Source: Alkalicaulis satelles (GTDB lineage Bacteria > Pseudomonadota > Alphaproteobacteria > Caulobacterales > Maricaulaceae). Taken from it: a DNA stretch of 64,000 nt. Position numbers and translations under genes: made by a program. The stretch spans positions 821,001 through 885,000 of the forward strand of contig NZ_VWOJ01000002.1 in assembly GCF_008630495.1 (NCBI RefSeq), given 5' to 3'. Shown piece after piece: positions 1-64,000 of the stretch (within the stretch, counting starts at the first letter, position 1; each line of letters opens with the position of its first letter). The notes under the pieces were generated by a model that was given only the letters and a program-made list of their open reading frames with translations, was not told where the DNA came from and ran no database searches.

Positions 1-138
1 GCCGCTATATCCAAGGTGGATTGCGGCGGTTTCCCGATCGATCTCAGCAGTGCGATCGGCGTCATGAATTTTTCGGACCCGATCAATCGCCTTTTGAAGC
101 GACATATTCGGGTACCCAGGGCTTTGCTGGCGAGGCAT
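1..138 (-). CDS. Unknown protein, N-terminal 46 residues only (runs off left edge)
   Basis: The ATG on the minus strand at 138-136 is preceded by GGAG about 8 nt upstream, and the frame stays open to the window edge, giving 46 residues. The start reads MPRQQSPGYPNMSLQKAID, followed by a charged, helix-rich segment and ending in HLGYSG. Composition is protein-like (balanced K, R, D, E, A and L), unlike the arginine/proline-rich translations of the other frames here. I recall short uncharacterised alphaproteobacterial proteins that begin in a similar way (a YP-x-M-x-L motif, then an alanine-rich helix and a GYSG motif), but I cannot assign a function. It points away from the photosynthesis cluster and is probably not part of it. 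Confidence 0.6.
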   Translation of the reverse strand, partial: MPRQQSPGYPNMSLQKAIDRVRKIHDADRTAEIDRETAAIHLGYSG

Positions 139-651
139 GGCTTTCTCCGCTTCTATTCCGAACTGCAAAGACGTATACAGCCGCTCAGCGGAAAAAGCAA
201 ACGAAGCGGAAGCAACCGGAGTTCCCGGGTTGACGGCGCCACCACGCTATGGCGATATAGGACCCGCGGCATCCAGCCGCGCGATTCGCAGAAAGGGCGG
301 TGCGCCATGTTCAGGAGGGTAAGAGCCCGCTTCGTCTTCGCCGACCGGCGTTGCGGGCCCGGAAAAGCAGGAAAGGCCGCGATCCCGCTCCCGTGACAAG
401 GAAAGATCGCGGCCTTTAATCGGCAATCATATTTCCACCCCCAGTCCACACGGGGGAAAGGAGCAATGGCTCGTCTGGTTCCACCCCGGCGGGCCGTTGT
501 GCTATCTATATATGTGAATCCCCCTGATTTAGCAAGAATATTCGGCAGTTATGCGCTTGCCTGTTTGGGCTAAAATGCCTCAATTGTCGCCGGTATGTAA
601 AGTGCATAATGTCCACCAAACTTGACGCCTTCCGGCTCCATCGGGGCCGAA
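139..651. other. Intergenic region between the edge gene and ppsR
   Basis: No convincing gene is visible in these 513 bases. Open frames on both strands give arginine-, proline- and serine-rich translations typical of random GC-rich sequence. The stretch 500-610 is more AT-rich than the surrounding genes and could hold a promoter, but I see no consensus good enough to call. One strong inverted repeat (372-417) is listed separately. The left boundary of the photosynthesis cluster therefore lies here. Confidence 0.5.
372..417. terminator. Terminator-like hairpin, 13-bp perfect stem
   Basis: The arms aaaggccgcgatc (372-384) and gatcgcggccttt (405-417) are perfect reverse complements separated by a 20-nt loop. 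The A-run on one side and T-run on the other are part of the stem, so the structure could end transcription from either direction. The T-tract is only three bases, so it is a weak intrinsic terminator at best. It lies between two genes that are both on the minus strand, downstream of ppsR, and may isolate ppsR transcription from the edge gene. Confidence 0.5.
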
Positions 652-2091
652 TTAATGTTCGGGCTTGGGAGTCAGTTCGCCGATCTTGTGGCGGTGCATC
701 TTGGCGTACAGGCTCTGGCGGCTCAGACCGAGGATCTCCGCCGCCGAGGCGCGGTTGTCATTGGTCAGGGCCAGCGCCGCCTCGATACAGCTCTGCTCGA
801 TCATGTCCGTGCTTTCGCGCACGATATCCTTGAGCGCCACCCGTCCCACCAGATCGGTGAGCTGGTCAACGCTGGCGGGCATGGCCGCCCCGCTCTCGCG
901 GCGGCCCGCCACCAGGCGCCGGCCCACGGGCCGGATGGAAAATCCGTACACCGTGCCCGATGGTCCAGGCGCGGCCACGGCGGACACTTCCACCGGCTCG
1001 CGCAGATCATGCTGGCTGCGCACCATGGTCGCGAAATTGCGGATCACGCCGTGCTCGCGCAGATTGGCCATCAACACGTTCACTTCGGTTTCGGTGCGGC
1101 CCAGATAGGTCTCGACAGGCGTGCCGGCTGCGGCCTTGACATCACTCAGCTGGACGATGTCGGCGAAGGCTTCGTTGACCGAGAGGATCTTGCCGTCCTC
1201 GCCGGTCAGCACCAGCCCGTCAGGCAGTATGGCGGCCAGGCGCGCCAGCGAGGCGCCGCTCTGGGCGGCGGCGGGCGCATTCATCTCCGCGATGCGCACC
1301 AGATAATGGACATCCCGCCCCTGGCGGTAGATCGAGGCGGACAGCTGGCAGGGCTGATGGGCGCCCTCAAGCGTCAGCTCCACGCGTTCGGTGCGTCCGG
1401 TCTTGCGCGCCACGGCCAGCGTCTCGCGCACCGCTTCGGACCGGGCCGGTCCGAACACGCCGTCCAGCGTGCGCCCTTCCAGACGCTGGGCCGGCCGGCC
1501 CAGAAGGCGCGCCGCCGCTGCGTTGACATCGGTGACCTTGGAGCTGGCGCCTTCAACAATGATGACGCCTTCGGACGACAGCTGGAACAGGAGGCGGAAG
1601 CGGGTTTCGGCCTCGCGCACGCGGGCATAGTCCTGCTCCATGGCGCGCTGGGCCTCGATCAGGCGCTTTTGCATGCGCGCCGCCGCGCGCAAATCGCGCC
1701 CGATGGCCAGCGTCCACCCCTCGCGCCCTGTGGGCAGGGTGAAGTAGCGCACCGGCAGGTCATGCCCGCCAGGCTGGGCGTGATTGACATGGCGCCAGCG
1801 GCGCTTGCCGGCATGAGCCGGCGCGTTCAGAAGCGCGCTGATCTTGTCGCGGGAATCATCCTGGACCAGCTCGATCCATTTACGCCCGATCCAGCTGTCC
1901 ACGGCGTCTTCGTCGGCGAACTCGTCACCGGAATAGGCTGCATCACGGATCACCCCGCGGTGATCGACCAGCAGGGCGAGATCAGCCGCATTCGCGGCCA
2001 GGTCCGCCGCCATCTCATCAATGAAGGCCGAGAGGGCGACATCTCTGGACCGGAATTGGGCATTGGGGCCTTCGGTGGCCTTTGTGTCCAT
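652..2091 (-). CDS. ppsR: Redox-responsive repressor PpsR/CrtJ
   Basis: 479 aa. Master aerobic repressor of photosynthesis genes; the family binds TGT-N12-ACA dyads as a tetramer. An N-terminal segment (about 25-135) is followed by two PAS domains (about 160-270 and 280-390), and a Fis-type helix-turn-helix closes the protein (about 430-470, with ASAAEILGLSRQSLYAKM). Cys248 in the PAS1 region and Cys435 in the HTH sit where the redox cysteines of Rhodobacter CrtJ/PpsR lie (near 249-251 and 420-424), so thiol-based redox sensing looks intact. It lies 31 nt downstream of ppaA on the same strand, the usual ppaA-ppsR pairing. Identification is firm; the redox behaviour is inferred from the conserved cysteines. 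Confidence 0.95.
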   Translation of the reverse strand: MDTKATEGPNAQFRSRDVALSAFIDEMAADLAANAADLALLVDHRGVIRDAAYSGDEFADEDAVDSWIGRKWIELVQDDSRDKISALLNAPAHAGKRRWRHVNHAQPGGHDLPVRYFTLPTGREGWTLAIGRDLRAAARMQKRLIEAQRAMEQDYARVREAETRFRLLFQLSSEGVIIVEGASSKVTDVNAAAARLLGRPAQRLEGRTLDGVFGPARSEAVRETLAVARKTGRTERVELTLEGAHQPCQLSASIYRQGRDVHYLVRIAEMNAPAAAQSGASLARLAAILPDGLVLTGEDGKILSVNEAFADIVQLSDVKAAAGTPVETYLGRTETEVNVLMANLREHGVIRNFATMVRSQHDLREPVEVSAVAAPGPSGTVYGFSIRPVGRRLVAGRRESGAAMPASVDQLTDLVGRVALKDIVRESTDMIEQSCIEAALALTNDNRASAAEILGLSRQSLYAKMHRHKIGELTPKPEH

Positions 2092-2122
2092 GGAATCGCC
2101 TTGTGACCGTTATGCCTTGTAT

Positions 2123-3034
2123 TCACACAGCAGCTGTAAGCCTATGGACCAAACGTTCCGCTGTGACAACCGCGCGCACGCCGTCCGTTGCGGTCGCATC
2201 CGCGCCGATGCGCCGCGCCATTTCCATATCCCCATTGAACGCCGGTCCGCCAACCAGGACGATCAGATCAGGGTTCCGGGATTGAGCCCGCAGCTGACGG
2301 ATCAGCTCACGCAGCGGCTTGACCTTGACCGCACAACTCGCCGACAGGCCCACCACGTCATAGCGGGTCTGGGCCACCGCCTCGGTCAGATAGCCTGCCT
2401 CGGGCGCGGATTCGCAGTGCACGCGCCAGCCTGACCGGGCGAAGAATTCGCCCACCATAACCACGCCGAATACATGCTGTTCGCCTGGCGAGGGCGCCAG
2501 CAGGATGCGCGGCGAGGCTTTACCCGAGCCCAGACTGCCGGGCGTATCGGCTCTCAGCCCGTCGAGCACGCGGTGCAGCTTCATCAGACCGATGGTGACA
2601 TCGGTGAAATCAACCAGGTCCTCTTCCCACAGCCAGCCCAGATGACGCGCGGCCGGGGTGAGCAGCTTGAGCAGTATGTCTTCGTGACTGAAGCCGTCCT
2701 GGATGAGTGCATCAATGTCATCGACCAGCACACATGCATCGCTGTCCACGGCCCGGCGGGCGAATTGTTCGATCTGCGAGGGGCTGAACGGGGCGGGCGG
2801 GAACGGGCGCGGCGGGGTGTCAAGCGCCGCCGCCGCCTCGCGATTGATCAGCATCAGGCGGGGAATGATCTCCGCCTCGATCAGCTTGTCGAGCACATCC
2901 TTGGGCGGGCCGGCCTTGTCCAGTTGGCAGGGACCCGGCTTCGGGCCTAGCCCCCATAACTTCCAGGCGAACGGCGCGTGCCTTTGCTTCGCAAGACCGG
3001 CCAGTTTGAACGGGTCGAATTCCGTTTGCGCCAT
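2123..3034 (-). CDS. ppaA: PpsR antirepressor PpaA/AerR with B12-binding-like domain
   Basis: 303 aa. The PpaA/AerR family tunes PpsR/CrtJ activity and, in Rhodobacter, binds cobalamin in a light-dependent manner. The N-terminal part (about 80-165) is a helical cap domain containing HLGWLWEEDLVDFTDVTIGL. The C-terminal part (about 175-300) is a Rossmann-like cobalamin fold with SPGEQHVFG (182-190), VVGLSAS and VLVGGPAFNGD motifs. The classical DxHxxG motif is replaced by the E-Q-H-x-F-G form usual in this subgroup. It is the first gene of a two-gene minus-strand unit with ppsR and divergent from bchF, so both units share the 336-bp control region at 3035-3370. The alternative name is aerR. 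Confidence 0.9.
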   Translation of the reverse strand: MAQTEFDPFKLAGLAKQRHAPFAWKLWGLGPKPGPCQLDKAGPPKDVLDKLIEAEIIPRLMLINREAAAALDTPPRPFPPAPFSPSQIEQFARRAVDSDACVLVDDIDALIQDGFSHEDILLKLLTPAARHLGWLWEEDLVDFTDVTIGLMKLHRVLDGLRADTPGSLGSGKASPRILLAPSPGEQHVFGVVMVGEFFARSGWRVHCESAPEAGYLTEAVAQTRYDVVGLSASCAVKVKPLRELIRQLRAQSRNPDLIVLVGGPAFNGDMEMARRIGADATATDGVRAVVTAERLVHRLTAAV

Positions 3035-3260
3035 GCCAGATGCCTATCCTCCCCACGCGGTCTGCCGGGGGCGGAGGGGCCGCCCGGGCGCCACGCTTTT
3101 AGTGACCGCTGCCAATTTCGGGTGGTAGCGGCGGTGACGGACCGCCCAGGACTTAGCTAGGGCGCCTGAGGATCGGACCGCCCCTAATTATGCTTCAAAC
3201 CTGACAGTTAATCGGTGCGTGCGCCAGAGAAATCTTTGCTGCGCCGCCCGATAGAGCCCG

Positions 3261-3274
3261 TTGCCCGCGGGCAA
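3261..3274. promoter_or_regulatory. 14-bp perfect palindrome, candidate operator
   Basis: ttgcccgcgggcaa is its own reverse complement. It lies 7 bp before the TGTCAA arm of the inverted repeat and inside the ppaA/bchF divergent promoter region. It does not match the PpsR consensus, so it could serve another regulator or be a chance GC-rich palindrome. Confidence 0.3.
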
Positions 3275-3279
3275 GCGAC

Positions 3280-3313
3280 TGTCAAATCAACAGAACGTCC
3301 AATTTTGTTGACA
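3280..3313. promoter_or_regulatory. Inverted repeat with two overlapping PpsR-like half-matched sites
   Basis: TGTCAA at 3280-3285 and TTGACA at 3308-3313 are reverse complements. Within the repeat, TGT-N12-ACG (3280-3297) and CGT-N12-ACA (3296-3313) each miss the PpsR consensus TGT-N12-ACA by one base and overlap symmetrically. The right arm is also the likely -35 hexamer for bchF, so binding here would block polymerase. This is inference from motif and position. Confidence 0.4.
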
Positions 3314-3370
3314 CTCGCTTTATCGCTGCCTTACGCTCCAGGCTGCAAGAAGCGCAAGGGAGGGCGAGTC

Positions 3371-12278
<8,908 letters not shown>

Positions 12279-12282
<4 letters not shown>

Positions 12283-13712
12283 AACGCGACGGGGCCCGTT
12301 TTTCACGCCGCTGGGCGCAGCTGGGCATCGCCCTGCTACCCTTTGCCGATGCGGCGACGAAGGACCTGCCCCTAAGCCAGATCCTGCGCCTGTCCCTGTT
12401 CCAGATTTCCGTGGGCATGGCCGCGGTGCTGCTCACCGGCACGCTCAACCGGGTGATGATCGCCGATATGGGCATGCCCGCCGTCCTGGTGGCGGTGATG
12501 GTGGCCCTGCCGCTGGTGTTCGCCCCCTTGCGCGCCCTGATCGGGTTCAAGTCCGACACCCATGTCTCGGCGCTGGGCTGGCGGCGCGTGCCGTTCATCT
12601 GGTTCGGCTCGCTGATGCAGTTTGGCGGGCTGGCGATCATGCCGTTCGCCCTGATCCTTCTGTCGGGCGATTCCAACGCTCCGGCCTGGGTGGGCTTCGC
12701 CGCCAGCGCGCTGGCCTTCCTGCTGGTGGGCGCAGGGATGCACACCACCCAGACGGCGGGACTGGCGCTGGCCACTGATCTGGCCACCGAGGAGAACCGC
12801 CCGCGCGTGGTGGCGCTGCTCTATGTGATGCTGCTGGTGGGCATGGTGCTCAGCGCCATCGTCATCGGCCTGCTCCTGGTGGACTTCTCCGAGCTGAAAC
12901 TGATCCGGGTGGTGCAGGGGGCGGCGGCGCTGACCATCATCCTCAATATCGCCGCGCTGTGGCGCCAGGAAGCGCGCGCGCCCGAACTGACCCGCGCCGG
13001 CCGCGACCGGCCAAGTTTCGCTCAGGCCTGGGCGGTATTCGCCGCCAGCGGCCGGCATATGCGCCTATTGGTGGCGGTGGGCCTGGGGGCTGCGGCTTTC
13101 TCCATGCAGGACGTGCTGCTGGAGCCCTATGGCGCGGAAGTGCTGGGGCTGTCGGTGGCGGGCACTACGGTGCTGACCGCCTTGTGGGCGGCGGGCGCGC
13201 TGGCGGGCTTCGGCCTGGCCGCGCGCGGTCTCGGCGCCGGATTCGACCCCCATCGCCTGGCCGCTTACGGCATGGTGGTGGGCGTGTTCGCCTTCGCTTT
13301 CGTGATCCTCTCCGACCCGCTGGGCTCGCCCATCCTGTTCCAGGCCGGCGCGGTGCTGATCGGTCTGGGCGGCGGCCTGTTCGCCGTGGGCACGCTGACC
13401 GCGGTCATGGAGCTGGGCAAGGGCAGCGGATCAGGCATGGCGCTGGGCGCCTGGGGCGCGGTGCAGGCCACGGCGGCCGGCGCGGCCATCGCCATTGGCG
13501 GGGGGGTGCGCGATCTGGTCGAAGCGTTCGCCCAAGCCGGCCATCTCGGCCCGGCCATGACCGGTCCCTCGGTCGGATATTCAGTCGTCTATCACATCGA
13601 AATCGCGTTGCTGTTCGCCGCCCTGGCGGCGATCGGTCCGCTCGCCCGCCATGCCGGCGGCCTGGCGCAGCGCAAACCCGGAAAGTTCGGCCTGGCCGAA
13701 TTCCCCGGATAA
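12279..13712 (+). CDS. lhaA: Light-harvesting 1 assembly factor LhaA (PucC-family MFS)
   Basis: 477 aa, with about twelve hydrophobic segments. A member of the LhaA/PucC branch of the major facilitator superfamily, which helps deliver bacteriochlorophyll and assemble LH1 rather than transporting a solute across the membrane. Family motifs include LPLSQILRLSLFQISVGMA, ALIGFKSDTHVSALGWRRVP and LGLSVAGTTVLTALWAAG. It sits between bchM and puhA, the conserved place for lhaA. As no puc antenna genes are in view, LH1 is its likely client. Confidence 0.93.
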
Positions 13713-13736
13713 GAGGCTCGAAAGGGAGGCCTTATC

Positions 13737-14507
13737 ATGTCTGACGGAGCGATTATCGGGTCACTGGACCTCACAACGCTGCTCTTCATGGCGTTCACCT
13801 TGTTCTTCATCGGCCTGGTCTTCTACCTGCGCCGCGAGGACCGGCGCGAGGGCTATCCCCTCGAGGCCGACACCACCGGCAAGCTGGAAGAGCCCGGCGC
13901 GGTGTGGTTCCCCACCCGCAAAGCCTTCAAGCTGCCGAGTGGTGAGACGGTCTTCAAGCCGGACATGACCCGCGACGCCCCGTCGCCCAATATGGAGCGT
14001 CTGGCCGTGTGGCCCGGCGCCCCGTCCCAGCCGGTGGGCGATCCCATGGCGGCGGGCGTCGGTCCGGGCGCCTACGCCCAGCGTGAGGACAAGCCGGACC
14101 TGACCCATGAAAACCTGCCCAAGATCGTGCCCATGCGCGCCCTGCCGGACTTTGACGTGGCCCGGCCCAAGATCGATCCGCGCGGCATGACGGTGATCGG
14201 CGCCGATGGCGAAAGCGCCGGCGTGATCAGCGATATCTGGGTCGACCGGGCCGAGGCGCTGGTGCGATATTACGAAGTCGAGCTGGCTAAAGGCGGACGC
14301 AAGGTGCTCTTGCCCTTCGCCTTCACCAATATCCGCGGCAAGGCGCGCAAGGCCCTGGTCAGCGCGATCCAGGCCAGCCAGTTCGCCGGGGTTCCCGCGC
14401 ACAAGTCTCCCGACCAGGTCACGCGCCTCGAGGAAGAGAAGATCAGCGCCTATTACGGGGCGGGTACGCTGTACGCCACGTCTGACAAAGCGGAGCCGTG
14501 GTTCTGA
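13737..14507 (+). CDS. puhA: Photosynthetic reaction centre H subunit
   Basis: 256 aa. One N-terminal membrane helix (about 12-31, LTTLLFMAFTLFFIGLVFYL) followed by charged RREDRREGYPLE and a large cytoplasmic beta-rich PRC domain (GVISDIWVDRAEALVRYYEV). It caps the L/M heterodimer on the cytoplasmic side and shapes the proton path to QB. AGGGAGG lies about ten bases before the ATG. It is the first gene of the puh group; its stop overlaps the puhB start (TGATG). Confidence 0.96.
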   Translation: MSDGAIIGSLDLTTLLFMAFTLFFIGLVFYLRREDRREGYPLEADTTGKLEEPGAVWFPTRKAFKLPSGETVFKPDMTRDAPSPNMERLAVWPGAPSQPVGDPMAAGVGPGAYAQREDKPDLTHENLPKIVPMRALPDFDVARPKIDPRGMTVIGADGESAGVISDIWVDRAEALVRYYEVELAKGGRKVLLPFAFTNIRGKARKALVSAIQASQFAGVPAHKSPDQVTRLEEEKISAYYGAGTLYATSDKAEPWF

Positions 14508-15193
14508 TGTGTGATCCTGACAAAATGAAGCCTGAGCCCATTCCCGGCCTGCCGGATGATTTGCCCGAGGGCGAGCGCGTCCTCTGGCAAGGCGCGCCTG
14601 ACTGGAAATCGCTGGCGGTGCATGTATTCCACATCCGCTTTGTAGCGCTCTATTTCGCCGTGCTGATGACCTGGGAGGCCAGCGCCACCCTGTCAGGCGG
14701 CGGCGGGGCGGGGCTGGCGGCCTCCACCGCCTCGCTTCAGGCGCTCACCGGCGCAGCGGCCATCGCCCTGCTGTGCCTGTTCGCATGGCTGATCGCGCGG
14801 TCCACCGTCTACACGATCACCTCAGGCCGGGTTGTGATACGCGCCGGCGTGGCCCTGCCCAAGGCGGTCAACATCCCGTTCGCCATCATCGGCTCGGCGG
14901 CGCTCAATGTGCGCGCCAGCGGTCATGGCGACATCCCGCTCCAGCTCAGCGGCCCGGACCGGGCGGCGTATCTCTCGCTGTGGCCGCATGTGCGTCCGTG
15001 GCGGCTGAACAACGCCCAGCCCATGCTGCGCGGCGTGCCTGACGCGGCGAAGGCGGCCGAGGTGCTGGGCGCTGCGCTGGCAGAGAAAGCCGGCCAGTCG
15101 CCGGTGCGCGTGGCCAGGACGGCCAGCGCCAGGCCGGCCGCGCGCCCGCGCCGCCAGCCCATGCCGGACCGCGCCGCCGCCGCCAATTCATAA
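14507..15193 (+). CDS. puhB: Photosynthetic complex assembly protein PuhB
   Basis: 228 aa from the ATG at 14507, which shares its A with the puhA stop. PuhB is a membrane protein with a PH-like (bPH2) domain that helps assemble the reaction centre and LH1. The family signature GLPDDLPEGERVLWQGAPDW is near the N-terminus, followed by membrane segments near 48-60 and 75-95, and the domain motif VYTITSGRVVIRAGVALPKA. The last 40 residues are an Arg/Ala/Pro-rich tail. A GTG nine bases upstream is in frame but has no advantage over the overlapping ATG. Confidence 0.93.
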   Translation: MCDPDKMKPEPIPGLPDDLPEGERVLWQGAPDWKSLAVHVFHIRFVALYFAVLMTWEASATLSGGGGAGLAASTASLQALTGAAAIALLCLFAWLIARSTVYTITSGRVVIRAGVALPKAVNIPFAIIGSAALNVRASGHGDIPLQLSGPDRAAYLSLWPHVRPWRLNNAQPMLRGVPDAAKAAEVLGAALAEKAGQSPVRVARTASARPAARPRRQPMPDRAAAANS

Positions 15194-15215
15194 CGGACCA
15201 GCAGGAGTGTCACCC

Positions 15216-15698
15216 ATGTCCCAGAGCCGTCAGGAAATCATCCACCAGCGTGCGGTCTTCGCCATGTGCGTGCTGGTGGTGGCGACCATGATCATCGCGG
15301 CCTTCGCCCAGTGGACCGGGGCCGGCGCGCGATATGCGCCGGGTGATGATCCGGTGTTCTCCGCCGAGCTGTTGTTCGACGATGGCGCCCGGGGCCTGGT
15401 CACGGTTAACAATGCCGCCAATGGCGCGCGCCTCATTGAGTATGGCGAGAATGAGGGCGTGTTTGTACGCGGCGTGATGCGCACTGTCGCACGCCAGCGC
15501 CGCATGCGCGGCCTGGGGCGCGAGACCCCCGTCCGGCTCGCCCGGTTCGAGGACGGCCAGCTCTGGCTGATCGACCCGGCCAGCGGGGTGAACATCTATC
15601 TCAACGCTTTCGGCCCGGACAATCGCGATGCGTTCGACGATCTGCTCGAGCGCAGCACAGCCAGCCTGCGCGCCGAGGCCGCCGGAGGCCAGCCATGA
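15216..15698 (+). CDS. puhC: Photosynthetic complex assembly protein PuhC
   Basis: 160 aa. A single N-terminal membrane helix (about 17-36, FAMCVLVVATMIIAAFAQW) anchors a domain outside the membrane containing RGLVTVNNAANGARLIEYGENEGVFVRG split across strands. In Rhodobacter, PuhC is needed for normal LH1/RC levels. I chose ATG 15216 because GGAG lies eight bases upstream; an in-frame GTG at 15207 is within that Shine-Dalgarno region. Its stop overlaps the next ORF (ATGA). Confidence 0.88.
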   Translation: MSQSRQEIIHQRAVFAMCVLVVATMIIAAFAQWTGAGARYAPGDDPVFSAELLFDDGARGLVTVNNAANGARLIEYGENEGVFVRGVMRTVARQRRMRGLGRETPVRLARFEDGQLWLIDPASGVNIYLNAFGPDNRDAFDDLLERSTASLRAEAAGGQP

Positions 15699-15988
15699 GC
15701 CGCAATCCCCGCCGTTTTGACGTGAACTGCACCATCGAGGTGGAGCACACTAACGAGCATCTCCACGCCCATGTGGCGCTGGAGGGCGATGTGCCGATCT
15801 ATCCGGGCGACCGGGTGCGCGTGCACGGCTCTCCCATCACGGTCCAGTACGGCGAGGCGGCCCGTTATGACCGGGTCGCCACCGTGATGCGCGCGGGCTG
15901 GCTGTCACGTCAGTGGACGCGCCTGATGGCGCGTCTGGAGATCATGGAACTCTACGAAGTCAGCTTTTCAGCCGCGAGGAAACTATGA
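15695..15988 (+). CDS. Conserved 97-aa protein of the puh-acsF region, function unknown
   Basis: 97 aa, overlapping puhC at its start and acsF at its end, each by ATGA. Such tight coupling between an assembly factor and the cyclase suggests a shared role. The first two thirds form a small beta-rich domain ([18 protein letters not shown], then [18 protein letters not shown]), and the C-terminal part is helical with [15 protein letters not shown]. There is no membrane helix or signal peptide. Small ORFs of this kind are found between puhC and acsF in other purple bacteria; I know of no assigned biochemical function. Confidence 0.8.
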
Positions 15989-17073
15989 CCACCGCGACCC
16001 TAGACGCCGCGCCCGCCGGGCGCGCCCGCACCGAGCCGAGCGAAACCACGCGCCTGGCCCAGACCGACACCATTCTCAGCCCGCGCTTCTACACCACCGA
16101 TTTCAAGGAGCTGGACGCGCTGGGCGTGGACGCCGTGCGCGCCGAATGGGACAAGCTGATCGCGGAGATGGAGGCCGATCCCAATCGCGGCCATTTCAAG
16201 CGCACCGAGGCCTTCGACAATGCGCTGATGAGCCTGCCCGAAGGGCTGCGCAAGGAATTCGTCGACTTCCTGGTCAGCTCGCTGACCTCGGAATTCTCCG
16301 GCTGCGTCCTGTACGGGGAGATCGTCAAGAACACCTCCAACCCCGACTGGCGCAAGCTGTTCAAGATGATGGCCCGCGATGAGAGCCGCCATGCCGGCTT
16401 CATCAATACCTGTCTGAAGGATTATGGCATCGGGGTGGATCTGGGCTTTCTGACCAAGACCAAGAAATACACCTTCTTCAAGCCGAAATTCATCCTGTAC
16501 GCGACCTATCTGTCGGAGAAGATCGGCTATGCGCGCTACATCACCATCTACCGCCAGCTCGAGCGCAATCCGCAATACCAGTTCCACCCGATTTTCAACT
16601 GGTTCAAGGAATGGTGTAATGACGAATTCCGCCATGGCGAGGCCTTCGCCCTGATCATGCGGGGCAATCCCGAACTGTTGCGGGGCGTCAACAAGCTGTG
16701 GATCCGCTTCTTCCTGGTGGCGGTCTACGCCACCATGTATGTGCGCGATCACAACCGGCCCCATTTCCATGCGGCGCTGGGCGTTGATCCCACCGAGTAC
16801 GACCACGAGGTGTTCGCCCTCACCACCGAGATCACCCGCCAGGTCTTCCCGATCACGCTGGATACCGACAGCCCCAAATTCCGCGCCGGGCTGGAGCGCA
16901 TGCGCGCCATCAGCGCGCGCATGGACGCGGCCAAGGCGCAAGGCGGGGTGATCGGCGGCCTCAAGCGCGGCGTGTGCGCGCTGCAGGCTTTCGGGACGTT
17001 TGTGGGCCTCTATATGCACCGGGTCGAGCGCAATGATGCGCCGGACACCGTGCGCCTGCAGCCGGTCTGGTAG
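15985..17073 (+). CDS. acsF: Mg-protoporphyrin IX monomethyl ester oxidative cyclase
   Basis: 362 aa. The di-iron, oxygen-dependent enzyme that forms the fifth (E) ring of bacteriochlorophyll. Carboxylate/histidine iron motifs are visible in [10 protein letters not shown] and [11 protein letters not shown], with further acidic ligands upstream in [14 protein letters not shown]. No anaerobic cyclase (bchE) is visible here, so ring closure in this cluster requires oxygen. The start lies in the stop of the 97-aa ORF; puhE follows after 8 nt. I see no bciE-type cyclase partner nearby. Confidence 0.96.
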
Positions 17074-17081
17074 GCGCGCCC

Positions 17082-17858
17082 ATGAGCCTGATCGCCCCCA
17101 TCCTGGCCACGCTGGCGCTCTGGTGGCTGTCCACCGGGATCATTCTGGTCCTGGGCGAGCGGTCAGATGGGGCGCGGCGGGCGGCCATGGCGGCGGCGGG
17201 CGTTCTGGCGCTGGCCGGGATGGCGGGCGTGTGGGGCCTGCGCGACATCACCGCGCCCATGGCCGCCTATGCCGGGGCGCTGAGCGCGCTGGCGATCTGG
17301 GCCTGGCACGAGATGAGCTTCCTGTTCGGCTATGTCACCGGACCCAACCGGGCGCCCTGCCCGCCGGGCCTGACCGGCTGGCCGCGCTTCCGCGCTGCGG
17401 CGGCGACCCTGATCCATCACGAGCTGGCGCTGGCCGCCACGGTGATCGGTCTGGGTGTGATGAGTCTGGGAGCGGCCAACGCAGTGGCCTTCCAAGTGTT
17501 CGCCCTATTGTTCGTCCTGCGCCTGAGCTCCAAGCTCAACCTGTTTGTGGCCGCGCCGCACTTCACCGACCATTTCCTGCCGGGCCGGCTGTCGCATCTG
17601 CGCAGCTATTTCAGCCCCCGCCCGGCCGGGGCCTTCTTCGCCGTGACCACCGCCGCCATGGCGGTCGTGGCCGGCGCCCTGTTCTGGGCCGCAGCCTCCG
17701 CCGCCTCGCCGTTCGAGGCCGCCGCCTTTGCGCTTTTGGCCACGCTGGCCGCTCTGGGGGTGCTCGAGCACCTGTTTCTCGCTCTGCCCGTGCCCGACGG
17801 GGCGCTGTGGCGGTGGCTGCTTCCGGCGCGCGACCCGCGCCGCTCGCCTGATCTGTGA
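17082..17858 (+). CDS. puhE: PuhE, DUF3623 membrane protein
   Basis: 258 aa, with about seven hydrophobic segments. PuhE is the conserved integral membrane protein encoded near puhABC; mutants of Rhodobacter have altered RC/LH1 and bacteriochlorophyll levels. Recognisable segments are WHEMSFLFGYVTGPNRAPCP, LIHHELALAA and RLSSKLNLFVAAPHFTDHFL. It sits between acsF and hemA, a common arrangement. The stop is 15 nt before hemA. Confidence 0.9.
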   Translation: MSLIAPILATLALWWLSTGIILVLGERSDGARRAAMAAAGVLALAGMAGVWGLRDITAPMAAYAGALSALAIWAWHEMSFLFGYVTGPNRAPCPPGLTGWPRFRAAAATLIHHELALAATVIGLGVMSLGAANAVAFQVFALLFVLRLSSKLNLFVAAPHFTDHFLPGRLSHLRSYFSPRPAGAFFAVTTAAMAVVAGALFWAAASAASPFEAAAFALLATLAALGVLEHLFLALPVPDGALWRWLLPARDPRRSPDL

Positions 17859-17863
17859 CGGAA

Positions 17864-17873
17864 GGAACGTTCC
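17864..17873 (+). promoter_or_regulatory. Palindrome over the hemA ribosome-binding site
   Basis: ggaacgttcc is a perfect 10-bp palindrome directly before the hemA ATG (17874). The natural Shine-Dalgarno AAGGAA overlaps its left half, so pairing or protein binding here could influence hemA translation. It is short and may be coincidental. Confidence 0.25.
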
Positions 17874-19094
17874 ATGGATTTCGACGCGTTTTTCCAAGAC
17901 TCGCTCGCCCGCCTCAAGTCCGAGGGCAATTATCGCGTCTTCGCCGACATCGAACGGCGCAAGGGCGCCTTCCCCTGCGCCACCCGCCACCATGAGGATG
18001 GCGAGAGCGAGGTCACGGTCTGGTGTTCCAACGACTATCTGGGCATGGGCCAGCACCCGGTGGTGCTCGAGGCCATGCACGAGGCGCTTGAGCGGTGCGG
18101 TGCGGGCGCCGGCGGCACGCGCAACATCTCGGGCACCAATCATTATCACGTGCTGCTGGAGCGCGAGCTGGCCGATCTGCACGGCAAGGAAGCTGCGCTC
18201 CTGTTCACCTCGGGCTATGTGTCCAACTGGGCCACGCTGGGCACGCTGGCCTCGCGCATTCCCGGCTGCATTGTCCTGTCCGACGCGCTCAATCACGCCT
18301 CCATGATCGAGGGCATCCGCCATTCGCGCGCCCAGAAGCATGTCTTCGCCCATAATGACCCGGCCGATCTCGACCGGCGCCTGAGCCAGCTCGATCCGGA
18401 CGCGCCCAAGCTGGTAGCGTTTGAATCGGTCTATTCCATGGATGGCGACATCGCCCCCATCGCCGAGATTTGCGACGTGGCCGAGCGCCATGGCGCCATG
18501 ACCTATCTTGATGAAGTGCACGGGGTGGGCCTGTACGGCCCGCGCGGCGGCGGCATCGCCGAACGCGAAGGGCTGATGGACCGCATCACGGTGATCGAGG
18601 GCACGCTGGGCAAGGCCTATGGCGTGATGGGCGGCTATATCGCCGGCTCGGCGGCCATGTGCGACTTCGTGCGCTCCTTCTCCTCGGGCTTCATCTTCAC
18701 CACCGCCCTGCCGCCCGCCGTGGCGGCCGGCGCGTGCGCGGCGGTGCGCTATCTCAAGACGTCCCAGATGGAGCGCGAGCGCCAGCGCCGCAATGTGCGC
18801 CTGGTGCGCGCGCGGCTGGCGGGCATCGGCATTCCCACGCTGGACAATCCCAGCCATATCGTGCCGGTGATGGTGGGCGATCCGGTCAAGTGCAAGCGCA
18901 TCAGCGACTGGCTGATGGCCACGCACGGAATCTATGTCCAGCCGATCAATTATCCCACCGTGCCCAAGGGGACCGAGCGCCTGCGCATCACCCCCTCTCC
19001 GGTGCACAGCGACGGCGATATTGACCGGCTCATCGCAGCCCTGTCGGAAATCTGGTCGGAATGCGCCCTGCACAGAAACTACAACGTGGCCTGA
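17874..19094 (+). CDS. hemA: 5-aminolevulinate synthase
   Basis: 406 aa. Condenses glycine and succinyl-CoA to 5-aminolevulinate, the entry step of tetrapyrrole synthesis in Alphaproteobacteria; needs pyridoxal phosphate. The PLP lysine lies in [17 protein letters not shown], and other family motifs are [43 protein letters not shown] and [12 protein letters not shown]. Its place in the operon suggests it supplies precursor for bacteriochlorophyll, so a second housekeeping copy may exist elsewhere. It overlaps idi by 34 nt. Confidence 0.96.
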
Positions 19095-19627
19095 GCGGCC
19101 GGTCCGATTACCGTATCATCCCCGCCATAGCCGCGGACGGAACGCGCTATCCCGTCGACAAGATGGAAGCGCACCGCCAGGGCCTGTTGCATGATGCGGT
19201 GTCGGTGTTTGTGTTCGACGGCGCCGACATGCTCCTGCAGCAACGCGCGGCGGGCAAGTATCACTGCGCGCTGATGTGGGCGAACGCCTGCTGCACCCAT
19301 CCCGACTGGGGCGAGCGCCATGAGGCGAGCGCGCGCCGGCGCGTGCGCGAGGAGCTGGGCGCGGACCTGCCCCTGACCGCCTGCGGCGAGACCACCTATC
19401 ACGCCGATGTGGGCGGCGGGCTCATCGAGCATGAGCGCGTGCGCCTGTACCGCGCCCGGGTGGACCGGCGCGATCTCGTCCTCAATCCCGATCCTGCCGA
19501 AGTGGCGCAGGTGCGCTGGATCAGCCGCCCGGCCCTGATTGCGGAAATCGCCGCCGCGCCGGACCGCTTCGCACCCTGGCTGCGCATCTATCTCGAACGC
19601 TGGGCCGCGCTGGGACTGGACCGTTAG
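19061..19627 (+). CDS. idi: Isopentenyl-diphosphate delta-isomerase, type 1
   Basis: 188 aa. A Nudix-fold enzyme interconverting isopentenyl and dimethylallyl diphosphate, feeding both carotenoid and phytyl-chain synthesis. The active-site cysteine region [14 protein letters not shown] and the Nudix-like segment [15 protein letters not shown] are clear. The only in-frame early ATG is at 19061, inside hemA. It ends the plus-strand operon and converges on the puf operon, whose terminator lies at 19684-19725. Confidence 0.94.
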
Positions 19628-19683
19628 GGTTTCTCTGAGCGCCCGCTGGCGGCGCGCCGCCCGAGTGCTTCTCCTCATTTCAC

Positions 19684-19725
19684 CAGACAAAAAGAACCCC
19701 CGGGCCGCGCGTGCGGTCCGGGGGT
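19684..19725 (-). terminator. Rho-independent terminator of the bchC-puf operon
   Basis: acccccgggccgc (19696-19708) and gcggtccgggggt (19713-19725) form a 13-bp stem with one G-U pair and a 4-nt loop. On the minus strand the stem is followed by TTCTTTTTG, giving the U-rich tail. It lies 46 nt downstream of the pufM stop and faces idi. On the plus strand it lacks a T-tract, so it serves the puf side. Confidence 0.85.
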
Positions 19726-19770
19726 GGGGGGGGTCTTACCGTCAGCCGGGACGGGAAGGCGGTTCCGCTC

Positions 19771-20700
19771 TCAGAGCGGGCGCGCGATCCCGTTCTCGCT
19801 GGCCCAGATGAACCAGTTGTCCACTACAGTGCCTGTGATCAGGATCCCGATACCGCCGGTGAGGGTGGTCAGGACCGCGAACCACCAGGCCCAGCGGTGA
19901 ATGGACTCCATTGTGGCGTTGAAGCCCATGGTCCAGCGCCAGAACAGCGCGGCCCGTTCGGTGGCCGTGCCCCGGTCGCTGATCTGCTCGATCTCCCGGT
20001 CGCCGCCATAACGGCCCACCGCCAGGATGGTCGCGCCATGCATGGCGAAGAGCAGGGCTGACCCATACAGGAAGGTGATCGAGAGCATGTGGAAGGGGTT
20101 GTAGAACAGGTTCCCGTACATAAGGGAGAAATTGTTCGTCCAGTCCAGGTGCGTGAAGATGCCGAAGGGCACCGCCTGGGACCAATCGCCCATCAACATC
20201 GGCCGGATGAAGCCCAGCACCAGATAGAGGAAGATCGCCGAGGCGAACGCCCAGGCCACATGCGTGCCCAGGCCCAGCTGGATGGCGCGCCGGTAGGTGC
20301 GCACCCACCACAAGATGATGGAGGCTGTCAGGAAGAACCCGGCCAGTATGTACCATCCGCCCTCATTGAGAGGCACGAAAGGCTGGAAGCCGTATTCCGG
20401 CCCCGGCGGGTCCAGGGTCAGCCAGAAGAACTCCCGCCCGAAGGCGATGGGATCCCAGTTGACCGAGGCCAGCATGTTGAAGCCGATGATCTCGATGGCG
20501 ATGAAGCCGCAGATGAGCGACGCCACGCCGGTGAAGCCGAGATAGATCGGGCCGATCTGGGCGTTGCCGATCCGTCCGATCAGATGGCTGAAAAAGCCCT
20601 TGCCGGTCCGCGCCTCGTCACCCGGGGGCAATTCGACCCCCGGCTCGACAGGACCGCGGACCTGAACCTGGGTGAAGATATTCTGATAAGTGGTCATCAT
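19771..20700 (-). CDS. pufM: Photosynthetic reaction centre M subunit
   Basis: 309 aa, with five membrane helices. It pairs with PufL to hold the special-pair bacteriochlorophylls, pheophytin, quinones and iron. Conserved stretches include [40 protein letters not shown] and [20 protein letters not shown] with the histidine ligands. The C-terminus ends shortly after VVDNWFIW. It is the last gene of the operon: no pufC cytochrome or pufX follows before the terminator. Start is one of two tandem ATGs. Confidence 0.97.
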
Positions 20701-20710
20701 ATGTCTCCGC

Positions 20711-21532
20711 TCAGCTCCAGATCGGCAGCTCGCGCCACCAGCTCCACCAGTCCACCCATGACCGGACCCACGGGCCGGAAATGATCATGCAGACCGCGCT
20801 CCAGAAGCCCGCCGAGAGAGCCAGGAACAGCCCCAGCCGGTGAATCCCCAGCGGGCCGATGGAATAGCCCAGGATGTCCCGGAAGAAGGTGTCCTCATGG
20901 TCGGGGGTCTTCACCGTCTTGCCCTTGCCGGGATTGGTGGCCGACAGGACCAGCGCGCCATGCAGCGCCAACGCGAACGTGGTGACGAAGAAGAAGCTCA
21001 CCGCGATCATGTGCGCCGGGTTGTAGTGGAAGTTGACGAAGGCGTAGCCCACGTTCGAGACCCAATCGAGATGACTCATGATGCCGTAGGGGAAACCTTC
21101 CCCCCAGGCGCCCAGGAGCAAGGGCCGGAAGATGTTCAAGGTCGCAAAGGCCAGGATCGCCACCCCGAAAGCGATGGGCACGTGATAGCCGATGCCCAGC
21201 TTGCGGCAGATCTCCACCTCCCGCAGGGCCCAGGAAACAAAGGCGCCCGTCGCGCAGATCGTGATGATCTGCCACAGCCCGCCTTCACGCATCGGCGCCA
21301 GGGCGAGCCCGTAGCTGATGTCAGGCGGCTGAATGTCGATCAGCCAGGGGTTCCAGGTATCGCCCAGAGAGGCGGCGTAAAGGATCAGGCCGGTGCCGAT
21401 CGCCGAGAAGAACAGTGTCGTCACGCCGAAAAAGCCGACAAAGAAGGGGCCAATCCAGAAATCGAACAGATCTCCGCCGATAAGCGTCCCGCCTCGGACC
21501 CGATATTTGCGCTCGTAACTCAATAATGCCAT
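20711..21532 (-). CDS. pufL: Photosynthetic reaction centre L subunit
   Basis: 273 aa, five membrane helices. The L half of the reaction-centre core. It starts [20 protein letters not shown] as is typical and contains [40 protein letters not shown] and [18 protein letters not shown] with the pigment- and iron-binding histidines. A 10-nt gap separates it from pufM. It is separated from pufA by 146 nt containing a strong hairpin, the usual place for differential decay of puf mRNA. Confidence 0.97.
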
Positions 21533-21565
21533 TGCACTATCTCCGTTATCGGTCGCCCGGGCGGC

Positions 21566-21587
21566 GCCGGGCGCCGTAGCGCCCGGC
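21566..21587 (-). promoter_or_regulatory. pufA-pufL intercistronic hairpin with UACG tetraloop
   Basis: gccgggcgc (21566-21574) and gcgcccggc (21579-21587) are perfect 9-bp complements around a 4-nt loop. In the minus-strand transcript the loop reads UACG closed by C-G, the cUNCGg family of exceptionally stable tetraloops. In Rhodobacter, hairpins at this place protect the pufBA 3' end from exonucleases and raise antenna over reaction-centre synthesis; the same role is inferred here. There is no U-tract after it, so it is not an intrinsic terminator. Confidence 0.75.
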
Positions 21588-21678
21588 CCCGCTGTACGGC
21601 CGTCAGGATTGACCAGAACGCTATTGCGCGTCTGGCTCGCCGCCCGTCAAAGACGGCGTCAAAGCGCCGGCCAACTCG

Positions 21679-21858
21679 TTACAAGTTGACAGACTCGGTC
21701 GTAATGGCGGCCATGCCGCCACCTGCGGCGCCATCAATCCAGTTGTACCGCTCGCTAGAGAGCAGGATGAAATGGATCAGGATGGCCAGGGTGAAGAGGA
21801 ACACGAACAAGGCGATAACCGCCCGGCGCGGATCGAAAAGAAGCCAGATTTTCCACAT
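21679..21858 (-). CDS. pufA: Light-harvesting 1 alpha polypeptide
   Basis: 59 aa. [18 protein letters not shown] is the classic LH1-alpha N-terminus; His29 in [17 protein letters not shown] is the axial ligand of the B875 bacteriochlorophyll in the single membrane helix. The C-terminal tail is Gly/Ala-rich and ends TESVNL. It follows pufB by 12 nt, with AGGAGG between them. The tail beyond YNW is a little longer than in minimal LH1-alpha proteins and may be trimmed. Confidence 0.95.
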
Positions 21859-21870
21859 GGTTCTTTCCTC

Positions 21871-22011
21871 CTAACCGAGCCACGGACGCCAGAACCACAC
21901 GAGAACGTGGGCGACGACCGCAATTGCCGTGAATCCAAGGAAGCTAGAGACGAAGATCTTGTGAAACTCCTTCGCCTCTCCTTCCGACAGTCCGGACATT
22001 GAGTCACTCAT
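21871..22011 (-). CDS. pufB: Light-harvesting 1 beta polypeptide
   Basis: 46 aa. Begins [20 protein letters not shown] and ends [11 protein letters not shown], the standard LH1-beta pattern. His35 ([10 protein letters not shown]) is the bacteriochlorophyll ligand and His17 the conserved cytoplasmic histidine. GGGAGT lies upstream of the ATG. It is the first puf gene; 127 nt of hairpin-rich sequence separate it from bchZ, and there is no room for a pufQ gene. Confidence 0.96.
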
Positions 22012-22031
22012 GAGACATTACTCCCATAGAC

Positions 22032-22110
22032 GCTGCGGCATCCCCGCAGCGGGTCATGCCGGGCCAAGCGTGGTCCGGCACGTTCCCGGACCGGCTCATC
22101 ACCGGTCCGG
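22032..22110 (-). promoter_or_regulatory. Cluster of three hairpins between bchZ and pufB
   Basis: Three stems follow one another: 22032-22038 with 22044-22050 (gctgcgg/ccgcagc, 7 bp), 22058-22066 with 22071-22079 (9 bp, one G-U pair, 4-nt loop), and 22086-22094 with 22102-22110 (ccggaccgg/ccggtccgg, 9 bp perfect). None is followed by a clear U-tract. They would form the 5' leader of a processed pufBA message or attenuate read-through from bchZ. I cannot see a confident puf promoter here. Confidence 0.55.
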
Positions 22111-22138
22111 AACGCAGGAAGGAAGGGTTTGCGCGCGC

Positions 22139-23593
22139 TCACGCGCCTTGCCTTTCCAGAAGAGATGTCTCGCCTGCGCGCACATGCGCCAGGCTCACGC
22201 GGGCCGCGCCGTCCTGGCGCGCGCGCGCTTCAGCTGCGTCACGCAGGCGCTTGGCGGCTGAAATGCGGGTCAGGACCGGCTGACGCTCCACCAGGGCGTC
22301 GAGCGCGTCGCGCGCCTCGGCCTCCCAGGTCAGCTCGCGCGCCAGACGCGCGGGCGTGGCCGGCGCGCGGTCCATGTCGGTCGCCAGCGGCAGGATGTGG
22401 AACAGGGCGTCAAACAGGGCGTTACAGGTTTCCTGTACCAGATAGGTCGCCCCGGCATAACCCATGAAGGGCGTGCCGGTATGGCGCCGGATCACCGCGC
22501 CGGGGAAGGAGGCCGGGATGTATTGGCTGCGCGCCCCGCTCTCGGCCAGATACATGCGCTCGTTATAGCTGCCGAACAGGATGAAGGGCGGCGTGTCCTT
22601 GATCGCCTGGCGCACTGCGGCGTTGTCAGGCTTCACCCCGGCGCAGCGCGAGACGGCGAACGTGCACGGCAGGCCCATCTCGTCGGCCAGGAAGTGCTTG
22701 AGGCCCCGCGCATAGGTCTCGTTGGCCACGATGGCGAAGCTTGCCGTGCCGAAGAAATCCTGGGTCACCGAGCGCCACAAATCCCACAAGGGCTTGATGG
22801 TGGTGTGACGCTCGCGCTCGATGAAGGGCTCGGCGTCCAGACCGAGCAATTCGGCCAGGGCGCGCAGGAATTTGGTGGTGGAGTGCAGGCCGATGGGCGC
22901 CTGCAGATAGGGCATGTCCAGCTCTTCGCAGAGCAGGCGCCCGAACTCGCGGTACATGCAGATATTTACGTCCGCATCCACCAGGCGCGGCACATTGGCC
23001 AGATGGCTGCCCAGCGGCATGACCATGTTCACATCCGCGCCCAGCCCCTCCACCAGACGGCGGATTTCAGCCAGATCGGAGGGCATGTTGAACATGCCGT
23101 AGGACGGGCCGATGATATTCACGCGCGGCCTGGCGCCTTCGGCGCGCTTTTTGGCCTTGGGCCGCTTGCCGTGCTTGGCGCCGTACTCGGTCCATAGCCA
23201 CAGCAATGCGCGGTCCGCGCTCTGCCACTGGTCCTCGTCGATGGTGCGCGGCAGGAAGCGGTGGATATTCATGCCTTCGGGCGTGACCCCGCCGCCGATC
23301 ATCTCGGCGATGGAGCCGGTGACCACCACGGCGGGCAGGTCCGGCTCCAGCACGGCATGGGCGCGCTTCATGGCCTCTTCGGTGCCAGCGCCCATCTCGT
23401 CTTCGCTCAGGCCCGTGACCACGATGGGCAGCTCGTGCGGCGGCAGCGCGTCGGTATAGTGCAGCACCGAGGTGACGGGCAGGTTCTCGCACCCGACCGG
23501 CCCGTCGATCACCACCTGCAGGCCCTTGATCGCGGTGAACACATACACCGCGCCCCAATATCCCCCGGCCCTGTCATGATCGAGCACTAGCAT
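22139..23593 (-). CDS. bchZ: Chlorophyllide a reductase subunit Z
   Basis: 484 aa. With BchY it forms the nitrogenase-like catalytic component that reduces ring B of chlorophyllide a, giving the bacteriochlorin. Motifs are [37 protein letters not shown] and [18 protein letters not shown], including cluster-binding cysteines. It overlaps bchY by 7 nt. The C-terminal 80 residues carry the PCP-reductase-like segment [20 protein letters not shown]. Confidence 0.96.
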
Positions 23594-25167
23594 CCTGTGG
23601 GCGCCTCGATCGCTTTTTGGCGCGCCTGTTCGGCGCTGATGCGCTTGCGCGCTTCCTTCATGCGGAAGGTGCGGCTGTCTTCGGGCGTGGTCTCCCAGAC
23701 GCCCGCTGCATGCCCGGTCCCCACGCCCTCGAAGAAGGCGCGCATCTCGTCAAAGCGCGGCTTGGAGGCCATGGCGGCGTTGACCACATCGGCCAGCGAG
23801 CCGGCGCCCGCCGGACCCATCAGGGGCCGGGCCGAGATCAGATTGGTGAAGTAGAGCGAGGGCGTGCCGCTCTCCTTGACCGCCTGCACCACGGGCGTGG
23901 TGCCGATGGCCAGGTCCGGCTTGAACTCGTCCACCGCGGCCAGATCCTGTTCCAGCGAGGCGCGGAAGCGCACCTGGACGCCATGGGCTTCCAGCCAGGC
24001 CAGATCGGCCCCAGACCACGGCGTTTTTGGACAGGCCGTGCCTACATAGCGCACATCGGCTCCGCTCTCGACCAAGAGGCGCGCCACCAGCAATTCCGAG
24101 CCCTCATAGCCCGACAGGGTGATGCGCCCCTTGATGGGCTTGGCCGCCAGCGCGCCCTTGATGGCGGGCAGCACGGCCTGCTTGGCCGCTTCGATCTTGG
24201 CCGCCGGGACATTGGCGGCCTCGCCAATGGCTTCCAGCCAGGCCGCCGTGCCGTCCAGGCCCACCGGCGCCGAGCCGACAATGGCGCGGCCTGCGGCCTG
24301 AAACTCGCGGATGGAGGCGGTGTAGAAAGGATGGATCGCGCCCACCACCGGGCTGTCGAGCGCGGCATAGAGCTCGCGCCATTCGCGCGTGGGGACCACC
24401 GGCCCGGCGGCCAGCCCCATGGGGTCGAGCAGGCGCCCGATCACCACCGGATCGGCCGGGAACATCTCGCCCAGCAGCGTCACGGACGGGCGCTCGTCGC
24501 GGGCGCGGTCGGGCGCCTGGACCGGGCCCAGCTCGGCCTCGGTGCGCGCATAATTGAGCATGGCGCCCGCCAGCACGTCCTTGGCCTCGGCATGGGTGGG
24601 CACGCCAAAGCCTGGCACGTCTATGCCGATAATGCGCACACCATTGATATCCTTGGGCAAAAGCCGCAGCGGCACGCCCGAGGCGGTGGGCACGCACAGA
24701 TTGGTGATCACGATGGCGTCGTAGTGCTCGGGATCGGCCAGATCGAACACCGCGTCGCGAATGTCCTCGAACAGCTTGCCCGTGACCAGGGTTTCGGAAT
24801 TGAACGGCACATAGCCCACCGTCCGGCGCGCGCCGTAGAAGTGGGAGGTGAAGGTCAGCCCGTACACGCAGCACGCCGAGCCCGACAGGATCGTCGCCGT
24901 GCGCCGCATGCGCAGGCCCACGCGCAACGAGCCGAAGGCCGGGCACATGGACTGGGGCTGGTCATGCGGCCCCTTGGGATAGTCTTTTTCGTATTGCTCC
25001 AGGATTTCGGCGGCCCCGGACGCGGCGGCCTGGGCGCGCATTTTCTCCGCGCCAGCATGGCAGCCGGATGCGTTGGCGTCCGCCGGCACGGCCTCTTCGC
25101 GCGGCGCAGCTGCGTCGCCGGCGCCCTGAGGGCGCGTATTGAGGAGGGTGACGGTGTCTTTGGCCAT
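23587..25167 (-). CDS. bchY: Chlorophyllide a reductase subunit Y
   Basis: 526 aa from ATG 25167, preceded by GAGGGG and 11 nt after the bchX stop; the frame is open further upstream but that would enter bchX. Partner of BchZ in chlorophyllide reductase. Cysteine-bearing motifs are [38 protein letters not shown] and [20 protein letters not shown]. The N-terminal 60 residues are Ala-rich and variable in the family. Confidence 0.96.
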
Positions 25168-25178
25168 GGCCTTGCCCC

Positions 25179-26186
25179 TCAGACTTCGTCGTACACGACT
25201 TCGAGGGAGGGTTTTTCGACGTGATTGACCCCGCACATGTCCGCCGATGTGGCGGGCACCAGAGCCATGCCTTCGGCCTCTTCGGAATCAAACAGGGCCA
25301 GCAGCCCGTCCTGGTCGAGCGGGCGGGGCTGGACCGGGGGCGCCTCGGCGACATTGATCCCCAGCTCTTCAAACAGCGCCGCCCAGGGCGAGCCCGGCTT
25401 GCCGATGATCTCGTAATTGGCGCTCTTGCGGCGGATATCGTCGTCGGCGGGAATGGCCGCCAGAACCGGAATGCCGACCTTCTCGGCGAAGGCCTGGGCC
25501 TCGCCCGTGCCGTCATCCTTGTTGATGACCAGGCCGGCTACGCCCACATTGCCGCCCAGCCGGCGGAAATACTCCACGGCCGAGCACACATTATTGGCCA
25601 CATAGAGCGATTGCAGATCGTTGGAGCCGACCACGATCACCTTCTGGCACATGTCGCGCGCGATCGGCAGGCCGAACCCGCCGCACACCACATCGCCCAG
25701 GAAATCGAGCAGGACATAGTCGAAATCCCACTCGTGGAAGCCCAGCGATTCCAGGAGCTCGAAGCCGTGGATGATGCCGCGCCCGCCACAGCCGCGGCCC
25801 ACTTCGGGACCGCCCAGCTCCATGGCGAACACGCCGTCACGCTTGAAGCAGACATCGCCGATCTGGACGCTTTCGCCGGCCTCTTTCTTGCGCGAGGAGG
25901 TCTCGATAATGGTCGGGCAGGCGCGCCCGCCGAACAAAAGCGAGGTGGTGTCGCTCTTGGGGTCGCAGCCGATCAGCAGCACCTTCTTGCCCAGCTGGGC
26001 CATCATATAGCTGAGATTGGACAGGGTGAACGACTTGCCGATCCCGCCCTTGCCGTAGATGGCGATGATCTGGGTCTCTTTCTTCACCGGTCCTGTGTGC
26101 ACCGGATCAGGCGCCTGGGCCGCCTCGCGGCGCAGCGCGTCCGATTGGCCGCCAGACTTGCCGTTTGCCTTGAAATCGCCGTCCAT
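25179..26186 (-). CDS. bchX: Chlorophyllide a reductase iron protein BchX
   Basis: 335 aa. NifH-like ATP-dependent reductase delivering electrons to BchYZ. The P-loop is [20 protein letters not shown] and the cluster cysteines lie in GRGCGGRGI and [11 protein letters not shown] place the start at ATG 26186, which overlaps the bchC stop as TGATG and has GGAG nine bases upstream; an in-frame GTG six bases earlier is too close to that Shine-Dalgarno. It shares ancestry with bchL in the same window. Confidence 0.96.
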   Translation of the reverse strand: MDGDFKANGKSGGQSDALRREAAQAPDPVHTGPVKKETQIIAIYGKGGIGKSFTLSNLSYMMAQLGKKVLLIGCDPKSDTTSLLFGGRACPTIIETSSRKKEAGESVQIGDVCFKRDGVFAMELGGPEVGRGCGGRGIIHGFELLESLGFHEWDFDYVLLDFLGDVVCGGFGLPIARDMCQKVIVVGSNDLQSLYVANNVCSAVEYFRRLGGNVGVAGLVINKDDGTGEAQAFAEKVGIPVLAAIPADDDIRRKSANYEIIGKPGSPWAALFEELGINVAEAPPVQPRPLDQDGLLALFDSEEAEGMALVPATSADMCGVNHVEKPSLEVVYDEV

Positions 26187-27121
26187 CAGCACGTTCTCCA
26201 GTCAATGACCATCTTCAGGCAGGACGCGTCAGTGAAGGCGGTGTCATAGGCCTTCCCGGCTTCGCCGGGCGCGCTGTGGTGAGTGATGAGGCCGTCCAGG
26301 CCGAGCGCGCCGCTGGCGATCTGGCGCCCGACGGCGTCCAGATCGGCGGGGCTGAACTCCGCCGCGATGCGCAGGCGCGCCTCCTTCATGAAGGCGGGTG
26401 CGAAATTGAAGCTCAGCCGTTCGGCGTAGAAGCCCGCCAGCACGATCTCCCCGCCCTTGGCCAGGCGGCCCACCAGCGAGTCCAGGAGATTCGCATCCCC
26501 GCTCACGTCATAAATGGCGCGATAGTCCCGGCGCGGATCGTCTTCGGGGCGCAGGACCCGATAGCCCTCAGCCCCGTCCATGCGGTCCGGATTGATCTCC
26601 CACACCACCGGCGCAGGCGCGCCCGCGGCCAGCGTAAGACGCGCCAGCAGCCGGCCCAGCGCGCCGTGGCCGATGATCAGGTCCGGCGCGGCGTGATCGC
26701 CCGCCATGGCGTGCCAGGCGGTGGCGGCGAGCGCCAGCATGACGCCGCGCTCGCCCAGATTTTCATCCACCGGGGTGACCCGGGCGCCGGGCACGGTGAC
26801 GCGCGACGCCGAGCCGCCGAACAGGCCCCGGATCGCGCCGAAGCATTGCGCGCCGGGCACGAACACCCAGTCGCCTTCATGCCGGCCTGAGTCCGCTCCG
26901 GCTTCGATCACGCGTCCGATGGATTCATAGCCGGGGACCAGCGGATAGCCCATGCCCGGGAAGGGCGGCATCGCCCCCGACCAGAGCAGGCGTTCGGTGC
27001 CCGTGCTGACGCCTGACCAGGCGATCTCGACCACCACGTCCTGCGGCCCCGCGGCGGCGATCGCCAGCCGGTTCAGCGCAATGCGCTTGGGCTCTTCCAG
27101 TACGATGGCTAGGGCGTCCAA
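26186..27121 (-). CDS. bchC: 3-hydroxyethyl bacteriochlorophyllide a dehydrogenase BchC
   Basis: 311 aa. Oxidises the C3-hydroxyethyl group to the acetyl group of bacteriochlorophyllide a; a zinc-less medium-chain dehydrogenase relative. Motifs: [49 protein letters not shown] (nucleotide-binding). The start is TTG at 27121, with GGGGAGG six to seven bases upstream; I see no ATG that fits better. A promoter with an overlapping PpsR dyad lies immediately upstream, so bchC heads the bchCXYZ-puf transcript. Confidence 0.94.
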
Positions 27122-27162
27122 ATCCCGCCTCCCCAGGCTTTATCTCTCATTCGCCAATTGCG

Positions 27163-27180
27163 TGTCAGTTTACATTGACA
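27163..27180. promoter_or_regulatory. PpsR operator upstream of bchC
   Basis: tgtcagtttacattgaca matches TGT-N12-ACA exactly and is a longer dyad (TGTCA ... TGACA). It lies in the short crtF-bchC gap and covers the predicted -10 element of the bchC promoter. bchC is a classic PpsR/CrtJ target in Rhodobacter. Confidence 0.8.
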
Positions 27181-27194
27181 CTCACAACAGTCAA
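27167..27194 (-). promoter_or_regulatory. Predicted sigma-70 promoter of bchCXYZ-puf
   Basis: On the minus strand TTGACT (27194-27189) and TAAACT (27172-27167) are separated by 16 nt. The element begins right after the crtF stop and is overlapped by the PpsR dyad, a layout that fits repression by blocking polymerase. Confidence 0.6.
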
Positions 27195-28322
27195 TTATGA
27201 TTTACGATCAGGCGCGGCCCGGGCGGTCATGACGCTGGCGATGAGCGCCATTCTGGGAGGGTGCAGACGCACCTGCTCAAAGCCCGCCGCCTCCAGCATG
27301 GCGATCAGTTCCGGCGCGCTGCGCGGGCGCCCCTTGCCCATGGCGGCCAGATAAAATCCGAAATACGCCTCCCCCATAGGCGCGGCGCCCGGCGCATCGG
27401 CCATGGGCTCGGCCAGCAACAAGGTCCCGCCCGGCGCCAGGGCCGCCCGGCAGGCGCGCAAGAGCGTCATCACATCCTCATCGTCATGGTCGTGGACGAT
27501 GCGCACCAGCGAGATGAGATCGGCGCCGGCCGGGGGCTGGTCTGTCAGGAAGCTGCCGCCATGGACCGCCGCGCGGGCGCCGAGCCCCGCTGCTTCCAGG
27601 CGCTGGCGGGCCCGGTCCGCCACGGCGGGCAGGTCGAACAGGGCGAGGTTCAGACGGGGCGCCTGGCGCGCCGCCTCGATCAGGAAGGCGCCCTCGCCTC
27701 CGCCCACATCGAGCAGCTGGCGGTAGCGCTTTAGATCTATGGCGGCGAAAATCTCCTCGGACACCATGGGCAGGGTGGCGCCCATCAGCTCCGAATAGGC
27801 GTCGGTGCGCCCGCCCACGCCCTCGCCGCGCCCATAGCCCCAGAATTGCGCCAGCCGTCCCTCGCGCGCCTCGCCGCGCAGGACCGCCAGCGGGTCTTGC
27901 AGATCGTGATAGAGCAGGGCGTGATGGCGCGTCATGGCCGCAAGGCCCGTCTCGCCCGCCAGCGCCGCGCCCAGCCGCCCCAGCGCATAGCGTCCGCCCG
28001 AGCGGCGCTCCAGAAGATCCAGCGAGGCGGCGGCTTCGGCGAGCCGCTGTGCGCCTTCGCGCGGCAGTCCGGCGTGACCGGCGATGGCGTCCAGCGATTG
28101 CGGGCCGTCAGCGAGACATTCAAACAGGCCGGTCTCGATGCAGGCGAGCAGGGTCTGGGTATAGACAAAGCCCGCCATCAGATCGAACACCGCGCGCGCC
28201 TCGGCGCGCGCCTTGGCGCGGGTCAGGGGGAAGGCCTTGGCGAAGCGGCGGAAACCCGGGCGGGAGACCAGCCGGTTGCGCCAGTCCCCGAGCACGGCGC
28301 GCCAGCCCATGGCCGCGCTCAA
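27195..28322 (-). CDS. crtF: Hydroxyneurosporene/demethylspheroidene O-methyltransferase CrtF
   Basis: 375 aa. SAM-dependent O-methyltransferase that methylates the tertiary hydroxyl of acyclic carotenoids, giving the methoxy group of spirilloxanthin-type pigments. The N-terminal dimerisation helices (about 40-110) precede the SAM motif LLDVGGGEGAFLIEAARQAP and VRIVHDHDDEDVMTLLR. The TTG start overlaps the crtE stop (TTGA); ATG 28310 is an alternative four codons in. It ends immediately before the bchC promoter. Confidence 0.93.
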   Translation of the reverse strand: MSAAMGWRAVLGDWRNRLVSRPGFRRFAKAFPLTRAKARAEARAVFDLMAGFVYTQTLLACIETGLFECLADGPQSLDAIAGHAGLPREGAQRLAEAAASLDLLERRSGGRYALGRLGAALAGETGLAAMTRHHALLYHDLQDPLAVLRGEAREGRLAQFWGYGRGEGVGGRTDAYSELMGATLPMVSEEIFAAIDLKRYRQLLDVGGGEGAFLIEAARQAPRLNLALFDLPAVADRARQRLEAAGLGARAAVHGGSFLTDQPPAGADLISLVRIVHDHDDEDVMTLLRACRAALAPGGTLLLAEPMADAPGAAPMGEAYFGFYLAAMGKGRPRSAPELIAMLEAAGFEQVRLHPPRMALIASVMTARAAPDRKS

Positions 28323-29185
28323 GCGGCGGCTGCGGCGAGGTTTTTCGGAACCAGACGCTTGGCTTGCGCGGTCACCAGCTCACGCAGCATGGGCGCGCCG
28401 GCGCAGTCGGGAACGGCGGTTGCGGCCTCGGCCACCAGGGTCCTCAGCCGGGCCACCGCCCCGTCCAGCCCCAGCGCGCGCGCGCAGCTGGGCCGGTTGA
28501 GGGCCGCGTCCTGCCCGATGGGCTTGCCCGCGTCCGCACAGCCCATGGCGTCCAGCAGGTCATCGGCCACCTGATAGGCCTCGCCGATCTTTTCACCCAT
28601 CAGCCGCCAGGGCGCCGGGTCTGCGCCCGCCGACACAGCGCCCGCCATCACCGCACCGACGAACAGCGCGCCGGTCTTGGCCCGGTGATAAGTGGCCACG
28701 TCCACCTCCGGTTCGCTTTCCCAGGCCTGACCGGCGGCGATTCCCACCGGCGCGCCGACGGCCCGGGCGATCAGCGATAACAGGCCGGGCAGGCGCTCGG
28801 GCGCGGCTGCGCCGGCGCGCGCCACGGTCTCGAAGGCCAGCACGATCAGCGCATCGCCCGCCAGGATCGCCAGCGGCTCGCCATAGGCGGCGTGCACCGA
28901 CGGGTGGCCGCGGCGCTCATCAGCATTGTCGAAAGCGGGCAGGTCGTCATGAACCAGGGAGGCGCAGTGCAAGAGTTCCAGAGCCGCCGCCACCGCGCCC
29001 GACAGGGCCGGGTCCGGATCGCCGCAGGCGCCCGCCACCGCCAGGCAGAGTTTGGGCCGCACCCGCGCCCCGCCCGGGAAGACCGCATGCTCCAGGGCGG
29101 CGGCGAAACGGGGCGGACATCCCGTCCCGGCGGCCCGTCCCAGGGCGGCGCGAAGCTCCGCCTCGATGCGTGCATCGGCCTCCAT
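28319..29185 (-). CDS. crtE: Geranylgeranyl diphosphate synthase CrtE
   Basis: 288 aa. Makes geranylgeranyl diphosphate for carotenoids and the bacteriochlorophyll tail. The first aspartate-rich motif is HDDLPAFDNADERRGHPSVH and the second DDLLDAMG, with AKTGALF between. I chose ATG 29185 because GGGGAGGA lies seven bases upstream; an in-frame ATG at 29257 would put the start codon inside the PpsR dyad and lacks a Shine-Dalgarno. Divergent from crtD. Confidence 0.94.
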   Translation of the reverse strand: MEADARIEAELRAALGRAAGTGCPPRFAAALEHAVFPGGARVRPKLCLAVAGACGDPDPALSGAVAAALELLHCASLVHDDLPAFDNADERRGHPSVHAAYGEPLAILAGDALIVLAFETVARAGAAAPERLPGLLSLIARAVGAPVGIAAGQAWESEPEVDVATYHRAKTGALFVGAVMAGAVSAGADPAPWRLMGEKIGEAYQVADDLLDAMGCADAGKPIGQDAALNRPSCARALGLDGAVARLRTLVAEAATAVPDCAGAPMLRELVTAQAKRLVPKNLAAAAA

Positions 29186-29251
29186 GGCGTCGTCCTCCCC
29201 CTGAAGCCTGACCTTGCGGTTGTCGGCGTCCAGTTTTCCTGTCAGTTTGAC

Positions 29252-29269
29252 TGTCATGAAGACTGGACA
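29252..29269. promoter_or_regulatory. PpsR operator between crtE and crtD
   Basis: tgtcatgaagactggaca is an exact TGT-N12-ACA match in the 102-bp divergent gap, 19 bp before the crtD ATG and 67 bp before the crtE ATG. A further TGTCA at 29240 and TGTCAA at 29283 flank it, so a cluster of half-sites is present. Coordinated oxygen control of both carotenoid units is the likely role. Confidence 0.7.
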
Positions 29270-29287
29270 CTCTTTCCCGGCCTGTCA

Positions 29288-30856
29288 ATGAGCGGCGCGC
29301 GCGGACCGGATCGCGCCGTGATCATCGGAGCGGGGATGGGTGGTCTGGCCGCGGCCATTGATCTGGCCGCGCGCGGCGTACCGGTGACCCTGGTGGAAAG
29401 CGCCCCGGAACCCGGCGGCAAGATGCGCACGCTGGAGGCGGGCGGCGCCGCAATCGACGCCGGACCCACCGTCCTCACCCTGCGCGCCGGGTTTGAGCAA
29501 TTATTCGCCGATGCGGGCGCATCGCTGGCCGATCATGTTTCCCTGACGCGCGCAGAGCGCCTGGCCCGTCATGCCTGGGGCGATGATCAGGGCTTTGATC
29601 TCTATCCTGACCCCGAACGCAGCGTGGATGAAGCCGGGCGCTTCGCCGGCGCAGCCCAGGCGCGCGCCTTCGCGCGCTTCCTGCGCGACGGACAAAAGCT
29701 CTATGAGGCCCTTGAGCCGAGCTTCCTGTTCGCCTCAAGGCCCAGCCCGCCCGGTCTGACCCTTCGCATGCTGGCGCAGAACCCTGCGGGCGTCACGACC
29801 CTGCGGCCCTTCTCCGCGCTGTGGGATGTGCTGGGCGGGTATTTCCCCGATGCGCGCCTGCGCCAGCTGTATGGCCGCTACGCCACCTATTGCGGGTCCT
29901 CGCCTTTCGAGGCGCCGGCCACCTTGATGATGATCGCCGCCCTCGAGCAGCAGGGCGTGTGGTTTGTGGACGGGGGCATGACGCAATTATCGCGCGCCAT
30001 GGCCGGGCTCGCCCGCGCGCTGGGCGCACAGCTGCGCTATGACACGAAAGCCGAGGCGGTGCTGACCGCGCATGGCCGGGTGAGCGGGGTGCGCCTGGCG
30101 GGCGGCGAGATCATTGCGGCGCGCGCCGTGCTGGCCAATGGCGATCCCGACGCCCTGCGGGCCGGGTGTCTGGGGCCGGCGGCGGCGCAGGCCATGGCGC
30201 CCGCCCACGGGCCGCGCTCGCTGTCGGCTGTGGTCTGGACGGGCGTAGGCGAGGCTGAGGGCTTTGCGCTGGAGCGCCATAATGTCTTCTTCTCGGGCGA
30301 TTACCGCGCCGAGTTCGGAGCCCTGTTCGATGAGCAGCGCATGCCCGATGATCCGACCATCTATATCTGCGCCCAGGACCGAGGGGCGGGACCGGCGCCG
30401 CGGGGCGCAGAGCGCTTTCTCATCCTCATCAACGCGCCGCCCGACGGGGAGCGGCGCGCCTATGGGCTTCAGGAGACCGGATCATGGCTGACCCAAGTGA
30501 AGGCGCGCCTCAGGGCCAGCGGGCTGACGCTGGAACTGGATGCGTATCAGACGACGGCGCCGGACGGCTTCGCGGCGCGCTTTCCCGGGACGGGCGGCGC
30601 GCTCTACGGGCGGGCCCTGCACGGATGGCGGGCGGCGTTTGCGCGGCCGGGGGCGAAGACGCGCCTGCCGGGCCTCTATCTGGCGGGGGGCGGGACCCAT
30701 CCTGGGCCGGGGGTTCCGACCTCCATGCTGTCGGGCCGCACGGCGGCGCGCGCGATTCTGGCCGATTTCGCTTCGACGCCCCGCTGGCGCCCGGCGGGTA
30801 TCGCTGGCTCTACGCCGACGCCATCAGCGCGGACGGACGCTTCAGCCTCGTCCTGA
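29288..30856 (+). CDS. crtD: Hydroxyneurosporene/methoxyneurosporene desaturase CrtD
   Basis: 522 aa. FAD-dependent C3,4-desaturase of acyclic carotenoids. The dinucleotide-binding N-terminus is AVIIGAGMGGLAAAIDLAAR, followed by GGKMRTLEAGGAAIDAGPTV, and the C-terminal FAD motif is GLYLAGGGTHPGPGVPTSML. The family normally ends soon after the RAILADF-type segment; here the frame runs about 25 further residues into crtC. The ATG at 29288 has no clear Shine-Dalgarno and follows the PpsR site by 18 nt, so a leaderless or short-leader transcript is possible. CrtI at 33539-35044 is its paralogue. Confidence 0.92.
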   Translation: MSGARGPDRAVIIGAGMGGLAAAIDLAARGVPVTLVESAPEPGGKMRTLEAGGAAIDAGPTVLTLRAGFEQLFADAGASLADHVSLTRAERLARHAWGDDQGFDLYPDPERSVDEAGRFAGAAQARAFARFLRDGQKLYEALEPSFLFASRPSPPGLTLRMLAQNPAGVTTLRPFSALWDVLGGYFPDARLRQLYGRYATYCGSSPFEAPATLMMIAALEQQGVWFVDGGMTQLSRAMAGLARALGAQLRYDTKAEAVLTAHGRVSGVRLAGGEIIAARAVLANGDPDALRAGCLGPAAAQAMAPAHGPRSLSAVVWTGVGEAEGFALERHNVFFSGDYRAEFGALFDEQRMPDDPTIYICAQDRGAGPAPRGAERFLILINAPPDGERRAYGLQETGSWLTQVKARLRASGLTLELDAYQTTAPDGFAARFPGTGGALYGRALHGWRAAFARPGAKTRLPGLYLAGGGTHPGPGVPTSMLSGRTAARAILADFASTPRWRPAGIAGSTPTPSARTDASASS

Positions 30857-31680
30857 TCACCCTGTTGGGCAGCGTATTCTCGCCCTATTACGCCTGGGCG
30901 GGCCGGCGCGCGCCCCTGGATCATTGCGCGCTCAATGTCTGCCTCTATGGCCCCGGGGTGCGCCGCTGGGCCATGACCGAGCGCCGCGCAGGCGAGGTGG
31001 AGGCGGGTGAAGATCATGTGCGGCTCGGCCCCAGCGCGGTGCGGTTTGAGGACGGGGCGCTGATCTATGACATCGCCGAGTATGGCGCGCCCGTCCCCTT
31101 GCGCGTGCGCGGCCAGGTGGTGATCCGCCCCGAGGCCGAGCAGAGCGAGACCTTCACGCTGGATGCGGCAGGCCGCCATGTCTGGCGTCCGATCTGGCCG
31201 CGCGCGCGGGTGGAGGCGCGCTTCACCGCGCCGGACTTGCGCTTTTCCGGCGAGGCCTATGTGGACATGAATGCGGGCGAGGAGCCTTTGGAAGCGGGGT
31301 TTCGCTCCTGGAACTGGGCGCGCACGGCGCTGCCGGACGGCGCGGCGATTCTTTATGATTCGGTCTGGAAAGACGGCGGCGGCCAGGGCCTCGCCCTGCG
31401 CATCGGGCCGGACGGCAAGGCGGCCGCCTTCGATCCCCCGCCGCTCAAGGACCTGCCCCTGACCGGGTGGCGGGTGGCGCGCGCGGCGCGTTCGGAAGGG
31501 TCAGCGCAGGTGCAACAGACGCTGGAAGACACGCCCTTCTATGCGCGCTCGCTGATCAGCACGGAGCTCCTGGGCGCGCCGCGCAAGTCCATGCATGAGA
31601 GCCTGGACCTGACGCGGTTTTCGTCACCCGTGGTCAAGATGATGCTGCCCTTCCGCATGCCGCGCGCGTTCTGGCGCTAG
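30625..31680 (+). CDS. crtC: Hydroxyneurosporene synthase (carotenoid 1,2-hydratase) CrtC
   Basis: 351 aa as drawn. Adds water across the end double bond of neurosporene or lycopene. The conserved core begins at FDAPLAPGGYRWLYADAISA (about nt 30769) and contains LGSVFSPYYAWAGRRAP, WNWARTALPDGAAILYDSVW and the terminal PRAFWR; the core of about 302 aa equals complete CrtC in Rhodobacter. The start is uncertain: no ATG, GTG or TTG exists in frame between 30625 and the core. ATG 30625 has no good Shine-Dalgarno, whereas ATG 30484 has AGGAG nine bases upstream and would overlap crtD by 373 nt. Confidence 0.88.
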   Translation: MAGGVCAAGGEDAPAGPLSGGGRDPSWAGGSDLHAVGPHGGARDSGRFRFDAPLAPGGYRWLYADAISADGRFSLVLITLLGSVFSPYYAWAGRRAPLDHCALNVCLYGPGVRRWAMTERRAGEVEAGEDHVRLGPSAVRFEDGALIYDIAEYGAPVPLRVRGQVVIRPEAEQSETFTLDAAGRHVWRPIWPRARVEARFTAPDLRFSGEAYVDMNAGEEPLEAGFRSWNWARTALPDGAAILYDSVWKDGGGQGLALRIGPDGKAAAFDPPPLKDLPLTGWRVARAARSEGSAQVQQTLEDTPFYARSLISTELLGAPRKSMHESLDLTRFSSPVVKMMLPFRMPRAFWR

Positions 31681-31802
31681 CTTGGGTTCTGGTCGTCCTT
31701 TTTTTCCTCGCGGTGGAGCTTGATCAGCTCCCAGACCCCGAACGCCATGATGGCGCCGAAGATCAGGATCAGCTCCACCAGGAAGATCATGTCATTGCTC
31801 AT
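31677..31802 (-). CDS. 41-aa single-helix membrane protein downstream of tspO
   Basis: 41 aa: a hydrophobic helix (about 5-26, starting MIFLVELILIFGAIMAFG) ending WELIKLHR, then a charged tail EEKKDDQNPS. Its ATG overlaps the tspO stop (ATGA), so translation should be coupled, and its stop shares the CTAG palindrome with the convergent crtC stop. It resembles the 44-aa protein at 32351-32485: both show E-L, G-A, E-L, a basic patch and an acidic/lysine tail at the same spacing. I do not recognise the family; an assembly or carotenoid/porphyrin-handling partner of TspO is a guess from context. Confidence 0.7.
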   Translation of the reverse strand: MSNDMIFLVELILIFGAIMAFGVWELIKLHREEKKDDQNPS

Positions 31803-32266
31803 GCTGCGGCCTTTCGCAGGCGCACGATCTCCAGGTTGAGAAAGGCGGCCAGGCTCACCCAGGCCAGATACGGCGCCAGCAGCCAGGCGGCGAGGGCGTC
31901 CACCTGGGTGAAGGCGTAGATATTCGCCGCTACCGCCAGCCAGAGCAGCGCCACCTCCGCCAGCGCCCAGCCGGGGCGTCTGAGGCCGAAGAACACTGCC
32001 GACCACAGCGCATTGAGCGCCAGCTGCACGCCCCACACCGCCAGCGCGGGATGCAGTTCGGCGGTGGCCCACACCCGCCATGCGGCATAGGCCATGGCCG
32101 CATAGAGAAGGCCCCAGACCAACGGGAACACGAAATCGGGCGGCGTCCAGGACGGTTTCCGGAGCGATTTGTACCAGGCGCCCGGACGGAAGACCGCGCC
32201 GGTGAGCGAGGCGAGAAAGACCAGGCCCAGAAAAGGCGCGAGGGTCCAGAGCGGCGCTTCGGTCAT
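31799..32266 (-). CDS. tspO: TspO/MBR family tryptophan-rich sensory protein
   Basis: 155 aa, five membrane helices. Outer-membrane TspO (CrtK) of Rhodobacter binds porphyrins and damps photosynthesis gene expression under oxygen. Family motifs: FRPGAWYKSLRKPSWTPPDF, FPLVWGLLYAAMAYAAWRVW, LALNALWSAVFFGLRRPGWA and PYLAWVSLAAFLNLEIVRL. It lies in the usual crtIB-tspO order, but here flanked on each side by a tiny membrane-protein gene. An 84-nt gap separates it from the upstream small ORF. Confidence 0.95.
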   Translation of the reverse strand: MTEAPLWTLAPFLGLVFLASLTGAVFRPGAWYKSLRKPSWTPPDFVFPLVWGLLYAAMAYAAWRVWATAELHPALAVWGVQLALNALWSAVFFGLRRPGWALAEVALLWLAVAANIYAFTQVDALAAWLLAPYLAWVSLAAFLNLEIVRLRKAAA

Positions 32267-32350
32267 GGCGTGTCCTTGATGCAGGAAGGGCCCCCAGAGA
32301 CTAGAGCCGGGCGCGGGGGCGGCAATGGGGCGGATCCAGAACGGTGCGGC

Positions 32351-32485
32351 TCAGGACGGCCCGTCTTCGCTATCGCTCTTGTCCTTGGCGTCGTCGCGCC
32401 GCAGAAGGATCAGCTCGCGCACGCACCAGCCGATCACGGCGCCGGCGATCAGAAGCTCAAACACCAGCGGCAGATAGGCCTGCAT
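32351..32485 (-). CDS. 44-aa single-helix membrane protein between crtB and tspO
   Basis: 44 aa: MQAYLPLVFELLIAGAVIGW forms a membrane helix, followed by CVRELILLRRDDAKDKSD and an acidic end. The ATG overlaps the crtB stop (TGATG), so it is very likely translated. It aligns with the 41-aa protein at 31677-31802 over VELILIFGAIMAFGVWEL versus FELLIAGAVIGWCVREL with one gap, plus a similar charged tail; the two look like ancient paralogues. Function unknown. The predicted topology is a helix with a positively charged, then acidic, cytoplasmic tail. Confidence 0.7.
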   Translation of the reverse strand: MQAYLPLVFELLIAGAVIGWCVRELILLRRDDAKDKSDSEDGPS

Positions 32486-33546
32486 CACCCTCTCCGCTGG
32501 CGGCTCGCCATGGACTGGCGCAAGGCGGCCTGTTCGCGCTGCTCCAGGGCGTGGAGAATCTCAAACATCCGCCCCCAGTGTTCGCCCAGCCGCCACCAGG
32601 CCAGGTCCGGCGCCCGGGGCGGGGCGGGCGGCACGGCCTGCACCAGAAACCGGGTTTCGGCCAGCGGGCCTCCAGCGTCCTGCCGCCCGGCGCCGGCGGC
32701 GTCCAGAAGCCCGGCGGCGGCCAGCGCCAGCTTGCGCCGTTTCGAGGTCGCCGCGCGCCGGGTGACGCTGTCAAACCCTGCGCGGCGGATCTGCCCGCCG
32801 ATATCGCGATAGATGCGCGAGGCGGCATGGATGGCGGCCCGGCACCCTGAAGGCAGCAGGGCCACGCCCGGCCGGGCGCGCTCATACAGCCGGTCGGCCT
32901 CGTCCAGCACGCGCGCGATGACCTGGGCCAATTGCGGGCTGAAGCAGGGCGCGGCCAGGAAGGCGTCCGGGTCGAGCCCCGCCTCCTCCATCCATTGACG
33001 CGGCAGGTAGAGCCGGCCCGCGCGCGCATCTTCGCCCACATCGCGCGCGATATTGGTCAATTGCATGGCCACGCCCAGATCGCTGGCGCGGGCCAGCGCG
33101 TGCGGATCGCGCACGCCCATGACCAGCGTCATCATCACGCCCACCGTGCCCGCCACCCGCGCGCCATAGGCGCGCACATCGCCAATAGTGTCAAAGCGCC
33201 GGCCTTGCGCGTCCCAGACAAACCCCTCGATCAGGGCGCCGGGCAGGGCGCGGGGTATGGCGCGCGCCTCGACCAGATCGGCGAAGGCCCGATCCACCGG
33301 GTCCGGTCCGGGGCGCCCGGCATAGATGGCGTCCAGACGCCGGCTCAGATCAATGCAGGCCGCGCCCGGATTGCGCCCGTCATCCACCGCGTCATCGGCG
33401 CGCCGGCAGAAGCCGTAGAGCGCATAGGCGTCCGCGCGCACGCCGGACGGCAGCAGGAGCGAGGCGGCGTAGAAGCTCTTCGACCCGCCCCGGATGGCGC
33501 GGCGGCAGGCCTCGAGATCGGCGGGGCTGGCGAAGCGCTCAGACAT
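32485..33546 (-). CDS. crtB: 15-cis-phytoene synthase CrtB
   Basis: 353 aa. Condenses two geranylgeranyl diphosphates to phytoene, the first committed carotenoid step. Mg-binding aspartate motifs DDAVDDG and NIARDVGEDARAGRLYLPRQ are present, with GSKSFYAASLLLP near the N-terminus. ATG 33546 has GAGGG just upstream and overlaps crtI by 8 nt; an ATG four codons earlier lacks one. The last 60 residues vary in the family. Confidence 0.95.
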   Translation of the reverse strand: MSERFASPADLEACRRAIRGGSKSFYAASLLLPSGVRADAYALYGFCRRADDAVDDGRNPGAACIDLSRRLDAIYAGRPGPDPVDRAFADLVEARAIPRALPGALIEGFVWDAQGRRFDTIGDVRAYGARVAGTVGVMMTLVMGVRDPHALARASDLGVAMQLTNIARDVGEDARAGRLYLPRQWMEEAGLDPDAFLAAPCFSPQLAQVIARVLDEADRLYERARPGVALLPSGCRAAIHAASRIYRDIGGQIRRAGFDSVTRRAATSKRRKLALAAAGLLDAAGAGRQDAGGPLAETRFLVQAVPPAPPRAPDLAWWRLGEHWGRMFEILHALEQREQAALRQSMASRQRRG

Positions 33547-35044
33547 GGGCCCTCGCATCCGGCACGACGCTGTCGAGCACCCGGGCCGAGGACAACACCC
33601 CCGGCACGCCTGCGCCGGGATGGGTGCCTGCGCCCACCAGATAGAGCCCCATGATGTCCTCGCTGCGGTTATGGGGCCTGAACCAGGCGCTCTGGGTCAG
33701 TACCGGCTCCAGCCCGAAGGCCGCGCCGCGCAGCGAATTGAGCCGGTCGCGGAAATCCAGCGGCGTCAGGGTCAGCGACACCTCCACCGCCTCCTTCAGC
33801 CCCGGCAGGAGCGTCTCCTCCAGACGCTTTTCGATGGCCTGGCGGTAGGGCTCGGCGATTTCAGTCCAGTCCGCATCGCCCTCCAGATTGGGTACGGGCG
33901 AGAGCACATAAAACGCCTCGCATCCCGGCGGCGCCAGGCTGGGGTCGGTGGCGGTGGGCCGGTGCAGATAGAGGCTGAAATCGTCCGCCAGATGCTTGCG
34001 GCGGAAAATGTCGTCCAGAAGGCCCTTGTAACGCGGGCCCAGAACGATGGTGTGGTGATCCACGTCCCGATAGGTGCGGCGCACGCCGAAATACCACACG
34101 AACAGACTCATGGAGTAGCGCGCCTTGTCCACCTTGGCGTCGGTCCAGCGCTTGCGCGGGGCGTCAGACAGAAGGTGTTTGTAGGTGTGGCCGGTTTCGG
34201 CATTGGACACCACGATGTCCGCCCTGATCTCCTGCCCATCGCTCAGGCGCACGCCCGTGGCGCGGCCGGCGTCCACGGTGATCTGGCTGACTTCGGTATT
34301 GCAGCGCACCACGCCGCCCTGGCCCTCGATGAGGCTGACCAGTCCGTCGACCAGCTGGCCGGTGCCGCCCATGGCGAAATGCACGCCCCATTTGCGTTCG
34401 AGATAGGAGATCAGGCAGTAGACCGCGCTCGCCTCGAACGGATTGCCGCCGATCAGAAGCGGGTGAAAGCTCAGCGCCGTGCGCACTTTCGGGTCGCGCA
34501 CATAGCGCGAGACCAGATCATGCACCGAGCGGTGCCCGGACAGGCGGATCAGGTCCGGCGCGATGCGCGCCATGTCGGCGATGGTGTCAAACGCCACATG
34601 GCCGAGCTGTTCGAAGCCGACGCGGAAAATCTCCTCGCTCTTCTTCAAAAAGCGTTCATAGCCGGCCACGTCTGCGGGATTGAATTTGGCCACTTCGGCG
34701 CGCATGGCCCCGGCGTCGCGCGAGCACTGGAACACCGAGCCGTCATCAAAGCGAATGCCGTAGAAAGGCGAGATCTCGCGCAGCTCCACATCGTCTTCCA
34801 GCTTGCGACCGGCCAGCGCCCACAATTCCTCGAACAGGAAGGGCGCGGTGATGATGGTGGGGCCGGCGTCGAACACATAGCCGCCTTCGCGGTAGACATA
34901 AGCTCGCCCGCCCGGCGCATCGAGTTTATCCAGGACGGTGACCCGGTAGCCGCGCGCGCCCAGGCGCACCGCCGCAGCGAGCCCGCCAAACCCGGCGCCG
35001 ATGACCACCGCATGGGGCCGTGTGTCGGCTGTGTCTCTGGGCAT
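33539..35044 (-). CDS. crtI: Phytoene desaturase CrtI
   Basis: 501 aa. FAD-dependent desaturase converting phytoene to neurosporene or lycopene. N-terminal HAVVIGAGFGGLAAAVRLGA and GGRAYVYREGGYVFDAGPTI; C-terminal GLYLVGAGTHPGAGVPGVLS. The number of desaturation steps (three or four) cannot be read from the sequence by eye. The ATG is 3 nt after the stop of the DUF3422 gene, so crtI has no promoter gap of its own and must be co-transcribed or use a promoter inside DUF3422. Confidence 0.95.
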   Translation of the reverse strand: MPRDTADTRPHAVVIGAGFGGLAAAVRLGARGYRVTVLDKLDAPGGRAYVYREGGYVFDAGPTIITAPFLFEELWALAGRKLEDDVELREISPFYGIRFDDGSVFQCSRDAGAMRAEVAKFNPADVAGYERFLKKSEEIFRVGFEQLGHVAFDTIADMARIAPDLIRLSGHRSVHDLVSRYVRDPKVRTALSFHPLLIGGNPFEASAVYCLISYLERKWGVHFAMGGTGQLVDGLVSLIEGQGGVVRCNTEVSQITVDAGRATGVRLSDGQEIRADIVVSNAETGHTYKHLLSDAPRKRWTDAKVDKARYSMSLFVWYFGVRRTYRDVDHHTIVLGPRYKGLLDDIFRRKHLADDFSLYLHRPTATDPSLAPPGCEAFYVLSPVPNLEGDADWTEIAEPYRQAIEKRLEETLLPGLKEAVEVSLTLTPLDFRDRLNSLRGAAFGLEPVLTQSAWFRPHNRSEDIMGLYLVGAGTHPGAGVPGVLSSARVLDSVVPDARAHV

Positions 35045-35047
35045 GGA

Positions 35048-36346
35048 TCAGTCTCCCGTCCGGTTGAGGCCGGCGCGCACCCGGCGCAGGCCATAGGCCA
35101 GCATGAACACCACGATGGGAATGGCGGCAGCGGTGACCAGGGTGGCGTTGTAGGGCAGGCCCAGATCCTCCCCGCCCTTGGCCAGATAGGCGAACAGGCC
35201 GACCACGTAATAGCTGATGGCTGCGATGGAGAGCCCCTCCACCGTGCGCTGCAGGCGCAGCTGCAGCTTGGCGCGCCGGGCCATGGCGGCCAGCAGCTTG
35301 CGGCTCTGCTGTTCCTGGGTCAGCGCCACGCGCGTGGACAAGAGCTGGGTCACCCGTGAAAGGCGTTCCGACATGGAGCCCAGCCGCTCGGACACGGCCT
35401 TGACCGTGTTCATGGCGGGCGCCAGACGGCGTTCGACAAATTCGGCGAAGGTCTGCAGGCGCTCAAGGCGCTGCTCGCGCAACTCGTCAATGCGCGCCTG
35501 AACTATGCCGTAATAGGCTTCCGAGGCGGTGAAGCGGAAGCGGTGCTGGGAATGGCGCCGTTCGATATCGGCCTGCAGCCGCGTGATCCGGTCCAGCAGC
35601 CCGCTCTCGTCGCTATGCACCCCGTCCGCCATTTCATGGGTGATTTCGGCCAGCTCGCGCTCGCGCTCGGTCAGGGTGCGGCCCATCTGGCGCGCCGGCG
35701 GCAGGCCCAGAAGGGCCATCATGCGATACGTGTCCATCTCCAGAAGATTGCGCATCAGGCGCCCGGCCTGGATCGGATTCAGGGACGCATTGCGGATCAG
35801 GAAGCGGTTGAAGCCGTCGCCATGGCTGCGGAAGCTGGTCAGCACCACGCTGTGACCGGCCCCGATGCGCGCCCCCACCAGCTCGGCGTCTCCGAACAGG
35901 GCGCGCGCGGTCTCGTCAATCGCCGGACCGTCTCCAGCCGCATTCACCATCAGCACATGAGCGGCGTAAATGATCTCGCCGGGCAGGCTCTCCAGCCAGT
36001 CCGACGGCGCCTCGGCGATGGGCGGATTGTCGAACGGGGCGCGCTCGTCTCCATTCTGGCGGATGAATGTGTAACGGGTGAACTCGGTATGGCGCTCCCA
36101 GATCACCCGCACCGGGCCCAGATGAGCGCTGTAATGGGTCGCGTCCGGTGAGGGCGCCGCGGCGCTGAAGCGCTTGGCCAGATCGGCGATGGCGGCCCGG
36201 TCCGCATCCCGGTCCTCCGGTCCGGTATAGAGCACCAGATAGGACGCGCTCAAAGGCCCGGTCAGCGGCTGGGGCGGGCGCGCATGCACCTCCTCGCTGA
36301 GCGCGGTGCGGTGGGGATGGCTGGCCGGCAGGGTCAGGCTGGGCAT
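35048..36346 (-). CDS. DUF3422 membrane-anchored protein in the bchO-crtI operon
   Basis: 432 aa. Matches my memory of the DUF3422 family: N-terminal HPHRTALSEEVHARPPQPLT, a soluble domain to about residue 250, a predicted coiled-coil stretch (about 255-345, rich in R, E, L and Q), and two C-terminal membrane helices (about 375-425). It overlaps bchO by 13 nt and is 3 nt from crtI, so it is an integral part of the operon. No biochemical role is known to me. Elsewhere the family is found in non-phototrophs too, so its presence inside the cluster is notable. Confidence 0.85.
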   Translation of the reverse strand: MPSLTLPASHPHRTALSEEVHARPPQPLTGPLSASYLVLYTGPEDRDADRAAIADLAKRFSAAAPSPDATHYSAHLGPVRVIWERHTEFTRYTFIRQNGDERAPFDNPPIAEAPSDWLESLPGEIIYAAHVLMVNAAGDGPAIDETARALFGDAELVGARIGAGHSVVLTSFRSHGDGFNRFLIRNASLNPIQAGRLMRNLLEMDTYRMMALLGLPPARQMGRTLTERERELAEITHEMADGVHSDESGLLDRITRLQADIERRHSQHRFRFTASEAYYGIVQARIDELREQRLERLQTFAEFVERRLAPAMNTVKAVSERLGSMSERLSRVTQLLSTRVALTQEQQSRKLLAAMARRAKLQLRLQRTVEGLSIAAISYYVVGLFAYLAKGGEDLGLPYNATLVTAAAIPIVVFMLAYGLRRVRAGLNRTGD

Positions 36347-37260
36347 GATGCGCCTCCTGCGAGCCGCAACCCGGGATGAGTGTCGGTTTGCGTGTCCTGG
36401 ACGGTGACGCCCGCCGCCCGCGCCGCCTCAAGGATGATGTCCGCGGCGCGCGCCGGATCTTCCTCGTGCGCCAGATGGCCAAGGCCCGGCAGGCTGATCA
36501 GGCGGCAGTCCGGGATCAGCCGCGCGGTCGCTTCAATGGCGCGGGCGGGGGTGGCGCTGTCGGCCTCTCCGGCTGCGAAGGTGACAGGCAGGGCGATGTT
36601 ATGCAGCTCGGCCTGCAGCGGGCGCAGCTTCCAGTGCGCCATCAGGCGCAGCGTGCCCGCGATATGGCCGGGCTGGCGCAAGAGCTGCTGATAGAGCGCC
36701 AGACCCTCGGGCGAGAGGCGCGAGCCGGTGCGCTCGATCAGGCGCGCCACACGGGTCTGGCTCGCCTGGGCCGACAGGAGGCGCGCGGCCAGCGGATTGA
36801 GCAGGGCCAGGCGCGCGGTTTTCGAGGCGATGCCGTCCGCGCGCCCGCCATAGGGTTTGAGCGCCGGGGCGAAGCCCACAATGGCGCGCGGGGCTGCATG
36901 ACCGTCCAGCACCAGGCGCAGGGCCACCGCCACGCCCGCCGAATGGCCTGCGATCACAGCCGGGGCCGCTCCGATCTCGCGCAGCAAAGCGCCCAGCGCG
37001 CGCGCCACCGCCGCCACGTCCGGCGCGCGCAGGCTGCTGGAAAAGCCAAGCCCGGGCAGGTCGATCATGACGATCTCGAACTTGTCTTTGAGCCGGGCCG
37101 CCAGCTCGCGGAAGGAGTGGGTCGAGGCGCCTGCGCCATGAATGAGCAGCAGGGCCGGGCCGGCGCCGAAGCGCTGCACATGCCAGTTCACCCCGCCTGC
37201 AGGCACGATCTGGCTGGCCTCCGCGAAGGGCCAGCCGGCGGGGATGCGCGCGCGCCTCAT
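36334..37260 (-). CDS. bchO: Mg-chelatase-associated alpha/beta hydrolase BchO
   Basis: 308 aa from ATG 37260, which overlaps the bchD stop (ATGA). Alpha/beta-hydrolase fold: oxyanion region LLLIHGAGASTHSF, nucleophile elbow IAGHSAGVAVAL (GHSAG), and GLGHLAHEEDP with the catalytic histidine. bchO regularly follows bchID; its exact function in bacteriochlorophyll synthesis is unsettled. A more upstream in-frame ATG (37299) would read inside bchD. Confidence 0.9.
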   Translation of the reverse strand: MRRARIPAGWPFAEASQIVPAGGVNWHVQRFGAGPALLLIHGAGASTHSFRELAARLKDKFEIVMIDLPGLGFSSSLRAPDVAAVARALGALLREIGAAPAVIAGHSAGVAVALRLVLDGHAAPRAIVGFAPALKPYGGRADGIASKTARLALLNPLAARLLSAQASQTRVARLIERTGSRLSPEGLALYQQLLRQPGHIAGTLRLMAHWKLRPLQAELHNIALPVTFAAGEADSATPARAIEATARLIPDCRLISLPGLGHLAHEEDPARAADIILEAARAAGVTVQDTQTDTHPGLRLAGGASCPA

Positions 37261-39002
37261 GCCGCCGCCTTGCGGGCCAGCTGGGCCAACGCGCCGCAAT
37301 CGCCGGCGGGCAGGCGCACATAGCGCGCGGCCATGTCCTGGGCGATGACGCGCGCGGTCTCCGCCCCGCGCTTGGAGACATCCACGATGATCGCGCCATG
37401 ACCCGCCGCGCGCAGGCGCCGGGCGGCCTCGCTGGCTTCGGCCATGGCCGCTTCGCGCCCTCCATGGCCGTCGCGGGTGACGTTCGCGGCCCCGTCGGTG
37501 AGAAAGACCAGCGTCACCGTGCGCCCCTGACGCGCTGCGCCATGGGCCAGGGCCTCAGCCGCCTCGATGGCGGCGGCCAACGGCGTGCCGCCCCCGCCCG
37601 GCAAGGCGGCGAGACACCGCTTGGCGCGGGTCAGCGAGCGGGTGGGCGGCAGCAGCGTCTCCGCCCCGCGCCCGCGAAACGCGATCAGCGCCACCTGGTC
37701 GCGGCGCACATAGGACTGGGCCAGCATCATCTCCACTGCGCCCTTGGCGTCGGCGAGGCGGTTGAGCGCCAGCGAGCCCGACGCATCCACCACGAACAGG
37801 GTCAGGGTCTCGGCCTTCTCCTTGAAATGCTTGATGCGGAAATCCTCGCGGCGCACCTCCACCGCCGGGCCGGGCGCCAGGCGCTTCCAGCCCTTGCGGC
37901 GCATGCGGCCCCAGGGCGCCGCCGCGCGCAACGTCGCCAGCACGTCCAGCCGGCGCCCCTCGCCCGGATCGCCCCGGCGCGAGCCGGCCGGACGCCCGCG
38001 CAGGCCGCCCCGTTTGGCCGCCCCGGCCTTGCCGGCAGCGCGGCTGCGCGCGTTCGGCACGCCCGCCTCCAGCCGCGCCAGCAGATCAGCCGGAATGGCG
38101 GCGCGCGCCGCCTCCAGGGTAATCTCGGTCAGGGCGTCCGGGCTCGGCGTCTCGTCATCGCTGGCGGGCGGGTCTTCATTGCGGGTCTCGCGATCATTGG
38201 CCGGATCGTCCGGCGGCGCGTCATTCTCATCGCCCTCGGCCCGGGGCAGCTGCGTGGCGCGCGGCGCCAGCACCAGCCGGGCGGCCAGCACGGTCTGCGC
38301 GTCGGTCACCTCGTCCAGCCCCTCCAGCGCGGCGGCCGCCCGCGCCGCGCGCAGCGCCATCAGCGGCGGGCGCAAGGAATCTATGCCCAGCGCGGCGGCC
38401 GTTTCGGTGAGCGCCCGCGCCGCCTCGCCACTGAGCACATGAGGCAGATGCATGCGCGCCATGGCCGCCGTCTCGCGGTCCACACCCTCGCCTGCGGCAT
38501 CCAGATCGCCCAGCGCCACCTGGCTGAGGTTGATATGCAGGGCCAGGCGCTCGGCCAGCGCGCGCGGCGCGCCTTCATCCGGGTCCGCGCTTTCATCCAG
38601 CGCCAGGATCACCGGCGCGTCCGGCCCGTCCAGCGCCATCGCAAGCCGGGCGGCCAGGCCTGGCCCGGCGCGCTCGGCCATGGCCAGCACGCCCGCCCCG
38701 CCGCGTATCTCGCCCAGAAGCCCTTCGCGCATCACCGGCCTGCCGGTTTTCAGCGTGGCGGCCAGATCCATCCCGCCCAGCAGCGCCTCGTCGCTGATCC
38801 CTGCCGGGATGCGCCGCCAGGGCGCGTCCTCATTGATCAGCGCGCGCACCGTGTCCAGAAACGCCTCGCGCACCGGCCCGGCGCGCGCGGTCACCAGCGC
38901 CCCGCCCAGACCCGGATCGACGGCGATCAAGGCCGCCGCCAGACGCGCCAGCGCCCAGCCCTCAAGGGGCGGCGCATGGGGAAGGGGAATGTCCGCGCTC
39001 AC
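37257..39002 (-). CDS. bchD: Magnesium chelatase subunit D
   Basis: 581 aa. AAA+ module with degenerate ATPase motifs, an acidic/proline linker (about 245-290, many D, E and P), and a C-terminal integrin-I-like domain with the MIDAS motif FVVDASGSLALNR and later FLTDGAANVTRDG. It bridges the BchI motor to BchH. The start is GTG 39002, overlapping the bchI stop (GTGA). Confidence 0.95.
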   Translation of the reverse strand: MSADIPLPHAPPLEGWALARLAAALIAVDPGLGGALVTARAGPVREAFLDTVRALINEDAPWRRIPAGISDEALLGGMDLAATLKTGRPVMREGLLGEIRGGAGVLAMAERAGPGLAARLAMALDGPDAPVILALDESADPDEGAPRALAERLALHINLSQVALGDLDAAGEGVDRETAAMARMHLPHVLSGEAARALTETAAALGIDSLRPPLMALRAARAAAALEGLDEVTDAQTVLAARLVLAPRATQLPRAEGDENDAPPDDPANDRETRNEDPPASDDETPSPDALTEITLEAARAAIPADLLARLEAGVPNARSRAAGKAGAAKRGGLRGRPAGSRRGDPGEGRRLDVLATLRAAAPWGRMRRKGWKRLAPGPAVEVRREDFRIKHFKEKAETLTLFVVDASGSLALNRLADAKGAVEMMLAQSYVRRDQVALIAFRGRGAETLLPPTRSLTRAKRCLAALPGGGGTPLAAAIEAAEALAHGAARQGRTVTLVFLTDGAANVTRDGHGGREAAMAEASEAARRLRAAGHGAIIVDVSKRGAETARVIAQDMAARYVRLPAGDCGALAQLARKAAA

Positions 39003-40006
39003 GCGGCGAACGCCTCGGCCAGGCCCCGCTCGATGCGCGCCGATGAGCCCGCCTCGTCCAGCGGATCACGGCGCAGGCGGTGGCGTAGGGCGGCGGGCGC
39101 CACGGCGCGCAAATGCTCCAGCGATATCTCGTCGGCTGCGTTCAGCGCCGCCGCTGCGCGCGCCGCGCGGATCAGGGTCAGCTCGCCGCGCAGCCCGTCC
39201 GCGCCCAGCGCCAGACAGATTTCAGACGCGCGCCGCAGAACCGCCTCGGGGGTTTCCAGCGCACCGATGCGTCCCTGCGCCTCGGCGATGCGCGTGCGCA
39301 GCGCATCCACCTCGCTGGCCCACTGAGCACAGAAGCCATGGGGATCGCGTTCAAACGCATCGCGCCGGCGCACCACCTCGATGCGCATCTCGATATCGCG
39401 CGGCGTTTCAACCTCCACCGACAGGCCGAACCGGTCGAGCAATTGCGGACGCAGCTCGCCCTCTTCCGGATTGCCGCTGCCCACCAGCACGAATTTCGCC
39501 GGATGGCGCACGCTCAGCCCGTCGCGTTCCACCACATTCTCGCCGGTGGCCGCCACGTCGAGCAAGAGATCGACGATGTGATCCTCGAGAAGATTGACCT
39601 CGTCGATATAGAGAAAGCCCCGGTTGGCGCGCGCCAGCAGACCCGGCTCGAACGCCTTCTCGCCCTTGCGCAGCGCCTTTTCGATATCCAGCGCGCCCAC
39701 CACCCGGTCCTCGGTGACGCCCAGCGGCAAATCCACCACCGGGGCGGGCTTGCTCACCACATTGCCGCGCGAGCGCCCGTCGCCATTGACCGGCGCCGAG
39801 CCGGGCGCGGAGTTGTAGGGGCAGTGCTCATAGGTCTCGATGGGGGGCAGAAGCCCGGCCAGCGCGCGTACTGCAGTGGACTTGGCCGTGCCCCTGTCGC
39901 CGAACACCAGCACCCCGCCCACACGCGGCTCCACGCACGCGATGAGCAGGGCCTGCTTCATCTCCTCCTGCCCGACAATGGCGGGGAAGGGAAAAACTGG
40001 GGTCAT
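38999..40006 (-). CDS. bchI: Magnesium chelatase ATPase subunit I
   Basis: 335 aa. AAA+ ATPase that forms rings with BchD and drives Mg insertion. Walker A is VFGDRGTAKSTAVRALAG, Walker B FLYIDEVNLLEDHIVDLLLD, and the sensor region VLVGSGNPEEGELRPQLLDR. It heads the long bchI-to-tspO unit; GAGG precedes its ATG and a PpsR dyad lies 31 bp upstream. Confidence 0.96.
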   Translation of the reverse strand: MTPVFPFPAIVGQEEMKQALLIACVEPRVGGVLVFGDRGTAKSTAVRALAGLLPPIETYEHCPYNSAPGSAPVNGDGRSRGNVVSKPAPVVDLPLGVTEDRVVGALDIEKALRKGEKAFEPGLLARANRGFLYIDEVNLLEDHIVDLLLDVAATGENVVERDGLSVRHPAKFVLVGSGNPEEGELRPQLLDRFGLSVEVETPRDIEMRIEVVRRRDAFERDPHGFCAQWASEVDALRTRIAEAQGRIGALETPEAVLRRASEICLALGADGLRGELTLIRAARAAAALNAADEISLEHLRAVAPAALRHRLRRDPLDEAGSSARIERGLAEAFAA

Positions 40007-40036
40007 GAATGCGCCTCGAACTGCCAGAGCGGCAAG

Positions 40037-40054
40037 TGTCTAGCAAATTGGACA
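40037..40054. promoter_or_regulatory. PpsR operator upstream of bchI
   Basis: tgtctagcaaattggaca is an exact TGT-N12-ACA, extended to a 6-bp dyad AGTGTC ... GACACT (the flanking bases agt/act also pair). It lies in the 125-bp gap between bchI and the acetyl-CoA hydrolase gene, with an AT-rich stretch just upstream on the minus strand that would hold the -35 region. Likely governs the whole bchIDO-DUF3422-crtIB-tspO unit. Confidence 0.75.
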
Positions 40055-40131
40055 CTCGCACAATTTTTTTCTCCTGACACCTGCCGGGCCGGGGATTCTT
40101 CCGCCTGGTTGCTAATGAGGGTGAAGGCGCG

Positions 40132-42054
40132 TCAGTCCTGCGGCAGGACTGCGGACAGCAGGCGCGCATAGGCGCGATCGCGCAGCTTGCCGGGCTCGGC
40201 CAGGCCCATTCTTGCAAGCGCGCTGGCATGATTTGCGCGGGGCTTGCGCAGCAGGGCTCCGGCCAGCCAGGCGGCGTTGCGCAAGGGTGAGCGCGTGCGC
40301 GCCTGCAACTGGCGCAACGCCTTGGCCAGGCGAATCTCCTCATCGGTAAACTCGCTGCCGAACGGGAAGGGTTTCAAAGCCCCGGTCTTGCGCGCAGGCG
40401 CCAGCGCCTCCTCGATGCGTTCGGGCCTGTTATTGCGGTAGCCGGCGGGGATTTCATAGTCCGGCTCGATCTTGCCCGCTTTTTTGGCCTGCGCCAGCAG
40501 GCCGGGCTGGAAGCGTGAATCGGCGATGTTGAGCATCGCGGCGATGACGTCGCGGTCGCACTGCCCGCGCAGATCGGCAACGCCGTATTCGGTGACGATG
40601 ATGTCGCGCAAATGGCGCGGGATGGTCACATGGCCGTAATTCCACACAATGTTGGAACGCACCTCCCCGTCCTTGGTGCGGGTGGCGCGCACCATCAGGA
40701 TGGAACGCGCGCCGTCGAGCTCGTGGGCCTGGGCGACGAAATTATATTGCCCGCCAACGCCGGAGATGACGCGTCCGTCCTCCAGCTGGTCGGACACCGC
40801 CGCGCCCATCAGCGTCGCCATGATGGCGTTATTGATGAAGCGCGCGCCCTGGCGCTGGGCGCGCCTGAGCGCCTCGCCGCCATAGAGCTGGTTGATCTGG
40901 CTGACCGGCGCCATGGGGAACAGGGCGCGCTCCCCGGCGCTCAGGGCGTTCAGGGCGGTGTAGAAATCAGGCGGACCAAGGAAGAAGCCCCCGTGCAGCA
41001 CCGCGCCGCCATCGTGCGGGCCCGGCTTGCCGGCATTCACCGCCAGCTGGGTGTCCAGATCATCATAGACGCGGCGTTTGAGCACGCCGGCGCGATAGAG
41101 CTGGAGGAAGCCGTCGACAAACATTTCGCTGCAGCCATACAGCCCCTGTTCGAAGGCGCCGGTCTCCGGCGCATGTTGAGCATCGCTGGCGGCCAGGCGC
41201 GCCTGGGCCTCGGCGAAGGTCCCGGGCTGTTCATGGCGCAGGATCAGGGCCGCCGAGACGGCATCGCCCAGCGAGCCGATGCCGATCTGCAGCGTGCCGC
41301 CATCCGGCGCCAGCCCAGCAATGTGCAGGGCCGCGGCCTGGTCCGCCGAATCCACCGGCCGGCGCGGCGTGGCGAAGAGGGTGAAGTCTGCATCGCGATC
41401 ATCGATTAGGTGATCAAAGGCCGAGGCGGGCTGATCGGCCGGACCATACATGTAAGGCAGGCCGGGGTGGATCTGGCCGACGGCGTGGATGCGCCGTCCC
41501 CCGCGCCGGCCGGCCTCCACAACAGGCATGAGATCGGCCGCCACGTCCGGATTGCACGACAGGCTCACCCGGTCGCGCGCGGCGCCCTCCACCGCGACGA
41601 GCTGGGCGATCACATTGACGCCGCGATCCAGCAGGTCACGCGCGGCATGGGTGTAATTGGCGCTCATATAGGCCTGCTGGGCCTGGCTGTTTGAGGTGAG
41701 GGCGCCCGGCTGCATGAAGAATTCGTGCACCTGCACATTCGCCGGCAGTGTTCCGCGCCGCCGGTCAGCCGCGTAGGCTAGGGGTTCATAATCCTTATAG
41801 AGCCGCTCGAGAATCGGGGCCATGAACCGCGACTCCAGGCCAGGGGCCGGCTCGGGAACGTCCAGGGTCAGCGCGGTCAGGATGGTGAGTTTGAGAGCGG
41901 GGTCATCCACGGCGCGCCGGTAGAGCGCGTTTACGAACGGGTTGGGCTTGCCCAGCCCCAGTGGAAGTCCGAGCACGATGTCGTTGCCGGTTTCGGCCAG
42001 AAGGGCGTCGACTGCGGCCTCGACGCGGGTATGGATCACAGGCGCGCCGCTCAT
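40132..42054 (-). CDS. Acetyl-CoA hydrolase/transferase family protein
   Basis: 640 aa. CoA-transferase family I enzyme (acetyl-CoA hydrolase or succinyl/acetyl-CoA transferase type). Segments supporting this: LPLGLGKPNPFVNALYRRAV, LTSNSQAQQAYMSANYTHAA and the C-terminal domain motif ISGVGGQYNFVAQAHELDGA, then VTEYGVADLRGQCDRD. ATG 42054 overlaps the acyl-CoA dehydrogenase stop (ATGA). The N- and C-terminal additions make it longer than a minimal enzyme (about 500 aa). Substrate is not determinable. It ends 125 bp before bchI on the same strand. Confidence 0.85.
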   Translation of the reverse strand: MSGAPVIHTRVEAAVDALLAETGNDIVLGLPLGLGKPNPFVNALYRRAVDDPALKLTILTALTLDVPEPAPGLESRFMAPILERLYKDYEPLAYAADRRRGTLPANVQVHEFFMQPGALTSNSQAQQAYMSANYTHAARDLLDRGVNVIAQLVAVEGAARDRVSLSCNPDVAADLMPVVEAGRRGGRRIHAVGQIHPGLPYMYGPADQPASAFDHLIDDRDADFTLFATPRRPVDSADQAAALHIAGLAPDGGTLQIGIGSLGDAVSAALILRHEQPGTFAEAQARLAASDAQHAPETGAFEQGLYGCSEMFVDGFLQLYRAGVLKRRVYDDLDTQLAVNAGKPGPHDGGAVLHGGFFLGPPDFYTALNALSAGERALFPMAPVSQINQLYGGEALRRAQRQGARFINNAIMATLMGAAVSDQLEDGRVISGVGGQYNFVAQAHELDGARSILMVRATRTKDGEVRSNIVWNYGHVTIPRHLRDIIVTEYGVADLRGQCDRDVIAAMLNIADSRFQPGLLAQAKKAGKIEPDYEIPAGYRNNRPERIEEALAPARKTGALKPFPFGSEFTDEEIRLAKALRQLQARTRSPLRNAAWLAGALLRKPRANHASALARMGLAEPGKLRDRAYARLLSAVLPQD

Positions 42055-44315
42055 GACGCCGCCTTTCTGGCGGCGGTGAGCGTCCCGGCGTCCGCCTCGG
42101 CGGCGCACAGCCCGTCTTCAGCAAAATCGTCCACGGCGATCACGGCGCGCGCCAGGCGGTCAGCGTCATCCAGCAGGACCTTGTCCTCAGCGGTAATGGC
42201 GCCCGCCTCCAGCGCAGCTTGAGAGGTCTCGAAATCGCCGTCCCGGAGTTTGCGGCGCAAGGGCGCGCTCTCGTGCGCCTTGGCGAAGGCGCGGGTGAGA
42301 AGGGCGATCTCGTCATCCTCCTGGCCCAAATATATCCCGTCCACCAGCCGGTCGCGGGCTGCGGACGGGGCGAGCAGCAGCTCGGCGGCTTCACGGCGCA
42401 GCGCGTCCGGCGCCGGGCGGCGGCGGCGTCCCCAAGGGAAGGCGGCCGGGCGCATCAAAACTGCAAGCGTGCGCGAGGGATAATTGGCGATCACCCCGTC
42501 CAGAGCCTGTTCAATACGATGCAGGGCGTTCTCCAGTGACAACCGGGCCAGCGGCAGATCGGCCTCTTGCTGGCCGTCATGGACGAAGCGCGCCGCCACG
42601 GCGCTGGCGATATAAAGTTCGGACAAAACATCGCCCAGCCGCGCCGAGATCATCTCCATGCGTTTCAGCTCGCCGCCAAGCGACACCAGCGCGATTTCGC
42701 CCATGAAGGCCAGCGTCGCTGAATACCGGGTCAGTCGCCGCACATAGGGAGCGAGCGCGCCGAACTCGGATGCGCGCACCGTGCGCCCGAAGGTGAGGGC
42801 GCGCCAGTATGCCCGCAAAGCCGTGGCGATCTGGTGGCCGAGATGTCCGGCGAGCGCTTTGTCGAAATCGGCCAGGCCCTGGCTCTTGTCCGGGTTCTGC
42901 GCCGCGTGCATCTCGTCCAGAAGATAGGGGTGGCAGCGGATCGCGCCCTGGCCGAAAATAATGAGGCTGCGGGTCAGGATATTGGCCCCTTCCACCGTTA
43001 TGCCGATGGGAAGCGCGCGGTAGGCCGAGCCGAGATAATTCTTCGGTCCGTCGCAAATGCCCTTGCCGCCATGCACGTCCATGGCGTCGTTGACGGCCTG
43101 GCGCATGCGCTCGGTGGCGTGAGCTTTCATGATCGCCGAGATGACGGCCGGCTTCTCGCCGGCATCGATCGCCTGGGCGGTCAGGCGCCGGGCCGCTTCG
43201 ATCTCGTAGGCGGTGGCCGCAATGCGCGCGAGCGCTTCCTGGACACCCTCGAACTTGCCCACCGGCAGGCCGAACTGCTCGCGCACGCGGGCATAGGCGC
43301 CCGTTGCGTGAGCAGCGAACTTCACCGAGCCGGTCGAGAGCGCCGGCAGGGATATGCCCCGCCCGGCGGCGAGCGCGCCCATCAGCATGCGCCAGCCATC
43401 GCCGGCGCGCGCCCGCCCGCCGATGATGGCGTCGAGCGGCACGAACACGTCCTTGCCCTCGATGGGGCCGTTGGCGAATGGCTGGAAGGCGGGATAGTGA
43501 CGCCGCCCGATGGTGACGCCCGGCGCGGAAGCGGGGATGAGGGCCACGGTGATGCCAAGGTCTTCGGCGCCGCCCAGCAAGCCGTCAGGATCGCGCAGCT
43601 TGAACGCCAGACCCATCAATGTGGCGACCGGCGCCAGAGTGATGTAGCGCTTGGCGAAATTCAGCCGGATGCCCAGCACGCGCTCGCCATCATGTTCGCC
43701 CTCGCAGACAATGCCCACATCCTCCATGCCTGCAGCATCCGAGCCGCCGCTTTCGCTGGTCAGGCCGAAACAGGGGATGTCCTCGCCGCTGGCCAGGCGC
43801 GGCAGGTAGTGATCGCGCTGGTCCTTGGTCCCGTAGAGCATCAAGAGCTCTCCGGGGCCGAGCGAGTTGGGCACCATCACCGTGATGGCGCCAGTCAGGC
43901 TGACGGTGGACAGGCGCGATACGATTTCGGAATGCGCTGCGGCGGAAAAGCCCAGCCCGCCATACTCCTTCGGGATGATAATGCCGAAAAAGCCGTTGGC
44001 CTTCATGAACTCGAAGGCGTCGTGAGGCAGCTGGCGCTGCTCGAACGTGATGCGCCATTCATCGAGCATGGCGCACAGCGTATCAACCGGCCCGTCAATG
44101 AAGGCCTGCTCTTCGCCGGTGAGCGCAAAGGGGCCGGATGCGAGCAGTTTCGACCAGTCCGGATCGCCGGAGAACAGCTCGGCGTCCCACCAGACACTGC
44201 CGGCCTCCAGCGCTGCGCTCTCGGTGTCTGACAGGGGCGGAAGAACCTTGCGCACAAAGCCCAGCATGGGCGCGCTGAACAGACGGCGGCGCAGGAGGAC
44301 GAGAGGGTTGGCCAT
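42051..44315 (-). CDS. fadE: FadE-type acyl-CoA dehydrogenase
   Basis: 754 aa, the size of the long FadE type. FAD-dependent first step of fatty-acid beta-oxidation. Acyl-CoA dehydrogenase domain about 95-500 (FGIIIPKEYGGLGFSAAAHS, CFGLTSESGGSDAAGM, DVHGGKGICDGPKNYLGSAY), then a DUF1974-like C-terminal region. ATG 44315 has GAGGAGA upstream. Pairing with a CoA hydrolase suggests a fatty-acid utilisation operon with no direct link to photosynthesis. Confidence 0.9.
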   Translation of the reverse strand: MANPLVLLRRRLFSAPMLGFVRKVLPPLSDTESAALEAGSVWWDAELFSGDPDWSKLLASGPFALTGEEQAFIDGPVDTLCAMLDEWRITFEQRQLPHDAFEFMKANGFFGIIIPKEYGGLGFSAAAHSEIVSRLSTVSLTGAITVMVPNSLGPGELLMLYGTKDQRDHYLPRLASGEDIPCFGLTSESGGSDAAGMEDVGIVCEGEHDGERVLGIRLNFAKRYITLAPVATLMGLAFKLRDPDGLLGGAEDLGITVALIPASAPGVTIGRRHYPAFQPFANGPIEGKDVFVPLDAIIGGRARAGDGWRMLMGALAAGRGISLPALSTGSVKFAAHATGAYARVREQFGLPVGKFEGVQEALARIAATAYEIEAARRLTAQAIDAGEKPAVISAIMKAHATERMRQAVNDAMDVHGGKGICDGPKNYLGSAYRALPIGITVEGANILTRSLIIFGQGAIRCHPYLLDEMHAAQNPDKSQGLADFDKALAGHLGHQIATALRAYWRALTFGRTVRASEFGALAPYVRRLTRYSATLAFMGEIALVSLGGELKRMEMISARLGDVLSELYIASAVAARFVHDGQQEADLPLARLSLENALHRIEQALDGVIANYPSRTLAVLMRPAAFPWGRRRRPAPDALRREAAELLLAPSAARDRLVDGIYLGQEDDEIALLTRAFAKAHESAPLRRKLRDGDFETSQAALEAGAITAEDKVLLDDADRLARAVIAVDDFAEDGLCAAEADAGTLTAARKAAS

Positions 44316-44437
44316 GGCTGTCTCCTCTGCTTGCGTGTCCCGCAGTTCAACACGCGAGCCCGTGTCAGGCAAATGGCTCCAGCGCGGCCTTGTCCCGCGC
44401 GTGCGGCCCGTCCACTCTGGCGCAAAGGGAGAGCGAT

Positions 44438-46036
44438 ATGATCCGATGGACCTGTTCTGCAGCGCTGGCGGCGCTCTGTCTGACGCTGGCGGCCTGCGGC
44501 CAGCCGGCGCGTGATGACGGCGCGGTCCTGCATCGCGGCAATTCCATCGAGCCGGGCACGCTCGATCCTCACCGCGCGCTGATCTCCAATGAGCAGGCGA
44601 TCCTCTATGATCTGTTCCTGGGCCTGGCTCAGCCTGGCCCAGACGGGCGGCCTATCCCCGGCCTCGCCGAACGCTGGACGGTGAGCGAAGACGGCCTGGA
44701 ATGGGTGTTCCATTTGCGCGAGGCGAACTGGTCGGATGGCCAGCCCATCACGGCTGATGACGTGGTCGGCAGTTTGCGCCGCACGCTGGATGCTGAAACC
44801 CTGAACCCGTTTCCAGCCCTCCTGTTCTCCATCGAGAACGCGGCGCAGGTGAACGCCGGCGAGGCGCCGCCAGAGGCGCTGGGGGCTGAGGCGCTGGACG
44901 AGCGCACGGTCAGGCTGACCCTCGCCTATCCCGCGCCCTATCTTCTGGATGTGCTGATGCAGAGCACCGCCGTGCCTGTGCCCCTGCACGTCATCGCCGC
45001 GCATGGCGAGCGCTGGACGCGGCCTGAAAACATGGTGGTGAGCGGGCCGTACAAGCTGGCGGCCTGGCGCTCGTTTGAACATATCCGTCTGGTGCGCAAT
45101 GAGGCCTTCCATGAGGCGGACGAGGCCTGCATCGACACGGTCTATTACTACCCCACCGCCGATGCCGCCGCCGCCGAGCGCCGGGTGCGCAATGGCGAGC
45201 TGGACCTCAACGCCGATTATCTCGCCAGCAATGAAGCCTTCCTGCGCCGCCAGGCGCCGGAGCTGGTGCAATCGGTTCCGGGCCGGGTCCTGCGCATGAT
45301 CACGCTCAATGCTGCGCGCGCGCCCTTTGACGATATCCGCGCGCGCCAGGCGGTGGCCATGGCCATCGATACCGGCTTCATCGCCGATCAGGTGCTGGCC
45401 GGCGCCGATGCCGCCGCCGTCCAGTTCATGCCCGATGACGTGCCCGGGCGCACCGGCCCGGCCCGGATGGCTTTCGCGGACGATCCCATGGCGGCGCGCC
45501 GCATCGCCGCAAGGGGCCTGCTGGCCGAGGCCGGATACGGCCCCGACAATCCCTTGCGCCTGACCTTCTCCCACCAGCCCGCCGCCGGCTGGCCGCGCCT
45601 GGCGCCGGTGATCCAGGCCGATCTCGCCGCGATCGCGCCCTGGGTGACAGTGACCATCGAGACCGCCGACACGCCCATCCATTACGCCCAGATGCAGGCG
45701 GGCGATTTCGACATCGCCAGTGATGGCTGGGCGCCCTATTTCGACGACGCCTACGGCTATCTCATGGTCACCGAAAGCGCGGCGGGAGAGTATAATTACT
45801 CACGCTGGACCGACCCGGAATTCGACGCGCTCCTCGCTCGCTCCCATTTCGAGCTGGACCCGGACGCGCGCGGCGCGCTGCTGGCCGAGGCCGAGCAGAT
45901 GCTGCTGGACAGCGCCCACTACATCCCGATCTTTTTCGAAAACCAGCGCGCCCTGGTCTCCCCCCGCGTTGAGGGCTGGATCGCCCATGCCCGGGTGATC
46001 AATCCGACACGGTGGCTGTGCGTGGGGGAGGGGTGA
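44438..46036 (+). CDS. Peptide ABC transporter substrate-binding lipoprotein
   Basis: 532 aa. Family 5 (OppA/DppA-like) solute-binding protein. The signal peptide has a lipobox LAAC with Cys20, so it is a periplasmic lipoprotein. Typical motifs: NSIEPGTLDPHRALISNEQA, LREANWSDGQPITADDVVGS and DGWAPYFDDAYGYL. GGGAGAG precedes ATG 44438. No permease or ATPase genes follow, so it works with a transporter encoded elsewhere or in an orphan role. Divergent from fadE. Confidence 0.88.
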   Translation: MIRWTCSAALAALCLTLAACGQPARDDGAVLHRGNSIEPGTLDPHRALISNEQAILYDLFLGLAQPGPDGRPIPGLAERWTVSEDGLEWVFHLREANWSDGQPITADDVVGSLRRTLDAETLNPFPALLFSIENAAQVNAGEAPPEALGAEALDERTVRLTLAYPAPYLLDVLMQSTAVPVPLHVIAAHGERWTRPENMVVSGPYKLAAWRSFEHIRLVRNEAFHEADEACIDTVYYYPTADAAAAERRVRNGELDLNADYLASNEAFLRRQAPELVQSVPGRVLRMITLNAARAPFDDIRARQAVAMAIDTGFIADQVLAGADAAAVQFMPDDVPGRTGPARMAFADDPMAARRIAARGLLAEAGYGPDNPLRLTFSHQPAAGWPRLAPVIQADLAAIAPWVTVTIETADTPIHYAQMQAGDFDIASDGWAPYFDDAYGYLMVTESAAGEYNYSRWTDPEFDALLARSHFELDPDARGALLAEAEQMLLDSAHYIPIFFENQRALVSPRVEGWIAHARVINPTRWLCVGEG

Positions 46037-46206
46037 GGGCACGGGCCGCCACCCTAATCCCGATGGCGCGGGGCAGGGGTCCTCAAGCGTGAGAGTGCTT
46101 GATTCCGCGAGCCCATCAGGCAAGCTTTGGGTCAAATTGCAGATCAGCTTAGGTAATGTCGGCTGGCTTATCAGCTGCATCAAAATTCCATGCAGGAGAC
46201 TTCATA

Positions 46207-46518
46207 TTGCATAAGGTCGTCGAAATAGCGCTGAGGGTTTTTGGCGCCCTCACCGCACTTGCCGGCATGGTTTATGGCGGCCTGATTTTGGTTATTTTCT
46301 TTTTTGTGGGACAGGCCGCAGGCTTTGCGGATCCCCAATATGCGATCAAATACCTTCTGGCTGTGCTCTATGTCGCCGTTACCGTTTATGTGGCGGTCAC
46401 ACTGGCGCTGCGCGCTTCGACACGGCGTGCCGCTTTGCTCGCGCTCCTGGTCGCGCCCGTCCTGATTCTCTTCCTTGTGGCGCCCGATTATGCGGCCTTG
46501 CCACAGCCCTCAGAGTAA
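46207..46518 (+). CDS. Small membrane protein, unknown
   Basis: 103 aa from TTG 46207, with GGAG nine to ten bases upstream; an ATG at 46156 in the same frame gives 120 aa but has a weaker context. Three hydrophobic segments (starting ALRVFGALTALAGMVYGGLI, YLLAVLYVAVTVYVAVTLAL, AALLALLVAPVLILFLVAPD). No recognised domain. Codon usage is less GC-biased than its neighbours, which may hint at later acquisition. Confidence 0.6.
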   Translation: MHKVVEIALRVFGALTALAGMVYGGLILVIFFFVGQAAGFADPQYAIKYLLAVLYVAVTVYVAVTLALRASTRRAALLALLVAPVLILFLVAPDYAALPQPSE

Positions 46519-46681
46519 AATTTAAAGGCTGGCGCCACAGCGAAACCTGCGGCCTGACCGCTCCGCTCCCGCTGCGGTGACAGCGCGGAGCTTGCTCGGC
46601 CAAAGCGCCAAAGGGGGCGCACGGGGGGTGAAAACCCCCGCTTCAAAAACTATGAATTTCAAAGGATCGGACGCAGGTCTG

Positions 46682-46768
<87 letters not shown>

Positions 46769-47008
46769 AAGGCAACAGAGGCCGCGGGTGATACGGCGCG
46801 GGGGGCGGGGTGTCAACGCCCTCGCGCGGGGGCGCGGCGGCGATTTGCACATGGGTCGCCGGCGTTCTTATCTCAGGCCTGTGCAGCCGGGACGCCGGGC
46901 CGCATGGACAGGGGCGGTGATTTTTGGTCTATCGCGTGTCAGCACGCAGTCCCCCTGGCGCGCTGGCCGGCCCTTCGCGCCGCCAGCCGCTGACGAGCCG
47001 GAGGCCCC

Positions 47009-47995
47009 ATGACGATTTTGCGCGACGAGATGATCACGGTGTTCGGCGCTTCCGGCTTTATCGGCCGGTATGTGGTGCGCCGCCTGGCCAAGGCGGGCTA
47101 CCGGGTGCGCGCGGCCACGCGCCGCCCGCATCTGGCTCATGAGCTCAAGCCCATGGGCGTGGTGGGCCAGGTGCAGCTGGTGCAGGCCAATCTGCGCGAT
47201 CCCGCCTCGGTGGCGCGCGCGGTGGACGGCGCCCATGGCGTGGTCAATCTGGTGGGCATTCTGGCCGAGGGCGGGCGCCAGACCTTCCAGTCCCTGCAGG
47301 CCGAAGGCGCAGGCCTGGTGGCGCGCGCCGCCCGCGAGGCGGGGGTGGAGCGCTTCGTCCACATCTCGGCCATCGGCGCAGACGCCCACAGCAAGTCGCG
47401 CTATGCCCGCACCAAGGCGCTGGGCGAGCAGGCCGTGCTCGAAGCCATGCCCGGCGCGGTGATCCTTCGCCCCTCCATCGTGTTCGGACCCGAGGACGGC
47501 TTCTTCAACCGCTTCGCCGACATGGCCCGCTTCGCCCCCGCCCTGCCGCTGATCGGCGGCGGCGCGACACAATTCCAGCCGGTCTATTGCGACGACGTGG
47601 CGCTATGCGCCCTCAAGGCGCTGGAAGGCGAGGCCCATCGCGGGCGGGTGTATGAGCTGGGTGGACCGAAAACCTACACCTTCCGTGAGCTGATGGCCTT
47701 CATCCTGAACACCATCGAGCGCCCGCGCCTGCTCATCCCCGTGCCGTTCCCCATCGCCTCCATGATGGGGCTCGCCGGTGAGATCATGGGTGCGCTGCCC
47801 TTCGTGGAGCCCTTCCTGACCCGTGATCAGGTGACGCTTCTGAAGTCCGACAATGTGGCCGGCGCCGGGGGCGCCGATACGGGCCGGATCTCCGATTTCG
47901 GCGTCAGCCCTGAAAGCATCGAGGCGGTCACCCCCGCCTATCTCGCCCGCTACCGCAAGGGCGGGCAGTTTGCCGACAAGCGCAGGCTCGCATGA
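47009..47995 (+). CDS. Complex I NDUFA9-like NAD(P)-binding protein
   Basis: 328 aa. Atypical short-chain dehydrogenase fold with [20 protein letters not shown] at the N-terminus; this group resembles the accessory subunit NDUFA9 of complex I and is common in Alphaproteobacteria. Other motifs are [38 protein letters not shown] and [15 protein letters not shown] precedes ATG 47009. It overlaps hslV by ATGA. Confidence 0.85.
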
Positions 47996-48543
47996 GCGAA
48001 GAGCGCGCCTTTCCCGGCTGGCGGGGCACCACCATTGTGTGCGTGCGCAAGGGCGTGCGCGTGTGCATCGCCGGCGATGGCCAGGTCTCCATTGGCAATA
48101 CCGTGGTCAAGGCCAGCGCGCGCAAGGTGCGCCCGCTGGCGGGCGGGGCGGTGATCGCAGGCTTCGCCGGCGCCACGGCGGACGCCTTCGCCCTGTTTGA
48201 ACGGCTGGAAGCCAAGCTGGAGCAATATCCCGCCCAGCTGGCGCGCGCCTGTGTGGAGCTGGCCAAGGACTGGCGCACCGACCGGTATTTGCGCCGGCTG
48301 GAAGCCATGCTGATCGTGGCCGATGCGCGTGAGACCTTCATCCTCACCGGCGCCGGCGACGTGCTTGAGCCCGAGCACGGCATCGCCGCCATCGGATCGG
48401 GCGGCCAGTTCGCCCTGTCGGCGGCGCGCGCCCTGACGGACCATCTCGACGACCCCGAAGCCATCGCCCGCCGCGCCATGGAGATCGCGTCCGAGATCTG
48501 CGTCTTCTCCAATAATAATCTGACGGTGGAAACGCTGGGCTAG
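47992..48543 (+). CDS. hslV: ATP-dependent protease proteolytic subunit HslV
   Basis: 183 aa. Proteasome-like peptidase that works with the HslU ATPase. After a 12-residue propeptide-like lead, the catalytic threonine is Thr13 ([13 protein letters not shown]); [20 protein letters not shown] is the family hallmark and [15 protein letters not shown] follows. hslU is not next to it, unlike in most proteobacteria; instead the gene is coupled to the NDUFA9-like gene upstream and followed by repeats. Confidence 0.95.
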
Positions 48544-48579
48544 GGGTGGCTGAAAAGGCCCTATCCATCCCCCCCTTTG

Positions 48580-48648
48580 CGTTTTCCCGGCGAAAGCCGG
48601 GATCCAGACCAGCGGCTCTCCTGGGCCCCGGCTTTCGCCGGGGAAACG
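48580..48648. repeat. Inverted pair of GGCGAAAGCC palindromic repeats
   Basis: The segment 48580-48601 (core cccggcgaaagccggg) and 48626-48648 (core ccccggctttcgccgggg) are near-perfect reverse complements with a 24-nt spacer, and each core is itself a small hairpin with a GAAA or TTTC loop. Repeats of this form are scattered between genes in many Alphaproteobacteria. It lies 36 bp after hslV and could form a long cruciform or terminate transcription. Confidence 0.75.
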
Positions 48649-48699
48649 CGGGTGAGGAGGCTGGCGTTCAGATGTTTAACCGCGCCCCCACACCTTTAT

Positions 48700-48727
48700 C
48701 CTCTCCCCCATGTCCATGGGGGAGAGG
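48700..48727. repeat. Palindromic extragenic repeat, 13-bp arms
   Basis: cctctcccccatg (48700-48712) and catgggggagagg (48715-48727) are perfect complements with two bases between. It is a second repeat type in the same hslV-methyltransferase gap and resembles the widespread C-T-rich/G-A-rich palindromic repeats of GC-rich bacteria. Confidence 0.65.
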
Positions 48728-48822
48728 GGTGAGAGCGCCTTTGTCTGAAAAAATTCCTCTGGCGCAAATGCGGCGTGCGCCCTAAATGCGCGCCAGCAAG
48801 ACACTCTCACCATGGACCGAAT

Positions 48823-49773
48823 ATGAGCCCGTACGGGTTTTCTTCCGGCGATCCCCAGGCGGACCGCCGGCATGGGTTCGCCGAGGCGCTGGCGGCGTCA
48901 GGAGATATGGAGGCCGCCGCCGAGGCGCTGGCCGGGGCGCTGGAGCGTGCGCCGGGATGGGCGGCGGGCTGGCACCGGCTGGGCGAGTGGCGTCTGGCGT
49001 CCGGCGACCGGGATGGCGCGGCTTCGGCCTGGCGCCGGGCGCTGGAGGCCGATCCGCGCGATCGGTTCGGCGCGCGCGCCCGGCTTGATCTGATGAGCGG
49101 CGCGCCGGTATCGGAAAGCCTGCCGCCGGCCTATGTGGAGACGCTGTTCGACCAGTATGCGCCGCGCTTTGACGCGTCCCTGACCGGATCGCTGAGCTAT
49201 CGCGGCCCGCAGATCGTGATGGAGGTTCTGGGCCGCGCCGGGTTTGCGCGCGCCGCCCGGGCGCTGGATCTGGGCTGCGGCACCGGGCTGATGGGCGCGG
49301 CGCTGCGTAGCTCTTGCGATCATCTCGAAGGCTGGGATATCTCCGCGGCCATGCTGGCCCGCGCCCGCGCGCGGGGCGTCTATGACGCGCTGGCGCGCCG
49401 CGACATCAATGCGCTGGAGATGGGCGGGCCGCGCTATGACCTGATCGCCGCGGCGGACGTGTTCACCTATGTGGGCGCGCTGGAGCGCGTGGTGGCCTGG
49501 TGCGCTGATGCGTTGGAGCCGGGCGGCTGGTTCGCCTGCGCGCTGGAAGCGGGCGAGGCGGGCGTCACCTTGCGCGAGACGATGCGTTTCGCCCACGCGC
49601 CTGATTACCTGAGCGCTCTGATGGACCAGGCCGGCTTCACCAGGGTGGAGATCAGCGCCTGCACGCTGCGCCGCGAACGCGGAGCGGATGTTCCGGGCCT
49701 GGCCGTCATGGCGCGCGCAGGCGGGCGCACGCCGGACCGGGACCGCGATGACACGGCCAGCCTGACAGCCTGA
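48823..49773 (+). CDS. TPR-containing SAM-dependent methyltransferase
   Basis: 316 aa. The N-terminal 85 residues look like two TPR-type helix pairs ([40 protein letters not shown]). The rest is a class I methyltransferase with [18 protein letters not shown] and [20 protein letters not shown]. The region [18 protein letters not shown] is typical of this TPR-methyltransferase group. Substrate unknown. The start at 48823 is the ATG nearest the protein-like sequence. Confidence 0.8.
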
Positions 49774-49885
49774 GGCGCGCAAGTGCCGGCGAGCCATAAG
49801 GGTGCGCGTGCGTGTGCCCGGCTTGCTCCGGGCCCGCCCTGCGGTCCATGGTCTGGGCTTCCGCCAGCCTGATCCGGAGCGAGCG

Positions 49886-51823
49886 ATGACCGACGCCCCC
49901 ATCCCTGTCCCCGCCTCATTCAAGGACGCGCGCATCACGCCAGAGCGTTACGCCGAACTTTATCAGCGCTCGATTGCTGACCCGGACGGGTTCTGGTGTG
50001 AGGAACTGAAGCGCGTGGACTGGATCAGGGCGCCTTCGCAGATCTCGGACGTGTCGTTTGACCGGGACGATCTGCACATTCGCTGGTTCGAGGACGGGGT
50101 GCTGAATGTCGCCTGGAACTGCATCGACCGGCATCTGCCCGCACGCGCCAGCAAGCCGGCGCTGATCTGGGAGGGCGATCACCCCTCGCGCCATCACGCC
50201 ATCACCTACGCCCAGCTCTATGACCATGTCTGCCGTTTTTCCAATGTGCTCAAAGGTCTGGGCGTGAGGAAAGGCGACCGGGTCACGCTCTACATGCCGA
50301 TGATCCCGGAAGCCGCCTACGCCATGCTGGCGTGCGCGCGCATCGGCGCGGTGCATTCGGTGGTGTTCGGCGGCTTCTCGCCCGAGGCGCTGGCCGGGCG
50401 CATCCGCGATTGCGAGAGCGCGTTTGTCATCACCGCCGACGAGGGCGTGCGCGGCGGCAAGCCGGTGCCGCTCAAGGCCAATGTGGACGCCGCGCTTGAG
50501 CTGGCGCCGGGCGTGAAGGCGGTGCTGAGCGTGCGCCATACCGGCGCCGATGTAGGCTGGGTGGAGGGCCGCGATCACTGGCTGCATGAGCGGCTTCTGG
50601 ACGCCGACGCCCATTGCGCGCCCGAGCCCATGAACGCCGAGGACCCGCTCTTCATCCTCTACACCTCGGGCTCCACCGGAAAACCCAAGGGGGTGCTGCA
50701 CACCACGGGCGGGTATCTGGTGTGGGCGGCCATGACCCACGCCTATACCTTCGATCATCGCGAGGATGACGTGTTCTGGTGCACCGCCGATGTGGGATGG
50801 GTGACCGGGCACAGCTATATCGTCTACGGCCCGCTGGCCAATGGCGCGACCTCGCTGATGTTCGAGGGCGTGCCCACCTGGCCTGGTCCGGACCGCATCT
50901 GGGAGGTGGTGGCCAAGCACAAGGTCACCGTGCTCTACACCGCGCCCACCGCCATCCGCGCGCTGATGCGCTTTGGCGACGAACCCGTGCGCGCCCATGA
51001 CCGGTCATCGCTGCGCCTGCTGGGCAGTGTCGGCGAGCCGATCAACCCGGAAGCCTGGCGCTGGTATCATCAGGTGTGCGGCGAGGGGCGCTGCCCGGTG
51101 GTGGACACCTGGTGGCAGACCGAGACCGGCGGCCATCTCATCACGCCCTTGCCCGGCGCTCATGCGCTCAAACCCGGCTCGGCGAGCTTTCCCATGTTCG
51201 GCGTGCGGCCCGCCCTGGTGGACAATGAAGGCAATCGCCTGCCCGAGACGGGCGCGCAGGAGGGCAATCTGGTGCTGCTGGGCTCCTGGCCGGGCCAGAT
51301 GCGCACGGTCTATGGCGATCACCAGCGCTTCATCGACACCTATTTCAGCACCTATCCGGGGATGTATTTCACCGGCGACGGGGCGCGCCGCGATGCGGAC
51401 GGATACTGGTGGATCACCGGCCGGGTGGATGACGTGCTCAATATCTCCGGCCACCGGCTGGGCACCGCCGAGATCGAAAGCGCGCTGGTCGCCCATGAGG
51501 CGGTCTCAGAGGCGGCCGTGGTGGGCTATCCCCACGATATCAAGGGCCAGGGAATTTACTGCTATGTCACCCTCGCCGCCGGGCGCGAGCCGGATGCGGC
51601 GCTGGAAAAGGCCCTCAAGGATCAGGTGCGCAAGGAGATCGGGCCGGTGGCGAGCCCGGACGCCATCCAGTTCGCCCCCGGCCTGCCCAAGACCCGCTCA
51701 GGCAAAATCATGCGCCGCATCCTGCGCAAGATCGCCGAAGGCGAGACCGGCGCGCTGGGTGATACATCCACCCTGGCCGATCCCGGCGTGGTGGACAGCC
51801 TGATTGCGGGGCGGAAGGGGTAA
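49886..51823 (+). CDS. acs: Acetyl-CoA synthetase
   Basis: 645 aa, typical length. Activates acetate to acetyl-CoA through acetyl-adenylate. The adenylation motif [37 protein letters not shown]-like segment ([20 protein letters not shown]) and the C-terminal [13 protein letters not shown] with the acetylatable lysine are present. ATG 49886 was chosen because homologous sequence starts there; the longer in-frame upstream stretch is not family-like. Confidence 0.95.
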
Positions 51824-51937
51824 TATCCCCACTCCCAGCGGGCGCTTTCAGGCCGCACCAGTCTGCCTTGATTCCGGCGCCGCCGGACGGGATATGCACG
51901 GCCATCCAAACGCCACCGCAAATGCTGGAGCGCCGTC

Positions 51938-52603
51938 ATGCAGTTCCTGCCCTACGCTATCGGGATATTCCTGCTCACGCCCTTTTTCATCTGGGCCGGC
52001 TTCTACGTGATCATGCCCGGGCCGAAATGGGGCGTCACCGATGCGCCGCTGACAGCCTCCATGCTGATGGTGTCGCTGCCGCTGGTGGCCTATCACTCGC
52101 TGGCGGGGCTGGCGTTTGTGGCCAATTCCATGGCCGGGCGCACGGGCGAGACCGCCCCGGTCTGGACGCCGGCGCGCCGTTTCGGCCAGGCCATGGCGCC
52201 GCTCACCATTCTGCTGACCGCCGGATCGCTGGCCTGGCTCGCTTCACTGGGCGAGAGCGCCTATGCGATGGCGGGCGTGGCCGCGCTGGGTCTGTTCATG
52301 GCGCTGAGTCTGGCCGGGGCGGAAAGCAGCCGCTCCTTCGGCCATATGCTGACCGCGCCTGCGGCGGGCGTGCTCATGGGTCTGCGTCAGGCCGGGCGGC
52401 TCTTGCTGGCCGTGCCGGTGATCGGCCACATGCTGCGCGAGATCGCCGCCGATCCGAACCGGGCCGGGCCGTGGATCGCGCTCAATCTCGCCCTGTCGCT
52501 GGCTGCGCTGGTGTGGGTGTTCGGGCCGGGCGTGATGGTGTTCCTGGCCATGGCCAGCGTGCCGCTGGTGTTCTGCGCCATACTGATGTTCTGCACGGAG
52601 TAG
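51938..52603 (+). CDS. Integral membrane protein, unknown
   Basis: 221 aa, with about six hydrophobic segments (first FLPYAIGIFLLTPFFIWAGF). No recognised family motif. It follows acs by 114 nt on the same strand and may be co-transcribed, but nothing in it suggests a transporter for acetate such as ActP. Compositional bias (A, L, G, V) is that of a membrane protein, and the frame has no competing gene. Confidence 0.65.
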   Translation: MQFLPYAIGIFLLTPFFIWAGFYVIMPGPKWGVTDAPLTASMLMVSLPLVAYHSLAGLAFVANSMAGRTGETAPVWTPARRFGQAMAPLTILLTAGSLAWLASLGESAYAMAGVAALGLFMALSLAGAESSRSFGHMLTAPAAGVLMGLRQAGRLLLAVPVIGHMLREIAADPNRAGPWIALNLALSLAALVWVFGPGVMVFLAMASVPLVFCAILMFCTE

Positions 52604-52609
52604 GCGCGC

Positions 52610-52858
52610 TTACCCGCTCTCATCCACGTCCGGATCGTCATCGTCCGGATCGCCGTCGGGATCGAACACCAGAAGATCGCCCGGCTGGCAGTTCAGCTCG
52701 CGGCACAGCGCCTCCAGCGTGGAGAAGCGCACCGCCTTGGCCTTGCCGGTCTTCAGGATGGACAGATTGGCCATGGTGATGCCCACGCGGTCGCACAGCT
52801 CGGTGAGCGACATGCGCCGCTCCAGGAGCATGCGGTCAAGGGTGACGCGGATGGGCAT
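52610..52858 (-). CDS. XRE/Cro-type helix-turn-helix regulator
   Basis: 82 aa. Compact HTH (about 16-55): MSLTELCDRVGITMANLSIL, then FSTLEALCRELNCQPGDLLV, the pattern of YozG-type transcriptional regulators. The C-terminal 15 residues are almost all Asp, Pro and Gly. It lies 18 nt downstream of the DUF2975 gene; a DUF2975 membrane protein with such an HTH protein is a recurrent pair. Probably autoregulatory; targets unknown. Confidence 0.85.
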   Translation of the reverse strand: MPIRVTLDRMLLERRMSLTELCDRVGITMANLSILKTGKAKAVRFSTLEALCRELNCQPGDLLVFDPDGDPDDDDPDVDESG

Positions 52859-52876
52859 GGTGTTTCCCGCGCTCCC

Positions 52877-53431
52877 CTAAATGGTGAATTTCTGTTCGTC
52901 GCGCAGGCGCGCGCCCTCGCGGAACACTTCCGCCAGGACCAGGATCGCCAGCACCGAGAACCAGGCCGCCAGATTCAGACTGAAATCGGGGATGATGCGC
53001 GCCCCGCTCTCCACAGGCGCGCGGCCCAGCAGCGTAATCACCAGCGCCAGCACGCCATGGGCGGCGTAGTGCAGCAGCTGATAGACCGCGATCCCCAGCG
53101 CGATGGCGCGCAGATGATTGGCGTTTTCCGGCACGAAGGGATCGCCCGCCGTCAGCGTGGCGAAGATCAGGCGCAGCCGGTAGATGATGAAGGTCAGCGC
53201 CGCCCAGGCCAGAATCGCCATGGGCAAGGCCAGTACGAAATCGCGCGCCAGCCACTGCCGCAGGGCGCCCGGCAGCTCCGGCCCGAACCCGATCAGCGCG
53301 TAAACACCGCTGAAAATAATGAGGACAAAGATCAGGCTCGCCAGGCCAAGAATGGCCAGCAGGGCGAAAAACCCGATATCCAGCAGCAGCTTCAGGATGG
53401 AAGCCAGCGAACCGGCGCCAAGCGTTCTCAT
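52877..53431 (-). CDS. DUF2975 membrane protein
   Basis: 184 aa, four hydrophobic segments, with the family-like features LTAGDPFVPENANHLRAIAL and a C-terminal segment FSLNLAAWFSVLAILVLAEV followed by FREGARLRDEQKFTI. Paired with the HTH gene downstream, which suggests a membrane sensor/regulator module; this is inference from gene order. Function not known. Confidence 0.8.
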   Translation of the reverse strand: MRTLGAGSLASILKLLLDIGFFALLAILGLASLIFVLIIFSGVYALIGFGPELPGALRQWLARDFVLALPMAILAWAALTFIIYRLRLIFATLTAGDPFVPENANHLRAIALGIAVYQLLHYAAHGVLALVITLLGRAPVESGARIIPDFSLNLAAWFSVLAILVLAEVFREGARLRDEQKFTI

Positions 53432-53562
53432 GCTGCTCCCCTCCCCGTGCGTACTTCAGTTGCGGGCGACGAACCGGCTTGAGCCGGAAGCGCCAGGACC
53501 GGGATCCGCCGGGGAGGAGCGGGTCGGTTCAGGGCTTCCGGCTGTCAGCCGTCGCCACAGCC

Positions 53563-53679
53563 TCACGCGACCAGCGGTGCGATCGCGGCGGCCATCCCGG
53601 CGAACACGCCCGCCACCAGAGCCAGGTTGATTACCATGGCGAGGGCGGCGTGCCCGGCAGTGTTAGTGGTCCTGACCAT
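53563..53679 (-). CDS. 38-aa single-helix membrane peptide
   Basis: Starts MVRTTNTAGHAALAMVINLA and continues as one hydrophobic helix to the C-terminus. AAGGAGAG lies about eight to ten bases upstream of the ATG, a stronger Shine-Dalgarno than most genes here. Similar tiny proteins exist in Alphaproteobacteria but I cannot name a family. It stands alone, upstream of the DUF2975-HTH pair on the same strand. Confidence 0.5.
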   Translation of the reverse strand: MVRTTNTAGHAALAMVINLALVAGVFAGMAAAIAPLVA

Positions 53680-53824
53680 CTCATACTCTCCTTGTGTCTC
53701 GTGTCGACCAACTTTTTGCCCCGCCCGGTCATTGTTCCGCCGGGCTGTCGGCTTTATGAGGTTTGCGTTCCCGCTCGCCTCGAGACCCTATCTAGGACAT
53801 CCGACATCGCTTGGCAACAAAAAT

Positions 53825-53841
53825 ATATCGAAATTCGATAT
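53825..53841. promoter_or_regulatory. 17-bp palindrome, candidate operator upstream of rdgB
   Basis: atatcgaa and ttcgatat are perfect complements around one central base, and a third CGATAT follows at 53857. It lies 46 bp before the rdgB ATG and upstream of the small ORF on the other strand, in the most AT-rich sequence of the window. It may bind an unknown regulator, perhaps the nearby HTH protein. Confidence 0.4.
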
Positions 53842-53886
53842 TAATTTTCCGAAAGGCGATATGAATTTTTGACAGGACGGTTATGC

Positions 53887-54492
53887 ATGAATGTCTTCAT
53901 ACGGACAGACGCCTGGGTGCTCGCAAGCCATAATGCAGGCAAAATCAAAGAGTTAGATGCGCTTTTGGCGCCCCGCGGACTATCGGTTCTGGGCGCTGGC
54001 GCGCTCGGTTTGCCCGAGCCCGGAGAGACTGAAACCAGTTTTGCGGGCAATGCGCAGCTGAAAGCCGAGGCTGCAGCGCGTGCGTCGGGCCGCGTGTCGC
54101 TGGCTGATGATTCCGGTCTGGCGGTGGATGCGCTGGACGGCGCCCCGGGCGTGTATTCGGCCCGCTGGGCGGGACCGGACAAGGACTTCTCGCTGGCCAT
54201 GGACCGCGTGCGCCGCGAACTCAAGGCGTTGGGCGATGTGACACACGCCGCGCGCTTCGTGTGCGTGCTGGCGCTGGCCCATCCTGAAGGCGAGGTCCGG
54301 CTCTATGAGGGCGAGGTGCGCGGAACCCTCACCTTCCCGCCGCGCGGGACGGGCGGGTTCGGCTATGATCCGGTGTTCGTGCCCGACGGTCATAAGCGTA
54401 CATTCGCCGAGATGACCGCAGATGAAAAACGCGCCCTCAGCCACCGCGCGCGCGCCTTTGCGCGCCTGACGGCGGATATCTTCGGCTCATGA
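53887..54492 (+). CDS. rdgB: Non-canonical purine NTP pyrophosphatase (RdgB/HAM1)
   Basis: 201 aa from ATG 53887. Hydrolyses dITP, XTP and similar nucleotides to keep them out of DNA and RNA. Motifs: LASHNAGKIKELDALL, LADDSGLAVDALDGAPGVYS and GTGGFGYDPVFVPDGHKRTF, then LSHRARAF. A TTG at 53869 is in frame but has no better signal. Stop overlaps hemW (ATGA), the usual rdgB-hemW order. Confidence 0.93.
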   Translation: MNVFIRTDAWVLASHNAGKIKELDALLAPRGLSVLGAGALGLPEPGETETSFAGNAQLKAEAAARASGRVSLADDSGLAVDALDGAPGVYSARWAGPDKDFSLAMDRVRRELKALGDVTHAARFVCVLALAHPEGEVRLYEGEVRGTLTFPPRGTGGFGYDPVFVPDGHKRTFAEMTADEKRALSHRARAFARLTADIFGS

Positions 54493-55637
54493 GCCCGGCC
54501 CCAGCCGCTCTGGGTCTCTATGTGCACTGGCCGTATTGCGCGCGCATCTGCCCGTATTGCGATTTCAACGTCTACAAGGCGGCCAACGCGGATGCAGACG
54601 CACTGACGGCGGCGATCCTCGCCGATCTCGATCACTGGCGCGCGCGCACCGGGCCGCGCGCGCTGGCCAGCGTCCATTTCGGCGGCGGCACGCCCTCGCT
54701 GATGAACCCTTCTCAGGTGGCGGCGGTGCTGGACCGCGCCGAAACGCTCTGGGGCCTGGCGCCCGGGGCGGAGATCGGGCTGGAAGCCAATCCCAAGGAA
54801 GCGCCGGCCTTCGCCGGGCTGGCGCAGGCCGGGATCAACCGGCTGTCGCTGGGGGTGCAGGCGCTGGATGATGCGAGCCTTGCCCGGCTGGGCCGCGATC
54901 ATGATGCGGCCATGGCCCTCAAGGCCGCAGAGGCCGCACAGAGGCAGTTCGCCCGCGTCTCCATCGATCTCATCTATGCGCGCGAGGGCCAGAGCCCGGA
55001 CGGCTGGGCGCGCGAGCTGGGCCGGGCGCTGGATCTGGGCCTTGATCATCTTTCGCTCTACCAGCTGACCATCGAACCGGGCACCGCCTTCGCCCGTCAG
55101 GCCGAGCGCGGCAGTCTCATTCCGCCGCCCGATGATGCAGCGGCGGACATGTATCTCTTGACGCAAGGCATGACCGAAGCGGCGGGGCTGCCCGCCTACG
55201 AGATTTCCAATCACGCCCGCAGCGCGGCCCATCACTCGGTGCACAACCGGCTCTACTGGGAAGGGGCGAACTGGATCGGGGTGGGGCCCGGCGCCCATTC
55301 GCGCCTGGGCGCCCATGCCAGGGGCGGGCGGGTCGCAGCGGAGGCGGCGCGCCGCCCGGCGGACTATATCGCCGGGGCGGCGTCCGGCGCGGCCCAGAGC
55401 CTGGAGACGCTGGACGCGCGCGCCGAGGCGATAGAGCGCGTGCTGATGGGGCTGCGCCTGGTGGAGGAGGGGCTCGATACAGACCGCCTCGCCGCCCTGA
55501 CCGGCCATGGCGTGGATGAGGACGGGCTCACCCGGGCCCTCGCACGCGGCCATGTGCGGCGCGAGGGGTCTCGCCTGGTGCTGACCCGGTCCGGACGCGC
55601 CTTCGCCGATTCCGCCGCCGCCCTGCTGGCGCCCTGA
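54489..55637 (+). CDS. hemW: Radical SAM haem chaperone HemW
   Basis: 382 aa. The radical-SAM cluster motif CxxxCxxC is C-ARI-C-PY-C in HWPYCARICPYCDFN, followed by HFGGGTPSLM. It also has the extra HNRLYWEGANWIGVGPGAHS region of HemW/HemN-like proteins. HemW inserts haem into respiratory enzymes rather than oxidising coproporphyrinogen, so it is not a bacteriochlorophyll gene. Coupled to rdgB. Confidence 0.92.
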   Translation: MSPAPAALGLYVHWPYCARICPYCDFNVYKAANADADALTAAILADLDHWRARTGPRALASVHFGGGTPSLMNPSQVAAVLDRAETLWGLAPGAEIGLEANPKEAPAFAGLAQAGINRLSLGVQALDDASLARLGRDHDAAMALKAAEAAQRQFARVSIDLIYAREGQSPDGWARELGRALDLGLDHLSLYQLTIEPGTAFARQAERGSLIPPPDDAAADMYLLTQGMTEAAGLPAYEISNHARSAAHHSVHNRLYWEGANWIGVGPGAHSRLGAHARGGRVAAEAARRPADYIAGAASGAAQSLETLDARAEAIERVLMGLRLVEEGLDTDRLAALTGHGVDEDGLTRALARGHVRREGSRLVLTRSGRAFADSAAALLAP

Positions 55638-55725
55638 CCCCGCGCATGGCCGTGACGGGCGCAGTGCGCTATATCGCGCGCCAGAAACGGCCCGTTCACC
55701 CGGGCGCCAAGGATAAGGACAAATC

Positions 55726-56544
55726 ATGCGTCTGGCGTTTTTCGGCGATGTGGTGGGCAAGTCCGGCCGCGATGGACTGGCCGCGCACCTGCCCGGTCTG
55801 CGCAAGCGCCTGAAGCTCGATTTCGTGGTCGTGAACGCCGAGAATGCGGCGGGCGGTTTCGGCATCACCGAGCGCACGGCGGCGGAGCTGTTTGATGCGG
55901 GCGCGGACGTGCTCACCCTGGGCAATCACGCCTGGGACCAGGCCGAAGCGCTCACCTATATCGAGCGCGAGCCGCGCCTCCTGCGCCCGGTCAATTATCC
56001 CGAAGGCGCAGCGCCCGGACGCGGCGCCTCGCTCTACGCCCTGCCGGACGGCCGCCAGGTGCTGGTGATGAACGTGTTGCTGCGCCTGTTCATGCAGCCG
56101 CTGGAAGACCCGTTCGCGGCGGTGGACCGCCAGCTGGCGGCCTGTCCGCTGGGCCAGGCCGCCGACGCTGTCATCGTGGACATGCATGGCGAGGCCACGT
56201 CCGAGAAAATGGCGCTGGGCCATTATTGCGACGGGCGGGCGAGCCTGGTGGTGGGCACTCACACCCATGTTCCCACCGCGGACGCCATGATCCTCAATGA
56301 GGGTACGGCCTATATGACCGATGCGGGCATGTGCGGCGATTATGATTCGGTGATCGGCATGGACAAGGCCGAGCCCATCTCGCGCTTTGTCACCCATATG
56401 CGCGGCGGCCGCTTCACCCCCGCCAGCGGCGAGGCGACAGTGAGCGGGGTGTTCATCGAGACCGATTCCAGAACAGGCCTGGCCCTGCGCTGCGAGCCGG
56501 TGCGCGCAGGCGGGCGGCTGAGCGCGGCGCTGCCCGCCGTCTGA
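55726..56544 (+). CDS. ymdB: YmdB-type metallophosphoesterase (TIGR00282 family)
   Basis: 272 aa. Calcineurin-like phosphodiesterase of the YmdB group: RLAFFGDVVGKSGRDGLAAH, VNAENAAGGFGITERTAAEL, LGNHAWDQAEA and VVGTHTHVPTADA carry the metal ligands. In Bacillus the family hydrolyses cyclic nucleotides; the substrate here is unknown. AAGGATAAGGA precedes the ATG. Confidence 0.9.
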   Translation: MRLAFFGDVVGKSGRDGLAAHLPGLRKRLKLDFVVVNAENAAGGFGITERTAAELFDAGADVLTLGNHAWDQAEALTYIEREPRLLRPVNYPEGAAPGRGASLYALPDGRQVLVMNVLLRLFMQPLEDPFAAVDRQLAACPLGQAADAVIVDMHGEATSEKMALGHYCDGRASLVVGTHTHVPTADAMILNEGTAYMTDAGMCGDYDSVIGMDKAEPISRFVTHMRGGRFTPASGEATVSGVFIETDSRTGLALRCEPVRAGGRLSAALPAV

Positions 56545-56623
56545 GCGGCCCGTGGACGGCGCCGGAGAGTTCCGGTAAACCCGCTCATTCAGGCGCCTGT
56601 GGCGCACAGCGCGAGCGAGGGGC

Positions 56624-58795
56624 ATGGTGAGACGGGCTCTGCTGTCATTAGGGTGCGCCCTGGCGTTCGCCATCATATCGGTCCCTGCGCAAGCCCTGCA
56701 GGACGAGGACGGCCGCGCCTATCTGGAAGCCAATGAACTGGTCGAGGACCGGGCCCGCGGGGTCTATATCGCCCGCGGCCAGGTCGTCATGTATTCTGAC
56801 GGGCGCACAGTGCGCGCCGACGAGATCCATTATGACCCGGCGCTGGGACGCATCACCGCGCGCGGCTCGGTGGAAATCCACGAGCCCGGCCAGCCCGGCC
56901 AGACCGCCGAGTATGTGGAGCTGGATGACGAGCTGCGCGAGGGTTTCGCACGCGGCTTCGCCGCACTTCTTGAAAACAATGGCCGCACCGCGGCGGCGCT
57001 GGCGCTGCGCCGCGCTGATGGCGGCGTGGAGCTGAGCGACGCCTATTACACCGCCTGCGAGCTGTGCGAGGACGGATCGCGCCAGCCCACCTGGAGGCTG
57101 CGCGCCGACCAGGTGATCCAGGACACCGGCAGCCAGATGATCCGCTACCGCAATGTCCGCCTGGATGTGCGCGGCGTGCCGGTCTTCTACGCGCCGGTCT
57201 TCGCCCATGCCGACCCCAGCGTGGGCCGCAAATCGGGCTTCATGGGACCCGATATCGACATCTCAAACCGGCTCGGCTTCACCTGGCGCCAGCCCTATTT
57301 CTGGGCCATCAGCCCGCATCAGGACCTGACCATCGCGCCGCGCGTGATGACCGAGGCCAATCCGCTTCTGGAGCTGACCTGGCGCAAGCGCTTCTGGTCT
57401 GGCTATGTGCGCGCCCAGACCGCCGCCACCTGGGAGCGTGAGTTCGACCGGGACGGCAAGTTCGGGGATGCCGGCCTGCGCGGGCACATGTTCGCCACCG
57501 GCGAATTTGACATCAACCGCTTCTGGCGCTGGGGCTTTGGCGTGCAGGCCGTGACCGGCGGAGACCTGTTCCTGCGCCGCTATGGCTATTCGGAAGACGC
57601 CGAGGGTTTCGAGAGCCTGTTCACCGCCCCGCGCCGCGATCTGATCAGCCAGATCTGGACCGCCGGGCGCGGCCAGGCCTGGTATGCCGATGCAGCCGCC
57701 TATCAGTTCAACCGGCTCAGCGACACCTTCGACGACAAGCGCCTGCCGGTCGCCGCCCCCCAGCTGCGCGGCCATTACCAGCTGGCTCTGCCCGCCAATA
57801 CGGGCGTTGCAGAGTTTTCGTTCAATGCCCTCAGCCTGACGCGAGAGCTGGGCGATGACTATCACCGCGCCAGTGCGGGCGTGGAGTGGAGCCGGCCCGT
57901 GATTCTGCCCGGCGGGCTGCGCGCCGAGCCCTTCGCGGTGGGCCGGGCCGATATCTTCGACATCACAGAGCGCACCAATGCGGGTGTGGAGACCGGCCGG
58001 TTTGACGGATCGCGCGCGCTGGGTGCGGCCGGAGCGGATGTCAGCTGGCCCTTCCTGCGCCCGGGCGACCGGGTGGACGTGATCCTGGCGCCGCGCCTGT
58101 CAGCGGTGGCGGCGACGGGTGTGGACGCAACCATCCCTCCCAATTTCGACAGCCAGACGATCGATCTGGACCGTTCCTTCATGTTCGCGCCGGTGCGTTC
58201 GCCCGGCTTTGATCTATGGGAGGATGGCGCGCGGGCGGATATCGGCCTGTCAGCGGAGTTCAGCGAGGCAGGCGGTTCGCGCGGCGTGGAGCTGTTCGCC
58301 GGACGCAGCATCCGCCTGTCAGGCGATGAACGCTTTCCACAAGGCTCGGGGGTCTCCGAGGACCGTTCCGACTGGGTGGCTGAAGGCCGGCTCGATTATG
58401 ACTGGCTGCGCCTGGGCGCGCGCGCGCGCCTGGATGGCGATACATGGAGCGCCAACCGGGTGGACGCCAACGCCGCCGTGCAATTATGGCGGGCCAGCCT
58501 GTCAGCGCGCTATACCGATGTGTCGGGCGCGGGCGCAGCGCGGAACCTGCGCGAAATCAGCGTCTCCACCCAGCTGGAGCTGACCGACCGCTGGTCCGGC
58601 TTCTACCGTCACCTGCACGATCTCGACGCGGGCGAATCGCGCCGGATTCAGACCGGTTTCCTGTATCGTGACGAATGCACGATCCTGCGCGTGTATTACC
58701 AGCGCGAGAACGAGCGCGTGAGCAGGCTGGGGCCGAGCGAATCCCTGAAGTTCGAAATCGTGCTGTTCACCCTGGGCGGCGCGGGCAGCCGCTAA
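56624..58795 (+). CDS. lptD: LPS-assembly outer-membrane protein LptD
   Basis: 723 aa. Signal peptide about 1-24, an OstA-like periplasmic domain (about 30-130: LVEDRARGVYIARGQVVMYS), then a beta-barrel (LptD_C) with VFYAPVFAHADPSVGRKSGF. Cysteines C145, C148 and C685 could form the disulfides that mature this family, though the E. coli pattern of two adjacent C-terminal cysteines is reduced to one. It inserts lipopolysaccharide into the outer leaflet. lptC, lptA and lptB lie 3 kb downstream, with three unrelated genes between. Confidence 0.9.
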   Translation: MVRRALLSLGCALAFAIISVPAQALQDEDGRAYLEANELVEDRARGVYIARGQVVMYSDGRTVRADEIHYDPALGRITARGSVEIHEPGQPGQTAEYVELDDELREGFARGFAALLENNGRTAAALALRRADGGVELSDAYYTACELCEDGSRQPTWRLRADQVIQDTGSQMIRYRNVRLDVRGVPVFYAPVFAHADPSVGRKSGFMGPDIDISNRLGFTWRQPYFWAISPHQDLTIAPRVMTEANPLLELTWRKRFWSGYVRAQTAATWEREFDRDGKFGDAGLRGHMFATGEFDINRFWRWGFGVQAVTGGDLFLRRYGYSEDAEGFESLFTAPRRDLISQIWTAGRGQAWYADAAAYQFNRLSDTFDDKRLPVAAPQLRGHYQLALPANTGVAEFSFNALSLTRELGDDYHRASAGVEWSRPVILPGGLRAEPFAVGRADIFDITERTNAGVETGRFDGSRALGAAGADVSWPFLRPGDRVDVILAPRLSAVAATGVDATIPPNFDSQTIDLDRSFMFAPVRSPGFDLWEDGARADIGLSAEFSEAGGSRGVELFAGRSIRLSGDERFPQGSGVSEDRSDWVAEGRLDYDWLRLGARARLDGDTWSANRVDANAAVQLWRASLSARYTDVSGAGAARNLREISVSTQLELTDRWSGFYRHLHDLDAGESRRIQTGFLYRDECTILRVYYQRENERVSRLGPSESLKFEIVLFTLGGAGSR

Positions 58796-58801
58796 AGCCT
58801 C

Positions 58802-59449
58802 CTAATCGCGGTACAGCCCTGTCAGCGCGCAGGTTTCGGCAAAGGCCGCGCGGATGCGCCGGATCTGGGCGGGCGTGACATCCTCGCGCCGCACCACCGG
58901 ACGGGCGCGATAGTCCGACTTGGCCCGGGTGGCGAGCTGGAAGCCTGAAAGGCCCAGCAGGGCCATCAGAGCGCGCACATCGCCCGCCAGGCGCTCATAG
59001 GCCAGCACGTGATGGACCTGCAGGCGCCAGCCGTCCGGTGTTGCTTCAGCGTATTTGGCGATGTCCACCGGAAAGCGCCCGGCCTCGCAATAGGCGTCCC
59101 AGCTTTCAGGCCGCCCGCCATCCGCTTCGGCATGGTCAGGGGAGAGGTGGAGCATGTGGAAATGGCTCAGGCACTTGTCCACCGGCTCGCGCTCCACGCA
59201 AAAGCGGGTAAAGCTCGAAAAATCCGCCTCTCCAATAAAAGCGCGGATATCGCTCGCCGGCGCGTGGGCCTTGAGGGTGACGCCGTCGCGGGTGTGATTT
59301 CGCGCGGCGTGGCCGGGTACGGGCGGGAACAGCTGCGTCACCACCGCATCGGGCTCAAGGCGTGCGGAAAGGTCCGCCTCCAGGCTGGTGCCGGCGGTCT
59401 TCTGGGTCTTGATGAACACGAACCCGTAGCGATAGCTGACCAGCGCCAT
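58802..59449 (-). CDS. Sulfotransferase family protein
   Basis: 215 aa from ATG 59449. N-terminal YGFVFIKTQKTAGTSLEADL contains the K-T-A-G-T-S loop that binds the 5'-phosphosulfate of PAPS; SSFTRFCVEREPVDKCLSHF provides the 3'-phosphate region. Belongs to the short sulfotransferase group often found with polysaccharide genes. Likely acts on a surface glycan. Converges with lptD and diverges from the FkbM gene. Confidence 0.8.
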   Translation of the reverse strand: MALVSYRYGFVFIKTQKTAGTSLEADLSARLEPDAVVTQLFPPVPGHAARNHTRDGVTLKAHAPASDIRAFIGEADFSSFTRFCVEREPVDKCLSHFHMLHLSPDHAEADGGRPESWDAYCEAGRFPVDIAKYAEATPDGWRLQVHHVLAYERLAGDVRALMALLGLSGFQLATRAKSDYRARPVVRREDVTPAQIRRIRAAFAETCALTGLYRD

Positions 59450-59544
59450 GACCGTCCTGCAGGCAACAGGCGCCGCAGCGCCTTGCCCGGCGGCGCGCTG
59501 CGGCGTTGTATGCCGCACACGCCCTCACCGGAGACTCGAAGACC

Positions 59545-60255
59545 ATGCCCCGCCGCGCCCCGCTCAAGCAAGACGCGCTAGATCAGCTGGTGCGCCGCGC
59601 CGTTCCTGCACGCTGCGTTCTGGATGTGGGCGTGCTCACCGGAACGCCGGAGCTGATCCGCGCCTATCCGGACCTGCCCCATATCCTGTTCGAGCCGGTG
59701 GCCGAGCTCAAGGACGCCATCAGCGCCACCTATCGCGGCGTGTTGCACCAGATCGTGACGGCGGCGGTGAGCGACGCCGAGGGCGAGGTGGAGATCGAGA
59801 TACACACCGACAAGGACAATGGCGCTGTGACCCATGCCGGCATGGTCGCCCCCGGCGCCGGACGCGGCGGCGCGCGCCGCACGACGGCGGCGGTGACGCT
59901 GGACGGCTTTCTCAAAGGCCGCGATCTGCCCGAGCCCTTTGTTCTGAAGATTGATGTGGACGGGGCGGAGCTGCAGGTGCTGGCCGGTGCACAAGAAACC
60001 CTGGAGCGCTGCTCGATTGTGATCGTGGAATGCACGGCTGACACGCTCTGTGAGCGCATCGCCGCGGTGCAGGCGGCCGGCTTCCGCCTCTTCGACCTGG
60101 CCGAGCCATGCTATTATGACGGCGCGTTCTGGCAGTGTGATGCGGTGTTTGTGCGCGAGGATCTGCACGCACAATTCTTCACCCGCATCACCGATGCCGC
60201 GGATCCGGCGCTGTACGAAACTTTCCGCAAGGGCCGCTGGCCGCTGTTCAGCTGA
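59545..60255 (+). CDS. FkbM-family methyltransferase
   Basis: 236 aa. SAM-dependent methyltransferase of the FkbM group, which usually O-methylates sugars. Evidence: RCVLDVGVLTGTPELIRAYP, HILFEPVAELKDAISATYRG, TLDGFLKGRDLPEPFVLKID and VDGAELQVLAGAQETLERCS. ATG 59545 is preferred; an ATG 39 bases upstream is also in frame. Its stop overlaps the convergent STAS-like gene by 8 nt. Placement beside the sulfotransferase suggests glycan decoration. Confidence 0.85.
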   Translation: MPRRAPLKQDALDQLVRRAVPARCVLDVGVLTGTPELIRAYPDLPHILFEPVAELKDAISATYRGVLHQIVTAAVSDAEGEVEIEIHTDKDNGAVTHAGMVAPGAGRGGARRTTAAVTLDGFLKGRDLPEPFVLKIDVDGAELQVLAGAQETLERCSIVIVECTADTLCERIAAVQAAGFRLFDLAEPCYYDGAFWQCDAVFVREDLHAQFFTRITDAADPALYETFRKGRWPLFS

Positions 60256-60646
60256 GCCCCAGCACCCAGGCGCGCGCGTCTTCGCCGTCTTCGAACGCGC
60301 GTATGCGCACGGCGTAAGGCAGGCTCACCGCCTCGATGACGCCCAGAACATCATCGCGCCCGCGCGTGGAGACAAAAGCCAGGCGCTGGATCATCATGTC
60401 TTCGAGAACGGCTGACAGAGGCTCGACCAGTTGTTGAGCCTGATAGCCGGGACTTGACCGCCGCACATCCACAATCATGGCGCGCACAGCATGTCCGCTT
60501 GCCATGTTCTCGGCCTCGCGCTGGGCCTTGTACAAGTCCGCCTCGCTGACCACCCCCTCAAACAGGAAGCTGATCAGGCCCGCTTCGCGCTCTAACCGGA
60601 TATCTACGGCGGCGGCGTTGTCACTCGTCAGGCGGAATTTGAGCAT
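60248..60646 (-). CDS. STAS/SpoIIAA-like small protein
   Basis: 132 aa from ATG 60646. Alternating strands and helices with FEGVVSEADLYKAQREAENM, VRAMIVDVRRSSPG and a C-terminal VRIRAFEDGEDARAWVL, the pattern of SpoIIAA-like/STAS proteins that bind small ligands or partner proteins. No signal peptide or membrane helix. Function unknown; it stands alone on this strand, 184 bp from rnd. Confidence 0.6.
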   Translation of the reverse strand: MLKFRLTSDNAAAVDIRLEREAGLISFLFEGVVSEADLYKAQREAENMASGHAVRAMIVDVRRSSPGYQAQQLVEPLSAVLEDMMIQRLAFVSTRGRDDVLGVIEAVSLPYAVRIRAFEDGEDARAWVLGLS

Positions 60647-60830
60647 GGCGTCCTGTATGCCTCGGCCTGCTGGCGGCTGGATCCGCCGCTTGCCCTGATC
60701 GCATCCCTTGCAGCAAGGCCATGGGCGCATGGCCGTCTTGCGCCAAGGCGCGTGCACGCATTGACGCGCCGCGCGGAAGGACCGATACCCATGTCTCTTC
60801 CTTATCACAGCCGGGCATACAGACGAAATC

Positions 60831-61445
60831 ATGACCATCCATCTGCATGCGGGCGACCTGCCTGACGGACTTGATCTGGGTGCGCGCGTGGCGGTGGACA
60901 CCGAGACCCAGGGCCTGTCCCTGGTGCGCGACAAGGTCTGCCTGGTCCAGCTCTCGTCCGGGGACGGCGACGCCCATATCGTCCAGCTTGACCGGGACGG
61001 CTATCACTGTCCGAACCTGAAAGCCCTGCTGGCCGACGCGTCAGTGGAGAAGATTTTCCACTTCGCCCGCTTCGACGTGGCCGTGCTGCTGCGCGATCTG
61101 GGGGTGGAGACCGCGCCGGTCTTTTGCACCAAAATCGCCTCGAAGCTCATCCGCACCTATACCGACCGCCACGGACTGAAAGACGTGGTGCGCGAGATCG
61201 CCGGGGTGGAATTGTCCAAGCAGCAGCAGAGCTCGGACTGGGCGGCGGATGATCTCAGCCCGGCCCAGCTGGAATACGCCGCCTCGGACGTCCTGTATCT
61301 CCATCAGGTGGCCGACGGCCTGTCGGCCATGCTGGCGCGCGAGAACCGCACGGCGCTGGCCCGGGCCTGTTTCGGGTTTCTGCCCGCCCGGGCGCGTCTG
61401 GATCTGGCGGGCTGGGCTGACACGGATATCTTTGCGCACTCATGA
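60831..61445 (+). CDS. rnd: Ribonuclease D-like 3'-5' exonuclease
   Basis: 204 aa, the short alphaproteobacterial form with only the DEDD exonuclease domain and no HRDC domains. Catalytic acidic residues lie in VAVDTETQGLSL, FHFARFDVAVLL and SPAQLEYAASDVLYLHQVAD. It is usually next to lptC in Alphaproteobacteria, as here, with an ATGA overlap. Confidence 0.9.
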   Translation: MTIHLHAGDLPDGLDLGARVAVDTETQGLSLVRDKVCLVQLSSGDGDAHIVQLDRDGYHCPNLKALLADASVEKIFHFARFDVAVLLRDLGVETAPVFCTKIASKLIRTYTDRHGLKDVVREIAGVELSKQQQSSDWAADDLSPAQLEYAASDVLYLHQVADGLSAMLARENRTALARACFGFLPARARLDLAGWADTDIFAHS

Positions 61446-62098
61446 CCTCCGCCGCCGCTACGCATGACAGCCTGATCGGCGAGCGCCGGGCCCGCTCGCT
61501 GGCGGGAGCGCGCGCGCAGACGGTCCGGATCAGGCTGTTGCGCGCCGCCCTGCTGATCGCCATGGCCGCGGTGGCCGGCAACGCCATCGTCCAGGCCGTC
61601 CTGTCCGGCGCGCGCGCATCCTCCGAGCCGGCCTTCGCCCCGGCCAGCGACGCCGAACGCATCACCAATCCGCGCTTTACCGGCCGGGACCGGGCGGGCA
61701 CGCCCTTCGTAGTCATCGCCGACGCCGCCGTGCGGCGGCTGGGCGGCGTGACCCCCCTGACCGATCTTGAACGCCCGGCATTGAGCTATGCCTGGTTGGA
61801 GGGCGCTGATGACGGCTCCCAGGCGCTGGCCGAAACCGGCGTCTTTGACGAGGCCGCCGAGACCCTGTTCCTGCGCACCAATGTGCGCTTCACCACGCCC
61901 ACCGGCTACAGCTTCAACGCTCCGTCCGCGCGCATCAGCCTGCGCGAGGGCACAGTAAGCGGAGATGAGGGCGTGTCCGGCACGGCGCCCTGGGGCGGGG
62001 TGCGCGCTGATGCGTTCGAGGTGCAAGACGGCGCCAACCGGGTTATCCTCACCGGCGATGTGCGCACCCGTATCTATCCCGGCGGTGAGGCGCCGTGA
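61442..62098 (+). CDS. lptC: LPS export protein LptC
   Basis: 218 aa. One N-terminal membrane helix (about 31-52, LLRAALLIAMAAVAGNAIVQ) and a periplasmic beta-jellyroll LptC domain. It links the inner-membrane ATPase complex to LptA. Motif-like segments are ERITNPRFTGRDRAGTPFVV and YSFNAPSARISLREGTVSGD. 18 nt before lptA. Confidence 0.88.
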   Translation: MTSAAATHDSLIGERRARSLAGARAQTVRIRLLRAALLIAMAAVAGNAIVQAVLSGARASSEPAFAPASDAERITNPRFTGRDRAGTPFVVIADAAVRRLGGVTPLTDLERPALSYAWLEGADDGSQALAETGVFDEAAETLFLRTNVRFTTPTGYSFNAPSARISLREGTVSGDEGVSGTAPWGGVRADAFEVQDGANRVILTGDVRTRIYPGGEAP

Positions 62099-62116
62099 CG
62101 TCAGGAGACCGATCCC

Positions 62117-62677
62117 ATGTTCCGCCGCCTGTTCTGCGCCGCCCTTCTCGCCGCCGTCTGTCCCCTGACGGGCGCTCATGCCCAGACCCAGCAGCAAGGC
62201 CCGCTGGATATCAGCGCTGAAAACTCCGAGATTCTCGATCCTCAGGGCCGCCTCATCTACTGGGGCGATGTCAATATCATCCGCGGTGAGGAGCGCCTGC
62301 GCGCCGACCGGGTCGAGGCCCTGTTCAATCGCCGCCAGGACGGTGGAGACGGCGGGCTGCGCCGGGTCATCGCCACGGGCGAGGTGTTTTATATCCGGCC
62401 CGGCGAAATCGCCCGCGGTGATCACGGCATTTATGACCTGGAAGCCAACACCATCACCCTGACCGGGGCGGTGGTGCTGACCCAGGGCTGCAACGTGTCC
62501 ACCGGCGAGCGGCTGGAAGCTGATCTGGACGGCGGCATGGCGCGCCTGTTCGGCGGCGAAGGCGGGCGGGTGCGCTCGATCTTCTTCACCGGTTCCGAAG
62601 GGCCCGCGGACACGCGCGACTGCCCGGCCCCGGACGTGCCGGGCGAGGGCCCGCGCCCCTTCCCGGGCGGGCGCTGA
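62117..62677 (+). CDS. lptA: Periplasmic LPS-binding protein LptA
   Basis: 186 aa. Signal peptide about 1-23 (ending GAHAQTQQ), then an OstA-like domain: LDISAENSEILDPQGRLIYW, GEERLRADRVEALFNRRQDG and LTGAVVLTQGCNVSTGERLE. It forms the bridge that carries lipopolysaccharide from LptC to LptD. The C-terminus is Pro/Gly/Arg-rich. Confidence 0.9.
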   Translation: MFRRLFCAALLAAVCPLTGAHAQTQQQGPLDISAENSEILDPQGRLIYWGDVNIIRGEERLRADRVEALFNRRQDGGDGGLRRVIATGEVFYIRPGEIARGDHGIYDLEANTITLTGAVVLTQGCNVSTGERLEADLDGGMARLFGGEGGRVRSIFFTGSEGPADTRDCPAPDVPGEGPRPFPGGR

Positions 62678-62763
62678 CCTGCATCCCTGGCGGCAAGGGC
62701 CCTTTCCATGCCCCGCACGCGCGGCGCGGGCTTCACGAATTCTTAGGCGTGCTGGAGCTAACC

Positions 62764-63531
62764 ATGACGGATACGGCGAAGCAGGCGGATGCGCACGCAC
62801 CCGCAGCTGGCGATTCGGGGCTTTCGGTCAGTGGTCTGGGCAAGACCTATGGCCGGCGGGCGGTGGTCCGGAACGTGTCGCTCGCTCTCCAGCGCGGAGA
62901 GGTGGCGGGACTTCTGGGGCCGAACGGCGCGGGCAAGACCACCTGCTTCTACATGATCACGGGGCTCATCCGGGCCGATAGCGGGACCATCATGCTCGAC
63001 GGGGCCGACATCACCGACCTGCCCATGTACCAGCGCGCGCGCCTGGGCATTGGTTATCTGCCGCAGGAAGCCTCGATCTTCCGCGGCCTGTCGGTTGAGG
63101 ACAATGTGGCGGCGGTGGCCGAGCTGGCCGAGCCGGACCGCACCCGGCGCAAGGCGCTGGTGGACGAGCTGCTTGACGAGCTTAACATCGCCCATCTGCG
63201 CAAGAGCCCGGCTGTGGCCCTGTCCGGTGGCGAGCGCCGCCGGGTGGAGATCGCCCGCGCCCTGGCCGCGCAGCCGAGCTTCATCCTGCTCGACGAGCCG
63301 TTTGCGGGCATCGACCCGCTGGCCATTTCCGATATCCGCGAGCTGATCACCTATCTCAAGGAACGCGGCATCGGCATTCTCATCACCGATCACAATGTGC
63401 GCGAGACGCTGGAGATCACCGACCGCGCCACGATCATTTTTGATGGCGAAGTGCTCTTTGAGGGCACGCCCGAGGAAGTGCGGCGCGACGAAAGCGTGCG
63501 CCGTCACTATCTCGGCGAGCTGTTCAACTAG
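62764..63531 (+). CDS. lptB: LPS export ABC transporter ATP-binding protein LptB
   Basis: 255 aa from ATG 62764, with GGAG seven bases upstream. ABC ATPase: Walker A GLLGPNGAGKTTCFYMITGL, signature LSGGERRRVEIARALA, Walker B FILLDEPFAGIDP and switch TDHNVRETL. Powers LPS extraction with LptFG, which are not in the window. Followed by rpoN after 8 nt, the standard lptB-rpoN order. Confidence 0.95.
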   Translation: MTDTAKQADAHAPAAGDSGLSVSGLGKTYGRRAVVRNVSLALQRGEVAGLLGPNGAGKTTCFYMITGLIRADSGTIMLDGADITDLPMYQRARLGIGYLPQEASIFRGLSVEDNVAAVAELAEPDRTRRKALVDELLDELNIAHLRKSPAVALSGGERRRVEIARALAAQPSFILLDEPFAGIDPLAISDIRELITYLKERGIGILITDHNVRETLEITDRATIIFDGEVLFEGTPEEVRRDESVRRHYLGELFN

Positions 63532-63539
63532 GAGGGCGT

Positions 63540-64000
63540 ATGGCGGGGCTCGGACACAAGCTCGAGGCGCGCCAGGGCCAGGGGCTCGTCATGACGCCCC
63601 AGCTGCAGCAGGCGATCAAGCTGTTGCAGCTGAACAATATGGAGCTGGCCGAGTTCGTTGAAGCCGAGCTGGAGCGCAATCCGCTCTTGGAGCGTGACGA
63701 ACGCGCTGAACAGGCCGAGAGCGAGGAGCGCAGCGAGGTCAAGGCGGATGCGTCTGACGGCGAGGAGCTGAGCTTTGACGCGCCCGGGCGCGCCGACGAC
63801 GCCATCGATGCCGACGCCGAGACGATGTATTCCGATTCCAAGTCCGACATGGCCGGCGCCGAGCCGGCGGGCGGCGCGGTGGACTGGTCGCGCGCGGGCA
63901 AGGGCGGGGGCGCAGGTTTTGACGGCGAGGCCTATGACGCCGCCGCCAACAGCGCGCGCGAGAAAACCCTGCGCGAGCACCTCCATGACCAGCTGGCCGA
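63540..64000 (+). CDS. rpoN: RNA polymerase sigma-54 factor RpoN (N-terminal part, runs off right edge)
   Basis: 153 residues visible. MAGLGHKLEARQGQGLVMTP followed by QLQQAIKLLQLNNMELAEFV is the glutamine-rich activator-interacting region I of sigma-54; an acidic region II follows (residues about 58-120, many D and E). GGAGG precedes the ATG. The core-binding and DNA-binding domains are beyond the edge. Confidence 0.93.
   Translation, partial: MAGLGHKLEARQGQGLVMTPQLQQAIKLLQLNNMELAEFVEAELERNPLLERDERAEQAESEERSEVKADASDGEELSFDAPGRADDAIDADAETMYSDSKSDMAGAEPAGGAVDWSRAGKGGGAGFDGEAYDAAANSAREKTLREHLHDQLA

Follow-up and report, generated by a model that had tools for sequence, protein, structure and literature searches.

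Duplicate genes for a single-helix membrane peptide around tspO in a photosynthesis gene cluster: members of a conserved, apparently undescribed family

The window, i.e. the whole stretch of 64,000 nucleotides analysed here, contains a photosynthesis gene cluster (PGC) in which two very short open reading frames, pep41 and pep44, lie on either side of tspO. Are they genes, are they copies of one another, and what would such small products do in a PGC? The preliminary description took them for paralogous micropeptides and for an undescribed component of the cluster, perhaps a partner of TspO or of a pigment enzyme. We find that pep41 and pep44 are real and related genes, a duplicated pair from a conserved family of peptides that span the membrane once. 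As far as family scans and literature search reach, the family is apparently unnamed and undescribed; no description of this gene was found by title or abstract start, subscription papers and preprints being outside the scope of that search.

Two related coding sequences flanking tspO

Gene names follow synteny with annotated relatives, the family scans cited and general knowledge (Table 1). The crtB product scores 397.5 bits against NF045921, under that model's cut-off of 500. Both short frames are tightly coupled to their upstream neighbours: pep41 starts at 31802 within the stop of tspO (ATGA overlap) and pep44 at 32485 within the stop of crtB (GTGATG; TGATG overlap), while the stop of pep41 shares 4 nt with that of the convergent crtC. 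Minus-strand coordinates in the ORF listing and both couplings agree with the preliminary description, and the common layout it had noted (E-L, G-A, E-L, L-x-R, Lys/Asp tail) is present as written in both peptides. The transcription unit ending with pep41 presumably starts with bchI, bchD and bchO. The motif TGT-N12-ACA occurs 11 times in the window (3.24 expected); its sole occurrence before the unit is the site upstream of bchI, and none lies between that site and pep41. A sigma-70 and terminator scan of 31600-32600 returned no promoter and one weak terminator-like site inside tspO.

Table 1. Features of the locus, in window coordinates
Feature	Positions	Strand	Remarks
LH1 alpha and beta	21679-21858, 21871-22011		named by synteny
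crtC region	30484..31680	+	convergent; named by synteny with annotated relatives and family knowledge; start in the ORF list falls inside crtD
pep41	31677..31802	-	41-aa single-helix peptide, MSNDMIFLVELILIFGAIMAFGVWELIKLHREEKKDDQNPS
tspO	31799..32266	-	TspO/MBR family; PF03073, E 3.5e-44
pep44	32351..32485	-	44-aa divergent paralogue, MQAYLPLVFELLIAGAVIGWCVRELILLRRDDAKDKSDSEDGPS
crtB	32485..33558	-	phytoene synthase; PF00494, E 6.2e-74; longest ORF, real start perhaps slightly further in
crtI	33539..35044	-	phytoene desaturase; ORF listing; adjoins crtB in annotated relatives
duf3422	35048..36346	-	ORF between bchO and crtI (ORF listing); label assumed by us
bchO, bchD, bchI	36334..40006	-	ORF listing; bchI and bchD via annotated relatives; gene order kept in relatives; bchO is what we take the gene to be called in clusters of this type
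TGT-N12-ACA palindrome	40037..40054	+	upstream of bchI; taken by us to be the PpsR/CrtJ-type consensus

The proposed paralogy is borne out by every comparison made. BLASTP aligns the two peptides at 43% over 28 residues (E 5e-7, single comparison), a score reached by none of 20000 global shuffles and by a fraction of 0.0002 when helix and tail are shuffled apart; in a search of the 2.9-Mb genome, the best other match of each peptide is its partner (E 0.046 and 0.069). A leave-genus-out profile, built from 27 relatives outside the window's genus and run against 4083 fragments from six-frame translation of the window plus nine loci of the genus, recovers pep41 at E 8.7e-12 and pep44 at E 5.6e-5, with no other window fragment below E 3.8. 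Copies of the pep44 type elsewhere in the genus score E 7e-6 to 3.6 against this profile; seven of these from other genus members are weak alone (E 0.02-3.6), and their membership is assigned by position and within-genus similarity. Because of these scores, we treat pep41 as canonical for the family and pep44 as a divergent copy. An AlphaFold2 monomer of pep41 consists of one helix (residues 2-38, mean pLDDT 84). The marks of the family, namely a single transmembrane (TM) helix, a basic tail, a position at the end of the bchIDO-crtIB(-tspO) unit and a convergent crtC, are all found in pep41; pep44 has helix and tail, but its gene precedes tspO and does not adjoin crtC.

GC content by codon position is 0.52/0.21/0.90 in pep41 and 0.69/0.40/0.84 in pep44, i.e. 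both have coding GC periodicity. Comparison of three sequences of each peptide from the genus gives true-frame pN/pS values of 0.46 and 0.49 and a Jukes-Cantor (JC) dN/dS of 0.36 for both, away from the value near 1 that had been named beforehand as speaking against protein-level selection. The other two sense frames of the same sets give pN/pS of 1.3-2.3 and contain stops; the antisense frames range from 0.61 to 3.2, with one frame clearly below 1 (0.66, 0.61) because it shares third codon positions with the true frame. Purifying selection extends across seven sequence groups (JC dN/dS 0.07-0.36, with synonymous saturation in 16 of the 28 pairs of group g22). All dN/dS values were computed on codons 2-35, since the C-terminal GHPEG is antisense to the end of crtC; in the four GHPEG loci checked (L078, L086, L102, L121) this tail lies antisense to crtC MLPFRMPR and was discarded as an independent protein motif.

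Could the two ORFs be untranslated, and their similarity a convergence of hydrophobic sequence in the space separating crtB/tspO from crtC? Hydrophobic ORFs of this size turn up readily, and part of the C-terminal similarity is the GHPEG stretch opposite the conserved crtC end. However, dN/dS is well below 1 in the core outside the crtC overlap, both peptides are recovered with their genus left out, and the best match among 33311 reversed fragments has E 0.54 only. The first two of these results rule out a non-coding or chance ORF, and the untranslated reading, scarcely credible by our estimate, is largely refuted.

The peptide family and its gene neighbours

Small ORFs 3' of crtB in the window and in 51 loci of its order encode a peptide of the same kind in most cases, and a family profile (A1, 45 members) was built, partly with rows from the window's order. 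In 100 loci, 105 matches were obtained, of which 5, in four loci without recognised PGC neighbours (L190, L191, L206, L207), were dropped to leave 100 genes. L190 and L191 are therefore outside the 100-gene counts, though they come from pufM genomes, and the weak peptides of L279 and L280 fall below the cut. Scans of the 45 members against Pfam and NCBIfam gave scattered weak matches with no family in more than two members; the best (E 0.0037 and 0.0092) were not accepted.

Family members are mostly about 36-70 aa long. Lys and Arg average 0.14 before the helix and 4.43 after it, the C-terminal count being the higher in 99 of 100. The commonest residues (pep41 numbering, n=100) are Glu 10 (77), Gly 16 (74), Phe/Trp 21 (92), Trp/Tyr 24 (81) and Glu/Gln 25 (96); no His is conserved in the helix among the 100.

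As a rule the family gene closes a bchI-bchD-bchO-(crtI-crtB)-(tspO) unit and meets the convergent crtC at its end. Within 600 nt upstream, the first recognised gene is crtB for 68 of the 100, tspO for 16 and bchO for 11, while 5 have none there; ten of the crtB cases are pep44-type genus copies with tspO downstream. Of the 95 genes with such a neighbour, 79 start no more than 30 nt from its stop, and 39 overlap it. A crtC end lies within 700 nt of 84 genes and is overlapped tail to tail in 45 of these, by up to 78 nt bar one over-long reading. The peptide is also kept at loci with no crtB or crtI found in the stretch (L194, L208-L217) or with no crtC found (L215, L203, L197), and, in phototrophs, away from recognised crt or bch genes (L190, L191, L193, L273).

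Most genomes carry a single copy. Among the ten PGC genomes of the window's genus, there are two copies in G000, G086, G090, G092 and G097, three in G091 and G095, and one in G088, G093 and G094. Outside the genus, L273 has three tandem peptide-like ORFs (E 5e-10, 8e-5 and 0.1) starting 495 nt after tspO, and L265 has two between crtB and crtC (E 5e-6 and 2e-4). The pair in the window is a duplication, and in view of these multi-copy loci it seems to be one case of a recurrent event.

Distribution across phototrophic genomes

Conservation in related photosynthesis clusters, which the paralogy claim called for, was found by profile in samples of the order, the class and a further family. In the order sample (398 genomes), in which PGC-type crtB was defined by E below 1e-100, a cut placed at a visible gap, the peptide is present in 48 of 51 genomes with such a crtB, all at E 1.2e-8 or better, a partly circular count, some rows of the profile being from the same order; G167, G140 and G433 have PGC-type crtB and no peptide match. 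Of the other 347 genomes, 26 have a match at E 0.01: eight at 1.7e-5 or better, all next to bch genes where the surrounding stretch has no crtB match (L209-L216), and 18 weak (5.7e-5 to 0.0094). Within the window's genus, all ten PGC genomes carry the peptide and the five genomes without a crtB match have none.

In the class sample (337 genomes, 22 with pufM), the peptide occurs at the preset E of 0.01 in 19 of the 22 pufM genomes versus 7 of 315 others, and at E 1.5e-5, a cut chosen after the data had been seen, in 19 of 22 versus 2 of 315 (Fisher 6e-26; the genomes are related, so that such counts are not independent trials). The two strong matches in pufM-less genomes belong to G569, which is 74% complete and has PGC genes (L199), and to G573, with no PGC genes found around the match (L206). 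The pufM genomes without the peptide are G479 and G693, with a bchI-crtI-crtB-tspO order as in Roseobacter records, and the unplaced G774. As far as we know, family f56 contributed nothing to the profile, whose one Hyphomicrobiales row (L014) has no family assignment here; f56 has 16 pufM genomes besides G712 and G617. The peptide is found at E 0.01 in all 16, with 14 matches reaching 5.6e-5 or better, and it adjoins crtB or crtB-tspO in 15; 16 pufM-less members yielded seven weak matches (0.0067-0.0080), none better, inside ORFs of 323-515 aa.

Eight named Rhodobacterales plasmid clusters have no profile match at E 0.01 in 6.8-8.8 kb around crtB (best 0.94 and 0.33), and L128 has a 135-bp crtB-tspO gap without a peptide. 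A 56-aa ORF 3' of crtB in Thiodictyon (gamma) was rejected (E 7.3), and matches in L206, which adjoins glycolate-oxidase-like genes (named by eye), in L207 and in long ORFs (e.g. in G202) were treated as chance. The peptide is nearly always present where the sampled alphaproteobacterial PGC is outside the Rhodobacterales-type lineage.

PufQ shows the complementary occurrence. The ORF between bchZ and pufB in the peptide-less G479 is PufQ (PF05398, 1.5e-19); at that position the window has a 127-bp gap with no ORF listed. In a survey of 80 of 98 chosen genomes with pufM or PGC genes, PufQ was found in two (G479 and G693), both without the peptide, and the peptide without PufQ in 74; neither was found in four (G774, G167, G140, G433) and both in none. 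Of the eight Rhodobacterales plasmids, which have no peptide in the region examined, seven carry PufQ and that of Roseinatronobacter sp. S2 has none; with so few PufQ cases (two of 80 genomes and seven plasmids of one order), the anticorrelation may reflect one lineage split. PF05398 matches neither the 45 family members nor G000, and an hhalign probability of 1.7% indicates no homology between the peptide family and PufQ.

Possible roles and comparison with known systems

Presence in the PGC of almost every sampled non-Rhodobacter-type phototrophic alphaproteobacterium suggests that the peptide probably helps to make or assemble photosynthetic pigments or machinery. We tentatively favour, at somewhat less than an even chance, an accessory role in the membrane, either in supplying pigment or in photosystem biogenesis, and perhaps equivalent to that of PufQ, because of its placement at the end of the pigment unit, its independence of any one neighbour and the apparent exclusion of PufQ. 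The helix would insert with its very short N-terminus outside and its tail, rich in Lys and Arg, on the cytoplasmic side; packing against a partner helix may involve the conserved Glu in the outer third of the TM segment, the central Gly, the Phe/Trp of the inner part and the W/Y-E/Q pair at the inner boundary. Translational coupling would cause the peptide to be made in step with Mg-chelatase, CrtI/B and TspO, and it could serve, without catalysis of its own, to anchor or regulate pigment supply at the membrane, i.e. the delivery of tetrapyrrole and/or carotenoid to photosystem assembly. In its hosts it would fill the niche held in Rhodobacterales by the unrelated single-TM PufQ. The second copy would have arisen by duplication within the lineage and diverged since, probably acquiring a variant surface for its partner. 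Partner and biochemical step are our inference.

The preliminary description placed the pair in the service of TspO. Its paralogy, its coding status and its view of a small-protein component of the PGC that matches no curated family convincingly all stand; a pair special to tspO does not, since 74 of the 100 family genes have tspO on neither side. A dedicated TspO partner, a one-helix subunit or modulator of porphyrin binding or signalling of which two copies here clamp or tune TspO, would accord with the 16 genes that have tspO nearest upstream (nine by a 4-nt ATGA overlap) and with L193 and L273, where tspO lies 11 and 495 nt upstream, respectively, and no crt gene was found in the 12-13 kb examined; L273 adds two further peptide-like ORFs, one of them weak. 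It would also accord with tspO in all 51 peptide-bearing genomes tested versus 21 of 60 pufM-less class controls (chosen by hand among the first entries listed, with some small genomes passed over). Yet constant adjacency fails in those 74 copies, and tspO is equally carried by three peptide-less phototrophs tested (54 of 54 in all) and by the eight peptide-less Rhodobacterales plasmids, so TspO does not need the peptide in those lineages: it accompanies phototrophy with or without it. Loci with tspO and no crt neighbours (L011-L013, L015-L043) gave no profile match at E 1, which removed a general TspO partner from the candidates. A role with TspO is possible; an exclusive TspO partner is not favoured, and we hold the dedicated-partner reading to be unlikely. 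Membrane tethering of the carotenoid enzymes CrtB or CrtC, to which the frequent crtB and crtC neighbours counted above would point, is improbable: the peptide is kept without crtB and crtI (L208-L213, L217) and without crtC (L215, L203, L197), and is absent from Rhodobacterales clusters carrying crtB, tspO and crtC.

A small structural or assembly subunit of RC-LH1, at or near the LH1 ring and analogous in role to PufX, protein-W or protein-O, is an unlikely alternative. It would accord with the single TM helix, the tight tie to pufM genomes, the absence from the examined Rhodobacterales plasmid clusters, G479 and G693, and duplications within lineages of the sort known from structural chains; as reported for protein-O (PMC12079452), the gene for an accessory RC-LH1 subunit can lie outside the PGC. 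On the other hand, where PGC genes are seen the peptide ends the pigment unit and is not within a puf or puh operon, and no PDB chain convincingly matches the 45-sequence profile (best 0.0065, a GPCR) although RC-LH1 is well represented there (82 different M-chain sequences, counting variants, at E 1e-100). This structural argument is a weak one, since chains of unknown residues are outside that library and no carrier genome was matched to a solved species: the best PufM matches of peptide-bearing genomes to solved RC-LH1 species are not near-identical, and none of 82 genomes of family f56 has a PufM more than 77% identical to that of 6z5r, which we take to be the R. palustris entry. In a bolder form of the favoured pigment-supply reading, the family would take the place of PufQ in the many alphaproteobacterial phototrophs without it: a one-helix peptide unrelated to PufQ would apportion porphyrin to haem or bacteriochlorophyll by way of TspO and/or ferrochelatase, and would have been duplicated more than once to tune different partners; this we consider unlikely.

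The family is a piece so far missing from reconstructions of bacteriochlorophyll photosynthesis outside Rhodobacter. PMC5725709 states that PufQ is not present in every purple bacterium and asks how those without it regulate the haem/bacteriochlorophyll branch point; the apparent exclusion of PufQ makes such control in PufQ-less phototrophs a testable question.

Several known systems resemble the peptide in part. PufX, protein-W and protein-O are likewise small membrane proteins tied to phototrophy, but no accessory RC-LH1 chain in the PDB matches the profile convincingly, and neither puf nor puh was seen to contain the peptide gene. The LH1 alpha and beta chains are also short single-helix PGC products; the window's two chains, the only ones compared, have no similarity to the peptide, and the His of the LH1 helix, which has a role in LH1, has no conserved equivalent in the peptide helix. 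Protein-W has three helices (PMC7806223), in contrast to the one of the peptide. Roseobacter clusters contain a 'hyp' between crtK(tspO) and crtC (PMC3176799), and it is placed like the peptide; however, the gene between tspO and crtC in R. litoralis is annotated as an outer-membrane beta-barrel protein, lies on the crtC strand and measures 723 nt, unlike the peptide. A further parallel is PufQ, a small hydrophobic single-TM protein with a predicted cytoplasmic C-terminus, reported in PMC5725709 to act on ferrochelatase in Rhodobacter sphaeroides and to steer porphyrin to bacteriochlorophyll. It differs in sequence, in its greater length (a 74-position profile) and in gene position, pufQ of G479 lying between bchZ and pufB and the peptide gene ending the bchIDO-crtIB-tspO unit; the two are alike as small hydrophobic single-TM products of the PGC, with complementary distribution in our sample.

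Peptide genes near crtC or tspO

The gene of the conserved single-helix membrane micropeptide converges with crtC, and the two overlap by at most 78 nt at the loci surveyed for neighbouring genes, one over-long reading excluded. At loci L078, L086, L102 and L121 the conserved CrtC C-terminus, MLPFRMPR, corresponds to the antisense strand of the peptide's C-terminal GHPEG. A 153-aa ORF between crtB and crtC (L265:6466-6957) has the peptide as its N-terminus, directly followed by an Ala/Pro-rich stretch. Three peptide-like ORFs stand in tandem 3' of tspO in the phototroph G831 (L273:4997-5418), the third a weak match to the family profile (E 0.1); crt genes were not found within the 12 kb fetched there.

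Absences and matches elsewhere

In the order-level sample, the peptide is absent at three loci with photosynthesis-cluster-type crtB (match E below 1e-100), L090 (G167), L091 (G140) and L095 (G433); in G167, crtB is followed by a larger hydrophobic ORF in its place. Two pufM-bearing genomes from a single family, G767 and G688, have solitary peptide genes (L190:6416-6538 and L191:6200-6316); the 9-13 kb fetched around them gave no match to crt, bch or tspO genes. Two neighbouring peptide-like ORFs (L206:6500-7018), 3' of genes that look glycolate oxidase-like, belong to a genome without pufM (G573), and may be either chance matches or distant kin.

Other features of the window

Relatives of the ORF that we take to be duf3422 lie inside or adjoining several other photosynthesis clusters.

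Further features of the window
Feature	Position	Location
ORF, putative duf3422	35048-36346	between bchO and crtI
TGTC-N10-GACA palindrome	27163-27180	immediately 5' of bchC
TGTC-N10-GACA palindrome	29252-29269	at crtE start, ahead of crtD
TGTC-N10-GACA palindrome	40037-40054	5' of bchI

The motif TGT-N12-ACA, presumably the PpsR/CrtJ-type consensus, occurs 11 times in the window, against 3.24 expected.
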